Assembly: GCA_947649615.1 (NCBI GenBank)
Contig: CANSSG010000017.1
Coordinates: forward strand, 1 to 58,803
DNA from: an uncultured Clostridia bacterium
GTDB taxonomy: Bacteria; Bacillota; Clostridia; Oscillospirales; Oscillospiraceae
Reading direction: 5' to 3'
Length of the DNA: 58,803 bases
The position numbers were made by a program, and so were the translations under genes. This document shows, one piece after another, positions 1-58,803 of the stretch. The notes under the pieces are model-generated. The model made no database searches. It saw only the letters and a list, made by a program, of their open reading frames with translations, and was not told the origin of the DNA. The number at the start of each line of letters is the position of its first letter. Within the stretch, counting starts at the first letter, position 1.

Positions 1-148
1 TACCATCGTTAGAACTGTGCGCAGAAGCAAGCACCGGCATCGGCCCACGGCACTGTAGATAGAAAAACAAACTAAAGGCCGCAGCGAAAAATAATTACCC
101 CCCGTAATAAATGAGGGATTTTTAAACCGCAGGTTTAAATGATTTTTT

Positions 149-178
149 GGTTACTTTTTGTTCACACAAAAAGTAACC
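149..178. repeat. Intergenic stem-loop repeat, copy 1
   Basis: A perfect 13-bp stem (GGTTACTTTTTGT paired with ACAAAAAGTAACC) closes a 4-base loop. A GC-rich stem (TGCCGCGC/GCGCGGCA followed by AAAAATTT) comes directly after it. A near-identical stem lies at 10740-10769, so this looks like a dispersed genomic hairpin that may also terminate transcription. Bases 1-148 hold nothing else I can identify. Confidence 0.6.
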
Positions 179-207
179 CCTGCCGCGCGGAGCGCGGCAA
201 AAATTTA

Positions 208-236
208 TTGCTTTTTTGTGTTGGATTTGTTAGAAT
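208..236 (+). promoter_or_regulatory. Sigma-A type promoter of the LacI-family gene
   Basis: TTGCTT at 208-213 and TAGAAT at 231-236 are separated by exactly 17 bases. They lie just upstream of the AAGGAGGT ribosome binding site (246-253) that serves the GTG start at 260. Confidence 0.6.
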
Positions 237-259
237 AACCCCGGCAAGGAGGTGCTTTC

Positions 260-1294
260 GTGACAATTAAAGATATCGCCCGCCTTTCGGGCTGCGGTGT
301 GGCTACCGTGTCCCGCGTCCTGAACAATCACCCGGATGTTAGTCAGGAAACCCGCCGCAAGGTGATGGAAATCGTGGAAGCCAACGGCTTCCAGCCAAAT
401 AATAACGCCAAGCACCTCAAACAGCAGGCCGGTACCAGTATCGCCGTTATCGTTAAAGGCTCCCAGAATATGCTGTTCGCAGACCTGGTGGAGCGGATTC
501 AGACCCTCCTGCGGGACGCAGGGCGGGATTCCTCGGTCTATTACCTGGATGAGGACGCCGACGAGGTGGCGTACGCCCTTAAGCTTTGCAGAGAACGGAA
601 GCCCTTGGGCATCATGTTCCTCGGCGGCGACCTGAAGCTGTTCCAGGAACGCTTCCCACATATCAACGCGCCTTGTTTGCTGCTGACCAACAGCGCACAG
701 CCGTTGGGGTTTGACAACCTTTCTTCCATTACTACCAACGACGAAGAGGCCGCTTACCAGGTGATCCAGTTTCTCGCCGGACGGGGCCACCAGCATATCG
801 GCGTGCTGGGCGGGAATTGGTCCTGCGCGCAAATCAGCTACAGCCGCTTCCTGGGGTGCCGGAGGGCGTTCCAGGAGTTGGGCCTGCCCTTCGACGCGGA
901 ACGGCAGTGCGAGCCGTGCCGGTACTCTATGGCGGAAGCTTACGCCGCGACACGGCGGCTGCTGGGCCGCTGCCCGAAACTGACCGCGATCTTCGCCGTC
1001 AGCGACGTGATGGCTATGGGCGCCATCCGGGCTATGCGGGATTTGGGCAAACGGGTGCCTGATGACGTGTCCATCGTTGGCTTCGACGGAATCGCAATCG
1101 CCGACTTCTTGGTCCCCAGGCTTACTACCGTGCGGCAGAATACCCAGCATATGGCGGAAAGGGGCGTCGATGTGCTGCTGCGGAATATTGAACGGGGCGC
1201 CCACCCCGTTCATGAGGTGGTACCCTTCCAGCTTATCAGCGGCGAGAGCGTGGCCAGGCTGTCGCCAAGAATGAAGGACGCCCCCCCGCTCTGA
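260..1294 (+). CDS. LacI-family transcriptional regulator
   Basis: A 344-residue DNA-binding regulator of the LacI/GalR family. Residues 1-48 form the family helix-turn-helix and hinge helix, opening TIKDIARLSGCGVATVSRVL. From about residue 60 to 335 it has the periplasmic-binding-protein-like sugar sensor fold, including the SDVMAMGAIRAM and DVSIVGFDG segments typical of the family. The start is GTG with a strong AAGGAGGT site 6 bases upstream. It sits 54 bases before glycogen phosphorylase on the same strand, so it probably controls glycogen or maltodextrin use. The effector cannot be read from the sequence. Family assignment is secure; the target genes are inferred from position. Confidence 0.93.
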   Translation: MTIKDIARLSGCGVATVSRVLNNHPDVSQETRRKVMEIVEANGFQPNNNAKHLKQQAGTSIAVIVKGSQNMLFADLVERIQTLLRDAGRDSSVYYLDEDADEVAYALKLCRERKPLGIMFLGGDLKLFQERFPHINAPCLLLTNSAQPLGFDNLSSITTNDEEAAYQVIQFLAGRGHQHIGVLGGNWSCAQISYSRFLGCRRAFQELGLPFDAERQCEPCRYSMAEAYAATRRLLGRCPKLTAIFAVSDVMAMGAIRAMRDLGKRVPDDVSIVGFDGIAIADFLVPRLTTVRQNTQHMAERGVDVLLRNIERGAHPVHEVVPFQLISGESVARLSPRMKDAPPL

Positions 1295-1348
1295 GACCTT
1301 GTATCCCCACCTTTTTCATTTTCATCCTGAAAGGAGTTTGATTTCATC

Positions 1349-3622
1349 ATGGAACTGAGAGAACTACTCGCGCAGATTACAGAGGAGCGTTTTCACCTGA
1401 CGCCGGAAAAATGCGGGAACCGGCAGCTTTATACCGCCTTGCTGGCTTTGACCCAACATCTGACGGAGAAGCGGCCGGCCCCGGCGGTGGCGCGGAAGCT
1501 GTACTACTTCTCCGCCGAGTTTTTGATGGGCAAGCTGCTGGACAACAACCTCTTGGCCCTGGGCATCCATGGGCAGGTAAAAGAGCTGCTTGCCAAAATG
1601 GGAAAAGACCTGAGCGAGGTCGAGGACGCCGAGCCGGAGCCTTCCCTCGGCAACGGCGGCCTGGGGCGGTTGGCCGCCTGCTTCCTGGATTCTATCGCCG
1701 CGCTGGGCTTGCAGGGGGACGGCGTGGGGCTGAATTACCACTACGGGCTGTTCCATCAGAAGTTCGAGGGGAATAAGCAGGTGGAAACCCCGGACCCCTG
1801 GATGGAGGACGACAGTTGGCTGATCCCTACCGGCACCGTTTTTACCGTACCCTTCGGCGGGTTCGAGCTGAAGGCCGTGCTACGGGACATCGCCATACCC
1901 AGCGCTTACTGCGACAGGGCCAACCGGCTGCATCTGTTCGATGTGGAGGAGCCTGCCCAGCCGCCGGAATCGGGAATTGATTTTGATAAGACCGATATCG
2001 CCCATCAGATTACCAGCTTCCTCTATCCCGACGACAGCGATGAGGAGGGGAGGCTGCTGCGGGTCTATCAGCAGTACTTCATGGTGTCCGCCGGGGCGCA
2101 GCTTATCTTGAAGGAATTGGAGGAGCGGGGGTTCGCGCCGGATGAACTGGCCGGCCATGCCGTGGTCCAGATCAATGATACGCATCCGTCCATGGTCATC
2201 CCGGAATTGATCCGGCTGCTCATGGAGAAGGGGCTGTCCATGGACGAGGCCATCGGGCAGGTCGAGAGAACCTGCGCGTACACCAACCACACCATCCTGG
2301 CGGAAGCCTTGGAGAAGTGGCCGCTGGCCTTTATCGAAAAGGTGGCGCCGCAGCTGACGCCCATTATCAAGGAGCTGGACAAGAGGGCGCGGAAGGTCTC
2401 CGGCAACCCCGCCGTGGCCATCCTGGATGAGGATGGACTGGTCCATATGGCGCATATGGATATCCATTACGGGTATTCCGTCAACGGCGTGGCCGCGCTT
2501 CACACCGAAATCCTGAAAAAGGCGGAGTTGAAGGCCTTTTATGCCCTTTATCCGGAGAAATTCAACAATAAGACCAACGGCGTGACCTTGCGGCGGTGGC
2601 TGGAAGCCTGTAATCCGGAGCTGACCGCCCTTATCGACGGGTGCATCGGCGCCGATTGGCGGCAGCAGCCCGAAAAGCTGGAAGGGCTGCTGGCTTATGG
2701 GAACGACGGGCAGGTGTTGGGCAGGCTGCTGGCCGTGAAGCAGGCGGCAAAGGTGCGGTTCTGCGGGCAGCTTGAGGCGGCACAGGGCATCGCGCTGGAC
2801 CCCCAGTCTGTCTTTGACGTGCAAATCAAGCGGCTCCATGAGTACAAGCGGCAGCAGATGAACGCGCTGTACGTCATCGACAAATATCTGGAAATCAAGG
2901 CCGGGCAGACGCCCGAACGGCCTGTCACCGTGATTTTCGGCGCGAAGGCCGCCCCGGCTTACGTCATGGCCAAGCATATCATCCACCTGATCCTCTGCCT
3001 GCAAAGGCTGATCGAAAACGACCCGCAGGTCCGGCCCTGGCTGCGGGTGGCGATGGTGGAAAACTATAACGTCACATGGGCGGAACGGCTGATCCCGGCG
3101 GCGGATATTTCCGAGCAGATTTCCCTCGCCTCCAAGGAAGCCAGCGGCACCGGCAATATGAAGCTGATGGCCAACGGCGCGGTGACCCTGGGGACCCTGG
3201 ATGGGGCCAACGTGGAAATCGCCGAACTGGTCGGCCCGGAAAACATCTTTACCTTCGGCGCGCACAGCGACCGGGTCATCCGTCTCTACGACGCCAAGGG
3301 CGGCGAGCGGTACCGGGCGCTGGACTATTACCACACGCCCAAGGTGGAACGGCTGGTGGACTTCCTGCTCTCCCCGGAGCTGCTGGCGGTGGGCGACCCC
3401 CTGGCGCTGGCCGCGCTGTGGCGGGATATCAAGGGGAAGGACTGGTTTATGGCGCTGCTGGACCTGGAAGAGTATATCGCCGTCAAGGACCAGGCCGTGC
3501 GGCAGTATGCGGGCCGGGAGGCTTGGGCGCGGAAAATGCTCGTCAATATCGCCAAGGCGGGGTATTTCTCCTCCGACAGGACCATCCGGCAGTATAACGA
3601 GGATATCTGGCACCTGAGTTAG
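1349..3622 (+). CDS. glgP: Glycogen/starch/alpha-glucan phosphorylase
   Basis: Cytoplasmic PLP-dependent enzyme that releases glucose 1-phosphate from alpha-1,4-glucans using phosphate. At 757 residues it is slightly short for the 800-840-residue family because of a compact N-terminus. Family signatures run through the protein: [10 protein letters not shown] near residue 52, [69 protein letters not shown], and the PLP lysine segment [15 protein letters not shown] followed by [10 protein letters not shown]. An AAGGAG site precedes the ATG. It follows the LacI-type regulator by 54 bases and precedes a DUF3786 gene. No other glycogen gene is nearby. Confidence 0.96.
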
Positions 3623-3737
3623 GGCGTGTTGACATTTTTCAAACAAGCCCTGACGTTCTGCAAAAGCGGCTTGGCGGGGGCTGGCCGTGCCGGGGAAAAT
3701 ACCTTTGCCGGGAATAACAGGAAAAAGAGGGGACGCT

Positions 3738-4361
3738 ATGGAAGTCGTCAACAATAAAGAAGAAAAACCGTTGGAATTTTACTTGGAAAGGTTCCGGGAG
3801 ATGGACCCCGCCGAAATGGCGGCGCGGTGCGGCCTGCCCTATGACGGCGCCGCCCGGGCCGTTTCCATGAACCTGCTGGGGGAAAGGTTTATCGTGACCC
3901 ACCCGGATTATACCGTGGTGGGTCCCTCCCCCCTGACAAACGCGGAGCGGATTCTCTTCCTCCGCTACCTCCTGGACGGCAGGAAGGCGCAGCCCTTGGG
4001 ACAGTACCTCACCTACCGCGAGTTTCCCTGGGGGGAGGTCTATTTGCAGCAGTTTACCGGGCGGTGCATCAAGCGCTTCGCGTTCTCCTACGGGAACAAG
4101 CTGGCGCTGCTGGACAGGATCATGGAAAGGCTCCCCGCCAAACGTCTCAGCCGCAGCGATTGCGGCTGGGAGGTGGAGCTGATGGAGGGGCTGGCGATAC
4201 AATTCCTTCTGTGGGCGGGGGACGAGGAATTCCCGCCCAACGCCCAGATTTTGTTTTCCGATAATTTCCGCTACGCGTTTACCGCCGAGGACCTGGCCAA
4301 CGTGGGGGATATCGTGCTGGGCCGGATGAAGAAAATCGGGGCGGCGTTGCAGGGCGGCTGA
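3738..4361 (+). CDS. DUF3786 domain-containing protein
   Basis: A 207-residue soluble protein resembling DUF3786, a family of unknown biochemical role. The recognisable features are an internal hydrophobic WEVELMEGLAIQFLLW segment and the acidic GDEEFPPNAQILFSDNF motif near residue 158, followed by an EDLANVGDIVLGRMKK tail. The ATG at 3738 was preferred to an upstream in-frame start because AAAGAGGGGACGCT lies just before it. It is 115 bases after glgP on the same strand, possibly co-transcribed, and no terminator is obvious between them. No signal peptide or membrane segment is seen. The family call is from memory of conserved motifs and the function is unknown. Confidence 0.7.
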   Translation: MEVVNNKEEKPLEFYLERFREMDPAEMAARCGLPYDGAARAVSMNLLGERFIVTHPDYTVVGPSPLTNAERILFLRYLLDGRKAQPLGQYLTYREFPWGEVYLQQFTGRCIKRFAFSYGNKLALLDRIMERLPAKRLSRSDCGWEVELMEGLAIQFLLWAGDEEFPPNAQILFSDNFRYAFTAEDLANVGDIVLGRMKKIGAALQGG

Positions 4362-4391
4362 AAAAATTCTTGTAAAGCTTTGTGAAAGTTG

Positions 4392-4420
4392 TTGCAATCT
4401 GCGGCCGTATGGTGTATGAT
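4392..4420 (+). promoter_or_regulatory. Sigma-A promoter of the THF-riboswitch transcript
   Basis: TTGCAA at 4392-4397 and TATGAT at 4415-4420 are spaced by 17 bases, about 50 bases before the riboswitch aptamer. This fits a transcript that starts just upstream of the aptamer and runs through folT-folC. Confidence 0.75.
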
Positions 4421-4468
4421 AGCCCTGTCAGCCAGGGTGAGGGCCTTGGCTCCCAATTGAATAGGATT

Positions 4469-4573
4469 GGTAGAGTAAGCATGGCGCGTAAAGTGGCAAG
4501 CGGCTGGGAAGTTGCCCTTGCACGAAAGGCCCCCGCGAAATAGGGCCTACGATGCCATGCTGCATCCGCTACC
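4469..4573 (+). ncRNA. Tetrahydrofolate (THF) riboswitch aptamer
   Basis: The conserved pieces of the class I THF riboswitch occur in order. The closing stem is formed by GGTAG (4469-4473) and CTACC (4569-4573). It is followed by AGAGTA, then GCATGGCGCGT pairing with the later GATGCCATGC, the AAGTGGCAAG/GGGAAGTTGCC internal region, and the 3-prime TGCATCCGCT motif just before the closing strand. The downstream genes encode folate transport and folate polyglutamylation, the expected regulon. Folate repletion is expected to lower expression. Base pairing was judged by eye; a covariance-model scan would confirm the boundaries. Confidence 0.92.
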
Positions 4574-4574
4574 A

Positions 4575-4618
4575 GGCGGCGCCTTGCGCCGCCAGGACCG
4601 TCGTTTTTGACGACGTCC
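4575..4618 (+). promoter_or_regulatory. Linker hairpins between THF aptamer and terminator
   Basis: Two further stem-loops follow the aptamer: GGCGGCGC/GCGCCGCC at about 4576-4593 and CGTCGT/ACGACG with a TTTTG loop at about 4599-4615. They could be part of the expression platform or spacer structures. There is no T-run after either, so neither looks like the terminator. Confidence 0.45.
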
Positions 4619-4639
4619 CTGCGCGTTTCCAGGATGTTG

Positions 4640-4686
4640 TATGCCAATCTTGGCCGTTTGACACGGCTTAGGTTGGCATATTTTAT
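4640..4686 (+). terminator. Intrinsic terminator of the THF riboswitch
   Basis: TATGCCAA (4640-4647) pairs with TTGGCATA (4673-4680). An inner GGCCGT/ACGGCT stem lies between them and TTTTATT follows at 4681. The terminator sits between the aptamer and the folT ribosome binding site, which suggests control by premature termination. The alternative antiterminator pairing was not resolved. Confidence 0.75.
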
Positions 4687-4763
4687 TCCTGGCGCCCTGG
4701 GCAGCCCAACTTTACCTCCCTAACACCAGCCCCTTCGGGCGGAATTTTAAGGAGGACACGCAA

Positions 4764-5372
4764 ATGGAGCGTAACCAAAATCAAAAAACAGCCCTCAAAA
4801 AAACCTTTTCCACCCAGAACCTCGTCATGATGGCCGCACTCATCGCTATGCAGATTATCCTCGCCCGCTTCCTCAGCATCCAGGCCAGCGACACCCTGCG
4901 CATCAGCTTTGAGAGCATCCCCGTGATCCTGGCCGGCATGTGGCTCGGACCCATCCCCGGCGCGATTGTGGCCGTAGTGGCCGATTTCCTGGGAACCATC
5001 CTCAGCGGCTACGGCACATGGTTCCCGCCCCTGGTGCTTGGACCCCTGTCTGTGGGCATCCTCAGCGGCATCAGCACCAAGTATATCTTCCGCAGCCCGC
5101 TGGCCGAAACCAGGGACGCCTGGAAGGTGGCCGTGGTTGTCGTTATCCTGGGCATCCTGAACAGCTTTGTCTTCGGCCTTATCGGCAGCACCCTCTATAG
5201 CTGCATCATGGTCAAGCAGGATACCACCATCTTCTGGGTCCTGCTGGGAACCAACCTGGTGCAGCGGCTGGCAACCAAGCCCCTGACCATCGCCGTCAAC
5301 GCCGTGGTGGTCACGATCGTCAACCGCGCCGTCTATAAGCCGGTGGTGCGGCGGCTCGTTTCCCGGGCATAA
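4764..5372 (+). CDS. folT: Folate ECF transporter S component
   Basis: A 202-residue integral membrane substrate-binding subunit of an energy-coupling-factor transporter, predicted to capture folates for import with a shared EcfAA'T module that is not encoded nearby. About five to six hydrophobic segments are present. S-component hallmarks are the N-terminal NLVMMAALIAMQIILAR helix, RISFESIPVILAGMWLGP with the short helix and loop that line the ligand pocket, and GAIVAVVADFLG. The ATG has an AAGGAGG site 7 bases upstream. Placement directly behind a THF riboswitch and before folC strongly supports folate as the substrate. Confidence 0.93.
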   Translation: MERNQNQKTALKKTFSTQNLVMMAALIAMQIILARFLSIQASDTLRISFESIPVILAGMWLGPIPGAIVAVVADFLGTILSGYGTWFPPLVLGPLSVGILSGISTKYIFRSPLAETRDAWKVAVVVVILGILNSFVFGLIGSTLYSCIMVKQDTTIFWVLLGTNLVQRLATKPLTIAVNAVVVTIVNRAVYKPVVRRLVSRA

Positions 5373-5399
5373 TACTTTAAGAAATCAGGTAATTTCAAT

Positions 5400-6659
5400 A
5401 TGACCTACGAAGAAGCGCTTCAGTACATCCACTCCGTAAACTGGGTGGGCAGCAAGCTGGGCCTGGAACGGACCCAGGTGCTTTTGGGCAAGCTGGGCAA
5501 CCCCCATGAAAAGCTGAAATTTATCCACATCGCCGGAACCAACGGCAAAGGCTCCACCGCCGCGATGCTCTCGTCGATTCTTGAGAAGGCCGGGTACCGG
5601 GTGGGATTGTATACCTCGCCGTTTATTAACCGCTTCAACGAGCGGATGCAGGTCAATGGGCGGCAGATCCCCGACGGTACGCTGGCGGAACTCACCCAGC
5701 GCATACAGCCCTACGCCGACGCTATGGAGGATTCCCCTACGGAATTCGAGCTTATTACCGCCCTCGCTATGGAATACTTCCTGGGGGAGCGGTGCGAAAT
5801 CGTGGTGCTGGAAACCGGCATGGGCGGCGAGCTGGATTCTACGAACGTCATCCGCACCCCGGAAGCGGCGGTCATCACCGCCATGGGGCTGGACCATGTG
5901 AAGGAATTGGGACCCACGATGGCCGATATCGCCCGGGCGAAGGGCGGCATCATCAAAGAGGGCGGCGCGGTGGTCAGCTATGGCGGGAACCCGGAGGCCG
6001 ACGCCGTGTTCGCGGACATCTGCGGGAGGAAGCATGCTTCCCTGCGCCAGCCGGATTTCGGGCAGATTGTACCCGGTGCGTTTGACTTGGACGGCCAGAG
6101 TTTTTCCTATGGCGGGTGGCACGGGCTGCGCATCCCGCTGGCGGGGCGCTACCAGATGAACAACGCCGCCGTGGTGCTGGAGACTGTAAGCGTCTTGCGG
6201 GAGCGGGGCTGGCGGATTCCTGATGAAGCCGTTCGGGACGGCATGGCGCAGACACGCTGGCCCGCACGGTTTGAGGTGCTGCGCCGGGCGCCTGTGTTTA
6301 TCGTGGACGGCGGGCATAACCCGCACGGCATCCAGGCTACGGCGGAAAGCTTGCAGCGGCTCTTCCCCGGCCGGAAATTTACCTTCGTCACCGGCGTGAT
6401 GGCGGACAAGGACGTGGAATCTATCCTGGGGTTGATTGTGCCTTTGGCGGAGCAGTTTTTCACCGTCCGCCCCAACAACCCCCGCGCCATGAAGGCGGAG
6501 GAGCTGGCAAGCCGCATTTCCGCTTTGGGCGCGAAGGCCACCCCATGCGGAAGCGTGGCGGACGGCGTGGCAAAAGCCATTGCGGCGGAAGGCGCGGACG
6601 GCGTGGCCTGCGCGTTGGGCTCGCTGTATATGAGCGGCGAAGTGCGGGAGTGCTTCTGA
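5400..6659 (+). CDS. folC: Folylpolyglutamate synthase / dihydrofolate synthase
   Basis: A 419-residue Mur-ligase-family enzyme that ligates glutamate to folates, and possibly to dihydropteroate, using ATP; polyglutamylation retains folates in the cell. The P-loop HIAGTNGKGSTAAML lies near residue 47. The Mur central-domain GLDHVKELGPTMADIARAKGGIIK segment lies near residue 163, with VDGGHNPHGI near residue 304 in the C-terminal domain. The gene begins 27 bases after folT, so it is under the same riboswitch. The ribosome binding site (AGGTAATTTCA) is weak, which suggests coupling to folT translation. Confidence 0.95.
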   Translation: MTYEEALQYIHSVNWVGSKLGLERTQVLLGKLGNPHEKLKFIHIAGTNGKGSTAAMLSSILEKAGYRVGLYTSPFINRFNERMQVNGRQIPDGTLAELTQRIQPYADAMEDSPTEFELITALAMEYFLGERCEIVVLETGMGGELDSTNVIRTPEAAVITAMGLDHVKELGPTMADIARAKGGIIKEGGAVVSYGGNPEADAVFADICGRKHASLRQPDFGQIVPGAFDLDGQSFSYGGWHGLRIPLAGRYQMNNAAVVLETVSVLRERGWRIPDEAVRDGMAQTRWPARFEVLRRAPVFIVDGGHNPHGIQATAESLQRLFPGRKFTFVTGVMADKDVESILGLIVPLAEQFFTVRPNNPRAMKAEELASRISALGAKATPCGSVADGVAKAIAAEGADGVACALGSLYMSGEVRECF

Positions 6660-6675
6660 AAGCGGGGAGGCTAAT

Positions 6676-7695
6676 ATGAAGCGGAGGATGTCCAGCATCC
6701 CCCTGATGCTGGAATATGTGTCCGGCCTGGCGTCCCATCCGGGAGATAAAAGCGCCGTGGAACGGATTCTCGCCCATGAGGACTATCAATTTGAACTGCG
6801 GCGGTACGGGATTCCCTCTGCGGCCCACTTGATTGACTACTTTTCCCGCTTGACTACAATCGCGCCGGAGGAAATTCCCGATTTGAGCGATAACCACCGG
6901 CGGAATTCCCTCCGGGAGAAGCATGGCGAGTGGCTGGACTGCGTACAAAACCCCCAAAAGTATGCGGAGCGCTGCCACCGGACGGAAGCGCTGTTCACGG
7001 ACGGCTTCCTGGCGGATATGCAGCGGCGGCTCACGGCGCTGTTCCCCAGGGGGACCGGGATGATTCCAGACCCGGCGGTGGTGTCCACCCTCAGCTTTGG
7101 GCGGTCCTTCGGCTACGCCCACGAAGGGGCGTTCCATCTGGATTTGTTCGGTATAGAACGCTGCTGTTCCTTGGAGGACCTGCCCCGGACCGTCCTCCAT
7201 GAGATGCACCATCTCCAGCTTCTCCATATGGCGGAAGCCGCCGGCAATTCCTATGACAGCTTCAGCCTGCTGGAGCAGTATATTCTCGGCTTCGCCTGGG
7301 AGGGGCTGGCGGTGAAGTTCTGCAACAACGCCGAGGGCGTTGTCTCACGGCGGATAGAGCCGGAACAGCCGCCTAACCTGCAGGTTCCAGCCCTGCCGGT
7401 GCTCAATGAACATTTTCAGGAGCATTTCCACCTCTTCTGCGACACCGTGAGCCGCATCAAGGCCGGGGATTTTACCAGGGAGGATATGGAGCGGCAATAC
7501 AGGCAGGTGTGGATGAACCCTTACCTTTACGGCGAAAAACCCTTGGAGCAGATGGCGGTTTACAGCTTCGGGAACGAATTGTACGGCTGCGTTTACGACG
7601 CCTTCGGGCTGGACGCGGTATTTGAGTGCTTCTATCACCCCGCGCGGCTGGCTGGCTATTTCAACCGGGCGGGCTGCGGCTGGGCCATCCCCTGA
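6676..7695 (+). CDS. Putative zinc metallopeptidase-like protein (DUF5700-like)
   Basis: A 339-residue soluble protein with no signal peptide. A clear HEMHH zinc-binding motif (HExxH form) lies near residue 175 and a glutamate in the WEGLAVKF segment about 35 residues later could be the third metal ligand, as in gluzincins. This resembles DUF5700/DUF2268-type predicted zinc proteases, but no characterised relative is recognised. It starts 16 bases after folC behind a GGGAGGC site, so it appears to be the third gene of the riboswitch-controlled transcript. Whether it has anything to do with folates is unknown. Confidence 0.6.
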   Translation: MKRRMSSIPLMLEYVSGLASHPGDKSAVERILAHEDYQFELRRYGIPSAAHLIDYFSRLTTIAPEEIPDLSDNHRRNSLREKHGEWLDCVQNPQKYAERCHRTEALFTDGFLADMQRRLTALFPRGTGMIPDPAVVSTLSFGRSFGYAHEGAFHLDLFGIERCCSLEDLPRTVLHEMHHLQLLHMAEAAGNSYDSFSLLEQYILGFAWEGLAVKFCNNAEGVVSRRIEPEQPPNLQVPALPVLNEHFQEHFHLFCDTVSRIKAGDFTREDMERQYRQVWMNPYLYGEKPLEQMAVYSFGNELYGCVYDAFGLDAVFECFYHPARLAGYFNRAGCGWAIP

Positions 7696-7753
7696 GGGTG
7701 GGGCGTTGTAGGGTTGCACAAGGATATTGTTAAATTTTTGTCATATCTCACCC

Positions 7754-7782
7754 TTGCAAATATTTCCGGGATTTGATACAAT
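7754..7782 (+). promoter_or_regulatory. Sigma-A promoter of fhs
   Basis: TTGCAA (7754-7759) and TACAAT (7777-7782) are spaced by 17 bases. This predicts a leader of roughly 155 bases ahead of the fhs start codon, so fhs is transcribed independently of the riboswitch operon. Confidence 0.7.
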
Positions 7783-7900
7783 TTGAATGTAAGTTGGGGC
7801 GGGATGGTTATGCCCCAAAACCTGCGGCGGGGGCCGCGCCTGATTTTTGTTATTGGCGCCGGGGTCGCGGACGATTGAAGCGCGGCGTCAAAATATAATT

Positions 7901-7931
7901 TTTCCCGGGGGTGGTGAAGTATCCCGGGAAA
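7901..7931 (+). promoter_or_regulatory. Leader hairpin next to the fhs ribosome binding site
   Basis: TTTCCCGGG pairs with CCCGGGAAA, a 9-bp stem with a purine-rich loop, ending one base before the AAGGAGGA ribosome binding site at 7933-7940. Its position suggests an influence on translation initiation. It has no THF-riboswitch signature. Confidence 0.4.
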
Positions 7932-7945
7932 CAAGGAGGATTCCT

Positions 7946-9757
7946 ATGGCAATCGAATTTAAGGACGGCAAGTATGTTGACCCGGTAACCGGGCGGGTGA
8001 CCCTCGATCCCACCGAATATAAGGACTGGCAGATCGCGGAAGAAGCGGAGCGCACACTCCCCCCCGTGGATGAGTTCCGCGAGAAGCTGGGCCTCCTGCC
8101 CGAAGAAATCATCCCCTACGGCAAAACGCCTAAGCTGGACTTCATCAAAATTATGAACCGCCTGAAGGATAAGCCCGACGGCAAGTTTATCGAAGTGACC
8201 GCCATTACCCCCACCCCCCTGGGCGAGGGTAAGTCCACCGTATCCCTGGGCCTGGTGGAAGGCCTGGGCAAGCTGGGCAAGAACGTGGGCGGCTGCCTGC
8301 GCCAGCCCTCCGGCGGGCCTACCATGAACGTCAAGGGTACTGCGGCCGGCGGCGGCAACGCCCTGCTCATGCCCATGACCGAGTTCTCCCTGGGTCTCAC
8401 CGGCGATATCAACGACATCATGAACGCACATAACCTGGCCATGGTGGCGCTGAACGCGCGTATGCAGCACGAGCGCAACTACGACGACGAGCAGCTGGCC
8501 AAGCGCGGCCTCAAGCGGCTGGATATCGACCCCAAGCGCGTGGAGATGGGCTGGGTCCTGGACTTCTGCGCCCAAGGCCTGCGCAATATCATTATCGGCG
8601 TGGGCGGCAATAAGGACGGCTACCTGATGGAGTCCAAGTTCGGCATTGCCGTCGGCTCCGAACTGATGGCAATCCTGGCCGTCGCCACCGACCTGAAGGA
8701 TCTGCGCGAGCGTATCGGCAAGATCGTCGTGGCCTACAACCGCAAGGGCGAGCCTGTGACCACCGAGGACCTGGAAGTCGCCGGCGCCATGACCGCCTGG
8801 ATGCGCAACTGCATCAACCCCACCATGTGCTACACCGTGGAGCATCAGCCCATGCTGATCCACGCCGGCCCCTTCGCCAACATCGCCATCGGCCAGTCCT
8901 CCGTCATCGGCGACCGGCTGGCCCTGAAGCTGTTCGACTACCATGTCACCGAGTCCGGCTTCGCCGCCGACATCGGCTTTGAGAAGTTCTGGAACGTCAA
9001 GAGCCGTCTCAGCGGGCTGACCCCCAACGTCTCCGTGCTGGTGGCTACCATCCGCGCCCTCAAGATGCACGGCGGCGGCCCCACCGTGGTTGCCGGACGG
9101 CCCCTGCCCGAGGAGTACACCAAGGAGAACCTGGAGCTGCTGGAGAAGGGCTGCGAGAACCTGTTCCATCACGTCAACACCATCAAGAAGTCCGGTATCG
9201 TTCCCGTGGTCTGCATCAACCAGTTCTACACCGATACCGAAGAGGAAATCAAGCTGATCCGCCGCCTGTGCGCGGAGCGCGGCGTCCGCTGCGCCCTGAG
9301 CAACCACTGGCGCCTGGGCGGCGAGGGCGCCATTGAGCTGGCCCAGACCGTCGTGGAAGCCTGCGAGGAGAAGAGCGAAATCAAGTTCCTCTATCCCCTG
9401 GAGATGCCCCTGCGCGAGCGCGTGGAAATGATCGCCAAGGAAGTTTACGGCGCGGACGGCGTGGATTGGGCGCCCCTGGCCCTGGAGAAGGCCAAGCGCT
9501 TCGAGTCCGATCCCAAGTATGCCGATTACTGCACCATGATGGTTAAGACCCACCTGTCCCTCAGCCATGAGCCGAGCTGGAAGGGCGTTCCCAAGGGCTG
9601 GCGCCTGCCCATCCGCGACATCCTGGAATACGGCGGAGCCAAGTTCCTCTGCCCGATGGCCGGCACCATCTCCATGATGCCCGGCACCAGCTCCGATCCG
9701 GCGTACCGCCGTATCGACGTCGATACCGAGACCGGCAAGGTTTCCGGCCTGTTCTAA
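7946..9757 (+). CDS. fhs: Formate--tetrahydrofolate ligase (divergent long form)
   Basis: A 603-residue enzyme that makes 10-formyl-THF from formate, THF and ATP, feeding purine synthesis and the methyl branch of C1 metabolism. The nucleotide loop [12 protein letters not shown] lies near residue 87, about 20 residues later than in the usual ~556-residue bacterial enzyme because of an N-terminal extension. The [19 protein letters not shown] motif departs from the common bacterial REPSLGP form and partly resembles the eukaryotic C1-synthase form (RQPSQGP). [20 protein letters not shown] matches the family folate/ATP region. ATG 7946 was chosen for its AAGGAGGA site. Confidence 0.93.
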
Positions 9758-9768
9758 TTTTGTTCCCC

Positions 9769-9799
9769 ACCCCCTGGCGGCGTACCGCCGCCGGGGGGG
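9769..9799 (+). terminator. Terminator-like hairpin after fhs
   Basis: CCCCCTGGCGGCG and CGCCGCCGGGGGG form a strong stem with a TAC loop about 12 bases after the fhs stop. Only a short TT follows, so it may act as an inefficient terminator or an mRNA-stabilising structure. Confidence 0.55.
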
Positions 9800-9801
9800 T
9801 T

Positions 9802-9964
9802 AGAACCTGTATTCACAGGCGATTGACGCCGTCTGGGCGGGTCTTTTGCCGTCCTGCTGCGTTAAAAAATCTTGAAATACACAAAGTATTCCTGGGATTT
9901 TTTGCCTTGCAGGGCGGCAAAATCCCTCGCCCATCCGGCATCCCCGCCTATGAATACAGGTTCT
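9802..9964. mobile_element. 163-bp snapback MITE-like repeat
   Basis: The ends are 20-bp inverted repeats with about 19 matches: AGAACCTGTATTCACAGGCG at 9802-9821 and its complement at 9945-9964. The inside is also self-complementary: TTTTGCCG..CCTGC with GCAGG.CGGCAAAA, AAAAAATC with GGATTTTTT, and ATAC with GTAT around the centre. The whole unit could fold into one long imperfect hairpin. It has no coding capacity. The same terminal 20 bases recur at 55683-55702, showing that it is dispersed in this genome. A TA flank is possible but not certain. Confidence 0.7.
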
Positions 9965-9992
9965 TATTTGCAGGGATTGGCGGGAACCGGCG

Positions 9993-10232
9993 TCAGCGTA
10001 TCTCCAGCATAAACGCAACGCCCAGCTTGAAGCCTTCACGGAAGTTGGCGTAATCGCGGAAATGCGCCACCTTTTCCCAATCGTCTTGGTGGCGTTTGAT
10101 AAATTCTTCCCCCAGCGCTTCCACAATCGCGTCCCGCACCGCGCGCTCTTTTAAGCGCAGCGAAAACGGCATGGCCTCCTGTACCTTGCCCGGCGCATAG
10201 GCGCTGTTGTATATGTCTTGTAAGATGCTCAT
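9993..10232 (-). CDS. Small DUF6809-like protein
   Basis: A 79-residue soluble protein starting SILQDIYNSAY and ending with REGFKLGVAFMLEIR. The tail resembles the GFRLGALLMIEI end of DUF6809 proteins, small proteins of unknown function common in gut Firmicutes and their mobile elements. The ATG at 10232 has an AAGGAG site 7 bases upstream. It is divergent from an XRE regulator 81 bases away, and its promoter carries two copies of a short motif that the regulator probably binds. No membrane segment or signal peptide is seen. Family call is tentative. Confidence 0.55.
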   Translation of the reverse strand: MSILQDIYNSAYAPGKVQEAMPFSLRLKERAVRDAIVEALGEEFIKRHQDDWEKVAHFRDYANFREGFKLGVAFMLEIR

Positions 10233-10249
10233 ACGTATTCTCCTTTTTA

Positions 10250-10294
10250 TTCGTATTTTGCGAGTGCATAAGACAACTCTACTCGTATATTGAG
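10250..10294. promoter_or_regulatory. Paired operator-like motif between the divergent genes
   Basis: On the minus strand, CAATATACGA (10283-10292) and CAAAATACGA (about 10250-10259) differ by one base and are about 33 bases apart, roughly three helical turns. One copy sits inside the promoter spacer and the other lies ahead of the ribosome binding site. This is the arrangement expected of operator sites for the adjacent XRE protein. Binding is inferred, not shown. Confidence 0.45.
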
Positions 10295-10304
10295 AATTTG
10301 TCAA
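10276..10304 (-). promoter_or_regulatory. Promoter of the DUF6809-like gene
   Basis: On the minus strand, TTGACA (10299-10304) and TAGAGT (10276-10281) are spaced by 17 bases. The spacer contains one copy of the CAATATACGA motif that is repeated downstream, so a bound repressor would block this promoter. Confidence 0.65.
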
Positions 10305-10313
10305 GGTGTTTTT

Positions 10314-10568
10314 ATGTTTTCAAAGGATTTATTTGGAAAAAGAATTTTTGAAATTCGAAAATTGAATTGCGAGACGCAAAAGGCTTTTGGAGAAGCGATT
10401 GGTATGAGCAGTAATAACCTTTGCGAGGTGGAAGCAGGGAAAAAGACGACCACTGCTGAAAAAATTGCACTGATATGCAAACACTACCATGTCTCCGCCG
10501 ATTACCTTTTGGGGCTGTCGGATGATGTCAACGGAGGGGTTGAGCGGTGGAGCGGGGAGGAGCCTTAA
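10314..10568 (+). CDS. XRE-family transcriptional regulator
   Basis: An 84-residue helix-turn-helix protein of the Cro/CI (XRE) family that is almost entirely the DNA-binding domain. The helices are visible as GKRIFEIRKLNCETQKAFGEAI, SSNNLCEVEAGKKTTTAEKIAL and CKHYHVSADYLLGLSDDV; the last is the usual end of this small repressor type. ATG 10314 is preferred over an upstream start because AAGGTG lies just before it. It is divergent from the DUF6809-like gene and is likely to repress both genes through the repeated motif between them. Confidence 0.88.
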   Translation: MFSKDLFGKRIFEIRKLNCETQKAFGEAIGMSSNNLCEVEAGKKTTTAEKIALICKHYHVSADYLLGLSDDVNGGVERWSGEEP

Positions 10569-10871
10569 GCCGCGCCGCCGTTCCGCCGGAGTTTGCCGGC
10601 GGAGCGTATCCGCCAGAGATTCCGTCCCCTGGCGGCCCGGGGTATTGAGGGGAATGGACGGGCTGCCAGGCCGCAGCGTAAAATAAAGCACGGCATGCAG
10701 GGGTCCTTAGGGCGGCGCAGCCCCCTAAGCGGTTTTTTGGGGTACTTTTTGTCCGTACAAAAAGTACCCGGGGCGTTTGAGGGCGGGAAGCCCTCAAGGC
10801 TTCCGGCAAGAAAAATTTTTCCCGCGCCCCTCCGGGCGCGATTATGACGCGAAGATGAAAGGAGCAAAAAT
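10569..10871. other. Gene-free stretch before the fchA operon
   Basis: About 300 bases without a credible gene. It contains a small stem (CTTAGGG/CCCTAAG at about 10706-10729), the dispersed hairpin at 10740-10769, and GC-rich self-complementary DNA up to GCGCCCCTCCGGGCGC just before fchA. No convincing promoter was found, although transcription of the fchA operon should begin here. Confidence 0.5.
10740..10769. repeat. Intergenic stem-loop repeat, copy 2
   Basis: GGGTACTTTTTGT pairs perfectly with ACAAAAAGTACCC across a CCGT loop. The stem matches the one at 149-178 apart from one compensated pair, and both are preceded by TTTTTTGG, so these are related dispersed repeats. Confidence 0.65.
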
Positions 10872-11492
10872 ATGGATTTTGCACAGGCGTCTTGTACGGA
10901 ATTTGTAACGGTTTTGGCCTCCAATGCCCCGGTTCCCGGCGGCGGCGGGGCTTCCGCCCTGGTGGGGGCCATCGGCACCGCCCTGGGCAATATGGTCGGC
11001 TCCCTGACGGTGGGCAAGAAGAAATACGCCGATGTAGAAGAAGAAATCATCGCGCTGAAGGCGAAGTGCGACAGCCTCCAAAAGGAGCTGCTGGAGCAGA
11101 TTGCCCTGGACGCCAAGGGCTTTGAGCCGCTGGCGAAGGCCTACGGGATTCCGAAGGACGACCCCTCCCGCGGCAAGGTGCTCGAGGAGGCCACCATCGT
11201 GGCCTGCCAGGTGCCTGTGAAGATTATGGAGCTTTGCTGCGAGTCCCTGGAAGCCATCAAGGTCTTCGCGGAGAAGGGCAGCAGGCTGGCCGTCTCCGAC
11301 GCGGGCTGCGGCGCGGTGTGCGTCAAGGCCGCCCTCCAGGCCGCCTCCCTGAACGTGTTCATTAACACCAAGACCCTCCAAAACCGGGAACTGGCAGAGG
11401 AAATGAACCAGAAATGCCTGGGTATGCTGGATAAATACTGCGCAATGGCTGACGGTATTTTTGAGACCGTTAAGGCCGGGTTCTTTAAGTAA
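10872..11492 (+). CDS. fchA: Cyclodeaminase/methenyl-THF cyclohydrolase family protein
   Basis: A 206-residue all-helical protein of the formiminotransferase-cyclodeaminase family (FTCD_C). It converts 5-formimino-THF to 5,10-methenyl-THF with loss of ammonia, or acts as a methenyl-THF cyclohydrolase. The diagnostic N-terminal PVPGGGGASALVGAIGTALG segment lies near residue 22, followed by MVGSLTVGKKKYADVEEEI. It is first in an apparent operon, 23 bases before folD, with AAAGGAG before its ATG. No formiminotransferase gene is near, so a cyclohydrolase role alongside fhs and folD is the simplest reading. Confidence 0.9.
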   Translation: MDFAQASCTEFVTVLASNAPVPGGGGASALVGAIGTALGNMVGSLTVGKKKYADVEEEIIALKAKCDSLQKELLEQIALDAKGFEPLAKAYGIPKDDPSRGKVLEEATIVACQVPVKIMELCCESLEAIKVFAEKGSRLAVSDAGCGAVCVKAALQAASLNVFINTKTLQNRELAEEMNQKCLGMLDKYCAMADGIFETVKAGFFK

Positions 11493-11515
11493 TTCGAAGG
11501 AGAGAGGAAGAAATT

Positions 11516-12376
11516 ATGGCTAAACAGCTTTTAGGCAAAGAAGTAAACGCCGCCCTCAACGCCCGCATCATCGCTGACTGCGAGGCGGTCAAGGCGAAGG
11601 GCGTCAATCCCACCCTGGCAATCGTCCGCTGCGGCGAGCGTCCTGACGACCTCAGCTACGAGCGCGGCGCCACCAAGCGGGCGGAAACCCTGGGCGTGGC
11701 CGTAGAGAAGGTGGTCCTCCCGGAAACCGTCACGAAGGAAGATCTGCTGAAGGTTATCGACGAGATTAACGCGAATGACAAGATCCACGGCGTTCTGCTG
11801 TTCCGCCCCCTGCCCAAGCACCTTAAGGCCGACCAGGACGAAATCTGCAACCGCCTGGACCCCCGCAAGGACGTGGACGGCATGACCGACCTGTCCAACG
11901 CCGGCGTGTTCATGGGGAAAGAGCTGGGCTTCGCCCCCTGCACCCCCGCCGCCTGCATGGAAATCCTGGACCACTACGGCATCGACTGCACCGGGAAGAA
12001 GGCGGTGGTTATCGGCCGCAGCCTGGTGGTGGGCAAGCCCGCCGGGATTATGCTTATGGGCAAGAACGCTACCGTAACCACCTGCCACACCCGGACGAAG
12101 GATGTGCCTGCCGTGGCCCGGGAAGCCGATATCCTGGTTTCCGCTGCCGGTGTGCTGCACAGCCTGACCAAGGAGTATGTGCGGCCCGGCCAGATCGTTA
12201 TCGACGTGTCCATCAACTGGGACGAGGCCAAGGGCGGCATCGCGGGCGACGCCGTGTATGAGGAAGTGGAGCCGGTCGTTGAGGCGATCACCCCCGTCCC
12301 CGGCGGCGTGGGCGCCGTGACTACCTCCGTGCTGATCGGGCATGTGGTGGAGGCGGCCAAGCGCACCCTTGGCTGA
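11516..12376 (+). CDS. folD: Bifunctional methylene-THF dehydrogenase/methenyl-THF cyclohydrolase
   Basis: A 286-residue enzyme interconverting methylene-, methenyl- and 10-formyl-THF with NAD(P). The catalytic Tyr/Lys pair lies in DLSYERGATKRAETLG near residue 47. The substrate-binding RPLPKHLKADQDE and DPRKDVDGMTDLSNAG segments follow. The Rossmann nucleotide site VVIGRSLVVGKPAGIMLMGK lies near residue 163, with CHTRTKDVP after it and the C-terminal TPVPGGVGAVTTSVL motif. A GAGAGGAAG site precedes the ATG. It lies 23 bases behind fchA and 15 ahead of a DUF1576 gene. Confidence 0.96.
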   Translation: MAKQLLGKEVNAALNARIIADCEAVKAKGVNPTLAIVRCGERPDDLSYERGATKRAETLGVAVEKVVLPETVTKEDLLKVIDEINANDKIHGVLLFRPLPKHLKADQDEICNRLDPRKDVDGMTDLSNAGVFMGKELGFAPCTPAACMEILDHYGIDCTGKKAVVIGRSLVVGKPAGIMLMGKNATVTTCHTRTKDVPAVAREADILVSAAGVLHSLTKEYVRPGQIVIDVSINWDEAKGGIAGDAVYEEVEPVVEAITPVPGGVGAVTTSVLIGHVVEAAKRTLG

Positions 12377-12391
12377 TGGGGGGCGTTTTTA

Positions 12392-13726
12392 TTGGCAAAC
12401 AAGAAAAACGAGGGCATTAGCAGCGTAAATATTATCCGTATTTTTCTTTTGGCGTCCTCGGCGGCCTACTTTATTGCCGCCGTGGTTTTGGGCTTGGCCG
12501 ATGGCGCGATGCTGCCCGGGCTGGCCCAGATATTGATGTCCCCCGCCCAGCTTACCAAAGATTATTTTGAGATCGGCAGCATTTCCGGCACGTTTCTCAA
12601 CGTCTCCCTGGTAGGCTTTGTGTGTGCGGCCATGGCCTGCCTGCCTGGGGCTGTGGTCAATGGCGGCACCATCGCGGCTTATTTCCTGACCACCGGGTTC
12701 TCCTTCTGGGGCATCAATTTCTTGAATATGTGGCCCTTTTTCCTGGGGGTCATGGTTCATGCCCTGGTGCGCCGGGAGCCGTTCCCGAAGTATGTGAACC
12801 TCGCCATGTTCGCTACCGCGCTGTGTCCCTTTGCCAGCGAGCTGCTGCTGCGCTACCCGCGTAGCGAGGGGGCGCCCGGCGTGACCCTCCCCGGCGTGGC
12901 GCTGATGCTGGCAGTGGGTATGCTCATTGGCTTTATGACGCCCGCTATGGCGGCGCATTCCCCCAACGTACATAAGGGGTACGATTTGTACTCCGCCGCC
13001 CTGCCGGGGGTGCTGCTGGGGCTGTTCGGGGTGGCCGTGCTGTATAAGACGCTGGGCCATGAGGTCCCCGCTATTACCGCTACCCTGGGCGGTAGCCATC
13101 CGGGGGTCGTGTGGACCTTCTGCGGGGTTTTCTTCGGGCTGTGCGTACTGGCGGGCTTTTGGCTTAACGGGAAGAGCTTCAGGGGATATGCCGGCCTGCT
13201 CAAAGATACCGGCCACAAGGCGGACTTTGTGGCCAAGTACGGACCCGGCCTTGCCATTATGAATTTCGGGTTCTATGGGCTGATGATTACGGCGTATTAT
13301 ATTTTGGTGCGCGGGTCCTTTAACGCTGTGACGATAGGTATTATCTTTTGTATGGTCTGCTTCGGCGCGGCGGGGGCGCACCCCGGCAATATTTGGCCGA
13401 TCATGGTGGGGTATGTGTTGTTTTCCTGCTTTGCTACCTACTGTCTCGGCGGGGTGTTCCCGGTGAATGCCCAGGCGATTCTGGTCGGGCTGTGCTTCGC
13501 CAGCGGGCTGGCGCCTATTGCAGGGAATTACGGCTGGTGGGCCGGTATCCTGGCGGGGGGGATGCACTATTTTTTAGTGACTTCCATTCCGGCTATTCAC
13601 GGGGGGTTCAGCCTGTATAACGGCGGGTTTACCTCCTTGGTGATTGCAACCATTCTGGTGCCGCAGTTGGAGACCTTCTGCAAGACCAAGGCCCAGCGGC
13701 TGGAGGCTAAGAACCAGGCGAAATAA
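12392..13726 (+). CDS. DUF1576 polytopic membrane protein
   Basis: A 444-residue integral membrane protein with about ten to twelve hydrophobic segments, matching DUF1576, a Firmicute family without assigned function. It starts with TTG at 12392, 15 bases after the folD stop, and ends 27 bases before the 5-formyl-THF cyclo-ligase gene, so it is embedded in a folate operon. The protein looks internally repetitive: the first half has GFVCAAMACLPGAVVNGG and the second has GIIFCMVCFGAAGAHPGNIW. It could be a transporter or channel for a folate or C1-linked compound, but that is inference from context only. Confidence 0.75.
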   Translation: MANKKNEGISSVNIIRIFLLASSAAYFIAAVVLGLADGAMLPGLAQILMSPAQLTKDYFEIGSISGTFLNVSLVGFVCAAMACLPGAVVNGGTIAAYFLTTGFSFWGINFLNMWPFFLGVMVHALVRREPFPKYVNLAMFATALCPFASELLLRYPRSEGAPGVTLPGVALMLAVGMLIGFMTPAMAAHSPNVHKGYDLYSAALPGVLLGLFGVAVLYKTLGHEVPAITATLGGSHPGVVWTFCGVFFGLCVLAGFWLNGKSFRGYAGLLKDTGHKADFVAKYGPGLAIMNFGFYGLMITAYYILVRGSFNAVTIGIIFCMVCFGAAGAHPGNIWPIMVGYVLFSCFATYCLGGVFPVNAQAILVGLCFASGLAPIAGNYGWWAGILAGGMHYFLVTSIPAIHGGFSLYNGGFTSLVIATILVPQLETFCKTKAQRLEAKNQAK

Positions 13727-13753
13727 TTTGGATGCCATAAGGAGCGATGCAAG

Positions 13754-14323
13754 ATGACCAAGCAAACCATGCGGGCGGAAGTTGCCGCGCGGGTAAAGAA
13801 TTTATCTCCCACCTACTGCCGGGAAGCCGATGCGGCTATATGCCGCTGCGTCACCCAGTCTCAGCCATACCAGCAGGCTAAGACGGTGTTCTGCTATGTG
13901 GGCAGGGAGAGGGAGATTGACACCATGGCGCTGCTCCGCGCCATACTGCGGGACGGGAAGGTCTTGGCGGTGCCGCTGTGCCTGCCGGAGAAGGGGCGGA
14001 TGGAAGCGAGGAAAATTGCGGGGCTGGGCGATTTGGTCAGTGGGCGCTTTGGAATTTTGGCGCCCAAGCTGGACTGTCCCGTGGCCGCTCCGGAGGAGAT
14101 TGACCTGGCAATCGTCCCATGCTGCACGGGCAACGCCACAGGGCAGCGTTTGGGCTACGGCGGCGGCTATTATGACAGGTACCTGCCCCAGACTAGGTGT
14201 CCTACTATGCTCCTGTGCCGCCACCAGTTGGAGCGCAGCGACATCCCGGTAGACGGGCATGACGTCCAGTTGGACTACTTTGTTACCGAACGCGGGGTTG
14301 TTAGGTGCAAGACGGAGGATTAG
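13754..14323 (+). CDS. 5-formyltetrahydrofolate cyclo-ligase
   Basis: A 189-residue enzyme that returns 5-formyl-THF to 5,10-methenyl-THF with ATP, clearing the inhibitory storage form. The family signature GYGGGYYDRYLP lies near residue 134 and the N-terminal CYVGREREIDTMALLRAIL block lies near residue 47. An AAGGAG site lies a few bases before the ATG. It closes the fchA-folD-DUF1576 operon and is followed by a strong terminator. Its product is the substrate of folD, so the operon is metabolically coherent. Confidence 0.94.
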   Translation: MTKQTMRAEVAARVKNLSPTYCREADAAICRCVTQSQPYQQAKTVFCYVGREREIDTMALLRAILRDGKVLAVPLCLPEKGRMEARKIAGLGDLVSGRFGILAPKLDCPVAAPEEIDLAIVPCCTGNATGQRLGYGGGYYDRYLPQTRCPTMLLCRHQLERSDIPVDGHDVQLDYFVTERGVVRCKTED

Positions 14324-14336
14324 GTTTACGGGGGGC

Positions 14337-14384
14337 ATTCTTTTCTTTGTGAACAAAGAAAAGAATCAAAAGAAAAACTTTTGC
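14337..14384. repeat. Intergenic stem-loop repeat with conserved tail
   Basis: ATTCTTTTCTTTGT and ACAAAGAAAAGAAT form a 14-bp stem with a 2-base loop, followed by CAAAAGAAAAACTTTTGCC. The same order (A/T-rich stem, then CAAAAAGAACTTTTGCC) appears on the minus strand at 16592-16634 and 32134-32176, which identifies it as a member of the same repeat family. Confidence 0.55.
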
Positions 14385-14451
14385 CTGCCCGATGGGCCTT
14401 GTGCTTCGGTACCTGCGGTGTGGGATGGTTCTCCTTTACCGGAAGTGCCAG

Positions 14452-14487
14452 GGGGCGCGGAACCTTGTTCCGCGCCCCTTTATTTTT
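14452..14487 (+). terminator. Terminator of the fchA operon
   Basis: GGGGCGCGGAAC and GTTCCGCGCCCC form a perfect 12-bp stem with a CTT loop, followed by TTTATTTTT. This is a textbook intrinsic terminator about 130 bases after the cyclo-ligase stop. Confidence 0.85.
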
Positions 14488-14534
14488 GTGCTCTATGATT
14501 GGCCGCACGGCTTCCGCCGTGCTGGGGGGCGCGC

Positions 14535-15074
14535 CTAAAGGACTGCGCTGGTTGCTGTTGGATTGGGAGTGGGTGGGGCGGGGAACCAGTAATAGGCCCG
14601 TTCCGCGTTCTCCTTACGCAGTTCGCCGCCGCAGTGCTCCGCTACCCGGCGGGACGCCGTATTGCTTGGGTAGACCGTGACGAGGATGTCCTCGTGTATC
14701 CCCATCTGCCGGGCTTCTGCCAGGAGCAGCTTCAGCAGCGCGTTCCCATAGCCCTTGCCCCGCTGGGCGGCATCTATGGCGTAGCCAATATGCCCGCCAG
14801 CCTCCCGCAGCTTGTCCGTCAGCCTGTGCCGCAGATTGCCCTGCCCGACGGGGATGCTGCCGTCCATGAGCCAGAAGGTGCTGGCGGGGACCATCCAATC
14901 CTCCAGGCCAATCCCCTGCGCCATGTCCACATGGCGGCGCAGCCAAGCGGGAAAGTCCGCATATTCTATGCCGTGGGCTTTGTTGATAAAGCCGTTTTCA
15001 TTTGCGCCAATTCTTTGGAGCATGTCGTAAAATTCCCGCCCATCTTCCAGGGAGACGGCTTTCAGGTATAACAT
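14535..15074 (-). CDS. GNAT-family N-acetyltransferase
   Basis: A 179-residue acetyltransferase of the GNAT fold. The acetyl-CoA loop is seen as AQRGKGYGNALLKLLL near residue 105, preceded by the IGYAID strand and followed by TVYPSNTASRRVAEHCGGEL, the usual C-terminal helix and strand. The layout resembles the small single-domain GNATs that modify small molecules or protein N-termini; the substrate is unknown. A GGAGGGAATTTC site precedes the ATG. It is transcribed away from the sensor kinase at 15246 and converges on the fchA operon. Confidence 0.85.
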   Translation of the reverse strand: MLYLKAVSLEDGREFYDMLQRIGANENGFINKAHGIEYADFPAWLRRHVDMAQGIGLEDWMVPASTFWLMDGSIPVGQGNLRHRLTDKLREAGGHIGYAIDAAQRGKGYGNALLKLLLAEARQMGIHEDILVTVYPSNTASRRVAEHCGGELRKENAERAYYWFPAPPTPNPTATSAVL

Positions 15075-15245
15075 GAAATTCCCTCCTGTCGTATCCTGCG
15101 GGACGCGGCCCGAGGATAAAGCTACCTGATTATACCATAGCGCATACCTTTATGCAACTGTGAAACGTGAAAAGGGTACTATACATCTCCGACGGCAGTG
15201 TGCTAAAATAGAAAGGACAAAACCAACTGATAGGAGGACGCCGCT

Positions 15246-16535
15246 ATGCTGATTTTACGGGATATCTCCTTTTTGTGGTCGATGCTCCATACTGTCGTAC
15301 TGTTTTTGATTCTGTTCGAGCCGCGTTGCACCTGGCGGACCGCCCTGACGGTGGGCTTTGCCGGGGTCGGAACGCTGTTGATTGTCAATGTGCTGCTGAT
15401 GTACCATTTTGGCGGCGGCATCATCATGAGCGTATCGTTCTTCACTTGTACAGTCCCTACGCTGCTCATATTCTTCCTGCTTTCCAAGTACAGGGACGGC
15501 CGGTTTTTCTTCCTGTTCTGCCTGACGGATACGATGTGCTTTTGGGTGCTTCAGATCACTAACCTTTTGGACCGTGCAACGGGAAGCACCTATGCCGTCA
15601 TGCTTTTGTCACGGCTAGCTTCCTTCCCGCTGGTGGAGTGGATATTCTGGAAATACCTGCGCCGTCCCTACATGGAACTGCAAAACAAGCTGACCCGGGG
15701 TTGGTGGATGTTCGCCGCCATCGGTGGAACGTACTATCTTTTGATGATGGCCACCGCCATACCGGTAGGCGCGGCCATGCCAGACCGGATGGGGATGATC
15801 CGCTTGTTCCTGGTGATGCTTCTGATGCCGCTGACCTATCTGACAATCCTCAACTCCCTGTGGCGGCAGATGCAGATTTATGAGGGCGCCTGCCAACTGG
15901 ACATCCAGCGCCGGGATTACCGCGCCATCCAGCAGAAGATGGAGCTTGGCCGCATGTTCCGCCACGACACGCGCCATCACCTCCTGGTTCTGGACGGCAT
16001 ACTTCAGCAAGGGGATACGGCTTCCGCCCGCCAGTATATCCAATCGCTCCGGGGCAAAATCGCCAGCCTGAGCGAAACCAACTGGTGCGCCAACCACGCG
16101 GTTAACGCCGTCCTATCCGGCTACATTGTCCAGGCGGAGGAAGCCGGGTGCCAGATGAAAGTAAAAATCCGCATCCCCCGCACACTTCCCTACGGCGAAC
16201 TGGATCTGTGCATCATCCTGGCCAACGCCCTGGAAAACGCAGTCCAAGCCTGCCGCGACAACGGCGAAGGGGACCGGTGGATCAACGTACAGTTAGAGAT
16301 GACGGATACCCTCCGCTTCACCCTCTCGGTAGAAAACGCCTGCCCCCAGCCGGTACTATTTGACGAAAACGGCTTCCCCGTACCTACCGGCCAGGCCCCC
16401 GGCGAGCATGGCCTGGGCCTTCGGAGCGTACGCGCGTTGATTGACCGCTACGGCGGCCTGTTCCGCTGCCGCTGGGAGGACGGCCAATTCAACCTGCGGG
16501 CAGTCCTGTTCCCGCCGGAAACAAACAAGCCCTAG
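15246..16535 (+). CDS. GHKL-domain sensor histidine kinase (AgrC-like)
   Basis: A 429-residue membrane sensor. Residues 1 to about 210 contain six or so hydrophobic helices, as in peptide-pheromone receptors of the AgrC/ComD type. The phosphoacceptor region FRHDTRHHLLVLDG lies near residue 239. The ATP-binding domain shows the N box LANALENAVQAC near residue 328 and the G box GEHGLGLRSVRALIDRYGG near residue 386. A GGAGGAC site precedes the ATG. No response regulator or pheromone gene lies beside it, so its partner must be elsewhere. Confidence 0.88.
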   Translation: MLILRDISFLWSMLHTVVLFLILFEPRCTWRTALTVGFAGVGTLLIVNVLLMYHFGGGIIMSVSFFTCTVPTLLIFFLLSKYRDGRFFFLFCLTDTMCFWVLQITNLLDRATGSTYAVMLLSRLASFPLVEWIFWKYLRRPYMELQNKLTRGWWMFAAIGGTYYLLMMATAIPVGAAMPDRMGMIRLFLVMLLMPLTYLTILNSLWRQMQIYEGACQLDIQRRDYRAIQQKMELGRMFRHDTRHHLLVLDGILQQGDTASARQYIQSLRGKIASLSETNWCANHAVNAVLSGYIVQAEEAGCQMKVKIRIPRTLPYGELDLCIILANALENAVQACRDNGEGDRWINVQLEMTDTLRFTLSVENACPQPVLFDENGFPVPTGQAPGEHGLGLRSVRALIDRYGGLFRCRWEDGQFNLRAVLFPPETNKP

Positions 16536-16539
16536 AAAA

Positions 16540-16634
16540 GCAGTACCGTCACCGGGCAGAAATCCTGGAACAGCAGTGGCCTTAGTCTCGAGGCAAAAGT
16601 TCTTTTTGATACTTTTTCTTTCAAGAAAAAGTAT
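16540..16634. repeat. 95-bp dispersed repeat, copy A
   Basis: This 95-base segment aligns without gaps to 32082-32176 with about ten differences. It ends in an ATACTTTTTCTT/AAGAAAAAGTAT stem (16609-16634) preceded by GGCAAAAGTTCTTTTTG. The copy lies just after the sensor kinase stop. Read on the minus strand, the stem comes first and the tail follows. Confidence 0.75.
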
Positions 16635-16649
16635 GGCTTCTTGCTAATA

Positions 16650-16698
16650 AAACAACAGCCGCCAGGGAAGGACAAGCCTTCCCTGGCGGCTGTTGTTT
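16650..16698. terminator. Bidirectional terminator between convergent genes
   Basis: AAACAACAGCCGCCAGGGAAGG pairs perfectly, over about 22 bp, with its complement ending at 16698, around an ACAAG loop. It is A-rich on one flank and T-rich on the other. It begins at the stop codon of the minus-strand dehydrogenase gene and also faces the sensor kinase, so it can serve both strands. Confidence 0.85.
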
Positions 16699-17918
16699 CA
16701 TTCCACGGCCCGCAGCCCCTCCATGGTCTCCCGCAGCCGTTCCAGCAGCGCCTCCGGCAGAGGCAGCCGCTCCATTTCCGGCCCGTTTGCCGCCAGCCGG
16801 TTCCGCACACCCATAAACACCCCGTCCAGAAACACGGACGAATACTGCCACTCCCCCCGCAGGCAGGCCAGCAGGCTCAGCGCCCCGGAGGACAGCGCAG
16901 GGGCCACATAGGGCTTGAATCCCAGCTTCCGCATATCCAAATTAGCGTGTTTGGTTTGCTCGGTCAGTTCCCGGGAGAGTGCGCCGTCGTACCGCGCAAT
17001 CGAGTTCGCCGCCACCAGCCCCTCGCCGTGGGGTCCAAAAACCCGCCCGTCGTCAAGGAAACCAGCATACCTGGGGTCCCGCTGCGCGTAGTACTTCGCC
17101 CTGGCGTACATGACCCCCAGCCCAAACCCCCGCACCTGATGGGGGAAAAGCCCCAGGCAGTCCAGCACCCCGTCCGCATTCTGATTGCTCTCCGCCAGCA
17201 CGGCGCGGCAGAGCTGATCCACCGGGTCGCTGACCACGCAGAACATGCCTTGAAATTTCTGCTCTCGGGCCATCTTCCCATAGCTGGCCGCCAGCGGCCG
17301 GTTCAATTCATACTGTGCCATGCGCACGTCGCCGCTTTTCACGGCGGTATCAGGCACAAACCGGGACGCGCAGAACAAGAACACGTCGCAGTCAAAAACC
17401 TCCTCCGGCTTCACAATATGAACCCTTGGGGATTCCACCGCAATCTGATTTAACTCAAACTCCCACCGTTCCGGCACATTTTCCCGCAAATCGCAGATCC
17501 CCAGCGAGGACACCACGTCCCCCCCCATCAGCCGCAGCCCCATGGCCAGCGTACTGCCCACGTCGCCAAGGGCCAGCAGGTTGACCCGGTAAGCTTTTTT
17601 CTTCAGCGGCAGTTCCAGCAATTCCTCCCACCTGGGATGCTCCCTATTCACAGCCCTCACCCGGCCCCCGGCGGCGGCGTGGGCCAGTTCCTCCGGCAGC
17701 TCCGGCGCACCGTCCGAAACCGCCAGCGTCTCCGCGCCCTCCCGGCTGGAAAACTGGGCGGGATGCGTCACGGCAAAGGTTTCCCGCCCGGCTAGCGGCG
17801 TCCTGCGGAACAGCCAGAGGACGTCCCCCGCGTCCGGCAGCGCATCCAGGGGCTTCCCGGGAAGCGGCGCCTCCCCGCACAGTACATGGTTTTGAAACAA
17901 GGAATAAAACATACGCAT
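16698..17918 (-). CDS. Lactate/malate dehydrogenase-like protein
   Basis: A 406-residue protein with an LDH/MDH-type core and an unusual N-terminal region of about 110 residues. The nucleotide-binding loop LALGDVGSTLAMGLRLMG lies near residue 116, then CDLRENV, the SDPVDQLCRAVL segment equivalent to the TNPVD motif, and GPHGEGL, which aligns with the catalytic histidine motif of LDH/MDH. ATG 17918 overlaps the fusion-gene stop as TGATG, implying translational coupling; GTG 17921 is the alternative. Its steady partner is the upstream 1602-residue fusion. The substrate is unknown, and a plain lactate or malate dehydrogenase is unlikely given the size and context. Confidence 0.75.
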   Translation of the reverse strand: MRMFYSLFQNHVLCGEAPLPGKPLDALPDAGDVLWLFRRTPLAGRETFAVTHPAQFSSREGAETLAVSDGAPELPEELAHAAAGGRVRAVNREHPRWEELLELPLKKKAYRVNLLALGDVGSTLAMGLRLMGGDVVSSLGICDLRENVPERWEFELNQIAVESPRVHIVKPEEVFDCDVFLFCASRFVPDTAVKSGDVRMAQYELNRPLAASYGKMAREQKFQGMFCVVSDPVDQLCRAVLAESNQNADGVLDCLGLFPHQVRGFGLGVMYARAKYYAQRDPRYAGFLDDGRVFGPHGEGLVAANSIARYDGALSRELTEQTKHANLDMRKLGFKPYVAPALSSGALSLLACLRGEWQYSSVFLDGVFMGVRNRLAANGPEMERLPLPEALLERLRETMEGLRAVE

Positions 17919-20900
17919 CACCCAATCACAATTTTTACACTGGCCTGGAGCCGTTTGAGCATCTCGATGTCGTTGTCGAGATAAGCCGACGCGGCCCTGT
18001 TCAAGTCATAGGCCATACAGCTCCCTTTATCCGGGCAGAGGGGCAGGATCACCGCTTCGCTTAACCGGCTGAGGGTCAGATTCCTGGCAAACAGCGCCCG
18101 GTACTCCGTCTCCAGGGTAAGCAGGATATCCCTGGCGTTTTCCAGGCAGCACAAGCTGAGATGGTACGTGGAGCCGTCGGCGCAGTCCTCGCTGAAATCC
18201 GGCGCGGCGTAGGGAAAAATCCGGTTCACCGCCGGCTGAAGCCCCCCGGCCATCGGCTCGGGCCGCCGCACGGTGTCCCCGCCGATAAAGGGGTACAAAG
18301 TGGATTCCACAAACCGCATCCGCAGGTTGGGCAGATAGTACACGCTGTCAATAGGATACCCCAGCTGCTCCATCGTGTCCCGTCCCATGCCCGTCAGGTA
18401 TCCTACCAACACCTGCCGCACAGCCGTCCCGGTTTCCGCCAGCAGCGGCGCAATCCGGTGGATCCGCTTCCCGTCGTGAAGCATATCGTCCACCAGGATG
18501 ACCGGCCGGTCAAAGGCCCGGATGGTCCGCACCTGGTCCTCCAGGGGCGAATAGAAGGGATAGGCTTCCACAGAAAACCTGGAAAGGTCCGGCTCGTACA
18601 CCTTATCCGTGTGGAGGGTTTTGGTGACGGTATTCGGCACGGCCACCCCCCGCAGGATTTTCCCGAAGGGGACGCAGATGCACTCGCCCAATACCCTTGG
18701 CTGGGCAGGCTGGGGAGCCACGCCGTTGCAGGCGGCAATCCGCCGCAGCAGCCTTTGGTATACCACCCCTGCCGACATGGACAGCACCAGGCACCCGGGG
18801 TACAGCTCCGTCAGCGCCTTTTGCAGCTTCCTGTGGGCGGCGGCCACCGCCGAAAGCACCCGCGGATTCGCGTTCAGCGGCGCTTTGATCGTCGTTTCCA
18901 CGTTCCGCGTAAGGACGATCGGCCTGCGCATATCCACCACCAGCAATTCCTGGTCACGGTCCCGGACCGGCGCCGGGACGAAGCCCTGCAAATCCATGAC
19001 CTCCCGCACATACCCCACCGAAGCCTCGGCGGGACAGTACAGGGCGAAGGTAAACTCCTGTCGCAGGGCGGTGGTAAGCACCTCCGTCAAGAGGAACTGG
19101 CACAAATCCAGCTGCGCCGGGGATTTCGGCACATAGATGCCGCTGATGACCAGCACCCGCCCCCCGGTCTCCCGGCGGATGAACGCGGAAAGCTGGGCAT
19201 TCCCCAGCCTGGAAAAGAGCTGCTGGGATTCCAGGCAGCGGTAGCTGGCAAAGCCCAGGGCCGCGTCCCCCCGCCGCAATACGCACAGGTGGTCGCCCAG
19301 CCTCCCCAGGGTTTCACACAGCCACTCGGGGTCGGGATGGCCCGCCAGCACCGTCTGGCGCAGGGCGTCCCCCACATCCTCCGACAGCGCCGCGTACCGC
19401 TGGAAATGTAGCTCATCCAACCGCAACAGCGGCTTATCCTGGGGTTCCCGGAGGTACAGCCCGTGGCGGTAGATAAACTCCTGGGCCACCGGGTCGATCA
19501 GGTTAGAGATGTCCCGCCCCTGGTCGATGGCCTCCCGGATGCGGGTGGAGCTGATTTCCTCCAAGTGGGTCGGCAGCTTCAGCTCCGTAACCCGTCCGGT
19601 AATGGCGCTGTAGTCATGGGGGTCGGCCCTGCCGCTCTGGTCCCTGCGGAAGATGATGTGGTGGAGGGTGTGGATAGAATTTTCCTCCGGCTGTTTGCGG
19701 TAAGAGGACGCGTTTGCCACCACGTCGCTCCCGGCAACAATGGAGACCTCCCGGTCCGGGAACGCCGCCCGCAGCGCGGCAAGATTTTCAGGATTGGCGA
19801 TATTCACCGGGAAATTTTCCGGGAAGATATGCACATGGAACTGGTCCGCCGTAGAGATAGACGCCAGCCGCCGCCGCACCCGGTGGGGCTGCGTCTTTTT
19901 AGACCAGGAAAATTCGTCAATCGCCAGCAGCACCTCATACCCCAAATCCCGGATCGCCTGGACAATGCCTTTGTGGGACAAGGTAAAGGGGTCGAAGGTT
20001 CCGGGGAAGAAGGCCACGGGCCTGGGTTCCTCAAACCGGAACCCGCCGTATAAAATATCCTGCTCCGTAAGGAACCGGTACACCCTGCCCAGCATGGCGG
20101 CGCGGTAGTAGAAGGTCAGCTCCTCCCCCTGGTCCTCCCGCAGAAGGGCCAGGATTTTTTTCAGCGTCAGGAGGAACGCCCTGCGCTTTTCATGGACGCC
20201 CAGTATCTCAGAGCCGAACACATGCCGCCCCAGGACGAACAGCGCTTCCTGCCGCACCTCGGCCCGGAAGCCCGCCAGCCCCTTGAGCAGCATGCCCAGC
20301 AGCCGCTCCCTGCGGCGGCGGTAGACCGCATCCTCTTCCGGGAAGCGGACGCGGTAGACGTCATACTCCTCATAGACAACCCCCACGGCGTCCAAAGCGG
20401 CGGCGGCGACGCGGCTGTTGGAGGAGCAGAGGGAGTCGTCCAGTTCGCTGAGGATTTCCTCCATCTGCACCGGCGGCAGCCACAAGCAGAACCGCCCCAG
20501 GTAGCCCGGGATATACTTGGCGAATTCCTGCTGCCCGATTTCCAGCCCCCGGCACAATTCCACGGCCACCTCGTTGCGCTCCTCGGCGGACAGCAGCCCA
20601 GCGATGGACAGCAGGGCGTTCCCCGCCGCGTGGCGGACGGTGACCCGGTCGCTGACCTTCACAAGGTTGGTCAAATGGGTCGCGATGTGGAGCAGGCTCC
20701 CCCCGCCGGACTGGGCAAGCTGGGCCAGCAGCCGGATATTGACTTCCTTCAAAATCCACGGCGTAGCGGTCTTCAGGTTGTCGAGGAAAATCTCCGACAC
20801 CGCCTCCCTGGGCAGGAACAGGGAGCCGCCCCGCCCGGCAACGTCCGACACCGCCTGTTCCCGCAGCAGCGCCAGGGTGCCGCAGCCGCTGCAGTTCACC

Positions 20901-22726
20901 TCCCGCAGGGCGTTGAGCAGCACGTCCTGGGTAGAGACGGCGGAGCGCAGGTAGTCCAGCAGCAGCACCGCCGCCGTGCGCACAGTGACATCCCGCCGCC
21001 CGGAGAGGGCCTGGGCGAAGGCCAGCAGGTCATAGCGCTGGGGGTCTGCCAGAACCTCCACCGGCAGGGCGGTCGCGGTCTCCAAAAGCTGGAAGGCGGT
21101 CTCATCCTCCAGCCGCTCGGGGCGGCGGTAATAGCGCAGGAATTCCTCTAAAAACAGGTTCCGCCGCTCCGCCGGGCATTTTTCCAGCAGGGAGTTGACC
21201 ACCATTTTCAAGGTAAAACTGATCCACCGCCGGTGCTGCGCCATCAGCTTCCGGTCAGGCCGGATCAGCTTATTCAGGTACAGCCTCCACTGGTCTAAAT
21301 CCGCGTCCTCCCGCACGTCGGGCGGGCGGTCCGCAGGCGATTCCTTCGCATACCCGGCGTGGAACCGGGCGATGATCTCGCCCATGAGCGCCGCCGCCTG
21401 CCTCCGAATGTCCCCCTCCCGGTGCATCAGCAGCTCGTAGAGGAAGGCCAGGGTTTGCACCTTCTGGGAGCGGCTGAGGTAGACGGAATAGGACTCAAAC
21501 ACCCCCAAGTAAGCCCGCAGCCGCCGCCAGTCGGTCTCGCCCCTGGCCTGCTCCAGCAGGCTGGCAAAGCTTCTCTGGCCGGTGAGCCGGCTCATAAGGG
21601 CCACATTATGCTCCACGCCCAGCATCCGCAAAGCTTCCACGGCCTCCGGCAGCTCCATGAGGGCGGCGTCCCGCTGGGGGGCCGCCCCGGCGAACTGGCC
21701 AGAGAGGGAGGTGTCCACCCCCAGGCTCTCCATATACCGCTCAAAATCCCGCAGCTTGGCGTAGACAAAGGTATACCGGGTGCGCTTTTCGTTGGTGACG
21801 TTGTCCAGCTTGTTGAGGATGACGTCGAAAGCTTCCGCCAGGGTGGAAATCTTTGTAATTTCCCGCCCGTCCGGACCCCGCTCCTGCTTCACCCGGAAGT
21901 CGGCGTAAATCAGCGCCAGGCTCTCCGCCGACAGGTAATCCAGCTCCAAATCCCAAACGGAGTGGTTGGCGGCCACGTAGCCGATATCCTCCATATGCCG
22001 CCGGAGGAACCACAGGTCGGTGTAGTAGTAGTGGAGGTAAGGCACCCGCTCCCCCGCCCTGCATCCAAACTTTCCGATATCATGCCCCGCCGCGCTGGCG
22101 GACACCAGGGGCAGGTCGATAGGCACCCCCGCCCGCTTCAAGTCTCTGGCCGCACTGACGGCCACATGATGAACCCCGGCAATATGCTCCAGGGTCCGCC
22201 AGGGGGTGGCCTCCAGCCCCAGGCGCATCATTTCATAGACGAACTCCCTGCGGTAAGAGCGCAAAAACTGCCGGTAGCTGTCCTGGTGGGCGCTGCCCTC
22301 CAGCTCCTCTTCCTCCAGCAGGGCCAAATCCCACATCGGGTCCGGGGGCAGCATGTCCCGTTCCGCGTCAAAGAGGGCCTGGAGCAGGGCGAGGAAGAAG
22401 GACGCACCCGCCCCATGGGCCTCCCGGCGGGGTTCAAAGGACGTCTCCGGGAACATGGACTTCCGGGCGAAGTCATAGGTAAAGGCCAGCCACCCCTCCT
22501 CCGGGCAGGGGGAGAGGGCCTCCAGCTCCTCCCGGCACAATTCCAGGACGGCGGCGCAGGAAATCCGCGTACCGTCAAAAAGCGGGGCGAACCGCTGTAA
22601 ATAGTTTTCCTCCTCCAGCCATTGCCGCAGCAGGGAGCGGCAGGGGGCCAGGTATTTGACCGCCGGCTGGGCGGTTACCCGGCGCAGCAGGCTTCCGGCC
22701 ATCTGCCGGATACGTTTTTTGTTCAT
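17918..22726 (-). CDS. 1602-residue HD / repeat / nucleotidyltransferase / phosphoribosyltransferase fusion
   Basis: A very large cytoplasmic protein with several enzyme-like parts. Residues about 180-310 form an HD hydrolase domain (HHVAVSAARDL, then AAGHDIGKFG near 214), recalling YqeK. Residues about 400-890 are leucine-rich helical repeats of HEAT type. At 901-1095 is a NadD/cytidylyltransferase-type domain (FFPGTFDPFTLSHKG near 905, AGSDVVANASSY, ISSTRIREAI). A GNAT-like stretch at about 1104-1290 is less certain. A phosphoribosyltransferase-type domain follows, with VILVDDMLHDGKR near 1408, and then a helical tail. The ATG has a GGAGGA site, and the stop overlaps the dehydrogenase start. 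Domain calls are by eye; the overall function is unknown. Confidence 0.8.
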   Translation of the reverse strand: MNKKRIRQMAGSLLRRVTAQPAVKYLAPCRSLLRQWLEEENYLQRFAPLFDGTRISCAAVLELCREELEALSPCPEEGWLAFTYDFARKSMFPETSFEPRREAHGAGASFFLALLQALFDAERDMLPPDPMWDLALLEEEELEGSAHQDSYRQFLRSYRREFVYEMMRLGLEATPWRTLEHIAGVHHVAVSAARDLKRAGVPIDLPLVSASAAGHDIGKFGCRAGERVPYLHYYYTDLWFLRRHMEDIGYVAANHSVWDLELDYLSAESLALIYADFRVKQERGPDGREITKISTLAEAFDVILNKLDNVTNEKRTRYTFVYAKLRDFERYMESLGVDTSLSGQFAGAAPQRDAALMELPEAVEALRMLGVEHNVALMSRLTGQRSFASLLEQARGETDWRRLRAYLGVFESYSVYLSRSQKVQTLAFLYELLMHREGDIRRQAAALMGEIIARFHAGYAKESPADRPPDVREDADLDQWRLYLNKLIRPDRKLMAQHRRWISFTLKMVVNSLLEKCPAERRNLFLEEFLRYYRRPERLEDETAFQLLETATALPVEVLADPQRYDLLAFAQALSGRRDVTVRTAAVLLLDYLRSAVSTQDVLLNALREVNCSGCGTLALLREQAVSDVAGRGGSLFLPREAVSEIFLDNLKTATPWILKEVNIRLLAQLAQSGGGSLLHIATHLTNLVKVSDRVTVRHAAGNALLSIAGLLSAEERNEVAVELCRGLEIGQQEFAKYIPGYLGRFCLWLPPVQMEEILSELDDSLCSSNSRVAAAALDAVGVVYEEYDVYRVRFPEEDAVYRRRRERLLGMLLKGLAGFRAEVRQEALFVLGRHVFGSEILGVHEKRRAFLLTLKKILALLREDQGEELTFYYRAAMLGRVYRFLTEQDILYGGFRFEEPRPVAFFPGTFDPFTLSHKGIVQAIRDLGYEVLLAIDEFSWSKKTQPHRVRRRLASISTADQFHVHIFPENFPVNIANPENLAALRAAFPDREVSIVAGSDVVANASSYRKQPEENSIHTLHHIIFRRDQSGRADPHDYSAITGRVTELKLPTHLEEISSTRIREAIDQGRDISNLIDPVAQEFIYRHGLYLREPQDKPLLRLDELHFQRYAALSEDVGDALRQTVLAGHPDPEWLCETLGRLGDHLCVLRRGDAALGFASYRCLESQQLFSRLGNAQLSAFIRRETGGRVLVISGIYVPKSPAQLDLCQFLLTEVLTTALRQEFTFALYCPAEASVGYVREVMDLQGFVPAPVRDRDQELLVVDMRRPIVLTRNVETTIKAPLNANPRVLSAVAAAHRKLQKALTELYPGCLVLSMSAGVVYQRLLRRIAACNGVAPQPAQPRVLGECICVPFGKILRGVAVPNTVTKTLHTDKVYEPDLSRFSVEAYPFYSPLEDQVRTIRAFDRPVILVDDMLHDGKRIHRIAPLLAETGTAVRQVLVGYLTGMGRDTMEQLGYPIDSVYYLPNLRMRFVESTLYPFIGGDTVRRPEPMAGGLQPAVNRIFPYAAPDFSEDCADGSTYHLSLCCLENARDILLTLETEYRALFARNLTLSRLSEAVILPLCPDKGSCMAYDLNRAASAYLDNDIEMLKRLQASVKIVIG

Positions 22727-22812
22727 GGCGTCCTCCGAAATTCAGTATCAGAAATGGGGGACGGGCGCGCTGCTGTCCCGCGGCGCGCCCGTTTTGCAAA
22801 ACCGCCGGGCGG

Positions 22813-25038
22813 TTATTTCGTTCTCCTTACGATTTCCTGAATCGCCCGCAGCAGGGCCGGCACATCCAAGGGCTTTGCCAGATGGGCGTCCATCCCGGCG
22901 TCCAGGGACTTCTGCATATCGCTCTCAAACACATTGGCGGACAGGGCCACAATAGGGACCGCGGCCCGCCCCGGCTCCGGCAGGGCGCGGATGGCCCGTG
23001 CGGCTTCCCACCCGTCCATCACCGGCATCTGGATGTCCATTAAGATGAGGTCGTAGGTCTCCGGCGGCGCGGCGCTGACCATTTCCACCGCCTCCTTCCC
23101 ATCATCGGCGGTATCTACCGTAAAACCGATATGGGTCAGGATGGCCGTTTCGATCTCCTGGTTGATAAAGTTGTCCTCCACCAGGAGGATATGGCGGCAG
23201 AGGATGCTGGCGGGGCCGTCCTCCCCCGCCGGGACCGCTTCCCCGCAGGGCTGCAAGCGCAGGCGCAGGGTGACGGTAAAGGTGCTGCCCTCCCCCACGG
23301 CGCTCTGGACCTCGATGCTGCCGCCCAGCAGCTCCGCGATGTTCCGCGCGATGGTCAGGCCAAGCCCTACGCCGTGGATGCCGCTGAGGGTCGTGTTCCG
23401 CTCCCGGGTAAACGGCTCAAAAATCTGCTGGATAAACTCTTCCCCGATGCCGATGCCCGTATCCTTTACCGCAATCTGATAGACGGCGCAGCCGTTAGGC
23501 AGCTCCTCCCGCTCCACGGCGGTCAGGGAGACGCGGCCGCCGGCCTGGGTATAGGTCACGGCGTTGTTGGCCAGGTACATCACCAATTGGTTCAGCTTTT
23601 CCCGGTCGCCGAACACCGCATCATGAATGGTCTGGGTGCAGTCCATGGTAAAGGCCAGCCCCTTTTCCTCCGCCTGGGGCAGCAAAAAATCATAGACCTC
23701 CGCCAAAACCTCCCGCAGGGAGCAAGGCTCCTCCTCCGCCCTGGCCTCGTTGGAATCCATCCAGGACAGCTTGAGCACCTTGTCGATCATATCCAGGAGT
23801 TGGCGGCTGCTGCCCTCGATGCGGTCCAGATAGCCGCCCAAGGCTTCCGGATTGGCCAGGTTGTGCCGCGCCAGGGCGGTGAAGCCGAAAATCGCGTTCA
23901 GCGGCGTACGCATGTCATGGGACATATTGGACAGGAAGGTGTTTTTCGCCACAATGGATGAGTTGGCGTTATTGAGCGCCTCCTCCAACACCTGCTTCTG
24001 CTCCATCTCCATCTGAAGCTCCTCGTCCATCCGGCGGCAGCCCATGACGGCCTGGGACGCCCGGTCCTTCCGGCCCGCGCTGGCGAAACGGATCTGGAGA
24101 TACCCCACCGCCCCGTCCTCCACCACCCGGTAATTGAGACAAAAGGTGGGCTCGCCGCTGAGCCGCTGGCGGATATAGGCGGGATTGGTCTCCCGCTCCA
24201 CCCTGGCCCGGTCGCTGGGATGGACCCAGGCCTGGACGTAGGCCGCCATGGCGGCGGCGTACTCCTGGGTGATATGCGGCTCGCTGAAAATGGGCCGGGT
24301 CCTGCCGCTGGTGCGGTAGGGCAGGATGGTGCCGCCGTCCAAGTCCACGTAGAAGATGGATTCGTAGCTTACGCTCAGACCCTCGATCACTTCCAGCCGG
24401 CGCAGGTATTCCTGGTTGATCAACTCCCGTTCCTTGTCGTATTCGTCAATCAACTCCTGCCACTTCTGGTCGCTGGCTTCCTTTTCGCGGACCAGGCGGG
24501 CCTTTTCAACCTGTTCCCGCCGCTTCTTTTCCGTGGCGTCCACCAGGAATACATAGAAGATATCCCCCATAGCCTCGCTGTGGGCGAAATGGCCGTAATC
24601 CTCGATCCAGCGCACGGACCCATCCTTCCTGATGGCCCGGTATTCTACATAGTCCAGGTCGAAGCGGCTGGCGGCGATCTGCCGCCGGATGCTCTCCTGC
24701 ACCTCCGGCAGGTCCTCCGGCGCCACCATGCCCCGGAAAGAGTTCCCGGTCAGCAACCGGAACTCCTCTATGCTTTCACATCCGTAGATGCGCTGCAAGC
24801 CATGGTTGGCGTACAGAATATCCTCCCCGCCGTCCGCCCGGTAGATCAAAAAGCCGCCGGGCATTTCCTCCATAAAGGAAATAAAGTCCTTGGCCGCTCT
24901 GATTTCCGCGCCGTCGGGCAATTCGCCCTCCACCGGCACGCTTTTCGTCCCAAGCTGCCCGGAAGCGGCCAAATGGCTCTGGAAGAGGTCGATGAGGTTC
25001 AGCATATGCTCAATAACGGGATGGTCCCGGTTCCCCAT
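22813..25038 (-). CDS. Hybrid sensor histidine kinase/response regulator
   Basis: A 741-residue soluble hybrid kinase with no clear membrane segment. PAS-like domains occupy about residues 48-165 and 215-330, joined by a charged coiled coil (KKRREQVEKARLVREKEA). The phosphoacceptor box SHDMRTPLNAIFGF lies near residue 374. The ATPase domain covers about 430-590, with DTGIGIGEEF and HGVGLGLTIARNIAELLGG. A C-terminal receiver begins HILLVEDNFINQEI near 620, with its phospho-aspartate in LILMDIQMPVMDGW near 668. No output partner is adjacent. A cytosolic signal read by PAS is likely; the ligand is unknown. Confidence 0.93.
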   Translation of the reverse strand: MGNRDHPVIEHMLNLIDLFQSHLAASGQLGTKSVPVEGELPDGAEIRAAKDFISFMEEMPGGFLIYRADGGEDILYANHGLQRIYGCESIEEFRLLTGNSFRGMVAPEDLPEVQESIRRQIAASRFDLDYVEYRAIRKDGSVRWIEDYGHFAHSEAMGDIFYVFLVDATEKKRREQVEKARLVREKEASDQKWQELIDEYDKERELINQEYLRRLEVIEGLSVSYESIFYVDLDGGTILPYRTSGRTRPIFSEPHITQEYAAAMAAYVQAWVHPSDRARVERETNPAYIRQRLSGEPTFCLNYRVVEDGAVGYLQIRFASAGRKDRASQAVMGCRRMDEELQMEMEQKQVLEEALNNANSSIVAKNTFLSNMSHDMRTPLNAIFGFTALARHNLANPEALGGYLDRIEGSSRQLLDMIDKVLKLSWMDSNEARAEEEPCSLREVLAEVYDFLLPQAEEKGLAFTMDCTQTIHDAVFGDREKLNQLVMYLANNAVTYTQAGGRVSLTAVEREELPNGCAVYQIAVKDTGIGIGEEFIQQIFEPFTRERNTTLSGIHGVGLGLTIARNIAELLGGSIEVQSAVGEGSTFTVTLRLRLQPCGEAVPAGEDGPASILCRHILLVEDNFINQEIETAILTHIGFTVDTADDGKEAVEMVSAAPPETYDLILMDIQMPVMDGWEAARAIRALPEPGRAAVPIVALSANVFESDMQKSLDAGMDAHLAKPLDVPALLRAIQEIVRRTK

Positions 25039-25238
25039 GGCGGCTCACCTTCTTTCTGCTCGATAGGGAGATTTTAGCACAAAGGGAACCGTTTGTCACC
25101 ACCTACCCGTTCAAATTTCCCCCAATTTTGGACGATATCCGTTTACCGCCGCCGGGCCGGGCCGCCGGAGGAAAGGATTCCCCGCCGGAAAGGCTGGAAA
25201 ATGGCTGGGATTTTTCCTAAATTGTAACCGTTTTCCTC

Positions 25239-25267
25239 TTGCTTTTCCAACGGGAATGGTAGATAAT
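25239..25267 (+). promoter_or_regulatory. Sigma-A promoter of the polysaccharide deacetylase gene
   Basis: TTGCTT (25239-25244) and GATAAT (25262-25267) are spaced by 17 bases. The -10 box covers an in-frame ATG at 25266, which therefore cannot be the start of the protein and supports the start at 25305. Confidence 0.65.
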
Positions 25268-25304
25268 GAATTCTGTCAAATACCGTCGAAGGAAGTCCTT
25301 GTTT

Positions 25305-26537
25305 ATGAATCGTTTTTTTGCCGCCGCCCTGGCGGTTTTCCTGATACTTTCCTGCGCCGCCTGCACCGGACGGGCCGCGATGGCGGAGGATTCCAGCCAG
25401 CCGGAGACTCTGGAGGCCGCTTCCGGCATCCCCGCCCCCGGGAAGGAACCGGGGCCGTCCGCCCAGCCGGATGCCGCCCCCGAGGAACCGTACGTCCGGG
25501 TGATTGATCCCGCCAAGCCCATGGTGGCCCTCACCTTTGACGACGGACCGGACGCCACATATTCCAACGCCATTTTGGATATTTTGGAGGAAAACCACGC
25601 CCTGGCCACCTTTTTTGAGGTGGGACGGAATGTGCAGGCCTGCCCGGAGCCGGTGAGGCGGATGGTAGAAATGGGCTGCGAGGTGGCCAGCCACTCCAAC
25701 GCCCATAAAAACCTCAGCAAGCTGAAAAAAGCTTCCCTGCTCAAGGACCTTGCCCTGGCAGATGAAGCGCTGACAGCCGCCGGAGCGGAAGCCCCCTTCC
25801 TGGTCCGCCCGCCATACGGCGCGGTGAACAAGACGGTCAAGGCCTCCACAGGCCGCGCCATGGTCACTTGGACCATCGACACCGAGGACTGGCGGAGCCG
25901 GGACGCGAAGAAGGTGGCCGGCTACATCATGAACTACGGCGACCTGGACGGCGAGATTATCCTGATGCACAGTATTTATGAAAGCACGGCGGACGCCGTC
26001 GCGGTCCTGGTACCCTGGCTTCAGGAGCAGGGGTACCAGCTAGTGACGGTGACGGAACTGATGGCGTTCTATTACGGCGAACTGCCCCAGCCCGACCATT
26101 TCTACGGCTATACATATTTTACCACCCACGGCCGCACCGATACGCCCATCGAGCTGCCCAGCATGTTCCCGCCCGCAGAGCCGTCTGACGGCGCAGAAGC
26201 CCCGGAGAACGTCCCGCCGGAGGAAATCCCGCCGGAACAGCCGCCGGAGGCCGTCCCCGAGGAACCCCCGGCGGGGGAGCCGGAGGAAATTCCGGAAGAA
26301 GACACCTTGCCGGAATGGCTCTGGCCGTCGGCGGTGAAGCCCTTTATTAACGCCGCGCCCAGGCCCATCCCCATTGCATCCAAGCCCGCCGTTGCTACGG
26401 GCCGGACGGTGTCCGCACCGGCGGAGGAGCCTGTACCAACGAAGGACGCGTCTCCCGCTAAAGAGGAGCCGCCCGCCGCTGGGGAGGGCATTGGATCAGG
26501 TGCGCTGCTGCCGAACCCCGCGGTGTTTACCCCTTGA
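25305..26537 (+). CDS. Polysaccharide deacetylase lipoprotein
   Basis: A 410-residue exported NodB-fold deacetylase, probably acting on peptidoglycan or another N-acetylated glycan. The N-terminus NRFFAAALAVFLILSC is a lipoprotein signal with an ILSC lipobox. The catalytic motifs are intact: ALTFDDGPDATYS near residue 77, the metal-binding SHSNAH, RPPYGAVN, and ILMHSIYES. The last 110 residues are a proline- and glutamate-rich, probably disordered tail ending in Ala/Pro/Ser-rich sequence. GAAGGA precedes ATG 25305. It is divergent from the hybrid kinase and followed by a low-GC islet. Confidence 0.9.
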   Translation: MNRFFAAALAVFLILSCAACTGRAAMAEDSSQPETLEAASGIPAPGKEPGPSAQPDAAPEEPYVRVIDPAKPMVALTFDDGPDATYSNAILDILEENHALATFFEVGRNVQACPEPVRRMVEMGCEVASHSNAHKNLSKLKKASLLKDLALADEALTAAGAEAPFLVRPPYGAVNKTVKASTGRAMVTWTIDTEDWRSRDAKKVAGYIMNYGDLDGEIILMHSIYESTADAVAVLVPWLQEQGYQLVTVTELMAFYYGELPQPDHFYGYTYFTTHGRTDTPIELPSMFPPAEPSDGAEAPENVPPEEIPPEQPPEAVPEEPPAGEPEEIPEEDTLPEWLWPSAVKPFINAAPRPIPIASKPAVATGRTVSAPAEEPVPTKDASPAKEEPPAAGEGIGSGALLPNPAVFTP

Positions 26538-26568
26538 TTTTTCACGCGAAGCGTAGGAGGATACATGG

Positions 26569-26739
26569 ATGGATGAGAATAAAAAAACAACGGTTGAAAA
26601 AACCGTAAAGTCGGGCATCACATTTGGCAGTGCGCTGGCAATGGTAATTAGTTATTCTACCTGGCACTCTGTTGGGTGGGCTGTCTTTCACGGACTATTA
26701 AGCTGGGTTTATGTGATATACTTTATTTTGAAATACTGA
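26569..26739 (+). CDS. Small membrane protein (56 residues)
   Basis: A 56-residue protein starting DENKKTTVEKTV with two adjacent hydrophobic stretches, GITFGSALAMVISYSTW and WAVFHGLLSWVYVIYFIL. The TWHSVGWAVFHGLLSWVY region resembles short uncharacterised membrane proteins found in Firmicutes. A GTAGGAGG site lies 8 bases upstream of ATG 26569; an ATG four bases earlier stops after three codons. Base composition is lower in GC than the flanking genes. It has a clear start signal and reading frame, so I regard it as real; the function is unknown. Confidence 0.65.
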   Translation: MDENKKTTVEKTVKSGITFGSALAMVISYSTWHSVGWAVFHGLLSWVYVIYFILKY

Positions 26740-26752
26740 TATTTGTTTGCAA

Positions 26753-26785
26753 GGGGGGATTTCATCTTTCAGGTGAAATCCCCCC
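26753..26785. terminator. Hairpin with C-tract after the small membrane protein gene
   Basis: GGGGGGATTTCA pairs with TGAAATCCCCCC, and the C-run extends to about 12 bases at 26780-26791. No T-run follows on the plus strand. It may end the small-protein transcript or be repeat debris, and the C-tract is a possible slippage site. Confidence 0.45.
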
Positions 26786-26863
26786 CCCCCCTTGACAAAC
26801 TCCCTTTTCAGATTGGTGCTGCTGAAAGCGGATTTGCTAAACCATTCGTCAAAATATTCAAAG

Positions 26864-26895
26864 CGGGCAGTCATCCACCAGTGGATGACTGCCCG
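26864..26895. terminator. Hairpin between convergent small genes
   Basis: A perfect 14-bp stem, CGGGCAGTCATCCA with TGGATGACTGCCCG, closes a CCAG loop. It lies about 18 bases beyond the stop of the minus-strand DUF3784 gene. On that strand the following bases are T-rich (CTTTGAATATTTT), consistent with a terminator. Confidence 0.55.
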
Positions 26896-26912
26896 ATCAA
26901 CTGGAAGCTGTA

Positions 26913-27257
26913 TTACTTATGCCGTTCATTTTGAATAGATGACACCACTGCATAGCTGACGGCAATTAAGACAAGCACCCAAAAAGCCACATACATCCAC
27001 ATCCAATCAGTAGCGATATAGACTGCATACGCCAAGAAAATGAAGCCGATCAATATAAATGCAAAGCCGGATTGGCGATAGTAAGGCGTTTTGCTCTCTT
27101 TATCCTCATCCATCTGCTTGCGTTCCTGCTTCGAAGCCCAAATATAAGCGTTATGGAGAAGGTATCCTTTTTCTTTAAATTGAAGATAGCTGATAACAAA
27201 TGCCCCTATACCTAATGCTAAAAACATAATGCCGGTTATCATTTGAACAGGACGCAT
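26913..27257 (-). CDS. DUF3784 domain-containing membrane protein
   Basis: A 114-residue protein with three hydrophobic segments: ITGIMFLALGIGAFVISYL near the N-terminus, and FAFILIGFIFLAYAVYIA followed by MYVAFWVLVLIAVSYAVV in the second half. The charged linker YIWASKQERKQMDEDKE lies between them. This matches DUF3784, a small membrane family of unknown function frequent in Clostridia. A GGAGGTGG site and a strong promoter precede it. The gene is noticeably AT-richer than its neighbours, suggesting acquisition. Confidence 0.75.
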   Translation of the reverse strand: MRPVQMITGIMFLALGIGAFVISYLQFKEKGYLLHNAYIWASKQERKQMDEDKESKTPYYRQSGFAFILIGFIFLAYAVYIATDWMWMYVAFWVLVLIAVSYAVVSSIQNERHK

Positions 27258-27293
27258 TTACACCACCTCCACAAATTCCGGTTTGTTGAGCCA

Positions 27294-27322
27294 ATTATAG
27301 CACAGGGTTCCCGTCATATCAA
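27294..27322 (-). promoter_or_regulatory. Promoter of the DUF3784 gene
   Basis: On the minus strand, TTGATA (27317-27322) and TATAAT (27294-27299) are spaced by 17 bases, with TG just before the -10 box. This is a strong predicted sigma-A promoter. Confidence 0.75.
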
Positions 27323-27380
27323 TATTCCTCTGTAGAAATCGCCGGAGTTATATTCCAGAAACACTTATTTTAAAAAGGAC

Positions 27381-27409
27381 TTGACAAATGCTCTCTTGAC
27401 AAGTACTGT
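27381..27409 (+). promoter_or_regulatory. Possible promoter of the EEP-family gene
   Basis: TTGACA (27381-27386) and TACTGT (27404-27409) are spaced by 17 bases. The -35 box is perfect but the -10 box is weak. CTTGACAA is repeated at 27380 and 27395. Confidence 0.4.
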
Positions 27410-27473
27410 TGGTACGCCCTGCGTTTCATTTTTGCTTGGTGAAAATAAAATGACTTTTGGAGGAATATGTGCA

Positions 27474-28217
27474 ATGAAGCTTGTGACCTTTAACATCCGC
27501 TGCGACTTTGGGCAGGACGGGGAGAATAATTTTTGTTACCGGAAGCCCCATATTTTGGAGAAGCTCCGCTGGGAACAGCCGGATGTGATCTGCTTCCAGG
27601 AGGTGCTGCCCCATGTGGCCGTGTGGCTTAAGGAGGCGCTGTGGGATTACTACGTCATTGGCTGCGGGCGCAGCGCGGCGCTGGAGGACGAACAGATGGC
27701 GGTGGCCTACCGGAAGGACCGGCTGAATTTGATTCAGATGGAGACCTTCTGGCTGTCGGAGACGCCCTATACGCCCGGGTCGCGGTATCCTGAGCAGAGC
27801 GTCTGCCCCCGCACAGGGACGGAAGCGGTGTTTGAAGAGCTTGCTTCCAAGCGGGTGTTCCGGCTGGTGAACGTCCATCTGGACCATGAGCAGGCCCAGG
27901 CCAGGGAACTGGGCCTGAAGCAGGTCCTACGGCGGCTGGAAAAGCCCGCGCTGTTTCCGGACGCGCCCGCAGTAGTGGCGGGCGACATGAACGCAGAGCC
28001 GGACAGCCCGGAAATGGCCGCGCTGAAGGACTGCGCCCTCGTAAACGTGACGGCGGGAATCGGGACCACGTACCACGGGTACGGGAAGGATTCGCCGTGT
28101 TCGATTGACTACATCCTGACCAAGGGATTTACCTGCGGGAAGCTGGAGAAATGGACGGAGGAATGGGACGGGGTGTTTTTGTCGGACCATTATCCGGTGT
28201 GCGCCGTGCTGCGGTAA
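27474..28217 (+). CDS. Endonuclease/exonuclease/phosphatase family protein
   Basis: A 247-residue cytoplasmic protein of the EEP (DNase I-like) fold, metal-dependent phosphodiesterases acting on nucleic acids or phospholipid-type substrates. Motifs in order are KLVTFNIRCDFGQDGENNF at the N-terminus, DVICFQEVLPH near residue 38 with the metal-binding Glu, LVNVHLDHEQAQAR, VVAGDMNAEPDSPE near residue 164, CSIDYIL, and the terminal LSDHYPV with the catalytic Asp-His. All catalytic positions look intact. GGAGGAA precedes ATG 27474. It converges on the peptide transporter operon with only 27 bases between stops. The substrate is unknown. Confidence 0.9.
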   Translation: MKLVTFNIRCDFGQDGENNFCYRKPHILEKLRWEQPDVICFQEVLPHVAVWLKEALWDYYVIGCGRSAALEDEQMAVAYRKDRLNLIQMETFWLSETPYTPGSRYPEQSVCPRTGTEAVFEELASKRVFRLVNVHLDHEQAQARELGLKQVLRRLEKPALFPDAPAVVAGDMNAEPDSPEMAALKDCALVNVTAGIGTTYHGYGKDSPCSIDYILTKGFTCGKLEKWTEEWDGVFLSDHYPVCAVLR

Positions 28218-28244
28218 GGGCGGCTCCCGGACCCAGGGCATGCC

Positions 28245-29126
28245 CTACAGGTGGCTGCTGTCCTGGCGGCCGCCCTCCCGGAGCCAGTTGCCGGCGCTGG
28301 TCATGCATAGAAGCGATACCGCCAAAAACGCCCCGGGAATCAGGATGATCCACCATGCGCCGCTCAGCAGGGCCTTTTCTGACAGGGCCAGCATGCTCCC
28401 CCAGCTAATGGTCTCCAGCGGCAGGCCGATGCCCATAAAGCTCAGCGTGGATTCCGCCGCGATGGCGGAGCGGACGTTCATTACCACCATGAACATGATG
28501 GAGGGGAAAAAATTGGGCGCGAGGTGCCGCCGCAGGATGTGGAAAAAACCGCCCCCCATGCAGCGGGACGCCAGCACATATTCGCTGCCCCGCAAACGCC
28601 GGACTTCGGCGCGCACTACCTTGGACATGCTGGTCCAGCTTGTGGCGCCAATCACCAGCGACAGGCTCAAAACGCCGGCTTTTCCCAGCATGGCCTGCAA
28701 AAAGACCACCAGCAGCAGGGACGGGATGCTGAGGAATATCTCTACGGCGCGCATGAACAGGCCGTCCAGCCACTTGGGGGCTAAACCGCTGGCTGCGCCG
28801 GACAGGACGGCGATGCCTGTGGATACCGCCGTGGACAGCAGCCCGATGGCAAGGGAGACCCGGCCGCCATGCCAAATCATGGAGAAGATGTCCCGGCCCA
28901 TGGTGTCGGTCCCAAACCAAAAGGCACGGCTGGGAGGTTGGGAGGCATGGTATAAGTCCATGTACGCCGGGTCCTTGGGGATAAAGGCTTCGCAGAACAG
29001 GCATCCTGCCGCAATCACCGCCAGAACCGCCAGGGCGGCGGCGGGCTTGCCGACGGACCGCCTGGGCTTCTTCGCCGGGTCCGGGAGGGGCGACCTTGCG
29101 CCAACCTGGATAAAACGTTTATCCAT
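28245..29126 (-). CDS. Peptide/nickel ABC transporter permease (OppC/DppC type)
   Basis: A 293-residue inner-membrane permease, last gene of the transporter operon. Residues 1-20 are cytoplasmic and a first helix (KPAAALAVLAVIAAGCLF) follows. The BPD_transp_1 core has DTMGRDIFSMIWHGGRVSLAIG near residue 74 and the ATPase-coupling loop EVRRLRGSEYVLASRCMGGG near residue 172. It overlaps the oppB-type gene by 8 bases, so the two are probably translationally coupled. Together they would form the membrane channel. The substrate (oligopeptide, dipeptide or nickel chelate) cannot be fixed from the permease. Confidence 0.92.
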   Translation of the reverse strand: MDKRFIQVGARSPLPDPAKKPRRSVGKPAAALAVLAVIAAGCLFCEAFIPKDPAYMDLYHASQPPSRAFWFGTDTMGRDIFSMIWHGGRVSLAIGLLSTAVSTGIAVLSGAASGLAPKWLDGLFMRAVEIFLSIPSLLLVVFLQAMLGKAGVLSLSLVIGATSWTSMSKVVRAEVRRLRGSEYVLASRCMGGGFFHILRRHLAPNFFPSIMFMVVMNVRSAIAAESTLSFMGIGLPLETISWGSMLALSEKALLSGAWWIILIPGAFLAVSLLCMTSAGNWLREGGRQDSSHL

Positions 29127-30108
29127 GCTCCGGCACCTCGCCTTCGCCGGCGCGGGGGTCGATGCGCTCGCTGATGACCTGGGCCAATATGTTGCAGAGG
29201 ATGACCACCGCCCCCGACAGGATGCACAGCACCATCAGCAGGTTGTAGTCCTGGTACCGCGCGCTCTCGAAGGACAGCGTTCCAATGCCGGGATAGGAAA
29301 AGACCGTCTCTACAATATACGTCCCCCCCAGCACATGGGGGACGGAAACCGCCATCAGGCTCAAATAAGAGGGCATGACGTTCCTCAGGCAGTGGCGGAA
29401 CAGCACCGTGCGGCGCTTCAGGCCCTTGGCCTTCGCCAGCAGCACGTAGTCAGAACGGACTTCTTCCAGCAGCTTGTTGCGGATCATGTAGGCGTAGTAC
29501 CACAAATGCCCCGCCGCCGTTACCGCCAGGGGCAGGATCAGATGGACCGCGCGGTCCCCAAACCCGCCGCCCCCGGTGGTATAGGCCCCGCTGCTGGGAA
29601 GCCAGCGGAGCTGGACGGCAAATACCAATATGAGCACCAGGGACAGCCAGAACTCCGGGATGCAGCTTATTACCGTCCCCACGCGGCAGATCAGGCGGTC
29701 TGCCAGCCGCCCCTCGCACCACGCGCACAATGCGCCCAGCGCCAGCGCGCCGGTGAATATCAGGACAAAGCCTATGCCGCCTAAAAGCAATGTGTTGGGC
29801 AGGCGGGCGGATATGACCTTTACCACGTCCGTCTTGTACTTGTAGGATATGCCGAAATCCCCCCGCAGGGCGTTTTCCAGCCAGCGGATGTATTGGACGC
29901 CGGTGGGCTGGTCCAGGCCCAGCCGCGCTTCCGCCTGCGCCCGCTCCGCAGCCGTCATCTTCTCCGCGCGTTCGCCGTAGTAGGAGACCAGCGGGTCGCC
30001 CGGGGCCAGCCGCGATACATAGAACGCCGCCGCCGAGAGGAGGAATACGCTTATGACAAACGCCAGCGCCTTTCCGCCGTAGTAGATAAATGGATTTTTC
30101 CGTCTCAT
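29119..30108 (-). CDS. Peptide/nickel ABC transporter permease (OppB/DppB type)
   Basis: A 329-residue permease. The OppB-type N-terminal helix is followed by the conserved RLAPGDPLVSYYG segment near residue 38 and LGLDQPTGVQYIRWLENALRG. The coupling loop EVRSDYVLLAKAKGLKRR lies near residue 219. GTG/ATG choices exist, but ATG 30108 gives an ATGA overlap with the upstream ATPase gene and a GGAGGCGCC site, whereas a start further upstream would overlap it more. It pairs with the following OppC-type gene. Confidence 0.92.
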   Translation of the reverse strand: MRRKNPFIYYGGKALAFVISVFLLSAAAFYVSRLAPGDPLVSYYGERAEKMTAAERAQAEARLGLDQPTGVQYIRWLENALRGDFGISYKYKTDVVKVISARLPNTLLLGGIGFVLIFTGALALGALCAWCEGRLADRLICRVGTVISCIPEFWLSLVLILVFAVQLRWLPSSGAYTTGGGGFGDRAVHLILPLAVTAAGHLWYYAYMIRNKLLEEVRSDYVLLAKAKGLKRRTVLFRHCLRNVMPSYLSLMAVSVPHVLGGTYIVETVFSYPGIGTLSFESARYQDYNLLMVLCILSGAVVILCNILAQVISERIDPRAGEGEVPEHG

Positions 30109-31001
30109 GGCGCCTCCTTTTTCAGGACCCAATGCCCCGGCGCGGCTTCCGCCAGGACGCCCTCCCGGTCAAAACGGTCCGGGTCAAAGGGTTCCAGCAC
30201 CCGCGCCCGCTCCCGCCGGGGGTCCGGGATGGGGATGGCGGACAGCAGGGCCTTTGTGTAGGGATGCAGGGGGTTGCGGAACAGTTCGGCGGTGGGGGCG
30301 GTTTCTACCAGCCTGCCCTGGAACATGACGCCGGCCCGGTCGCAGAGATACCGCACCACCGCCAGGTCGTGGGCGATAAAAAGGAAGGTAAAGCCGTGTT
30401 CCGCTTGCAGGTGCTTGAACAAATTGATAATCTGGGCTTGGATGGATACATCCAGGGACGCTACCGGCTCGTCCGCCGCCAGCAGGTCCGGACCCATGCA
30501 CAGGGCGCGGGCGATGGCTACCCGCTGGCGCTGGCCGCCGGACAGTTCCCCGGGGCGTTTGTCCAGGTACGCCGCGTCCATGCCCACGCAGCGGAGCTGG
30601 AAGGCCGCTTCGTCCCGGTGCGTACCGCGGGGCGGGCGGATGCGGTGGATTGCCATAGGCTCGCTGATGATGTCCGCCACCGTCATGCGCGGGTTCAGGC
30701 TGGAAGCGGAGTCCTGGAAAATCATCTGGCGGGAGGTTTGCAGCAGCTTCTTGTGGGCGCGGAATTGGCCCGGGTCGCAGATGTTTACCCCTAAATACCG
30801 GATTTTCCCGGCGGTGGGGCGCAGCAGGCTCATGACGCATTTGGCAATCGTGGATTTTCCAGACCCGGATTCCCCCACCAAGCCGAAAATCTCCCCGCGA
30901 TGAAGCTGAAAGGATACCTTGTCCACCGCCCGCAGCACTGTCCTCCGCCCCAGGCGGAAGCAGTGGGTCAAATCCTGGACGTCCAGCAGGATATCATTCA
31001 T
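30105..31001 (-). CDS. Oligopeptide/dipeptide ABC transporter ATPase (OppF type)
   Basis: A 298-residue ATP-binding protein with the Walker A loop GESGSGKSTIAKC near residue 41, the signature ELSGGQRQRVAIARAL near residue 153, Walker B LLAADEPVASLDVS and a switch histidine in FIAHDLAVV. The C-terminal extension with TAELFRNPLHPYTKALLSAIPIPDP is the typical oligopeptide-transporter domain. It overlaps the OppD-type gene by 8 bases and the OppB-type gene by 4. It powers uptake as a heterodimer with the OppD-type subunit. Confidence 0.94.
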   Translation of the reverse strand: MNDILLDVQDLTHCFRLGRRTVLRAVDKVSFQLHRGEIFGLVGESGSGKSTIAKCVMSLLRPTAGKIRYLGVNICDPGQFRAHKKLLQTSRQMIFQDSASSLNPRMTVADIISEPMAIHRIRPPRGTHRDEAAFQLRCVGMDAAYLDKRPGELSGGQRQRVAIARALCMGPDLLAADEPVASLDVSIQAQIINLFKHLQAEHGFTFLFIAHDLAVVRYLCDRAGVMFQGRLVETAPTAELFRNPLHPYTKALLSAIPIPDPRRERARVLEPFDPDRFDREGVLAEAAPGHWVLKKEAP

Positions 31002-32007
31002 AGGGCCAACCTCCTACCGGCGGTTTGATTTCCGGCGCACGGGGGTCCAGAAGCCAAGTAGCGGCGTAATGGGTCTCGCTGAGATGGAACATGGGCGGCG
31101 GCTCCTGGTAGTCGATGGCCAGGGCGTACTCGTTCCGGCAGGCGAAGGCGTCCCCCTTGGGCGGGTTGATTAACGGTGGCGGCATGCCGGGGATGGCGTA
31201 CAGCGGCTCCCCGTCCTTGGCCCAGGCCGGCAGCGCGCGGAGCAGGCCCCAGGTGTAGGGGTGGCGCGGCTCATAGAAAATCTCCTCCGCCGTGCCGGTC
31301 TCTACAATCCTCCCCGCGTACATCACCGCCACCCGGTCCGCCGCGCGGGCGACTACCCCTAAGTCGTGGGTCACCAGGACGGCCGCCGTGTGCAGCTTTG
31401 CCTGGATTTCCCGCAGGAGGTCCAATATTTGGGCCTGGATGGTTACATCCAGGGCTGTGGTCGGCTCGTCCGCAAACAAAAGCTGCGGCCTGGACGCCAG
31501 CGCAATTGCCATCACGCACCGCTGGCGCATTCCGCCGGAAAATTCGTGGGGATAGCGGCTGAACCGGGTCTCCGCCTCCGTGACGCCTACCATCTCCAGC
31601 AGCTCCAATACCCTGCGGCGCACCTCCGCCCGGGAAGCCTTGGGCTGGTGGACGCGGACGGCTTCCGCGATTTGCGCGCCAACGGTCATGGTAGGGTTCA
31701 GGGCGGTCATGGGGTCCTGGAAAACCATGGAAAACAAACGGCCCCGCAGGCGTTCCATTTCCCGCTGGGTGCAGCGGGTGATATCCGCGCCTCCCGCCAG
31801 GATGGTCCCGGACTTTATAAAGGCGCTGCGAGGCAGCAGCTTCATAATAGATTTGCACAGGACGCTTTTTCCGCAGCCGGATTCCCCCACGATGGCGAGG
31901 ACCTCGCCGGGGAACAGCGTAAAGGATACATCCCGGACAGCCTGCACCTCCCCCAGGGGGGTGTCAAAGGACACAGACAGGTTTTTCACTTCTAATAATG
32001 GTTTCAT
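30994..32007 (-). CDS. Oligopeptide/dipeptide ABC transporter ATPase (OppD type)
   Basis: A 337-residue ATP-binding protein with Walker A GESGCGKSVLCKS near residue 40, the FSGGMRQRCVMAIAL signature, Walker B LLFADEPTTALDVT and VTHDLGVVARAADRV. The C-terminal domain has the oligopeptide-type segment EEIFYEPRHPYTWGLLRALP and, near the end, FACRNEYALAID where the family normally has an iron-sulfur-like cysteine cluster; here only one cysteine of the cluster is obvious. It follows the binding-protein gene after about 170 bases that contain a repeat. Confidence 0.93.
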   Translation of the reverse strand: MKPLLEVKNLSVSFDTPLGEVQAVRDVSFTLFPGEVLAIVGESGCGKSVLCKSIMKLLPRSAFIKSGTILAGGADITRCTQREMERLRGRLFSMVFQDPMTALNPTMTVGAQIAEAVRVHQPKASRAEVRRRVLELLEMVGVTEAETRFSRYPHEFSGGMRQRCVMAIALASRPQLLFADEPTTALDVTIQAQILDLLREIQAKLHTAAVLVTHDLGVVARAADRVAVMYAGRIVETGTAEEIFYEPRHPYTWGLLRALPAWAKDGEPLYAIPGMPPPLINPPKGDAFACRNEYALAIDYQEPPPMFHLSETHYAATWLLDPRAPEIKPPVGGWPYE

Positions 32008-32081
32008 TTTCTTACCCTAAAAACAGGGAAGAAGGGGCTGGCGGCCAGCCCCTTTTCCCGGATGATTTACCAATCAAGAGC

Positions 32082-32176
32082 GCACTGCCGTTACCGGGCG
32101 GGAATCCCGGAACAGCACTGGCCATAGTCTCGAGGCAAAAGTTCTTTTTGGTACTTTTTTTTTCAAGAAAAAGTAT
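32082..32176. repeat. 95-bp dispersed repeat, copy B
   Basis: This copy aligns to 16540-16634 without gaps at close to 90 percent by eye. It ends with GTACTTTTTTTTTC followed by AAGAAAAAGTAT. The stem touches the stop codon of the minus-strand binding-protein gene, so it could attenuate transcription into the ABC transporter genes downstream. Confidence 0.75.
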
Positions 32177-33711
32177 CACTCCAACGTCCACTGGGTCACG
32201 TTCCAGAAGATGCCTACGCCGTGGTGGCCCAAAACGGTGCCGGGCGCGATGCCCTTCAGCCGGGTGGACGCCACATAGTCTGCGTCCACGTAGCAAATAA
32301 ATGCAAAGGCGGGGTCCTCCGCCAGAACGGCCTGGAAATTGGCGTAGGCCTCCTTCCGCACGGCGGGGTCATCGGACTGCCGGGCTTCGGCAAGATACTG
32401 GTCTACCAGGGGATTGGAGTAGCCGGAGTAATTGGCCCCCTTGCCGGTGCCGAACACCTTGTAGGTGTGGTCGTCGGCGTCAAAGGGGCTGCCCCAGCCG
32501 ATGAGGTAGGCCATCTGCCCGCCCCAGTCCACCTTCGCCGGGACCTCCACCGTACAGCGGATTCCCACCGCCTGCAACTGCTGGGCGGCGGCCTGGGCCA
32601 TATCCAGGCGGACCTGGTCTCCCGCGCCGACGCTGAGAACGAAACCGGCCTCCTCACCGCCGCGCTCATAGAAGCCGTCGGCGTTTAACGCAAAGCCCGC
32701 TTCCTCCAAAATGCTCCTGGCGCGGGCGGGGTCGTAGTCGTAACGCTCCACATTCTCATTATTGTAAATATTCCTTTGCAGCGGGCCGTAGGCGGTTACG
32801 CCGCGTCCCAAGACCACCGCGTCCAGAATCGCCTGCCGGTCAATGGCGCAGCAAACAGCGGGGATGAGGTCGCGGTTCTCCGTCCAATAGGGGTTCTGGA
32901 AATTGAACAGGATGCCGCGGTAATCGGATGTCTTCATCTCATAAACCGCAAATCCGTCCTTTTCCAGGAAGTTCTGCGTATCCTTCGGCGTCAGATGGGC
33001 CAGGGTAAGCTCGCCGGACTGCATCTGCACCGCCTTGGCGTTGTCATCGGGAACAATCTTGAAAATAATTTTTTCAATGTTGGCGGGGCCTTGGAAATAT
33101 TCCTCGTTTTTTACCAGGGTGATGGCCTGGCCTTCATCCCAGCTCTCCAACTTGTATGGGCCGGTGCCTACCGGGGCGCGGAAGAAATCGGATTCCTGCA
33201 TGTTCTCGCCCTCCAGCAAGTGGCGGGGCAGGACTGCCATGGCCATGTAATCCAGGAACGCTACGTTGGGCGCGGACAGGCGGAAGGTGACCGTGTGCCC
33301 GTCTACTACTGTGATTTCCTCCACGTCTTCAAAGTTCGGGGCATTTTCAGAGCCGTTTTCCGGATCCATAATCGCTTCGATGGTGAATTTCACATCGCTG
33401 GCGGTGAAGGGTTCACCATCGTGCCATTTTACGTTTTCCTCCAGATGGAAGGTGTAGGAGCAGGACTCGTTGTCAAATTCCCAAGCCTTGGCCAGGCCGG
33501 GAATGACTTGGTTCCCGCCGTCGTGGGCGGTCAGGCCGTTGAACAGCAGAATATTGATCTCGCCATGCTCGTCCATGGCGGGGTTGATGCGGGTATAGTC
33601 CCCGCTGGCGTAAACCAGGACGCCGGCGTCCGCCCGTCCGCCCGTCCCGGCGCAGGCCGTCAGGCCCAGCAGAAGGAGCGCGGCCAGCATGAGGGGCAAG
33701 GTTCTTTTCAA
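32176..33711 (-). CDS. ABC transporter substrate-binding lipoprotein (SBP_bac_5)
   Basis: A 511-residue extracytoplasmic binding protein for peptides, nickel or similar ligands. The N-terminus KRTLPLMLAALLLLGLTAC is a lipoprotein signal with an LTAC lipobox. Family features include the YTRINPAMDEHGEI opening, LAKAWEFDNESCSYTFHLEENVKW-type strands in the first lobe, APVGTGPYKLESWDEGQ near residue 166, and DYDPARARSILEEAGF near residue 333. The start is TTG with a strong AAGGAGG site, behind a near-consensus promoter. It is the first gene of the five-gene transporter operon. The ligand is undetermined. Confidence 0.93.
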   Translation of the reverse strand: MKRTLPLMLAALLLLGLTACAGTGGRADAGVLVYASGDYTRINPAMDEHGEINILLFNGLTAHDGGNQVIPGLAKAWEFDNESCSYTFHLEENVKWHDGEPFTASDVKFTIEAIMDPENGSENAPNFEDVEEITVVDGHTVTFRLSAPNVAFLDYMAMAVLPRHLLEGENMQESDFFRAPVGTGPYKLESWDEGQAITLVKNEEYFQGPANIEKIIFKIVPDDNAKAVQMQSGELTLAHLTPKDTQNFLEKDGFAVYEMKTSDYRGILFNFQNPYWTENRDLIPAVCCAIDRQAILDAVVLGRGVTAYGPLQRNIYNNENVERYDYDPARARSILEEAGFALNADGFYERGGEEAGFVLSVGAGDQVRLDMAQAAAQQLQAVGIRCTVEVPAKVDWGGQMAYLIGWGSPFDADDHTYKVFGTGKGANYSGYSNPLVDQYLAEARQSDDPAVRKEAYANFQAVLAEDPAFAFICYVDADYVASTRLKGIAPGTVLGHHGVGIFWNVTQWTLE

Positions 33712-33757
33712 TTCAGGTTCCTCCTTGGGTAAAATGGTGTTTGGTTAACCTGCGCCT

Positions 33758-33786
33758 ATTATACCGGAGGGCTTATTTTTGTGCAA
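33758..33786 (-). promoter_or_regulatory. Promoter of the peptide transporter operon
   Basis: On the minus strand, TTGCAC (33781-33786) and TATAAT (33758-33763) are spaced by 17 bases and lie about 45 bases before the TTG start codon. No operator is obvious. Confidence 0.8.
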
Positions 33787-33861
33787 GCCGGGTGGGGGGA
33801 TAGATTTTTCTGCGCGTCAAAAGGCAAGCGCCGCCCCGGTCTCCCATTTTTCCGCAGCACA

Positions 33862-33890
33862 AAGGCGCGGCATACGCGCCGCGCCTTCGT
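33862..33890. terminator. GC-rich hairpin in the 33.7-33.95 kb intergenic region
   Basis: AAGGCGCGGC and GCCGCGCCTT form a 10-bp stem around ATACGC. No long T-run follows. It may be a secondary terminator that shields the transporter promoter from the upstream minus-strand genes. Confidence 0.4.
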
Positions 33891-33907
33891 CCAGAAAATC
33901 TATATCA

Positions 33908-33948
33908 AAAATTCCGTCCGCGTCCCGGAAACGCAGACGGGAATTTTT
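33908..33948 (-). terminator. Terminator of the DUF378 gene
   Basis: Read on the minus strand, AAAAATTCCCGTCTGCGT pairs with the ACGCGGACGGAATTTTT arm around a short loop, leaving a T-run at the end. It lies directly after the DUF378 stop. Confidence 0.75.
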
Positions 33949-33955
33949 GCGCGGT

Positions 33956-34168
33956 TTACGCGGCCGCTTCTCTGGGGACGCGCTCCCGGAACAGCAGGGA
34001 TACGCACCATAGCCCGCCCAGGCCCACCAGCGCGTAAATCACCCGGGAGACCACCGCCATCTGCCCGCCAAAGACAAAGGCTACCAGGTCCAGCCCGAAC
34101 AGGCCGATCACGCCCCAGTTCAGTGCGCCGATTACAACTAAAATCAGCGCGATCCGATCCAAAACCAT
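33956..34168 (-). CDS. DUF378 domain-containing small membrane protein
   Basis: A 70-residue protein with two transmembrane helices: LDRIALILVVIGALNWGVIG and VSRVIYALVGLGGLWCVSLL. The GALNWGVIGLFGLDLVAFVFG segment is the DUF378 signature. The family is widespread in Bacteria and its function is unknown. A GGAGGTAGC site lies upstream of the ATG and a terminator lies directly after the stop, so it appears monocistronic. Confidence 0.88.
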   Translation of the reverse strand: MVLDRIALILVVIGALNWGVIGLFGLDLVAFVFGGQMAVVSRVIYALVGLGGLWCVSLLFRERVPREAAA

Positions 34169-34326
34169 AAAAGCTACCTCCTTTTTTGTGGCAAAAGCCA
34201 GCCGTGGTTTGGCTTACAGGCGTATTTTTTCCGCTTTGCCAAGGCATATACATGAAAAATGTTCCATAAAATTTAAAAATGCCCCCTTATGGGCAAAAAA
34301 ACGAGCCTTTGTGTTTCCACAAAGGC

Positions 34327-35604
34327 TCACCGGTTTTGCAGGCGGAACGCCCCCAGGGCTTCCCGCAGCTTGTTGAGACGGCGGTTCAATGCCTGTACGG
34401 TGTCCGCTACCCTGGACGCGCGGCCGCGGTTCTCCGCAGCCAGGGCGTCCAGGCGGACGGCTTGGCGGACCGCTTCCTGTAAGGCCTTGGCCTGCGCCGC
34501 CTCCTGTGCGGCTCCCGCCGCGCGGCGGCAGACCTCCATGCTGTGGGTGGACGCGCCCCGCAATTCTTGGGAGACGGCGGCGGCAAAGCCGGTCTCCTCC
34601 CGGACGGCGGTGCGCATTTCATCCAGGAAAACGGCCGCTTCCTGGGCGGCCTGGGCGCTGCGGGAGGCCAGCACCCGCAGCTCGCAGGCTACAATGGCGA
34701 AGCCCTTGCCGTTGACGCCGGCGCCGGCGGCTTCCACATAAGCCGTCCGGGCCAGGACGCTGCATTGGAAGGACGCCGCCTCCATGTCCTTGACGATCTT
34801 CCCGGCGGCGGCGGCGCAGGCGTTGGCCCGCTCTACAGCCTGCTCCAACTCCATTTGGCGTTTTCCGCAGTCCGCCAGGCTCCGGCGCATATGCTCTGCC
34901 GCGCTGCTGACTTCCGCCGCGTTTCCGGCGCGCTGTTCCGCATGCGCCGTCAGGCGCTCCAAGGCTTGGCGGAGCGCGGCCCAGGATGCTTTTTCCTGTC
35001 CATCGCCGGACAGCCCGGCGGCGTCGCGCTCCAGGTAGTCCAGAGGGCCGGCAAGCTGTTCCAGCGCGTTTCGTACCGCGCCGACCGCGCCGCGAAGCTT
35101 CTGGGCCGCCTCCTCCATGGCTCCGCAGACGCCGCCGCACTCTGCCGCCCTGCCGCAGGCCACCTGCGTGGTCAGGTCGCCGGCGGCCATCTTGTTCAGG
35201 GCGCGTTCCAATTCCAGCAAGCATTCGCTGCTCCGCTGGCGCAGGCCGTGGACGGCGCCCAGGAGGGCTTCGGTCTCGCAGGACGTGGGCGGGACGCGGT
35301 CTACGGCTGCGGTCAAATCGCCGGAAGCCGCCAGGACGGCGGCTTCCACCGCGTCAGAGAGGGGCGTCAAATATGTACGGCAGACGCGGCGGATAAGGAG
35401 GAGGACGGTCCCTTCTGCGGCGGCAAACACCGCCAGCGCGCCCAAGGCCAGCGGCAGCGTCCATCCGCCGTCCCGGGCGGCGGGGTAGGCCGTCACTACC
35501 GCCAGGGCGGTCAGTAGTGCGCATACGCCCGTTGTACCCAGAATCAGCGGGCGGGCCACTTTGCCCGCCAGTGCGGCCTGTTTTTGCTCTTCCGCCTGTT
35601 TCAC
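34327..35604 (-). CDS. Methyl-accepting chemotaxis-like transducer with degenerate signalling tip
   Basis: A 425-residue membrane protein. Two hydrophobic helices lie in the first 70 residues with almost no extracytoplasmic loop. Two HAMP-like segments follow (LTPLSDAVEAAVLAASGDLTAAV and LERALNKMAAGDLTTQVACG), then a long alanine-rich coiled coil. The receptor hairpin is recognisable near residue 295 as EAASFQCSVLARTAYVEAAG followed by GKGFAIVACELRVLASRS, but the usual NAAIEAARAGE core is altered. The GTG at 35604 was chosen for its AAAGGGGGG site. It may signal other than through CheA or be a scaffold. Confidence 0.7.
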   Translation of the reverse strand: MKQAEEQKQAALAGKVARPLILGTTGVCALLTALAVVTAYPAARDGGWTLPLALGALAVFAAAEGTVLLLIRRVCRTYLTPLSDAVEAAVLAASGDLTAAVDRVPPTSCETEALLGAVHGLRQRSSECLLELERALNKMAAGDLTTQVACGRAAECGGVCGAMEEAAQKLRGAVGAVRNALEQLAGPLDYLERDAAGLSGDGQEKASWAALRQALERLTAHAEQRAGNAAEVSSAAEHMRRSLADCGKRQMELEQAVERANACAAAAGKIVKDMEAASFQCSVLARTAYVEAAGAGVNGKGFAIVACELRVLASRSAQAAQEAAVFLDEMRTAVREETGFAAAVSQELRGASTHSMEVCRRAAGAAQEAAQAKALQEAVRQAVRLDALAAENRGRASRVADTVQALNRRLNKLREALGAFRLQNR

Positions 35605-35762
35605 CGCCGTCCCCCCTTTCCCCGGCTGCGGGGATTTTATTCCGTTTATTGTAGCATCTTTCAGGGGAAAATGCAAGGGCGCGGGCGGAAAACCCGGTAT
35701 TGGAATGGGATGCCGGCCCCCACACAAAGCAGCCATTTTGCAATACTTACTTCCCCTACGCC

Positions 35763-36251
35763 CTATCCGACCGTATACCCGCCCCGCACCAGCAGCACAG
35801 CGCCCGCCGCGCTGGCCACGGTCCTGGCGTCGGTCATCAGGTAGAGGTGGTTAAGCTGAAGCGCCGCGCCGCCGTCGATAAAACTGCCGGCGGTGGCGTC
35901 CACCAGCCCCGGCGAGGGGGCCGCGCCGCAGCTTGCGCTGCCGGAGCGCAGCAGCACCTCGCAGCCCGCCTCCCCATAGAGCGCCTGCCCCGGCTCCAGG
36001 GCCACGGCCGCATAGGCGGACGCCGTCCCGGCGGAAACGCCGGGGGCTTGTCCGAGCTGGGCGTTGCGCTGGGCAATCTGGGCGTCCACCTTGTCCATCA
36101 TCTGCTTGGTGAAGGTATCGGTCAAATAGCTGAGGGTCACCAGCGGGTCGCTCTGGGACCCCGCGCCCCCGGCAGCCATAGCCGCTGCCGCCGTCAGGGC
36201 GATGGCCGCCCCGATGGCGCACAATAAAATACGCAGTCTTTTTTTCCTCAT
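35763..36251 (-). CDS. Secreted protein of unknown function
   Basis: A 162-residue protein with an N-terminal signal or anchor (RKKRLRILLCAIGAAIALTAAAAMAAGG). It continues with LSYLTDTFTKQMMDKVDAQI and a beta-rich C-terminal part containing GCEVLLRSGSASC, GLVDATAGSFIDGGAALQLNHLYLMT and LLVRGGYTVG. Similar short proteins with this LLRSGSA and NHLYM pattern are familiar from Oscillospiraceae, but I know no function. Two cysteines flank the LLRSGSAS segment and could form a disulfide. ATG 36251 has an AAAGGAAAG site. It lies 92 bases after the MazF-type gene on the same strand. Confidence 0.65.
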   Translation of the reverse strand: MRKKRLRILLCAIGAAIALTAAAAMAAGGAGSQSDPLVTLSYLTDTFTKQMMDKVDAQIAQRNAQLGQAPGVSAGTASAYAAVALEPGQALYGEAGCEVLLRSGSASCGAAPSPGLVDATAGSFIDGGAALQLNHLYLMTDARTVASAAGAVLLVRGGYTVG

Positions 36252-36343
36252 AACGCTTTCCTTTATCCTATGTAGTCCCGTTTCCGGCAGGTCCGCAGGA
36301 GGCATCCCCCTGCGGACCCGGTTTTCCCGTGAAAGGCTTGAGA

Positions 36344-36709
36344 TCAAACCAATCTCTCGCTGTGCAGACCGAAGCTTACCGCGATGGCCGCGTCCACTCT
36401 GTCCATCAGTTCCTTATCCACGCGCCCCATCTTTTCCCGCAGGCGGCGCTTATCCAGTGTGCGGATCTGTTCCAATAGTACCACAGAATCACGGGTAAGT
36501 CCATAGTTTTGCGCTGCCAATTCTATGTGGGTGGGCAGCTTCGCCTTTCCCGTCTGGCTGGTGATGGCCGCCACGATGACCGTGGGGCTGTATCGGTTCC
36601 CTGTATCGTTTTGAACGATCAGCACGGGACGGACGCCGCCCTGCTCGCTCCCGACGACCGGGCTGAGGTCGGCATAGAAAATGTCGCCGCGTTTTACGCT
36701 TGTATCCAC
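36344..36709 (-). CDS. MazF/PemK-type endoribonuclease toxin (NdoA-like)
   Basis: A 121-residue mRNA interferase of the type II toxin family. The N-terminal [20 protein letters not shown] and [20 protein letters not shown] segments are almost canonical for the Bacillus EndoA/NdoA group, and the later [15 protein letters not shown] and [13 protein letters not shown] segments carry the dimer and active-site regions. GTG 36709 was preferred because GGAG lies ten bases upstream; GTG 36718 is possible but too close to it. No antitoxin gene precedes it; only about 270 non-coding bases separate it from the divergent gene. Confidence 0.9.
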
Positions 36710-36905
36710 TAAGTTCACACTCCGCCGGAAGAAGTGCCCGATGCCCTCGGGCCACTATCATTCTCCCACGCTGCCGCGGATTTTATACGGACCCATGCCG
36801 GAAAAACCGGAAGCCGGCCCGCGCTCCGCCTGGATTCCTGCCCCGCATTATTGTATGCCCCCGGGGCGGCCAATGTTACATTTCCGTTACCAGCCTGGGG
36901 AATAG

Positions 36906-36934
36906 TAGACATCCATCCCCAAATATGGTATAGT
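36906..36934 (+). promoter_or_regulatory. Promoter of the phosphodiester glycosidase gene
   Basis: TAGACA (36906-36911) and TATAGT (36929-36934) are spaced by 17 bases, about 48 bases before the ATG. The rest of the interval from 36710 shows nothing recognisable. Confidence 0.6.
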
Positions 36935-36981
36935 ACCTTACGTTCACCACCAAACTCTAGCGGAAAAGTAAAGGAGATTTC

Positions 36982-39468
36982 ATGAAACGAGCAGTATCCC
37001 TGTTGTTAGCCCTGATCCTGGCGCTGGCCCTGGTTCCCGGGGCGGCGTGGGCCGCGTCCCCGGCGTACGGAAGCGATGTGTGGCTGCGGGAAACCGTCCT
37101 GCAAGCGGGCGTGGCCTACAGCGAAAACATATTTTGGAGCGGCAGCTATGATAAGCCCCGCCATGAATACTATTTTACCTACACCCCGGGCATTGGTAGC
37201 AACCTGCCCTCTTCCTGGGGCGGAGACGGCCTGCCCTCCGATGGGCAGCCCGGCGTGGAGGACCCGGACCTGTCCTGGCTGCTTTCCAACCAGACCGCGT
37301 CTTACGGCGGCTCCGGCGGGGAAGCCTATACCGGCATCCGGCCTGTGGCGTCCTTCGGCGGCTCCGTCTGCGGGCGCAGCACGGTCTCCGACGCCGCCCG
37401 GAAATACGAAAGCATGGGTTACCGGGTGGTAGGCGGCATTAACGGCGATTTCTATGATACCGCCACCGGCTACCCCTTGGGTATCCTGGTCTCCGACGGG
37501 GAGGTGCTTTCCGGCTCCTCGGAGTACTACGCCGTAGGCTTCCGGCCCGACGGCAGCGTGGTCATGGGCGCCCCCAAGCTGTCCATTATGGCATCCGCAT
37601 CGGGGCGCAGCCTGAAGCTGGCTTCCCTCAACAAGCCCCGGGTGGATAAGGCGGGGGTCACCATGCTGACCAGCGATTACCGGGACGACCACGCCACCGG
37701 GAACTCCGTGGCGTTTGACGGCGTGAACGTTCTGGCGACCGTTATTGGCGGCAGGGCCGCCATCGGCGGAGAATTATACCTGCGGGTGGATGAGGTGGCG
37801 GAGGACGCCGAAACCCGCACCCTGGCGGAAAACCAGGTCCTCCTCACCGGCGCGGCCAACGGATATACGGAAGGCCTGTCCTTCCTCCGCTCCCTGACGC
37901 CCGGGGAGACGGTCACCATCTCCATCACCGCCCAGGACCCCCAGTGGTCAGGGGTGACGGAGGCCATCGGGGCCTACTACCTGCTGGTGGAAAACGGCGT
38001 GGCGAAGGACGGCTTTGAAGCCACTGCGGCCCCCCGCACCGCCGTAGGCGTAAAAGCGAACGGCGACTTGGTGCTCTACACCCTGGACGGACGGCAGAAC
38101 GCGGTCAGCATGGGCGCATCCTTAGGCGTCCTGGCCCAGCGGATGGTGGAACTGGGCTGCGTGACGGCCCTTTGCCTGGACGGCGGAGGCTCTACTACGG
38201 CGGTTGCCGCTACGCCGGACGTGGATGCCGCGAAGCTTCTCAACTCCCCCAGCGACAAGAGCCAGCGGAAGGTAACCAACCACATCCTTCTCCTGGCCCC
38301 CGGCGGCGCGACGGGGATTCCCAACGGGATATATTTATCCGCCGCCGCCCCCGCCGTGCTGGCGGGCCATACGGTGAAGCTGAACGCCAACGTCACCGAC
38401 ACAAACTATTACCCCGCCAACTACCCCATTGACATCACGGCCACGGCCGGGGAAGTCAGCGGCGGCGTTTTCACCGCCCCCCAGCAGGGCGGCATTGCTA
38501 CCGTCACCGCCTCCTATGACAACCTCTTTGCCCAGCGGGACATCCTGGTGCTGGACGAACCCGGCGCAATGTCCATTCTGGCAGACGGCGCGGCCACGGC
38601 CACGGTGATGGCGGGCGGCAAAATGCAGCTTACCTTGACCGCGTCCTACAACCACCGTTCCCTGGAAATCTTCCCGGAGGACGTGGCCTGGGAAATCGAC
38701 CCCAGCCTGGGGACCATTGACCAGACCGGCCTGTTTACCGCTTCCACCGCTGCGGGCAAGGGGACCATTACCGCTGTGCGCGGAAGCGTCCGGGCCAGCA
38801 TCCCGGTCACCATAGAGGCCAACCACCCCTTCGAGGACCTGGCCGGACACTGGGCGGAGCCTTATATGGGCCAGCTTTACCAGCAGAAGGTTCTTACCGG
38901 CGAAGCCGCCGGGGACGGCAAGCTTTACGCCTATCCGGAACGGGGCCTGACCCGGGCGGAGTTCTCGGTGCTGCTGGCGCGGTACCTGAACATTGACACC
39001 GCCTCCTACGCCGGAAAGGATACGCCCTTCGCAGACCTGGAGGGCGTAGAGTCCTGGGCCGGCGGGGCCATCCGGGCCATGTATGACCGGGGCATCGTCA
39101 ACGGCGTGGACGAGAGCCATTTCGCCCCCCAGAATCCTCTGGAACGCTCCCAGGCGGCCGCTATGCTGGGCCGCGCCCTGGGCCTGACGGAAGCGTCCCT
39201 GCCCGCGCCGGAGCCTTCCGGGCCGTCCGGCGATGAGGCCGTGCCGCCGGAGGATGGGGCGCCCGGCCTGCCGGAGGATACCCTGGCGGTGGATAACGGC
39301 TTCTTTGCCTATCCGGACGCAGGGCAGGTGCCGGAGTACGCGCAGCTCTATTTCCAGATTTTGGTGGCAAACGGGGCCTTTGACGGCCGGGACGGCCTGC
39401 TGGCTCCCGCCGCGCCCATCACGCGGGCGGAAATCTGCAAGGCGCTGGTCGTTATGCGCAGCTTCTAA
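36982..39468 (+). CDS. Phosphodiester glycosidase (NAGPA) protein with SLH domains
   Basis: An 828-residue exported protein. The N-terminal KRAVSLLLALILALALVPGAA is a signal peptide with an AWA cleavage site. Residues about 130-445 form the NAGPA/DUF2233 phosphodiester glycosidase domain, with GGINGDFYDTATGYPLGILV, RTAVGVKANGDLVLYTLDGR and LCLDGGGSTTAV. Ig-like beta domains follow at about 450-610. Three SLH repeats cover 612-828 (FEDLAGHWAEPYM, FADLEGVESWAGGAIRAMYD and a weaker last one) and should anchor it to the cell-wall polymer. The substrate is probably a cell-surface or dietary glycan phosphodiester. Confidence 0.88.
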   Translation: MKRAVSLLLALILALALVPGAAWAASPAYGSDVWLRETVLQAGVAYSENIFWSGSYDKPRHEYYFTYTPGIGSNLPSSWGGDGLPSDGQPGVEDPDLSWLLSNQTASYGGSGGEAYTGIRPVASFGGSVCGRSTVSDAARKYESMGYRVVGGINGDFYDTATGYPLGILVSDGEVLSGSSEYYAVGFRPDGSVVMGAPKLSIMASASGRSLKLASLNKPRVDKAGVTMLTSDYRDDHATGNSVAFDGVNVLATVIGGRAAIGGELYLRVDEVAEDAETRTLAENQVLLTGAANGYTEGLSFLRSLTPGETVTISITAQDPQWSGVTEAIGAYYLLVENGVAKDGFEATAAPRTAVGVKANGDLVLYTLDGRQNAVSMGASLGVLAQRMVELGCVTALCLDGGGSTTAVAATPDVDAAKLLNSPSDKSQRKVTNHILLLAPGGATGIPNGIYLSAAAPAVLAGHTVKLNANVTDTNYYPANYPIDITATAGEVSGGVFTAPQQGGIATVTASYDNLFAQRDILVLDEPGAMSILADGAATATVMAGGKMQLTLTASYNHRSLEIFPEDVAWEIDPSLGTIDQTGLFTASTAAGKGTITAVRGSVRASIPVTIEANHPFEDLAGHWAEPYMGQLYQQKVLTGEAAGDGKLYAYPERGLTRAEFSVLLARYLNIDTASYAGKDTPFADLEGVESWAGGAIRAMYDRGIVNGVDESHFAPQNPLERSQAAAMLGRALGLTEASLPAPEPSGPSGDEAVPPEDGAPGLPEDTLAVDNGFFAYPDAGQVPEYAQLYFQILVANGAFDGRDGLLAPAAPITRAEICKALVVMRSF

Positions 39469-39476
39469 ATGAAATG

Positions 39477-39518
39477 AAACCGCCTGCAGGGGACATTCCT
39501 TCCCCGCAGGCGGTTTTG
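39477..39518 (+). terminator. Terminator after the phosphodiester glycosidase gene
   Basis: AAACCGCCTGC and GCAGGCGGTTTT form an 11-bp stem, with a smaller GGGGA/TCCCC stem inside, ending in TTTTGT. It starts a few bases after the stop codon. Confidence 0.8.
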
Positions 39519-39540
39519 TCCGGAAAAATTGAAAAAGGTA

Positions 39541-39569
39541 TTGAAATCATGCCGGTATTGGGGTATACT
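39541..39569 (+). promoter_or_regulatory. Promoter of the DUF1858-trmK-nif3-yebC operon
   Basis: TTGAAA (39541-39546) and TATACT (39564-39569) are spaced by 17 bases, about 55 bases before the DUF1858 start. Confidence 0.8.
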
Positions 39570-39624
39570 ATTTGCGCTGAAATAGAATATCGGCCCATAG
39601 AAAAACAACTTGGAGGTATTTCCC

Positions 39625-39825
39625 ATGGCTACCATTACAAAAGATACCATCATTGGCGACATCCTGGACATGGCGCCCCAGACCGCGCCGATTTTCCTGT
39701 CCATCGGTATGCACTGCCTGGGCTGCCCCAGCAGCCGGGGTGAAACCGTGGCGGAGGCCTGCGCCGTACATGGCGTGGACGTGGAGAAGCTGCTGGAAGC
39801 CGTCAACGCCGAGGCCAATAAGTAA
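39625..39825 (+). CDS. DUF1858 domain-containing protein
   Basis: A 66-residue protein with the DUF1858 pattern ITKDTIIGDILDMAPQTAPI and GMHCLGCPSSRGETVAEAC, where the CxxC pair in HCLGCP is the conserved feature. Proteins of this kind occur alone or fused to hybrid-cluster and iron-sulfur repair proteins, which suggests redox or metal chemistry. ATG 39625 has a GGAGG site 8 bases upstream; a start five codons earlier lacks one. It is first in the operon with trmK, nif3 and yebC. The function is not established. Confidence 0.85.
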   Translation: MATITKDTIIGDILDMAPQTAPIFLSIGMHCLGCPSSRGETVAEACAVHGVDVEKLLEAVNAEANK

Positions 39826-39897
39826 AACCGCCGGTTGGGGACTCATAGATTTTTCCTGTGGGTCCCCACCTTTGTGCTGCCGGGAGGGGGTGGAGCG

Positions 39898-40593
39898 TTG
39901 GCGGCGAAACTGGATATGGGTCCGCGCCTGCGCGCCGTAGCCGGGCTGGTCCCGGCGGACTGCGCCTGCCTGGCGGATATTGGCACGGATCACGGATACG
40001 TCCCCGTATCGCTGCTGCTTGCGGGGAAAATCCGGCGGGCGGTTGCCGCCGACGTGAAAGCCCTGCCCCTGGACCACGCGCGGCGGACCGCGCGGCAGTA
40101 CGGCGTGGAGGGGCGGATGGACTTCCGGCTGGGCGACGGCCTTGCCGTCCTGGAGCCGCAGGAAGCGGAAGCCATCGTTATTGCCGGCATGGGCGGCGAC
40201 GCCATTGCCGGGATTTTAGCCGCCGCGCCCTGGAGCCGCGCGGGGCCGCTGCTGCTGCTTCAGCCTATGAGCAAGGCGGAGGTGCTGCGGGCCTGGCTGC
40301 CGGAAAACGGCTGCCGGGTGCTGGCGGAGGAACTGGTGCAGGACAAAGGGGTGCTGTATCCCATTTTGTCCGTCCGGGGCGGGGAAATGCCCCCTGCCAC
40401 TGCGGCCCAGGCGTGGGGCGGCTTCCTGCTGGAGGACGACCCGCTATGGGAGCTGTACATAGCGGACCGGCTGCTGCGGCTGCGCAGGGCGGCGGCCGGT
40501 CTGGCAAAAGCCCGGGACCCGGCGGCGGCCGGGAAACGGGAAAAGCTGCTGGACGTAATCGCCCAGATAGAAGCATGGAAGGGAGCGCGGTAA
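39898..40593 (+). CDS. trmK: tRNA (adenine(22)-N1)-methyltransferase
   Basis: A 231-residue SAM-dependent enzyme that makes m1A at position 22 of tRNA. The SAM loop LADIGTDHGYVPVSLL lies near residue 26. EAIVIAGMGGDAIAGIL lies near residue 101, with the family GMGG motif, followed by LLLQPMSKAEVLRAWLPENG. The likely start is TTG 39898 behind GGAGGGGGTGG; a start further upstream would add a non-homologous leader. The nif3-like gene starts one base after its stop, the same trmK-yqfO adjacency seen across Firmicutes. Confidence 0.9.
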   Translation: MAAKLDMGPRLRAVAGLVPADCACLADIGTDHGYVPVSLLLAGKIRRAVAADVKALPLDHARRTARQYGVEGRMDFRLGDGLAVLEPQEAEAIVIAGMGGDAIAGILAAAPWSRAGPLLLLQPMSKAEVLRAWLPENGCRVLAEELVQDKGVLYPILSVRGGEMPPATAAQAWGGFLLEDDPLWELYIADRLLRLRRAAAGLAKARDPAAAGKREKLLDVIAQIEAWKGAR

Positions 40594-40594
40594 G

Positions 40595-41365
40595 ATGCCG
40601 TTGGTACGGGAAATAGAAGCCGCCCTGAGCGTCCTGGCCCCCAAAGAGCTGGCGGCGGAGTGGGACAATGTGGGCCTGCTGGTGGGCCGTCCGGGCCGGG
40701 AGGTTCAGAAGGTGCTGGTGGCCCTGGATGTTACCGAACAGACGGCGGAGGAAGCCGCCCAGTGGGGCGCGGAATTGCTCGTATCCCACCATCCGGTGAT
40801 CTTCCACCCCGTCAGGCGCGTCACTGGCCAGGACCCGGACGGACGGCTGTTGCTCCGGCTGTTGGAGAGCGGCCTGGCGGCGGTCTGCATGCACACCAAC
40901 CTTGATGCCGCCACAGGCGGCGTCAACGACGCGCTGGCCGCTGCGCTGGGGCTGGTTGACGCATCTCCCCTCCATGAGAACGGCATTGCACGGATCGGGA
41001 CCCTTCCCCAGCCGCTTGCCCTGCCGGAATTTCTCCAGCGGGTAAAAACCGCGCTGTCCCCCAACGGGATGCGTTACGTGGACGGCGGCAGGCCTATCCA
41101 AAAGGTCGCGGTAGGAGGCGGCGCCTGCGGGGACTTCCTCTGGGAGGCCGCCGGGGCGGGCTGCGACGCGTTTGTCACCGCCGACTTGAAATACAACCAC
41201 TTTTTAGACGCGCGGGCTATGGGCCTGACACTGGTGGACGCAGGGCATTTCCCCACGGAGGACGTGGTCTGCCCTGTTTTGGTCCGGTATTTACAGGAAA
41301 AATTCCCCGGGCTGCAAGTGAAAAAATCGGCCTCCCACCGGGAGGCAATCCAATATTTCGTATAG
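40595..41365 (+). CDS. Nif3-like dinuclear metal center protein
   Basis: A 256-residue protein of the Nif3/YqfO family, which forms hexamers with a two-metal site. The metal-binding residues are seen in LLVSHHPVIFHPVRRV near residue 62, HTNLDAATGGVNDALA near residue 103 and the C-terminal DAGHFPTEDVV near residue 218. It lacks the PII-like insertion found in longer versions. It follows trmK by one base and precedes yebC by 15. It may act as a GTP cyclohydrolase-related or metal-chaperone protein, but its true substrate is unsettled across the family. Confidence 0.92.
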   Translation: MPLVREIEAALSVLAPKELAAEWDNVGLLVGRPGREVQKVLVALDVTEQTAEEAAQWGAELLVSHHPVIFHPVRRVTGQDPDGRLLLRLLESGLAAVCMHTNLDAATGGVNDALAAALGLVDASPLHENGIARIGTLPQPLALPEFLQRVKTALSPNGMRYVDGGRPIQKVAVGGGACGDFLWEAAGAGCDAFVTADLKYNHFLDARAMGLTLVDAGHFPTEDVVCPVLVRYLQEKFPGLQVKKSASHREAIQYFV

Positions 41366-41380
41366 AAGGAGGACAATCCC

Positions 41381-42118
41381 ATGTCCGGACATTCCAAATG
41401 GCATAATATCCAGAAAACCAAGGGCGCGGCGGACGCGAAGCGTTCCCAGGCGTTTACCAAGATCGCCCGCGAGATGATCGTGGCGGTAAAGGAGGGCGGC
41501 AGCGGCGACCCCAACAACAACTCCCGCCTTGCCACCGTCATTGCCAAGGCGAAGGCCGCCAACATGCCCAACGACAACATCAAGCGCACCATTGACAAGG
41601 CCCTTGGCTCCGGCAATACCGACAACTTTGAGAAGGTGGTCTATGAAGGCTACGGACCCAGCGGCGTGGCGGTAATCGTGGAAGCCCTCACCGACAACCG
41701 TAACCGCACCGCCCCCGAGGTCCGCCACCTGTTTGACAAATACGGCGGCAACATGGGCGCCACAGGCTGCGTAAGCTGGAGCTTCGACCGCAAGGGCGTC
41801 ATTATCATCGACAACGAGGACGGCGAACTGGACGAGGAGGCGGTGATGCTGGACGCGTTGGACTGCGGCGCGGCGGACTTCGAGGCCGATAGCGGCGTGT
41901 TTGAGATCACCACCGAGCTGGACAGCTTCAACGCCGTCACCGCCGCCCTGGAGGCCAAGGGCTACGCCTTTGCGGAAGCGGCCATTGAGATGGTGCCGCA
42001 GAACTATATCAAGCTGACGTCTGAAGAAGACATCAAGAACATGGCCAAGATGATCGACCTGCTGGAAGACAACGACGACGTGCAGAACGTCTGGCACAAC
42101 TGGGAGCAGGAGGACTGA
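41381..42118 (+). CDS. YebC/PmpR-family regulator or translation factor
   Basis: A 245-residue protein of the YebC/TACO1 family. The conserved opening SGHSKWHNIQKTKGAADAKR and the YEGYGPSGVAVIVEALTDNR segment near residue 88 are unmistakable. Later it has GVFEITTELDSFNAVTAALE and an acidic C-terminus. Family members have been described as transcriptional regulators, and more recently one clade as a factor that helps ribosomes through proline-rich stretches. GGAGG precedes the ATG. It lies between the nif3-like gene and an ECF S-component gene. Confidence 0.95.
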   Translation: MSGHSKWHNIQKTKGAADAKRSQAFTKIAREMIVAVKEGGSGDPNNNSRLATVIAKAKAANMPNDNIKRTIDKALGSGNTDNFEKVVYEGYGPSGVAVIVEALTDNRNRTAPEVRHLFDKYGGNMGATGCVSWSFDRKGVIIIDNEDGELDEEAVMLDALDCGAADFEADSGVFEITTELDSFNAVTAALEAKGYAFAEAAIEMVPQNYIKLTSEEDIKNMAKMIDLLEDNDDVQNVWHNWEQED

Positions 42119-42122
42119 CGCC

Positions 42123-42662
42123 ATGAAGCCAGCCGCAAGCCGGCGGGTGCTGTATCTTACGGAAACCGCCGCCATGACGGCGCTGCTGGTCATCCTGCAA
42201 GCCGCCACCAAACCGGCGGGGCAGTATGTGACCGGTACCTGCGTCAACGCGGTATTGGCGCTGTCTGTACTGGCGGCAGGGCTGTGGAGCGGGGCGGCGG
42301 TGGCGTTGCTGTCGCCTGTTTTCGCCTTCCTGCTGGGAATCGGCCCCCAGCTTTTGCCCATTGTGCCGTCCATCGCGGCGGGGAACCTGGTGTACGTGTT
42401 GCTGCTGGGGCTTCTGGCAGGAGGCCAGGGTGCTTCCCGGCTGCGGCAGGCGGCGGGATGGCTGCTGGCGGCGGCGGCAAAATTTGCCGTGCTGTATCTC
42501 CTTGTGGTGAAGTTGCTGTGCGCAGTCCTGCCGCTGAAGGAGCCGCAGGCCGCCATGCTTACCGTAATGTTTTCCTATCCCCAGCTGGCAACCGCCCTGG
42601 CGGGCGGCGCGATTGCGCTGCTGCTTGCGCCCATGCTCAGAAGGGCGCTGAAAAAACGATGA
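42123..42662 (+). CDS. ECF transporter S component, unknown substrate
   Basis: A 179-residue membrane protein with about six hydrophobic helices, four bases after yebC. The opening LYLTETAAMTALLVILQAAT and the QYVTGTCVNAVLALSVLAAGLWSG region fit the substrate-specific component of an energy-coupling-factor transporter. No riboswitch precedes it and the neighbours give no clear clue to the ligand. The shared EcfA/T subunits are not in this window. It is the last gene before a terminator. Confidence 0.75.
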   Translation: MKPAASRRVLYLTETAAMTALLVILQAATKPAGQYVTGTCVNAVLALSVLAAGLWSGAAVALLSPVFAFLLGIGPQLLPIVPSIAAGNLVYVLLLGLLAGGQGASRLRQAAGWLLAAAAKFAVLYLLVVKLLCAVLPLKEPQAAMLTVMFSYPQLATALAGGAIALLLAPMLRRALKKR

Positions 42663-42682
42663 TTCTCCTTTTGACATGCTGC

Positions 42683-42709
42683 GGCGGCCCCTCGGGGCCG
42701 TCCTTTTTT
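42683..42709 (+). terminator. Terminator of the DUF1858-trmK-yebC operon
   Basis: CGGCCCC and GGGGCCG form a 7-bp GC stem, extended by weaker pairs, around a TC loop. TCCTTTTTT follows about 40 bases after the ECF gene stop. Confidence 0.75.
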
Positions 42710-42842
42710 GCATTCCGCCGTACTATTTCCGGCCAGGCCGTCATAGAGTAGAAGCAAAGAGCACCAAAACCTCCCAGGCCGGAGGTCGGCGCGAAACGCG
42801 CAAAAATTCTTTTTGAGAAAGTATGAAAAATGGGAGGTAACT

Positions 42843-44321
42843 ATGACAAATTCGGATCTCTATCAGGATATCGCCACACGTACCGGCGGGTCTCTGTTCG
42901 TAGGGGTGCTGGGTCCGGTGAGAACGGGAAAGTCTACCTTTATCAAGCGTTTCATGGAAACCTGCGTCATTCCCAACATCGACAACGTCTACCGCCGGGA
43001 GCGGGCCATTGACGAGCTGCCCCAGTCCGGCAGCGGCCGGACCATCATGACCGCCGAGCCGAAGTTCGTGCCGGAGGAGGCGGTGGACATCTCCCTGGAA
43101 GGCGGCGCCACCTTTGCGGTGCGGCTCATCGACAGCGTGGGGTACATGGTCCCGGGGGCCATGGGGCAGTTTGAGGACGGCGCACCCCGGATGGTCATGA
43201 CCCCCTGGGCGGACCACGAGATTCCCATGGCCGAAGCGGCGGAGACCGGCACCCGGAAGGTCATCCAGGAGCACTCCACCGTAGGCATAGTAATCACCAC
43301 CGACGGCTCCATCACCGACATCCCCCGGGAGGACTACCTGGAAGCCGAGGAACGGGTCATTACTGAATTGCAGGCGTTGGGCAAGCCCTTCGTGGTGCTG
43401 CTCAACTCCACCGACCCCCGGGGCGGCAGGGCCGCCAGCATCAGCAAGGACATTGCTGGGCGGTTCGGCGTACAGTGCCTTCCGGTAAACTGCCTGGAAC
43501 TGACGGAAGAATCCATCACATACATCATCAAGTCCATCCTCTACGAATTCCCCCTCCGGGAGATGCGGTTTTTCCTGCCCGCCTGGGTGGACGCCCTGCC
43601 GGTGGGACATCCCATCCAATCGGCGGTGTACGGCGTGGTCCGCACCGGCGGCGGGAAAATGTCCCACATCCGGGACGTAGAGGCCGCGGTCAAGGAGATG
43701 GGGGAGCAGGAAAACATCTCTCTGAGCCGGGTGCTGTCCATCGACCTGGGGAGGGGCGTGGCGTCGGCGGAATTGCAGCTTCCCCGGTCGCTGTTCTATG
43801 AAACCCTGTCCACGCAGTCCGGCTTCACGGTGGCGGATGACGGGGATTTGATGGAGCTGCTGACGGAGCTGGCAGGGGTAAAGGCGCGGTTTGACAAGGT
43901 GTCCGACGCGCTGACCAACGTCTACGAGACCGGCTACGGCATCGTCATGCCCACCATGGACGAACTGCTGCTGGAAGAGCCGGAGATCATGCGGCAAGGC
44001 GGGCGCTACGGCGTGAAGCTGAAGGCCAGCGCGCCGTCCATCCATATGTTCAAGGTAGACATCGAATCCACCGTATCCCCCATCGTAGGCAACGAGAAGC
44101 AGAGCGAGGACATGGTCAACTACCTCATGGAGAAATTCAGCGGCGACCCGGCCCAGATTTGGGAAAGCAACATATTCGGCCGCAGCTTCCACGAGCTGGT
44201 CAACGAGGACCTGCAAGCAAAACTCTACCGGATGCCCATGGACGCCCGGCTGAAGTTCCAGGAGACGCTGCAAAGGATTGTCAACGAAGGCAGCGGCGGG
44301 TTGATCTGCATCATCTTATAA
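42843..44321 (+). CDS. spoIVA: Stage IV sporulation protein A
   Basis: A 492-residue ATPase that polymerises on the forespore surface to form the coat basement layer, the same length as the Bacillus protein. The TRTGGSLFVGVLGPVRTGKS P-loop region lies near residue 14 and RFMETCVIPNI, GSGRTIMTAEPKFVPEEAV and RLIDSVGYMVPGAMG follow. The C-terminus ends in GGLICIIL, as in other SpoIVA proteins. ATG 42843 has a GGGAGG site and an in-frame start ten codons upstream was rejected. A sigma-E promoter would be expected, but I could not assign one with confidence. The gene is strong evidence for endospore formation. Confidence 0.97.
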   Translation: MTNSDLYQDIATRTGGSLFVGVLGPVRTGKSTFIKRFMETCVIPNIDNVYRRERAIDELPQSGSGRTIMTAEPKFVPEEAVDISLEGGATFAVRLIDSVGYMVPGAMGQFEDGAPRMVMTPWADHEIPMAEAAETGTRKVIQEHSTVGIVITTDGSITDIPREDYLEAEERVITELQALGKPFVVLLNSTDPRGGRAASISKDIAGRFGVQCLPVNCLELTEESITYIIKSILYEFPLREMRFFLPAWVDALPVGHPIQSAVYGVVRTGGGKMSHIRDVEAAVKEMGEQENISLSRVLSIDLGRGVASAELQLPRSLFYETLSTQSGFTVADDGDLMELLTELAGVKARFDKVSDALTNVYETGYGIVMPTMDELLLEEPEIMRQGGRYGVKLKASAPSIHMFKVDIESTVSPIVGNEKQSEDMVNYLMEKFSGDPAQIWESNIFGRSFHELVNEDLQAKLYRMPMDARLKFQETLQRIVNEGSGGLICIIL

Positions 44322-44330
44322 ACCAATACA

Positions 44331-44378
44331 GGCAGCGCCGCCCGGGAGAAAGTCCCGGGCGGCGCTGCCTTATAATAG
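44331..44378 (+). terminator. Terminator of spoIVA
   Basis: GGCAGCGCCGCCCGGGA pairs perfectly, over 17 bp, with TCCCGGGCGGCGCTGCC around a GAAAG loop, followed by TTATAAT. It lies 9 bases after the spoIVA stop and could also serve the converging asd gene. Confidence 0.85.
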
Positions 44379-44399
44379 AATATCCTCCGGCGTTTCCGG

Positions 44400-45482
44400 T
44401 TAAATATACCCCTCCGCGCACAGCAGCTCCGCCAGCAGCACCGCGCCTCCGGCAGCCCCCCGGAGGGTGTTGTGGCTGAGACAGACGAATTTGTAATCAT
44501 ACTGGGTGTCGGGCCGCAGGCGGCCAACAGACACCGCCATGCCGTTTTCCAGCATCCGGTCCAGCTTCGTCTGAGGGCGGTCTGTCTCCTCGAAGTAGTG
44601 CAGGAACTTCCTGGGGGCGGAGGGAAGGGCCAACTCCTGGGCGCGGCCGGAAAAGCCGTCCCAATCCGCCTTGATTTGCTCCATAGTGGGCTTGCGGCCC
44701 TCCTGGAACTTCATGAACACCGCCGCCATATGGCCGTCGGAGCAGGCGACCCGGAAGCACTGGGCGGTGATGGCGGGGCCTTGGGCCAGGACCAGCCTGC
44801 CGTCTTCCACCCTGCCCCACAACTTCATTGGCTCCCGCTCGCTCTTCTCCTCCTCGCCGCCGATGTAGGGGATGCAGTTGTCCACCATCTCCGGCCAGCG
44901 TTCAAAGGTCTTGCCCGCGCCGGAGATGGCCTGGTATGTACAGACCAGCGCTTTGTCCATGCCGTATTTCAGCAGGGGGTGCAGGGCGGGGACGTAGGAT
45001 TGCAGGGAGCAGTTGGATTTGACGGCCACAAAGCCCCGGCGGGTCCCCAGGCGGCGGCGCTGGGCGTCGATGAGGCGGATGTGGTCCGCGTTGATCTCCG
45101 GCACCACCATAGGCACGTCCTCCGTCCAGCGGTGGGCGCTGTTGTTGGAGACCACCGGGCATTCCAGGCGGGCGTATGTTTCCTCCAGGGCTTGGATCTC
45201 CTCTTTCTTCATATCCACGGCGCAGAAAACGAAGTCCACCATCCCGGCGATCTTCTCCGCGTCGTCCCCGGCATGCATGACCACCAGCTTTTTGGCTTCC
45301 TCGGGGATGGGTGCCTCCATGGCCCAGCGGCCCGCCACCGCTTCCTCATAGGTTTTGCCGGCGCTGCGGCCGCTGGCGGCGATGACGGCGAGACGGAACC
45401 AGGGGTGGCCCTCCATCAGCGTGACGAAGCGCTGGCCCACCATGCCGGTGCCGCCGATGATGCCTACACGATATTCTTTCAT
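44400..45482 (-). CDS. asd: Aspartate-semialdehyde dehydrogenase
   Basis: A 360-residue NADPH-dependent enzyme that makes aspartate semialdehyde for lysine/diaminopimelate, threonine and methionine. The Rossmann loop VGIIGGTGMVGQRFVTL is at the N-terminus. The active-site cysteine lies in VAVKSNCSLQSYVPAL near residue 157, and RVACSDGHMAAVFMKF near residue 255 supplies the catalytic His region. It is of the archaeal/fungal-type subfamily rather than the E. coli type. ATG 45482 has a GGAGGTTC site. It is monocistronic, convergent with spoIVA and divergent from the SpoIID-like gene. Confidence 0.92.
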   Translation of the reverse strand: MKEYRVGIIGGTGMVGQRFVTLMEGHPWFRLAVIAASGRSAGKTYEEAVAGRWAMEAPIPEEAKKLVVMHAGDDAEKIAGMVDFVFCAVDMKKEEIQALEETYARLECPVVSNNSAHRWTEDVPMVVPEINADHIRLIDAQRRRLGTRRGFVAVKSNCSLQSYVPALHPLLKYGMDKALVCTYQAISGAGKTFERWPEMVDNCIPYIGGEEEKSEREPMKLWGRVEDGRLVLAQGPAITAQCFRVACSDGHMAAVFMKFQEGRKPTMEQIKADWDGFSGRAQELALPSAPRKFLHYFEETDRPQTKLDRMLENGMAVSVGRLRPDTQYDYKFVCLSHNTLRGAAGGAVLLAELLCAEGYI

Positions 45483-45628
45483 CAGAATGAACCTCCAAAG
45501 CGTCAGATTTCGATACCCGCGCCACCGCTGGCGGCCGTTTTTCCCCAATGCCTGCCAGCGCGGTCAGATGGTGGCAGGTCTCCCGGAATTTGGCAGGGGG
45601 AGAAGTGGGAAAACTGTCGAATCCTGGG

Positions 45629-45657
45629 TTGAAAAAAAGCGCGGCTGCGTGTATACT
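45629..45657 (+). promoter_or_regulatory. Promoter of the SpoIID/LytB-domain gene
   Basis: TTGAAA (45629-45634) and TATACT (45652-45657) are spaced by 17 bases, with TG directly before the -10 box. This predicts vegetative sigma-A transcription rather than sporulation control. Confidence 0.8.
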
Positions 45658-45753
45658 GTTACCATCGTATGCGTCCCGCGGATGGGACGTACCGTATCTT
45701 CATACCACATTTTTTGTACGCTGTCAACCGTTTTTTCCCCACCTGGAGGTTCC

Positions 45754-47430
45754 ATGAAGAAGTTTTTATGCACTTTTTTCCTTTGTATGCTGACTGCGGC
45801 CACATTGGCCGTTTCTGCCCGCGCGGGAGAGGATGTCATCAAGGCCGGGCTGTACTTCGGCAGCGCCGCGCTGTACTCCGCCAACCTGCAAAATTACGAA
45901 GGCTCCGGCTACGCGCTGGGGTGGTTTGACGAAAACACCCGGGCGTTTATAGAAGCGGGGTATTTGGAGGAGGAGAAAATATCCGTTACCGTCTCCGGCA
46001 CCATTTACCTCAGCGGCGGGAGCTATACCGCCGTCCGCCCCGGCAAGGCGGACGGGGTGATCGGCGGCTGCCATGTGCAGTTGGAGGAGGTCTTTCCCTC
46101 TTTTGAGGAAGCCGCCTACGCCGCCGCCCAGCTTCCGGACGCGTTCCCTGCCTTTATCAACAATCAGTACCGGGTCCGGATGGGTTCCTTTTCCTCCCGG
46201 GAGGAAGCGGAGGCCGCCGCCGCGTCCTACGGAACCCAAGTCTGGCGCGACCGGTACGGCATGGACCGGCTTGTCTCCGGCGGCGCGGTGCAGCCCAGCG
46301 CCACGGGCGTGGTGGTTACTGTGACGGGGACTACGGAGGTTCTGTTTGCCTTCGACTGCTCCGGGGCCAAGAGCCTGGGCATCCTGCCGGACGGAGGCGG
46401 GGGGAAGGCCCAGACCTGGTTCAAGGGCTACCGCTGGTACGGCGGGTTTGAGTACCGCCGCAGCACCGGGGGCAATATCAACGTCATCAACGTGCTGGAC
46501 ATTGACGACTATGTAAAGGGCGTCCTGCCCTACGAAATGAGCCCCGTCTGGCCCCTGGAAGCCCTGAAGGCCCAAGCGGTCTGCGCCCGGACTTACGCCC
46601 TGCTGCCCAGCAAGCATTATGACGGCTACCGCTTCGACGTGTGCAACACCATCGACTGCCAGGTATACCAGGGCGTCAATCACGCCAGCGCGCTTACGGA
46701 CGAGGCTGTTGAGGAGACGGCGGGGATCGTGGCCCGCTACAATGGGAAATACGCGGAGACCTACTATTGCTCCGCCAATGGCGGCGCGTCGGAGTCGTCG
46801 GAGAACGTGTGGTCCCATCCGCTGCCCTATCTGGTGGGGAAGGAGGACCCTTATGAGGCCCTCACCAACATTCCGGACTACAGCTACACCATCCGCTATT
46901 CCTACAGCCAGCTTGGCCAGCGCCTACGGGAGAAGGGCTATTCCATCGGCACGGTAAACGCGGCCTACGTGTCCAAGACCACCCCCACGGGAAATGTGGC
47001 GGCGGTGACCTTCCGGGACACCGCCGGGAAGTCGGTGACGCTGGCCAAGGAGGCCTGCCGCTGGACGCTGGATACCAAGAGCATGCGCTTTACCATCAGC
47101 GGCGGCGGGAGCGGCGCCGCCAGTTGGGCGGTCAACCCCTCCGGCGGGACCATTTCCAGCATCGGCGACGCCTGGGCGGTTTCCAGCGGAGGCCTCACGG
47201 GCCTGCTGGGCAGCGGGGAGGTTTACGCCATCAGTTCCTCCGGGACTTCCGCGCTGAAGCAGCCCGCCGCGTCCTCTGGCAGCGGGGACGGCATTACCAT
47301 CACCGGCACCGGCTGGGGCCACGGCGTAGGCATGAGCCAGTACGGCGCGAAGGCGATGGCGGAGCAGGGGTATACTTACGAGGATATTCTGTTATTCTAT
47401 TATACGGGGATTGTTTTGGGCGGCATTTGA
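45754..47430 (+). CDS. SpoIID/LytB-domain protein with SPOR repeat
   Basis: A 558-residue exported protein. The N-terminus KKFLCTFFLCMLTAATLAVSARAG is a signal peptide. A SPOR-like stretch (YRVRMGSFSSREEAEAAAAS) lies near residue 139 and would bind denuded glycan. The SpoIID/LytB domain spans about 240-540, with INVLDIDDYVKGVLPYEMSP, LEALKAQAVCARTYAL, YYCSANGGASESSENVW and the terminal GWGHGVGMSQYGAKAMAEQG. Proteins of this type are lytic transglycosylases or amidase enhancers. The vegetative promoter suggests a growth-phase wall enzyme rather than the engulfment SpoIID itself. Confidence 0.92.
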   Translation: MKKFLCTFFLCMLTAATLAVSARAGEDVIKAGLYFGSAALYSANLQNYEGSGYALGWFDENTRAFIEAGYLEEEKISVTVSGTIYLSGGSYTAVRPGKADGVIGGCHVQLEEVFPSFEEAAYAAAQLPDAFPAFINNQYRVRMGSFSSREEAEAAAASYGTQVWRDRYGMDRLVSGGAVQPSATGVVVTVTGTTEVLFAFDCSGAKSLGILPDGGGGKAQTWFKGYRWYGGFEYRRSTGGNINVINVLDIDDYVKGVLPYEMSPVWPLEALKAQAVCARTYALLPSKHYDGYRFDVCNTIDCQVYQGVNHASALTDEAVEETAGIVARYNGKYAETYYCSANGGASESSENVWSHPLPYLVGKEDPYEALTNIPDYSYTIRYSYSQLGQRLREKGYSIGTVNAAYVSKTTPTGNVAAVTFRDTAGKSVTLAKEACRWTLDTKSMRFTISGGGSGAASWAVNPSGGTISSIGDAWAVSSGGLTGLLGSGEVYAISSSGTSALKQPAASSGSGDGITITGTGWGHGVGMSQYGAKAMAEQGYTYEDILLFYYTGIVLGGI

Positions 47431-47463
47431 GGAACCCGCCGTCCGTCCCGGAAAGGAACACAC

Positions 47464-48504
47464 TTGAAAACACATGATTTTTACTACGACCTCCCCCCGG
47501 AGTTGATTGCGCAGACGCCCATCGGGCAGCGGGACGCGTCCCGCCTCCTGACGCTGGACAAGGAGACCGGCGGGTGGAGCCACAGGCATTTTTATGACCT
47601 GCCCTCTTTGCTGCGGCCCGGGGACTGCCTGATTATGAACGATTCCCGGGTGCTTCCCGCCCGCCTGCTGGGCAGCCGGGTCCATGAGGACGGAACCCCA
47701 GGCGGCGCCTGCGAGGTGCTGCTGCTGATTGACCGGGGCGGGAATACCTGGGAGTGCCTGGTGCGCCCGGGGAAGAAGCTGCGTACCGGGGCGCGGGTCT
47801 CCTTCGGGGAGGCCGGGGAGCTGGCTGGTGAAATCGTAGGCGAGGTAGAGGGCGGCAACCGGCTGGTGCGTTTTGACTACCAGGGGATTTTCCTGGAGGT
47901 GCTGGAAAGGCTGGGCCGGATGCCGCTGCCGCCCTACATCAAGGCCGAATTGCAGGACCGGGAGCGGTACCAGACCGTCTATTCCCGCGTATCCGGTTCC
48001 GCCGCCGCGCCTACGGCGGGCCTGCACTTTACCCGGGAGCTGATGGAAGCGGTCCAAGCCATGGGCGTTGCCATCGGGTATGTGACGCTGCATGTGGGCC
48101 TTGGCACCTTCCGCCCGGTGAAGGAAGAGGAAATTGCCGACCACGACATGCACAGCGAATACTGCATCGTCCCCCAGGAGACGGCGGATCTAATCAACCG
48201 CACCAAGGCGGCAGGGGGCCGGGTAATCTGCGTAGGGACAACCTCCTGCCGGACGGTGGAGAGTTGGGCGGACGAAGCCGGCCATATGGAAGCGAAGGCC
48301 GGCTGGACGAATATCTTTATCTATCCGGGCTACCGGTTTAAGGTGCTGGATGGGCTGATTACCAATTTCCATCTGCCGGAGAGTACGCTGATTATGCTGG
48401 TATCCGCCCTGGCCGGGCGGGAGCATGTGCTGGCGGCGTATAAGGAGGCGGTGGAGGAGCGGTACCGGTTCTTTTCTTTCGGGGACGCGATGTTCGTGAT
48501 GTAG
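47464..48504 (+). CDS. queA: S-adenosylmethionine:tRNA ribosyltransferase-isomerase
   Basis: A 346-residue enzyme that converts preQ1-modified tRNA to epoxyqueuosine tRNA using the ribose of SAM. Family segments are FYYDLPPELIAQTPIGQRDASRLL, CLIMNDSRVLPARLLG near residue 53, APTAGLHFTRELMEAV near residue 180, LHVGLGTFRPVKEEEI and TNFHLPESTLIMLVSAL. It starts with TTG at 47464 behind a GGAAAGGAA site, 33 bases after the SpoIID-like gene. QueH, the next enzyme of the pathway, is encoded at the right end of the window. Confidence 0.96.
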   Translation: MKTHDFYYDLPPELIAQTPIGQRDASRLLTLDKETGGWSHRHFYDLPSLLRPGDCLIMNDSRVLPARLLGSRVHEDGTPGGACEVLLLIDRGGNTWECLVRPGKKLRTGARVSFGEAGELAGEIVGEVEGGNRLVRFDYQGIFLEVLERLGRMPLPPYIKAELQDRERYQTVYSRVSGSAAAPTAGLHFTRELMEAVQAMGVAIGYVTLHVGLGTFRPVKEEEIADHDMHSEYCIVPQETADLINRTKAAGGRVICVGTTSCRTVESWADEAGHMEAKAGWTNIFIYPGYRFKVLDGLITNFHLPESTLIMLVSALAGREHVLAAYKEAVEERYRFFSFGDAMFVM

Positions 48505-48510
48505 GGCAAG

Positions 48511-48556
48511 CAATCCCCATCGCCAAACCACAATTCCCCATCCCCGAACGGGGGTG
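48511..48556 (+). terminator. Hairpin between queA and moaA
   Basis: CCATCCCC and GGGGGTGG pair across GAAC shortly after the queA stop. No T-run follows, so this is only a possible terminator. Confidence 0.4.
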
Positions 48557-48557
48557 G

Positions 48558-48586
48558 TTGTCACCTAGCGTTATCTTTGCTATAAT
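48558..48586 (+). promoter_or_regulatory. Near-consensus promoter of the molybdenum cofactor operon
   Basis: TTGTCA (48558-48563) and TATAAT (48581-48586) are spaced by 17 bases, about 32 bases before the moaA start. The short leader leaves no room for a molybdenum-cofactor riboswitch. Confidence 0.85.
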
Positions 48587-48624
48587 ATAACCAAACGTCC
48601 GAATCTTGAAAGGAGGGCCACGGC

Positions 48625-49563
48625 ATGCAGGACGGCAGCGCCCGGGAGATTACATACCTGCGCCTATCTGCAACCAGCCTGTGCAACCTCCGCTGCCGCT
48701 ACTGCATGCCTGCGGAGGGGGCGCCGGAGCGTCCCTGCGCGGAAATCTGCACCATCGGGGAACTGAGCGAGATCGCCCGCCAGGCGGCGGCCCTGGGCAT
48801 ACGGAAAGTCCGCATTACCGGCGGCGAACCGCTGGTCCGGCGCGGCATTGTTACGCTGTGCCGGGACATTGCCGCGCTGGAAGGCGTGGAAGAGCTATGC
48901 CTGACCACCAACGGCACGGCCCTGCCCCAATTCGCCGCCCCCCTGCGGGCAGCGGGGGTAACGCGGCTGAACGTCAGCCTGGACACCCTCCGCCCGGACC
49001 GTTTCGCCCATATAACCCGTACAGGCCGCATAGAGCAGGTATTTGAAGGCCTGCAAGCCGCCGCCGCCGCAGGCTTCACCGGCACAAAGCTGAACGTAGT
49101 CCTGCTGAAAGGCTTTAACGAGGACGAAATTCCCGCTTTCGTAGACCTGGCCCGCCGCTACCCCCTGGAAGTCCGGTTCATCGAATTAATGCCCATTGGC
49201 GAAGGCGTCCATGCGGGATTCCTCCCCGCGTCTGCGGTACTGGAGGCCTGTCCGGAGCTGGAGGCGGCGGGCGCGTCCGGCTCCGCCCGCCGCTACCGCG
49301 TCCCCGGCGGCATGGGGGCGGTAGGCTTAATCGAACCCCTCAGCCACCGCTTCTGCCACCGCTGCGACCGCATCCGGGTGACGGCGGACGGGAAGCTGAA
49401 GCCCTGCCTGCACTCAGGCCAAGAAATCCCCCTCCGGGGTCTCTCCGGCGGGGCGCTGCGGGACGCGATCCGCATGGGCATAGCGTCCAAGCCGCCCCGC
49501 CACTTTCTGCCGGAGGAGGGCCATAGCGGCGCAGGCCGTACAATGAACCAGATCGGAGGATAA
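48625..49563 (+). CDS. moaA: GTP 3',8-cyclase
   Basis: A 312-residue radical-SAM enzyme that catalyses the first step of molybdopterin synthesis from GTP. The SAM iron-sulfur motif [10 protein letters not shown] lies near residue 20. The second cluster is provided by [20 protein letters not shown] near residue 243. [15 protein letters not shown] and [19 protein letters not shown] are typical. The usual C-terminal GG tail is seen as the final QIGG. GAAAGGAGGG precedes the ATG. It heads an eight-gene molybdenum operon and its stop is 2 bases before moaC. Confidence 0.96.
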
Positions 49564-49565
49564 CC

Positions 49566-50036
49566 ATGGAACTGACCCACATCAACGCCCAGGGCCTTGC
49601 CCGGATGGTAGACGTAACGGAAAAACCGCAAACCCACCGCACCGCCCTGGCGGAAGGCTATATCCGCATGTCGCCGGAGACCCTGGCCCTGGTCCGCACC
49701 GGCGGAACGCCCAAAGGCGGCGTACTGGCCGTAGCGCAGGTAGCGGGGATCATGGCGGCAAAGCGGACGCCGGATTGGATACCCATGTGCCACCCCCTGG
49801 GCCTGACGGGGGTAGACATCCAGTTCTCTTTTGAGGAAGACGCCATCCGCATCCAGGCGGAAGCCAGGTGCAAGGGCGAAACCGGCGTGGAAATGGAGGC
49901 GCTGACGGCGGTTTCCGCCGCCGCGCTGACGGTGTACGACATGTGCAAGGCGGTCCAGAAGGACATGGAAATCGGCGGCATCCGGCTCTGCCGCAAGACC
50001 GGCGGCAAAAGCGGCGATTATGAAAAGGAGTGGTGA
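49566..50036 (+). CDS. moaC: Cyclic pyranopterin monophosphate synthase
   Basis: A 156-residue enzyme that completes the second half of the moaA reaction to give cPMP. The family signatures [47 protein letters not shown] and [25 protein letters not shown] are all present, with the conserved catalytic Lys and His residues. It follows moaA by 2 bases and its stop is 1 base before the MOSC gene. Confidence 0.96.
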
Positions 50037-50037
50037 G

Positions 50038-50481
50038 ATGGCACAGGTTGTATCGGTAAACATCAGCGAGAAAAAAGGGACGGTAAAGCACCCCGTCCCT
50101 GAAATCCACCTGCGCCTCCGCCACGGCATCATAGGCGACGCCCACGCCGGGGACTGGCACCGTCAAATCAGCCTGCTGGCGGAGGAAAGCATTGGGAAAA
50201 TGCGCCGCGCCCTCCCCCAGCTCAAAGCCGGCGCTTTTGCGGAGAACATCAACACCAAGGGCATTGAGCTGAAAGCCCTGCCCATCGGGACCCGCCTGCA
50301 AATCGGCGAAACGGTGGTGGAGGTAACGCAGATTGGCAAGGAGTGCCACAACGACTGCGCCATCAAAAAGGCGGCAGGGGAATGTGTCATGCCCACGGAG
50401 GGCATTTTTGCCATCGTAGTCCGGGAGGGCGCGGTTCGCGCCGGGGACAGCATCCGGATATTAGAGGAGGAAGTGCCATGA
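50038..50481 (+). CDS. MOSC domain-containing protein
   Basis: A 147-residue MOSC-domain protein, a family that binds or transfers sulfur to the molybdenum cofactor. Features include VVSVNISEKKGTVKHPV at the start, GDAHAGDWHRQISLLAEES near residue 40, ENINTKGIELKALPIGTRL and VTQIGKECHNDC with the conserved cysteine of the domain. The best start is ATG 50038 behind AAAGGAGTGGTGAG. Its stop overlaps the next start as ATGA. A role in cofactor sulfuration or carriage is inferred from family and operon. Confidence 0.9.
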   Translation: MAQVVSVNISEKKGTVKHPVPEIHLRLRHGIIGDAHAGDWHRQISLLAEESIGKMRRALPQLKAGAFAENINTKGIELKALPIGTRLQIGETVVEVTQIGKECHNDCAIKKAAGECVMPTEGIFAIVVREGAVRAGDSIRILEEEVP

Positions 50482-51497
50482 AGCTGATCCGCACCCAGGA
50501 CGCGGCAGGCCAGGTTCTCTGCCACGACATGACCCAGATCATCCCCGGCCAGTACAAGGACGCCCGCTTCCGCAAGGGCCACATCGTCCGGGAGGAGGAC
50601 ATTCCCATCCTGCTGTCCATGGGCAAAGAAAATTTGTATGTATGGGAAATGCAGCCGGGGATGGTTCACGAAAACGACGCGGCGGAGCGCCTGTGCGCCC
50701 TCTGCCAGGGCAGCCACATGGAACGCGGCCAAGTGAAGGAGGGCAAATTGGAGCTGACGGCCTCCATTGACGGCCTGTTCCGCGTGGACGGGGCGCGCCT
50801 GAACCGCATCAACCTGTTAGACGGCATCATAATCGCCACCCGCCACGGCGGCACGGCGGTACGCGCGGGGGACAAGCTCTGCGGTACGCGGGTGATCCCT
50901 CTGGTGATAGAGGAGGAAAAGCTGCGGGCGGCGGAAGAGATTGCGGGAACCGCGCCGCTGCTGGAGCTTTTGCCCTGGAAGCTGAAGACCGCCGCCGTCA
51001 TCGCCACCGGCAGCGAGATCGCAAAGGGCCTGGTGGAAGACGCCTTCACCCCGGTAGTGGCGGGGAAATTGTCCGCCTACGGGATTGAAACCATCCGGAC
51101 CTGCAAGCCGGGCGACGATATGGAGACCATTACCCAAGAAATCCTGGCCGCCAAATCCGCAGGCGCCGGCCTGATCCTCTGCACCGGCGGCATGAGCGTA
51201 GACCCTGACGACCGCACCCCCGGCGCCATCAGGGCTTCCGGCGCGGAGATTGCGGCCTACGGCGCGCCGGTTCTGCCGGGGGCCATGTTCCTGCTGGGCT
51301 ATTTTGCGGATGGGACGCCCATTATGGGCCTCCCCGGCTGCGTCATGTACGCGAAGTCCACGATATTCGACCTGGTCCTCCCCCGTGTGGCGGCGGGCGT
51401 CCCCGTCACCCGCCAGGAGATCGCGGCAATGGGCGAGGGCGGCTTATGCCTGGGCTGCAAGGCCTGCACCTATCCCAACTGCGGGTTTGGGAAATGA
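50478..51497 (+). CDS. MoeA-like molybdopterin-binding protein with Cys-rich tail
   Basis: A 339-residue protein with a MoCF-biosynthesis (MPT-binding) domain at about 170-310, including AAVIATGSEIAKG, ILCTGGMSVDPDDRTPG and IMGLPGCVMYAKSTIFD. The N-terminal 160 residues do not look like the full MoeA I/II module, so it is smaller than a standard MoeA (~400). It ends in CLGCKACTYPNCGFGK, with four cysteines that could bind a metal or iron-sulfur cluster. The ATG overlaps the MOSC stop as ATGA. It probably inserts or handles molybdenum in the cofactor. Confidence 0.85.
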   Translation: MKLIRTQDAAGQVLCHDMTQIIPGQYKDARFRKGHIVREEDIPILLSMGKENLYVWEMQPGMVHENDAAERLCALCQGSHMERGQVKEGKLELTASIDGLFRVDGARLNRINLLDGIIIATRHGGTAVRAGDKLCGTRVIPLVIEEEKLRAAEEIAGTAPLLELLPWKLKTAAVIATGSEIAKGLVEDAFTPVVAGKLSAYGIETIRTCKPGDDMETITQEILAAKSAGAGLILCTGGMSVDPDDRTPGAIRASGAEIAAYGAPVLPGAMFLLGYFADGTPIMGLPGCVMYAKSTIFDLVLPRVAAGVPVTRQEIAAMGEGGLCLGCKACTYPNCGFGK

Positions 51498-51553
51498 GCG
51501 GGGGCGTTTTGCGCCCTTCCACCCGCCAAACGCGATATGATGGGGGAACAACG

Positions 51554-52330
51554 ATGAAAAAGCCAGCGGCCCTGTTGCTCGCCTGGATGCTCGCCCTGCT
51601 GCTGGCCGCCTGCGGCCAAGGGGCAGAAGGTCCGGAGCTGACCATTTTCGCCGCCGCTTCCATGCAGGAAGCCCTGACCGAAATCGGGAACGCCTACGCC
51701 GCCCGCCGCCCCGATATAAACCTGGCCTTCCACTTTGAATCCTCCGGCGTCCTCCAAGCCCAAATTCAGGAGGGCGCCGTGTGCGACGTATTCATATCCG
51801 CCGGGCAAAAGCAGATGGACGCCCTGGAAGCCGGGGGCTTTCTGCTGCCCGGCAGCCGTTTCGACCTTCTGGAAAACAAGGTAGTCCTGGCGGTTCCGGC
51901 GGGCAACCCCGCCGGAATCGACAGCTACGGCGGCCTGGAATCCGCCCTGGAGACCGGCACGGTTCTGCTGGCCATAGGCGGCGCGGACGTCCCTGCGGGG
52001 CAGTACGCGCAAAAAATCCTGGCCAGCCTGGGCCTGGACGAATCCGCCCTGGCGGCGGCCGGCAGCCTCACTTACGGCTCCAATGTAAAAGAGACCGCAG
52101 CCCAGGTCAGGGAAGGGACGGTATCCTGCGGCATCATCTACGCCACCGACGCCTATGCGGCGGGCCTTACGGTCGTAGACACGGCAACCGCGGAGATGTG
52201 CGGGCGGGCGGTCTACCCCGCCGCCGCGACGGCGGCGGGGCGCACGGCGGAAGCGGAAGCATTTCTGGCCTATATCCGCACGGAGGGCGGGGCGGTATTA
52301 ACGGACGCGGGCTTCGCGCCCCTGGGGTAA
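51554..52330 (+). CDS. modA: Molybdate ABC transporter substrate-binding lipoprotein
   Basis: A 258-residue binding protein for molybdate or tungstate. The signal KKPAALLLAWMLALLLAAC carries an LAAC lipobox. The mature protein shows ELTIFAAASMQEALTEIGN, LAFHFESSGVLQAQIQEGAVCDVFISAG and ALGG-type lobes with VPAGQYAQKILASLGL, typical of ModA. The start is ATG 51554; longer in-frame versions overlap the moeA-like gene and lack a signal peptide. It is followed after 4 bases by modB. Confidence 0.93.
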   Translation: MKKPAALLLAWMLALLLAACGQGAEGPELTIFAAASMQEALTEIGNAYAARRPDINLAFHFESSGVLQAQIQEGAVCDVFISAGQKQMDALEAGGFLLPGSRFDLLENKVVLAVPAGNPAGIDSYGGLESALETGTVLLAIGGADVPAGQYAQKILASLGLDESALAAAGSLTYGSNVKETAAQVREGTVSCGIIYATDAYAAGLTVVDTATAEMCGRAVYPAAATAAGRTAEAEAFLAYIRTEGGAVLTDAGFAPLG

Positions 52331-52334
52331 GCGA

Positions 52335-53003
52335 ATGGATTGGTTTCCTTTATACAACTCCCTCCGCATTGCGGCGGTATCGACAATTATTGTCTTTTTC
52401 ACCGGCGTCTGCGGCGCTTACTACGCATCCAGGCTGCCCCGCGCGGTAAAGGGCGTCCTGGACGTAGTCCTGACCCTGCCGCTGGTTCTGCCGCCCACGG
52501 TCGTCGGCTATCTCCTGCTGCTGGTGCTAGGGCCAAGGCGGATCATCGGCGCATGGGCGCTGGAAGCGTTTGGCGCGCGCCTGACGATGCAGTGGTGGTC
52601 GGCGGTATTCGCCACGGTAGTGGTGACCTACCCCCTGGTCTACCGGACCGCCCGGGGGGCTTTCGAATCCTTTGACGAGACCCTGGCCCAAGCGGCCCGG
52701 ACCCTGGGGCTGGGCAATGCTTATATTTTCTGGCGCATCCGCATGGCGGTATGCCGCCAGGGGATTCTGGCGGGGACGGTTCTGGCCTTCGCCCGCGCCC
52801 TGGGCGAATACGGGGCCACGTCCATGGTATCCGGCTACACCCCGGGCCGCACGGCCACCATATCCACCACCGTCTACCAGCTCTGGCGCTCCGGCGAAGA
52901 CGGCCAGGCCTTGGGCTGGGTGCTGGTCAACGCAGCCATATCCGCCGCCGTCCTGGTGGCGGTAAACCTGCTGGAACGGCCCAGGAAGGCGGCGGGCGCA
53001 TGA
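52335..53003 (+). CDS. modB: Molybdate ABC transporter permease
   Basis: A 222-residue permease with five or more hydrophobic helices and the BPD_transp_1 domain. VLDVVLTLPLVLPPTVVGYLLL lies near residue 39, the EAA-type coupling loop is seen as ETLAQAARTLGLGNAYIFWRI near residue 116, and ALGEYGATSMVSGYTPGRTAT, characteristic of ModB, is near residue 155. It begins 4 bases after modA and overlaps the modC start as ATGA. Confidence 0.94.
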   Translation: MDWFPLYNSLRIAAVSTIIVFFTGVCGAYYASRLPRAVKGVLDVVLTLPLVLPPTVVGYLLLLVLGPRRIIGAWALEAFGARLTMQWWSAVFATVVVTYPLVYRTARGAFESFDETLAQAARTLGLGNAYIFWRIRMAVCRQGILAGTVLAFARALGEYGATSMVSGYTPGRTATISTTVYQLWRSGEDGQALGWVLVNAAISAAVLVAVNLLERPRKAAGA

Positions 53004-54061
53004 AACTGGAAGCTGCTATCCGCAAACGCTACGGCGCGTTCCAGCTAAACGTCTCCTTCACCGCCGGAAGCGGTGCGCCCCTGGCCCTGCTGGGCGCGTC
53101 GGGTGCAGGCAAGAGCGCGGCCCTGCGGTGCCTGGCCGGCATAGACCGTCCCGACTGGGGGCGGATCACCCTGGACGGCCGGACGCTTTTTGACAGTGAA
53201 CGGCGCATTGACCTCCCCCCCCAGAAGCGCAAAACCGGCTATCTTTTCCAGCAGTACGCCCTATTCCCCCACATGACCGTAGCGCAGAACATTGCCGCCG
53301 GCCTGCGCCGCTTGCCTGCGGCCCGCCGCCGGGCAAGGGCGGCGGAATTAACGGCCCTGTTCCATCTGGAAGGGACGGAGACCCTCTTTCCCCACCAGCT
53401 TTCCGGCGGGCAGCAGCAGCGCACGGCCCTGGCCCGCATCCTGGCGTCAGAGCCGGAGGTGATATTGCTGGACGAACCGCTCTCCGCCCTGGACGGCTAT
53501 CTGCGGGGCCAGATAGAGATGGAGTTGTCGGAGATACTGGAACGCTTCGGCGGGCCATCTATCTGGGTAACCCACGACCTGGGGGAGGCTTGCCGCAACT
53601 GCGCCCAGGTCTGCGTCCTGGACGGGGGCAGGTCCTCCCCGCCCACCGCTTTCCGGACGCTTTTGGAAAACCCCCGGACTGTGGGCGCGGCAAAGATTTC
53701 CGGCTGCGGCAACCTCACGCCGGCCCGCCCCGGCGAAAGGCCGGGGGATATGGAAGCGCCCGCCTGGGGGCTTGTCTTACGCTGCGCCCGCCCCTGGCGG
53801 GAGGGCGCAGCCGTGCTCGGGGTCCGGGAAGACCGCATCCGCCCTGCCGCCCCGGGGGAGGAAAACGCCTTCCCCTGCCATATCCGGCGCATGGCGGAGG
53901 ACTATGGCGCTGTAACCGTGCTCCTGGCCCCGGAAAACGCGCCGGACGCCGGGTCCGTGCTCCGGATGAAAACCAGCAGGGAAGCCTGGGCCAAATACAG
54001 CGGCCGGCAAAGGCTTTACGCCGCCATCCGTCCGGAGGATATTTTTTTATTGGAGGAATGA
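53000..54061 (+). CDS. modC: Molybdate ABC transporter ATPase
   Basis: A 353-residue ATP-binding protein. Walker A LLGASGAGKSAALRCLAG lies near residue 32, the signature QLSGGQQQRTALARIL near residue 132, Walker B VILLDEPLSALDGYLRGQI near residue 154 and the switch WVTHDLGEACRNCAQV. The last 130 residues form a MOP/TOBE-like regulatory part ending near VLRMKTSREAWAKY. The start is ATG 53000, overlapping the modB stop. It is followed by mogA after 3 bases. Confidence 0.94.
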   Translation: MKLEAAIRKRYGAFQLNVSFTAGSGAPLALLGASGAGKSAALRCLAGIDRPDWGRITLDGRTLFDSERRIDLPPQKRKTGYLFQQYALFPHMTVAQNIAAGLRRLPAARRRARAAELTALFHLEGTETLFPHQLSGGQQQRTALARILASEPEVILLDEPLSALDGYLRGQIEMELSEILERFGGPSIWVTHDLGEACRNCAQVCVLDGGRSSPPTAFRTLLENPRTVGAAKISGCGNLTPARPGERPGDMEAPAWGLVLRCARPWREGAAVLGVREDRIRPAAPGEENAFPCHIRRMAEDYGAVTVLLAPENAPDAGSVLRMKTSREAWAKYSGRQRLYAAIRPEDIFLLEE

Positions 54062-54064
54062 CCT

Positions 54065-54562
54065 ATGTTCACAGCGGCAGTTGTAACTGTCAGCGACCGC
54101 AGCTTTCGCGGCGAACGCCCCGACGGCACAGGCCCGGCGGTGGCGGCGCTTCTGGAAAAAGCGGGCTATCAGGTAATAGAAACCGCCATTGTCCCCGACG
54201 AGCAGCCTGAAATTGAAAAGGTGCTGGCCCGTCTGGCGGACGGGTCCGGCGCGGCGCTGATCGCCACTGCCGGCGGCACGGGCTTTTCCCCCCGGGACGT
54301 AACGCCGGAGGCGACCTTAGCGGTCTGCGCCCGTCTCGTACCGGGCATCCCGGAGGCCATGCGGGCGGCGTCCCTGGCGGTCACCCCCCGGGCCATGCTG
54401 TCCCGCGCGGCGGCAGGCATCCGGAACCGCAGCCTGATTATAAACCTCCCCGGCAGCCCCAAAGCGGCGGCGGAGAACCTGGAAGCGGTTCTTCCCGCCC
54501 TGTCCCACGGCCTTGAGATGCTCCGCGGCGGCCCGGCGGACTGCGGGACCCTCACAAAATGA
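54065..54562 (+). CDS. mogA: Molybdopterin adenylyltransferase
   Basis: A 165-residue protein of the MogA/MoaB family, which adenylylates molybdopterin before molybdenum insertion. The motifs are AAVVTVSDRSFRGERPDGTG at the start, LIATAGGTGFSPRDVTPEA near residue 73 and SLIINLPGSPKAAAENLEAV near residue 130. The final gene of the operon, it converges on the minus-strand small-protein cluster, with a 10-base overlap of coding regions. MoaD, MoaE and MoeB are not in the window. Confidence 0.93.
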   Translation: MFTAAVVTVSDRSFRGERPDGTGPAVAALLEKAGYQVIETAIVPDEQPEIEKVLARLADGSGAALIATAGGTGFSPRDVTPEATLAVCARLVPGIPEAMRAASLAVTPRAMLSRAAAGIRNRSLIINLPGSPKAAAENLEAVLPALSHGLEMLRGGPADCGTLTK

Positions 54563-54872
54563 GCAGCAGCCCCAAGGCGATGAGCAGTTCCTCATCCTCC
54601 CCCTCCCTGAGCAGCAGGAACAGGATAAACAGCAGCAGCAAATCCCCGCTGTCCAGGTCTTTGAGGTTAAATTTCTCCAAAATCCCCCCAAGGAACCCCT
54701 TAGCCCCGGAAGGCGGCGGCTGGCGGCGGTTAGACCCAGGACCCGGCTCCGGGCCGGGACCGTGCGCCCCCGCCCCCTCCGGCGGCGGGGGCGGGGGAGG
54801 GGGCGGGGTCTCGTCCTGGACGGGAATCCGCTGATACTGGCCCATATCGTTTCGTATGTAGCGGTTATACAT
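54552..54872 (-). CDS. Proline-rich acidic small protein with Leu-rich tail
   Basis: A 106-residue protein. The N-terminus YNRYIRNDMGQYQRIPVQDE is followed by a run of nine prolines and a Gly/Pro-rich linker, then KGFLGGILEKFNLKDLDSGD. The last 35 residues alternate hydrophobic leucine runs with acidic residues (LLLLFILFLLL, then EGEDEELLIALGLLLIL). Proteins with this DSGDLLLLLILL-type tail recur in sporulating Clostridia, but I know of no function. The ATG overlaps the stop of the upstream gene by 8 bases and has a GGGGGATAA site. It is probably the last gene of a three-gene unit. Confidence 0.7.
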   Translation of the reverse strand: MYNRYIRNDMGQYQRIPVQDETPPPPPPPPPEGAGAHGPGPEPGPGSNRRQPPPSGAKGFLGGILEKFNLKDLDSGDLLLLFILFLLLREGEDEELLIALGLLLIL

Positions 54873-55287
54873 CTTTATCCCCCATGGATTTCAGCAGCTT
54901 TTTCCCGATGCGGATGAGCCTGGCGGTTTTCGCGGCCCGCTCCACCTTATCCCGCCGCTCCGGCTTCAAAAACGGCCTGAGCGCATATAGAAGCTGCATC
55001 CGCTCATCGTTCCCGCCGCCCGCCAGCTCGCCGGCCAGCGGCAGCAGTTTTTGAATCATCGCCGGGTCAACCTGCCCCAGCAAATCCCCCAGCCCCGCGA
55101 GGCCGCCCAGGCCGCCCAGGTCCGGCCCGCCGCCATCGGGGGCGCCGTCCTGGGGCGGGGCGTCCTGGGGCGTCCCATCCTGGGCCGTCCCGCCGCCGGG
55201 GTTGAGGGATTGGGCCAGGTTCATAATCTGGCCCATGGTCTCCGGGTTGGAGAGGATGGCATTCAATTTTTCCTCAAAATCGCTCAA
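54865..55287 (-). CDS. Small hypothetical protein, Pro/Gln/Asp-rich
   Basis: A 140-residue protein of three parts. An N-terminal helix SDFEEKLNAILSNPETMGQI leads into a Gly/Ala/Pro/Asp-rich low-complexity stretch with repeated QDG/QDA units. A C-terminal helical part contains LPLAGELAGGGNDERMQL and LRPFLKPERRDKVERAAKT, ending in KKLLKSMGDKDV. The start is TTG behind a GGAGGGGCGG site. It lies 33 bases after the 85-residue protein and overlaps the following gene, so the three form a tight cluster. No characterised family is recognised. Confidence 0.65.
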   Translation of the reverse strand: MSDFEEKLNAILSNPETMGQIMNLAQSLNPGGGTAQDGTPQDAPPQDGAPDGGGPDLGGLGGLAGLGDLLGQVDPAMIQKLLPLAGELAGGGNDERMQLLYALRPFLKPERRDKVERAAKTARLIRIGKKLLKSMGDKDV

Positions 55288-55320
55288 AACTCCGCCCCTC
55301 CTTCCCGGAAGCCCCGCGCA

Positions 55321-55578
55321 TTATTTTCCGAAACGGTTTCCCAACCGCTGCAATATTTCCGCGCCGCCGGGCGTAGTCGTGATGGTTTGGATCAGCTGCT
55401 TTAGCTGCGCGGTATCGCCCTTGGCGGCATTTTCGGCAATTTTCTGCAAGGACGCCTGGTCCTGGCCCTTGGCCAGGATGTCCGCCAGCGCCTTTGCGTC
55501 CGGCGAATTGGTAAGCCGCTCCATCAGCTTCTTATCCCCCAGCGCTTGCTGGAGTTTAGACTGGTTCATAGGTTTCAT
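55321..55578 (-). CDS. Small hypothetical helical protein
   Basis: An 85-residue, probably all-helical protein starting KPMNQSKLQQALGDKKLMER, with ADILAKGQDQASLQKIAENA in the middle and TTTPGGAEILQRLGNRFGK at the end. The NPETM/SPDAKAL pattern resembles the start of the next protein, which suggests the two share ancestry. ATG 55578 is chosen for its GGGAGGATAT site, and a start further upstream would run through repeat DNA. The function is unknown. Confidence 0.6.
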   Translation of the reverse strand: MKPMNQSKLQQALGDKKLMERLTNSPDAKALADILAKGQDQASLQKIAENAAKGDTAQLKQLIQTITTTPGGAEILQRLGNRFGK

Positions 55579-55633
55579 GCCATATCCTCCCGGTTTGGTT
55601 TCCTTCCAGTATATGAGCCAAAAGCGAAAAAAG

Positions 55634-55667
55634 TTCCCCTCTCCCACCAGTGGTGGGGGAGGGGAAG
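55634..55667. repeat. Intergenic inverted repeat
   Basis: CCCCTCTCCCACCA pairs with TGGTGGGGGAGGGG (one mismatch) around a short centre. It lies next to a partial copy of the MITE end and is presumably part of the same repeat-rich spacer between the nth gene and the small-protein genes. Confidence 0.5.
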
Positions 55668-55682
55668 GAAAATCTGACTTTA

Positions 55683-55722
55683 AGAACCTGTATTCACAGG
55701 CGGCGCCGCCCTGGCGGGGCGG
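55683..55722. repeat. Partial copy of the MITE-like repeat end
   Basis: AGAACCTGTATTCACAGGCG matches 9802-9821 exactly, and the next 20 bases (GCGCCGCCCTGGCGGGGC) are similar to GACGCCGTCTGGGCGGGTC of the full copy. No right-hand inverted end is found nearby, so this looks like a truncated copy. Confidence 0.6.
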
Positions 55723-55747
55723 GGCGCAGCGCTTGGGGATGCAGGTT

Positions 55748-56395
55748 TTACGGCTCTTCCCCGGTCCAATGGTCGCACCAGGGCCTAAGGGTGCAGCTTC
55801 CGCAGTCCGGCCGCCGCGCAACGCACACGGCCCTGCCATGCAGGACCATTCTATGGCAGAAATCGCTGCTTTCCTCCGGCGGGATGCACTTCCGAAGCTG
55901 CATTTCCACCTTCACCGGGTCCTTGCTGCCGTCCGTCAGCCCCAGCAGGCCGGTGATGCGGATGCAGTGGGTGTCGCAGACGTACCCCTCCTGCCCGTAC
56001 ACGTCGCCGAGGATCAGGTTGGCGGTTTTCCGCCCCACCCCGGGCAGGCGGAGCAAATCGGCCATATTATCCGGTACCCGCCCGCCAAATTCTTCCAGCA
56101 GCATCCTGCTGGCAGCGACGATGTCCCTTGCCTTGCTCCGCCAGAACCCGGTAGAATGGATGATCTCGCCCACCTCCTCCTCGGAAGCGGCGGCGAGGGC
56201 TTCCAAGCTAGGAAACCGCCCATAGAGGACGGGGGTAACGAGGTTGACCCGGGCGTCGGTACACTGCGCCGCCAGCCGCACGGAGAACAGCAGCTCATAC
56301 GCCTTATCGGGGTCGAAGGTAAGGGAGCATTCCGCTTCCGGGTAAAGGTTTTTCAATTCCTGAATAATCTCTGATACGGCGGCCTGTTCTTTCAT
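55748..56395 (-). CDS. nth: Endonuclease III
   Basis: A 215-residue DNA glycosylase/AP lyase that removes oxidised pyrimidines. The helix-hairpin-helix LPGVGRKTANLILGDVYG carries the catalytic lysine near residue 118, and the catalytic aspartate lies in CDTHCIRITGLLGL just after it. The C-terminus has the iron-sulfur spacing C-x6-C-x2-C-x5-C (CVARRPDCGSCTLRPWC). ATG 56395 has a GGAGGGGG site and an upstream start was rejected as it adds charged low-complexity sequence. It follows the FAD-dependent gene by 94 bases. Confidence 0.95.
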   Translation of the reverse strand: MKEQAAVSEIIQELKNLYPEAECSLTFDPDKAYELLFSVRLAAQCTDARVNLVTPVLYGRFPSLEALAAASEEEVGEIIHSTGFWRSKARDIVAASRMLLEEFGGRVPDNMADLLRLPGVGRKTANLILGDVYGQEGYVCDTHCIRITGLLGLTDGSKDPVKVEMQLRKCIPPEESSDFCHRMVLHGRAVCVARRPDCGSCTLRPWCDHWTGEEP

Positions 56396-56489
56396 CTCGT
56401 CCCCCTCCAAAAAGTTCCCGGCGAAGTATTTTTTACCGTTATAGGATTCCTGCCTGGCAGCGGCGCCGCGTTTGGCGGCCCTATCCCGC

Positions 56490-57887
56490 TCAGCCTTCTC
56501 CCGCAAGCTGCCGGCCCATCAAGACGCCCATTACGGAAGCCATCATCAGCCCCCGGGTCCACCCGCTGGAATCCCCCAGGCAGTGCAGCCCTTGGATGTT
56601 GGTGCTGAAGGCCTCGTCCATTTTGACCCGGTTGGAATAGAATTTCAATTCCGGCGAGTAGAGCAGGGTTTCGGTCGAGGCAAAGCCCGGCACGACTTCA
56701 TCCATCGCCTGGATAAAGTTGATAATATTGATCATTGCCCGGTAAGGCATCGCGGCGGTAATATCCCCGGCCACGGCGTCCGGCAGGGTAGGGCGCACAT
56801 TGGAGAAAGCCAGTTCCTTCTGCCACGTCCGCTTCCCATCCAGGATGTCGCCGAACCGCTGGACCATAATATGGCCCGCGCCCAGCATATTGGTCAGCTC
56901 GCCCACCTTCTGGGCGTAAGCGATCGGCTGATTAAAGGGGTGGGAGAAATTATGGCTGCACAAGATGGCCAGGTTGGTGTTGTCGCTTTTCAGCTCCTTA
57001 TAGCTGTGTCCGTTGACTACGGCCAGGTCGTTGTCGTAGTTTTCCTGGCTGACGAACCCGCCTGGGTTCTGGCAGAAGGTCCGCACTTTGTTTTTAAAAG
57101 GCTTGGGATACCCCACCAGCTTAGATTCGTACAGGACCCGGTTGACGGTCTCCATGACCTCGTTGCGGACCTCTACGCGTACGCCGATGTCAACGGTGCC
57201 TGGCTGGTGGGCGATATTATGTTCTGCGCACAGGCTTTCCAGCCAATCCGCGCCCCGGCGTCCGGTTGCGATGACGGTATGGGCGGCGCGCAGCTCCCGT
57301 TCTTCCTTCCCGTTGGAAATCCGGACGCCCCGGCAGACGGCGCCCTCCAGGATCAAGTTGGTGCATTCATACCCGAACAGGATTTCCACCCCGTTCTGCA
57401 AGAGGTGCTGTTCGATGGCGTAATACAACTCCTGCGCCTTTTCGGTGCCGAGGTGGCGGATAGGGCAGTCCACCAGCTTCAGCCCCGCCCGGATGGCGCG
57501 TTTCCGGATATCCTTGACCTCCTCGGTGCTGCCGAGGCCTTCCACATGGCTGTCCGCGCCGAACTCAAGGTAGATTTTGTCGGTATAGTGGATGGTTTCC
57601 TGCGCCCTTTCCGCGCCGATGAGGGCCGGCAGGTCGCCCCCCACCTCATAGCTCAGAGAGAGTTTGCCGTCGGAAAACGCGCCTGCGCCGGAAAACCCCG
57701 TCGTGATATGGCAATAGGGCTTGCAGTTGACGCACTGGCCGGTTTTGCTTTTAGGGCAGCGGCGTTCCTCCACTGCCCGGCCTTTTTCCACAATAAGGAT
57801 TTTCTGCCTGCTGCCTTTTTTCAGCATTTCCAGCGCGGTAAAAATCCCCGCAGGGCCAGCGCCAATGATGATTACATCCTTTTCCAT
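56490..57887 (-). CDS. FAD-dependent dehydrogenase (COG2509-type)
   Basis: A 465-residue soluble flavoprotein of an uncharacterised family. The FAD loop DVIIIGAGPAGIFTALEML is at the N-terminus. A cysteine-rich patch (RRCPKSKTGQCVNCKPYC) near residue 43 could bind a cluster. GFSGAGAFSDGKLSLSYEVGG follows, HTVIATGRRGADWLESL lies near residue 207 and CLGDSSGWTRGLMMASVMG, a second FAD site, is near the C-terminus. It is 94 bases before nth and 57 after queH on the same strand. The substrate is unknown. Confidence 0.85.
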   Translation of the reverse strand: MEKDVIIIGAGPAGIFTALEMLKKGSRQKILIVEKGRAVEERRCPKSKTGQCVNCKPYCHITTGFSGAGAFSDGKLSLSYEVGGDLPALIGAERAQETIHYTDKIYLEFGADSHVEGLGSTEEVKDIRKRAIRAGLKLVDCPIRHLGTEKAQELYYAIEQHLLQNGVEILFGYECTNLILEGAVCRGVRISNGKEERELRAAHTVIATGRRGADWLESLCAEHNIAHQPGTVDIGVRVEVRNEVMETVNRVLYESKLVGYPKPFKNKVRTFCQNPGGFVSQENYDNDLAVVNGHSYKELKSDNTNLAILCSHNFSHPFNQPIAYAQKVGELTNMLGAGHIMVQRFGDILDGKRTWQKELAFSNVRPTLPDAVAGDITAAMPYRAMINIINFIQAMDEVVPGFASTETLLYSPELKFYSNRVKMDEAFSTNIQGLHCLGDSSGWTRGLMMASVMGVLMGRQLAGEG

Positions 57888-57943
57888 GGGGAACCTCCTT
57901 CACGAATCATGAGAACTTAACTTATACGAATCAGGAAACCGTA

Positions 57944-58513
57944 TTACAGGGGATGTGCGAACCGTTCCCGGTCTTTCCGGATTTGTTTGGCGTACCGCTC
58001 CTCCTCGGAGAAGACGCAGCCGCAGTACTTCTGCATATACAGCCCCAGTTCCCTGGCCTTCGCCTGCCCCTGCCGGAAGCCCGTCCGGAAATCCCGGTAG
58101 AGGAAGCCCACGCCGTACCGTTCCGCCAGGGCCTCCGCCGTCCGGCAGATGTCGTCATGGTCCTGATACGGGCTGACCAGCAGGGTGGTGGAAAAGCAGG
58201 AAAACCCATGCTCTGCCGCGTACCGCGCGGTTTCTTCCAGCCGGCAGGCGTAGCAGAGGGGGCATCGCCTGTCAAGGTCCCCGGCCACGGCCCTCACGAA
58301 ATCCCTCAGCCCGTACTCGTCCCAAACGGTCAGCTCCAGGCCGGCGGACCCGGCGTAATCCACCAGCGCATCCCGGCGGGCCTTGTACTCCTGATAGGGG
58401 TGGATATTGGGATTATACCAAAAGCCGGCCGGCTCGACGCCCTCCTCCCGGAGGGAATCAATGCAGTAGACGCTGCATGGGGCGCAGCAGATATGGAGCA
58501 GGAGACGATTCAT
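57944..58513 (-). CDS. queH: Epoxyqueuosine reductase (QueH)
   Basis: A 189-residue DUF208-family protein, the non-orthologous alternative to QueG, that reduces epoxyqueuosine to queuosine in tRNA. The conserved cysteine motifs are LLHICCAPCSVYC at residues 5-17 and CPLCYACRLEETARYA near residue 86, which hold the iron-sulfur cluster and second metal site. SCFSTTLLVSPYQDHDDI and YMQKYCGCVFSEEERY are also typical. ATG 58513 was chosen as a GGGGGTTCC site lies just before it. It pairs functionally with queA at 47464. Confidence 0.93.
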   Translation of the reverse strand: MNRLLLHICCAPCSVYCIDSLREEGVEPAGFWYNPNIHPYQEYKARRDALVDYAGSAGLELTVWDEYGLRDFVRAVAGDLDRRCPLCYACRLEETARYAAEHGFSCFSTTLLVSPYQDHDDICRTAEALAERYGVGFLYRDFRTGFRQGQAKARELGLYMQKYCGCVFSEEERYAKQIRKDRERFAHPL

Positions 58514-58529
58514 AGGGAACCCCCGGTAA

Positions 58530-58556
58530 ACATAGTTTGTGAGGGCGGCTGTCAAA
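58530..58556 (-). promoter_or_regulatory. Possible promoter of queH
   Basis: On the minus strand, TTGACA (58551-58556) and TATGTT (58530-58535) are present, but the spacer is only 15 bases. The GGCGGCT/AGCCGCC stem overlaps the -35 box. This is a tentative assignment. Confidence 0.35.
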
Positions 58557-58745
58557 AAGCCGCCAAGCATCTTTGGGATACGCATGCCTTGCCCCTATCA
58601 TAGCATATTCCGCCGCCGTTGTCAAAAGCGGAAAGGGTCCTTGCCAGGGTAATTGAATGAGTACAGAAAGAATTAACAAAATGTAGCTGAAGGGGAGAGA
58701 ACATAGTATACTGTAGAGAAGCAAGGGATAGGAGGGAGTATACCA

Positions 58746-58803
58746 ATAAAGAAACTAGGTTTGCTGGAAGTGTTGGAAGGGATAGAAGACAGCCGTCGAG
58801 AGC
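58746..58803 (+). CDS. Partial ISAs1-type transposase (5-prime end)
   Basis: The last 58 bases encode, in one frame, KKLGLLEVLEGIEDSRRE, which matches the N-terminal LLEVL..I.DPRR pattern of ISAs1-family (DDE_Tnp_1-associated) transposases. GGAGGG at 58731-58736 fits a ribosome binding site. The start is unclear because no ATG/GTG is in frame; ATA 58746 or TTG 58761 are the candidates. The rest lies outside the window. Upstream, CAGGGTAATTG near 58648 might belong to the element end. Only the short protein match supports the call. Confidence 0.5.
   Translation, partial: MKKLGLLEVLEGIEDSRRE

What the first reader, a model, noticed from the sequence alone, without database searches (positions are those of the whole stretch)
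16698..22726. Operon of a 1602-residue five-part fusion enzyme and a coupled LDH/MDH-like dehydrogenase
Seen: one continuous reading frame joins an HD hydrolase (AAGHDIGKFG), helical repeats, a NadD-type nucleotidyltransferase (GTFDPFTLSHKG with ISSTRIREAI), a GNAT-like stretch and a PRTase motif (VILVDDMLHDGKR). Its stop overlaps the dehydrogenase start (TGATG). Known: NadD and the HD protein YqeK are neighbours in many Firmicutes, and PRTases and NadD act on NAD precursors. Inference: the pair makes, repairs or degrades a nucleotide or dinucleotide cofactor, or modifies one, and the dehydrogenase-like partner uses or senses it. I recall no characterised protein with this architecture, and the conserved motifs suggest active sites rather than decay.
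Basis: partly seen in the sequence, partly recalled or inferred. Interest (0 to 1): 0.88.

Follow-up and report, generated by a model that had tools for sequence, protein, structure and literature searches.

The report
Giant fused enzyme with two partners
A gut bacterium carries a 1602-residue protein that joins a metal hydrolase, a helical scaffold, an NAD-synthesis-type enzyme and a sugar-phosphate-transfer-like enzyme; it travels with two redox-type partner proteins as an unstudied module that may make or repair an NAD-like molecule.

Summary
One intact 1602-aa frame (17918-22726, minus) joins an HD domain, HEAT-like helices, a NadD-fold nucleotidyltransferase, a GNAT-fold domain and a PRTase-like domain; an LDH-like gene follows at once. 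The fusion occurs in 43/300 genomes sampled in the family, 31/391 in the class, 8/398 in the phylum. The LDH-like gene is adjacent in 73 of 80 loci.

New here: a third partner, an FMN-reductase-family protein with four invariant cysteines, in 30 of 31 class genomes with the fusion and 0 of 360 without; in the window's genome it lies on another contig. Six putative HD metal ligands are invariant in 72/72 copies, key nucleotidyltransferase residues in 69/69. Three second copies (one clade) without an LDH-like gene beside them have damaged nucleotidyltransferase motifs only. The genome keeps a separate NadD-YqeK.

Best reading: a three-protein module that makes, edits and uses a pyridine-dinucleotide-like cofactor. 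Substrate unknown; PRTase assignment weak; GNAT domain probably inactive; the LDH-like protein lacks a catalytic aspartate.

The parts
17918..22726 (-). 1602-aa five-domain fusion protein (whole gene, with stop)
   Evidence: single copy in own genome; collinear in 72 aligned copies
21692..22306 (-). HD phosphohydrolase domain, residues 141-345; putative metal ligands H181, H215, D216, H232, H255, D276
   Evidence: Pfam HD at E 0.1 in 28 of 38 members, best 5.6e-6 (the window protein itself has no match at E 1); the six residues 72/72
20042..21691 (-). HEAT-like helical repeats, residues 346-895
   Evidence: Pfam HEAT at E 0.1 in 26 of 38 members, best 5.8e-7
19433..20041 (-). NadD-fold nucleotidyltransferase, residues 896-1098 (GTFDP..(T/S)x(S/G)H; DEFSWSK; ISSTxxR)
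18929..19420 (-). GNAT-fold domain, residues 1103-1266, probably without acetyl-CoA binding
18227..18922 (-). PRTase-like domain, residues 1269-1500 (VILVDDMLHDGKR; VPNTVTK..H..K)
   Evidence: Pfam Pribosyltran at E 1 in 18 of 33 members, best 0.0016; confident model but no PRTase among the fold rows shown
17921..18226 (-). conserved C-terminal helical tail, residues 1501-1602
16698..17921 (-). LDH/MDH-like dehydrogenase, 407 aa; probable start ATG 17912-17910
   Evidence: Ldh_1_N E 2.2e-5, just below its cut-off; hhalign E 1.3e-7 to the genome's own LDH over the Rossmann part; active-site comparison
22813..25038 (-). upstream hybrid histidine kinase on the same strand; linkage not conserved, probably not part of the module
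   Evidence: domains by eye; its gene cluster (c10) occurs in 4 of the 81 stretches compared

Best explanation
A three-protein module dedicated to a pyridine-dinucleotide-like cofactor. The fusion protein makes and edits it: the PRTase-like domain puts ribose-5-phosphate on a base or handles a related sugar phosphate, the NadD-fold domain couples the mononucleotide to a nucleotide (probably AMP from ATP), and the HD domain hydrolyses wrong or spent product. The HEAT and GNAT-fold parts hold the active sites together. The LDH-like protein binds the product through its NAD-type Rossmann fold. The FMN-reductase-family protein with four conserved cysteines exchanges electrons with the same system. 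Shown: the domains (PRTase weakly), invariant active-site residues, gene order and co-occurrence. Inferred: every reaction, the substrate and the product.
For: NadD fold and an alignment over the whole NadD domain, with GTFDP, H918, ISSTxxR and Tyr at the NadD W117 site. Six HD residues 72/72. PRTase D1413 in 68 of 69 and D1414 in 64 of 69. Third partner in 30/31 genomes with the fusion and 0/360 without. LDH-like in 25/25 fusion genomes (all one genus) versus 0/35 other relatives. LDH-like downstream in 73 of 80 loci, gap 118 nt or less in 62 of 70 measured; FMN_red-family gene within 85 nt of it in 44 of 46 loci where both were measured. Damaged nucleotidyltransferase motifs, with HD and PRTase motifs intact, in the 3 paralogues without an LDH-like gene beside them. 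The LDH-like protein keeps the NAD-ribose aspartate in 71/75 and the substrate arginines and catalytic histidine. Distances between copies of the three proteins correlate (r 0.86, 0.89, 0.77 over 49 loci), as expected for joint descent. The genome keeps a separate NadD-YqeK, so this is an additional role.
Against: No substrate or product is known. The PRTase identity rests on weak profile scores and a motif whose usual TG reads xG; no PRTase fold row was returned. The three paralogues are one duplication, so they count as one event, and their genomes hold an LDH-like gene beside the first copy. The invariant DEFSWSK replaces the usual NadD PPHK region, so NaMN need not be the substrate. The LDH-like protein has Met for the proton-relay Asp, so it may not be a redox enzyme. 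In 32 of 80 loci the FMN_red-family gene is not within the stretch held (contig end, or elsewhere as in the window's genome). Co-occurrence counts species, not independent gains.
Confidence: 0.4

Rival explanations
1. NAD salvage, damage control and proofreading: the module makes or repairs ordinary NAD or its damaged forms. PRTase and nucleotidyltransferase rebuild the dinucleotide, the HD domain destroys wrong dinucleotides, and the dehydrogenase-like and flavin proteins handle abnormal reduced forms.
For: Precedent: the HD enzyme YqeK fused to NadD in a minimal mycoplasma has diphosphatase activity on NaAD analogues, and a proofreading role is proposed (PMC9426524, passages read). NadD fold. 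Redox-type partners co-occur.
Against: The HD domain is not YqeK and the genome already has NadD-YqeK. The residues that contact the pyridine in E. coli NadD (H45, W117, Y118; PMC8035330, passages) appear altered: W117 site Tyr in 68 of 69, Y118 site Arg/Lys in 55 of 69. The alignment in that loop is not certain.
Confidence: 0.25
2. Nucleotidyl activation of another small metabolite (not a pyridine): a specialised nucleotide-linked intermediate or nucleoside natural product, reduced by the two redox-type partners.
For: The nucleotidyltransferase superfamily has many acceptors; PPAT structures also match the domain, less well. The invariant DEFSWSK stretch is unlike NadD.
Against: Apart from the two partners no neighbour cluster occurs in more than 7 of the 81 stretches compared, so no conserved transporter or other biosynthetic gene is seen nearby; genes elsewhere in the genomes were not examined. 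The NadD-type C-terminal YI..LY segment is present.
Confidence: 0.2
3. A sensor or scaffold: the domains bind NAD(H), PRPP and similar ligands and the HEAT array signals redox state to partners, with little catalysis by the fusion.
For: HEAT-like repeats, an inactive-looking GNAT-fold domain, an altered PRTase loop and an altered LDH active site.
Against: Complete putative HD ligand set in 72/72 and complete nucleotidyltransferase motif in 69/69 copies; pure binding rarely keeps whole catalytic sets (general knowledge).
Confidence: 0.15

Closest known systems
NadD (nicotinate-nucleotide adenylyltransferase)
   Same: Fold along the whole domain, GTFDP, (T/S)x(S/G)H and ISSTxxR motifs, C-terminal YI..LY segment
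   Different: Scores below the curated cut-off (43.8 versus 112.45 bits); PPHK region replaced by DEFSWSK; embedded in a 1600-aa fusion; the genome has its own NadD
NadD-YqeK fusion (PRK07152; Mycoplasma JCVISYN3A_0380, PMC9426524)
   Same: A NadD-fold domain and an HD hydrolase in one chain
   Different: The HD is N-terminal and not alignable to YqeK; HEAT, GNAT and PRTase-like parts added; co-occurring redox-type partners. The window's genome carries the ordinary fusion separately
VPA0413 of Vibrio parahaemolyticus (3h05)
   Same: Best sequence match in the PDB to the nucleotidyltransferase (E 1.3e-6), sharing a W.K motif where NadD has PPHK
   Different: Stand-alone 177-aa protein, named uncharacterized in the PDB
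L-lactate dehydrogenase
   Same: Rossmann domain, R109, R171 and H195 equivalents; in the window protein and the genome's LDH the R171-H195 spacing is 24 residues
   Different: Asp168 to Met in 73/73 and Asn140 to Asp in 74/74 readable copies; N-terminal extension of about 100 aa in most; 25 bits versus cut-off 339 for PRK00066
NADPH-dependent FMN reductase family (third partner)
   Same: Pfam FMN_red E 3.9e-20 and 1.8e-15 for the two members scanned
   Different: Extra N-terminal part of about 150 aa and four invariant Cys (C-x2-C-x4-C-x8-C, 48/48); no PDB sequence match at E 0.01

Membership tests
NadD (TIGR00482) | score over the curated cut-off of 112.45 bits | tested here: not met
   43.8 bits
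NadD (TIGR00482) | NadD fold with GTFDP, second H of (H/T)xGH and ISSTxxR | tested here: met
NadD (TIGR00482) | adenylylates NaMN | not testable with these tools
   needs an enzyme assay
YqeK (TIGR00488) | HD domain alignable to YqeK | tested here: not met
   hhalign E 0.46 against the genome's NadD-YqeK, aligned outside the HD motif; no TIGR00488 match at E 0.01 for the two fusion stretches scanned
HD phosphohydrolase superfamily (PF01966) | H...HD...D metal ligands | tested here: met
   28 of 38 members match at E 0.1, though not the window protein; H181, H215, D216, D276 72/72, plus H232 and H255 72/72
Type I PRTase (PF00156) | profile score over 26.3 bits | tested here: not met
   14.6 bits for the window domain
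Type I PRTase (PF00156) | acidic pair followed by a phosphate-binding TG loop | tested here: inconclusive
   D1413 71/72, D1414 67/72, G1419 71/72, but the Thr of TG is not conserved
Type I PRTase (PF00156) | PRTase fold | tested here: inconclusive
   confident model, but the 50 rows shown are adenylyltransferases and, one GNAT row
GNAT acetyltransferase | GNAT fold | tested here: met
GNAT acetyltransferase | Q/RxxGxG/A acetyl-CoA loop | tested here: not met
   0 of 69 at the expected site; such hexamers occur at scattered places of the region in 19 of 72
LDH/MDH (PF00056) | Arg109, Arg171, His195 | tested here: met
   75/75, 73/73, 73/73 readable copies
LDH/MDH (PF00056) | Asp168 proton relay | tested here: not met
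   Met in 73/73 readable copies
Known anti-phage defence systems (PADLOC) | match to a defence model | tested here: not met
   0 families for all three proteins at E 0.01

The most novel reading that the evidence does not exclude
A natural, dedicated biosynthesis-and-use system for a non-canonical dinucleotide redox cofactor (a NAD analogue with another base or another nucleotide half), in which one 1600-aa assembly line makes and proofreads the cofactor and a private dehydrogenase and flavoprotein use it, orthogonal to the cell's own NAD.
Probability: 0.2. Interest if true: 0.95.

Novelty: categorically new. Interest (0 to 1): 0.75.

Why it matters
Cells are thought to run on NAD(P), flavins and a few special carriers (general knowledge). 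A three-protein module in anaerobes of many families that pairs a fused nucleotidyltransferase/hydrolase/PRTase-like protein with its own dehydrogenase-like and flavin-type proteins points to an undescribed cofactor, or to an undescribed NAD-repair route. Engineered NadD variants were made to produce NCD, which its authors call non-natural (PMC8035330, passages); a natural counterpart would be a surprise and a tool. The folds are known; the novelty claimed is at the level of the system.

Tried and rejected
Rejected: housekeeping NadD (the genome has another). YqeK homology of the HD. Anti-phage defence (PADLOC none; present in 24 of 24 genus relatives plus the own genome). Phage origin (0 matches in phages; in viral contigs 16 pattern stretches but no relative). 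A conserved wider neighbourhood: the genes between the fusion and the LDH-like gene differ from place to place and look like insertions (glutamate synthase and ammonium transporter genes in L142, SNF2 helicase in L107, PhzF-like in L102).

Led nowhere: the first structure model (shallow alignment) had pLDDT 55, though it gave NadD and GNAT matches; the second reached 89.7. No PRTase row appeared among the 50 shown; this absence says nothing. hhalign of the PRTase domain with the genome's xanthine PRTase gave probability 33%. The third partner against the PDB gave 0 at E 0.01. The HD+HEAT profile against the PDB gave only weak, unrelated or helical-repeat matches. Nine paper searches listed no paper whose title or abstract start names this architecture; most needed 3 to 5 terms together, so they are narrow. 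I saw listings only, except passages of PMC9426524 and PMC8035330. Dropped rows: three order-level matches at E 3e-4 to 6e-4 in frames of 89-333 aa were not treated as members; L105 (a 43-position match at a contig end) was dropped. Of the 80 loci with the fusion, 66 plus six phylum loci make the 72 aligned; left out were five fragments (L039, L043, L094, L103, L165), two with unread bases (L032, L146) and seven full-length ones not put in (L035, L036, L038, L041, L042, L044, L106).
Full report
WHAT IS THERE. The window is one contig (C17) of a 2.65 Mb, 95.8% complete genome in 70 contigs. Its nearest named relatives are MAGs called Oscillibacter sp., Oscillospiraceae bacterium or Clostridia bacterium. 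On the minus strand, 17918-22726 encodes 1602 aa and 16698-17921 encodes 407 aa. The stop of the first sits in TGATG; the family consensus start of the second is five bases after that stop. The fusion has GGAGG before its ATG and is separated from an upstream histidine kinase by a GC-rich inverted repeat (by eye).

DISTRIBUTION. The PRTase-part profile finds the fusion in 43 of 300 family genomes (17 of 106 genera; one of the 43 is a 43-position match at a contig end), 13 of 394 order genomes (three of them marginal), 31 of 391 class genomes (22 of 223 genera) and 8 of 398 phylum genomes (two of the eight are the own genome and one class member). Samples overlap. 36 of 43 family matches and 31 of 34 class matches lie in frames of 1530-1701 aa. 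In the sample of 60 relatives the 24 same-genus genomes and the own genome have it; of the other 35, none has a full-length match and four have weak matches to the nucleotidyltransferase part. The tree largely follows families, with some placements that suggest transfer. One named isolate, Acetoanaerobium noterae DSL2, has the fusion, LDH-like and third gene in a row.

THE MODULE. Of 80 loci with the fusion (window, 18 genus loci, 31 family loci, 30 class or order loci), 73 have the LDH-like gene downstream on the same strand: 70 measured plus L087, L097 and L098, seen. Seven do not: L044 and L110 end just after the fusion, and L046, L083 and the paralogues L150, L158 and L166. For L044 and L046 the gene lies on another contig of the same genome (G019, G014). 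Of six further phylum loci, five have it. The third gene encodes an FMN_red-family protein (E 3.9e-20 and 1.8e-15 in two members). It is in 48 of the 80 stretches with the fusion and within 85 nt of the LDH-like gene in 44 of 46 measured cases. In the class sample it is in 30 of the 31 fusion genomes (the exception, G901, is 82% complete) and 0 of 360 others at E 1e-40 (Fisher p 4e-44). All 30 copies score 4e-131 or better; weaker matches in genomes without the fusion were not listed, and in the window's genome the next match is 1.4e-6. The profile was built from copies near fusions. The LDH-like protein (E 1e-20) is in 25 of 25 fusion genomes, all of one genus, and 0 of 35 relatives without (Fisher p 2e-17). 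Species are not independent, so the p values overstate.

ACTIVE SITES. Across 72 copies (33% identity at the far end) the HD residues H181, H215, D216, H232, H255 and D276 are invariant. In the 69 copies that are not second paralogues, G909, D912, H918, D937, E938, W941, K943, G999, D1001, S1059, S1060 and R1064 are invariant. PRTase: D1413 68/69, D1414 64/69, G1419 68/69, R1421 68/69, K1369 68/69. Three second copies in G820, G862 and G967 form one clade (support 1.00), have no LDH-like gene in the 13.5-17 kb held, and have lost parts of the nucleotidyltransferase motifs (ISSTxxR changed or deleted in all three; G909 or GSD changed in some) while HD and PRTase motifs stay. This is one evolutionary event, but it ties the dehydrogenase to the nucleotidyltransferase rather than to the HD or PRTase.

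THE PARTNERS. The LDH-like protein aligns to true LDH over the Rossmann domain. With MAFFT the rest aligns so that Arg109, Arg171 and His195 are kept; the Arg171-His195 distance is 24 residues in the window protein and in the genome's LDH; Asp168 is Met in 73/73 and Asn140 is Asp in 74/74 readable copies; the NAD-ribose Asp is kept in 71/75. The C-terminal half was not aligned by hhalign, so this mapping rests on motif and spacing. Nine genus loci have a short form of 320-333 aa without the N-terminal extension. The third protein has four Cys invariant in 48/48. Distances between copies of fusion, LDH-like and third protein correlate over 49 loci (r 0.86, 0.89, 0.77), which shared ancestry alone would also give.

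SUBSTRATE. In E. coli NadD, H45 and W117 stack on the pyridine and Y118 bonds its carboxyl or amide (PMC8035330, passages). Carrying these over by the alignment with E. faecium NadD (the match between the two NadDs is my reading), W117 corresponds to Y1009 (Tyr in 68 of 69) and Y118 to position 1010 (Arg or Lys in 55 of 69). The PPHK stretch with H45 is replaced by an invariant or nearly invariant DEFSWSK. This fits a related but different nucleotide substrate; it is an inference from a loop alignment.

MECHANISM AND RIVALS are given in their sections. The precedent for an HD domain that edits NadD products is PMC9426524 (passages). Motif meanings, LDH residue numbering and general enzyme knowledge are recalled unless a call is cited.

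VERDICT. Real, conserved and patchily widespread, and not matched to any described system in the searches made. Its chemistry is open.

Noticed in passing
L150:7827-12722, L158:5197-10113, L166:5378-10093: A clade of second copies of the fusion with damaged nucleotidyltransferase motifs but intact HD and PRTase motifs, without an LDH-like gene beside them.
   Followed up: partly
L031:6904-7890, L032, L036, L037, L038, L041, L042, L043, L048: Nine genus loci carry a short (320-333 aa) LDH-like protein that lacks the N-terminal extension of about 100 residues found in most others.
   Followed up: no
L045:12775-14478, L047:12730-14451: Two genus members have an LDH-like frame of 567-573 aa with about 160 extra C-terminal residues; not checked whether this is a real fusion.
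   Followed up: no
L142:7921-13233, L143: Glutamate synthase genes and an ammonium transporter lie between the fusion and the LDH-like gene in L142; the same gene clusters are in that place in L143 of the same family.
   Followed up: partly
L204 (NZ_CP154629.1): A 2.63 Mb circular record filed as a plasmid of Acetoanaerobium noterae with 4 annotated features in all; its size suggests a chromosome.
   Followed up: no
L193:2455-3750: The window's genome carries an ordinary NadD-YqeK fusion (431 aa) on another contig.
   Followed up: yes
L080:4612-11454: An open frame of 2280 aa in which the fusion is preceded by about 660 extra residues; not examined.
   Followed up: no
window 22813-25038: A hybrid histidine kinase directly upstream on the same strand; its gene cluster is seen in 4 of 81 stretches.
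   Followed up: partly
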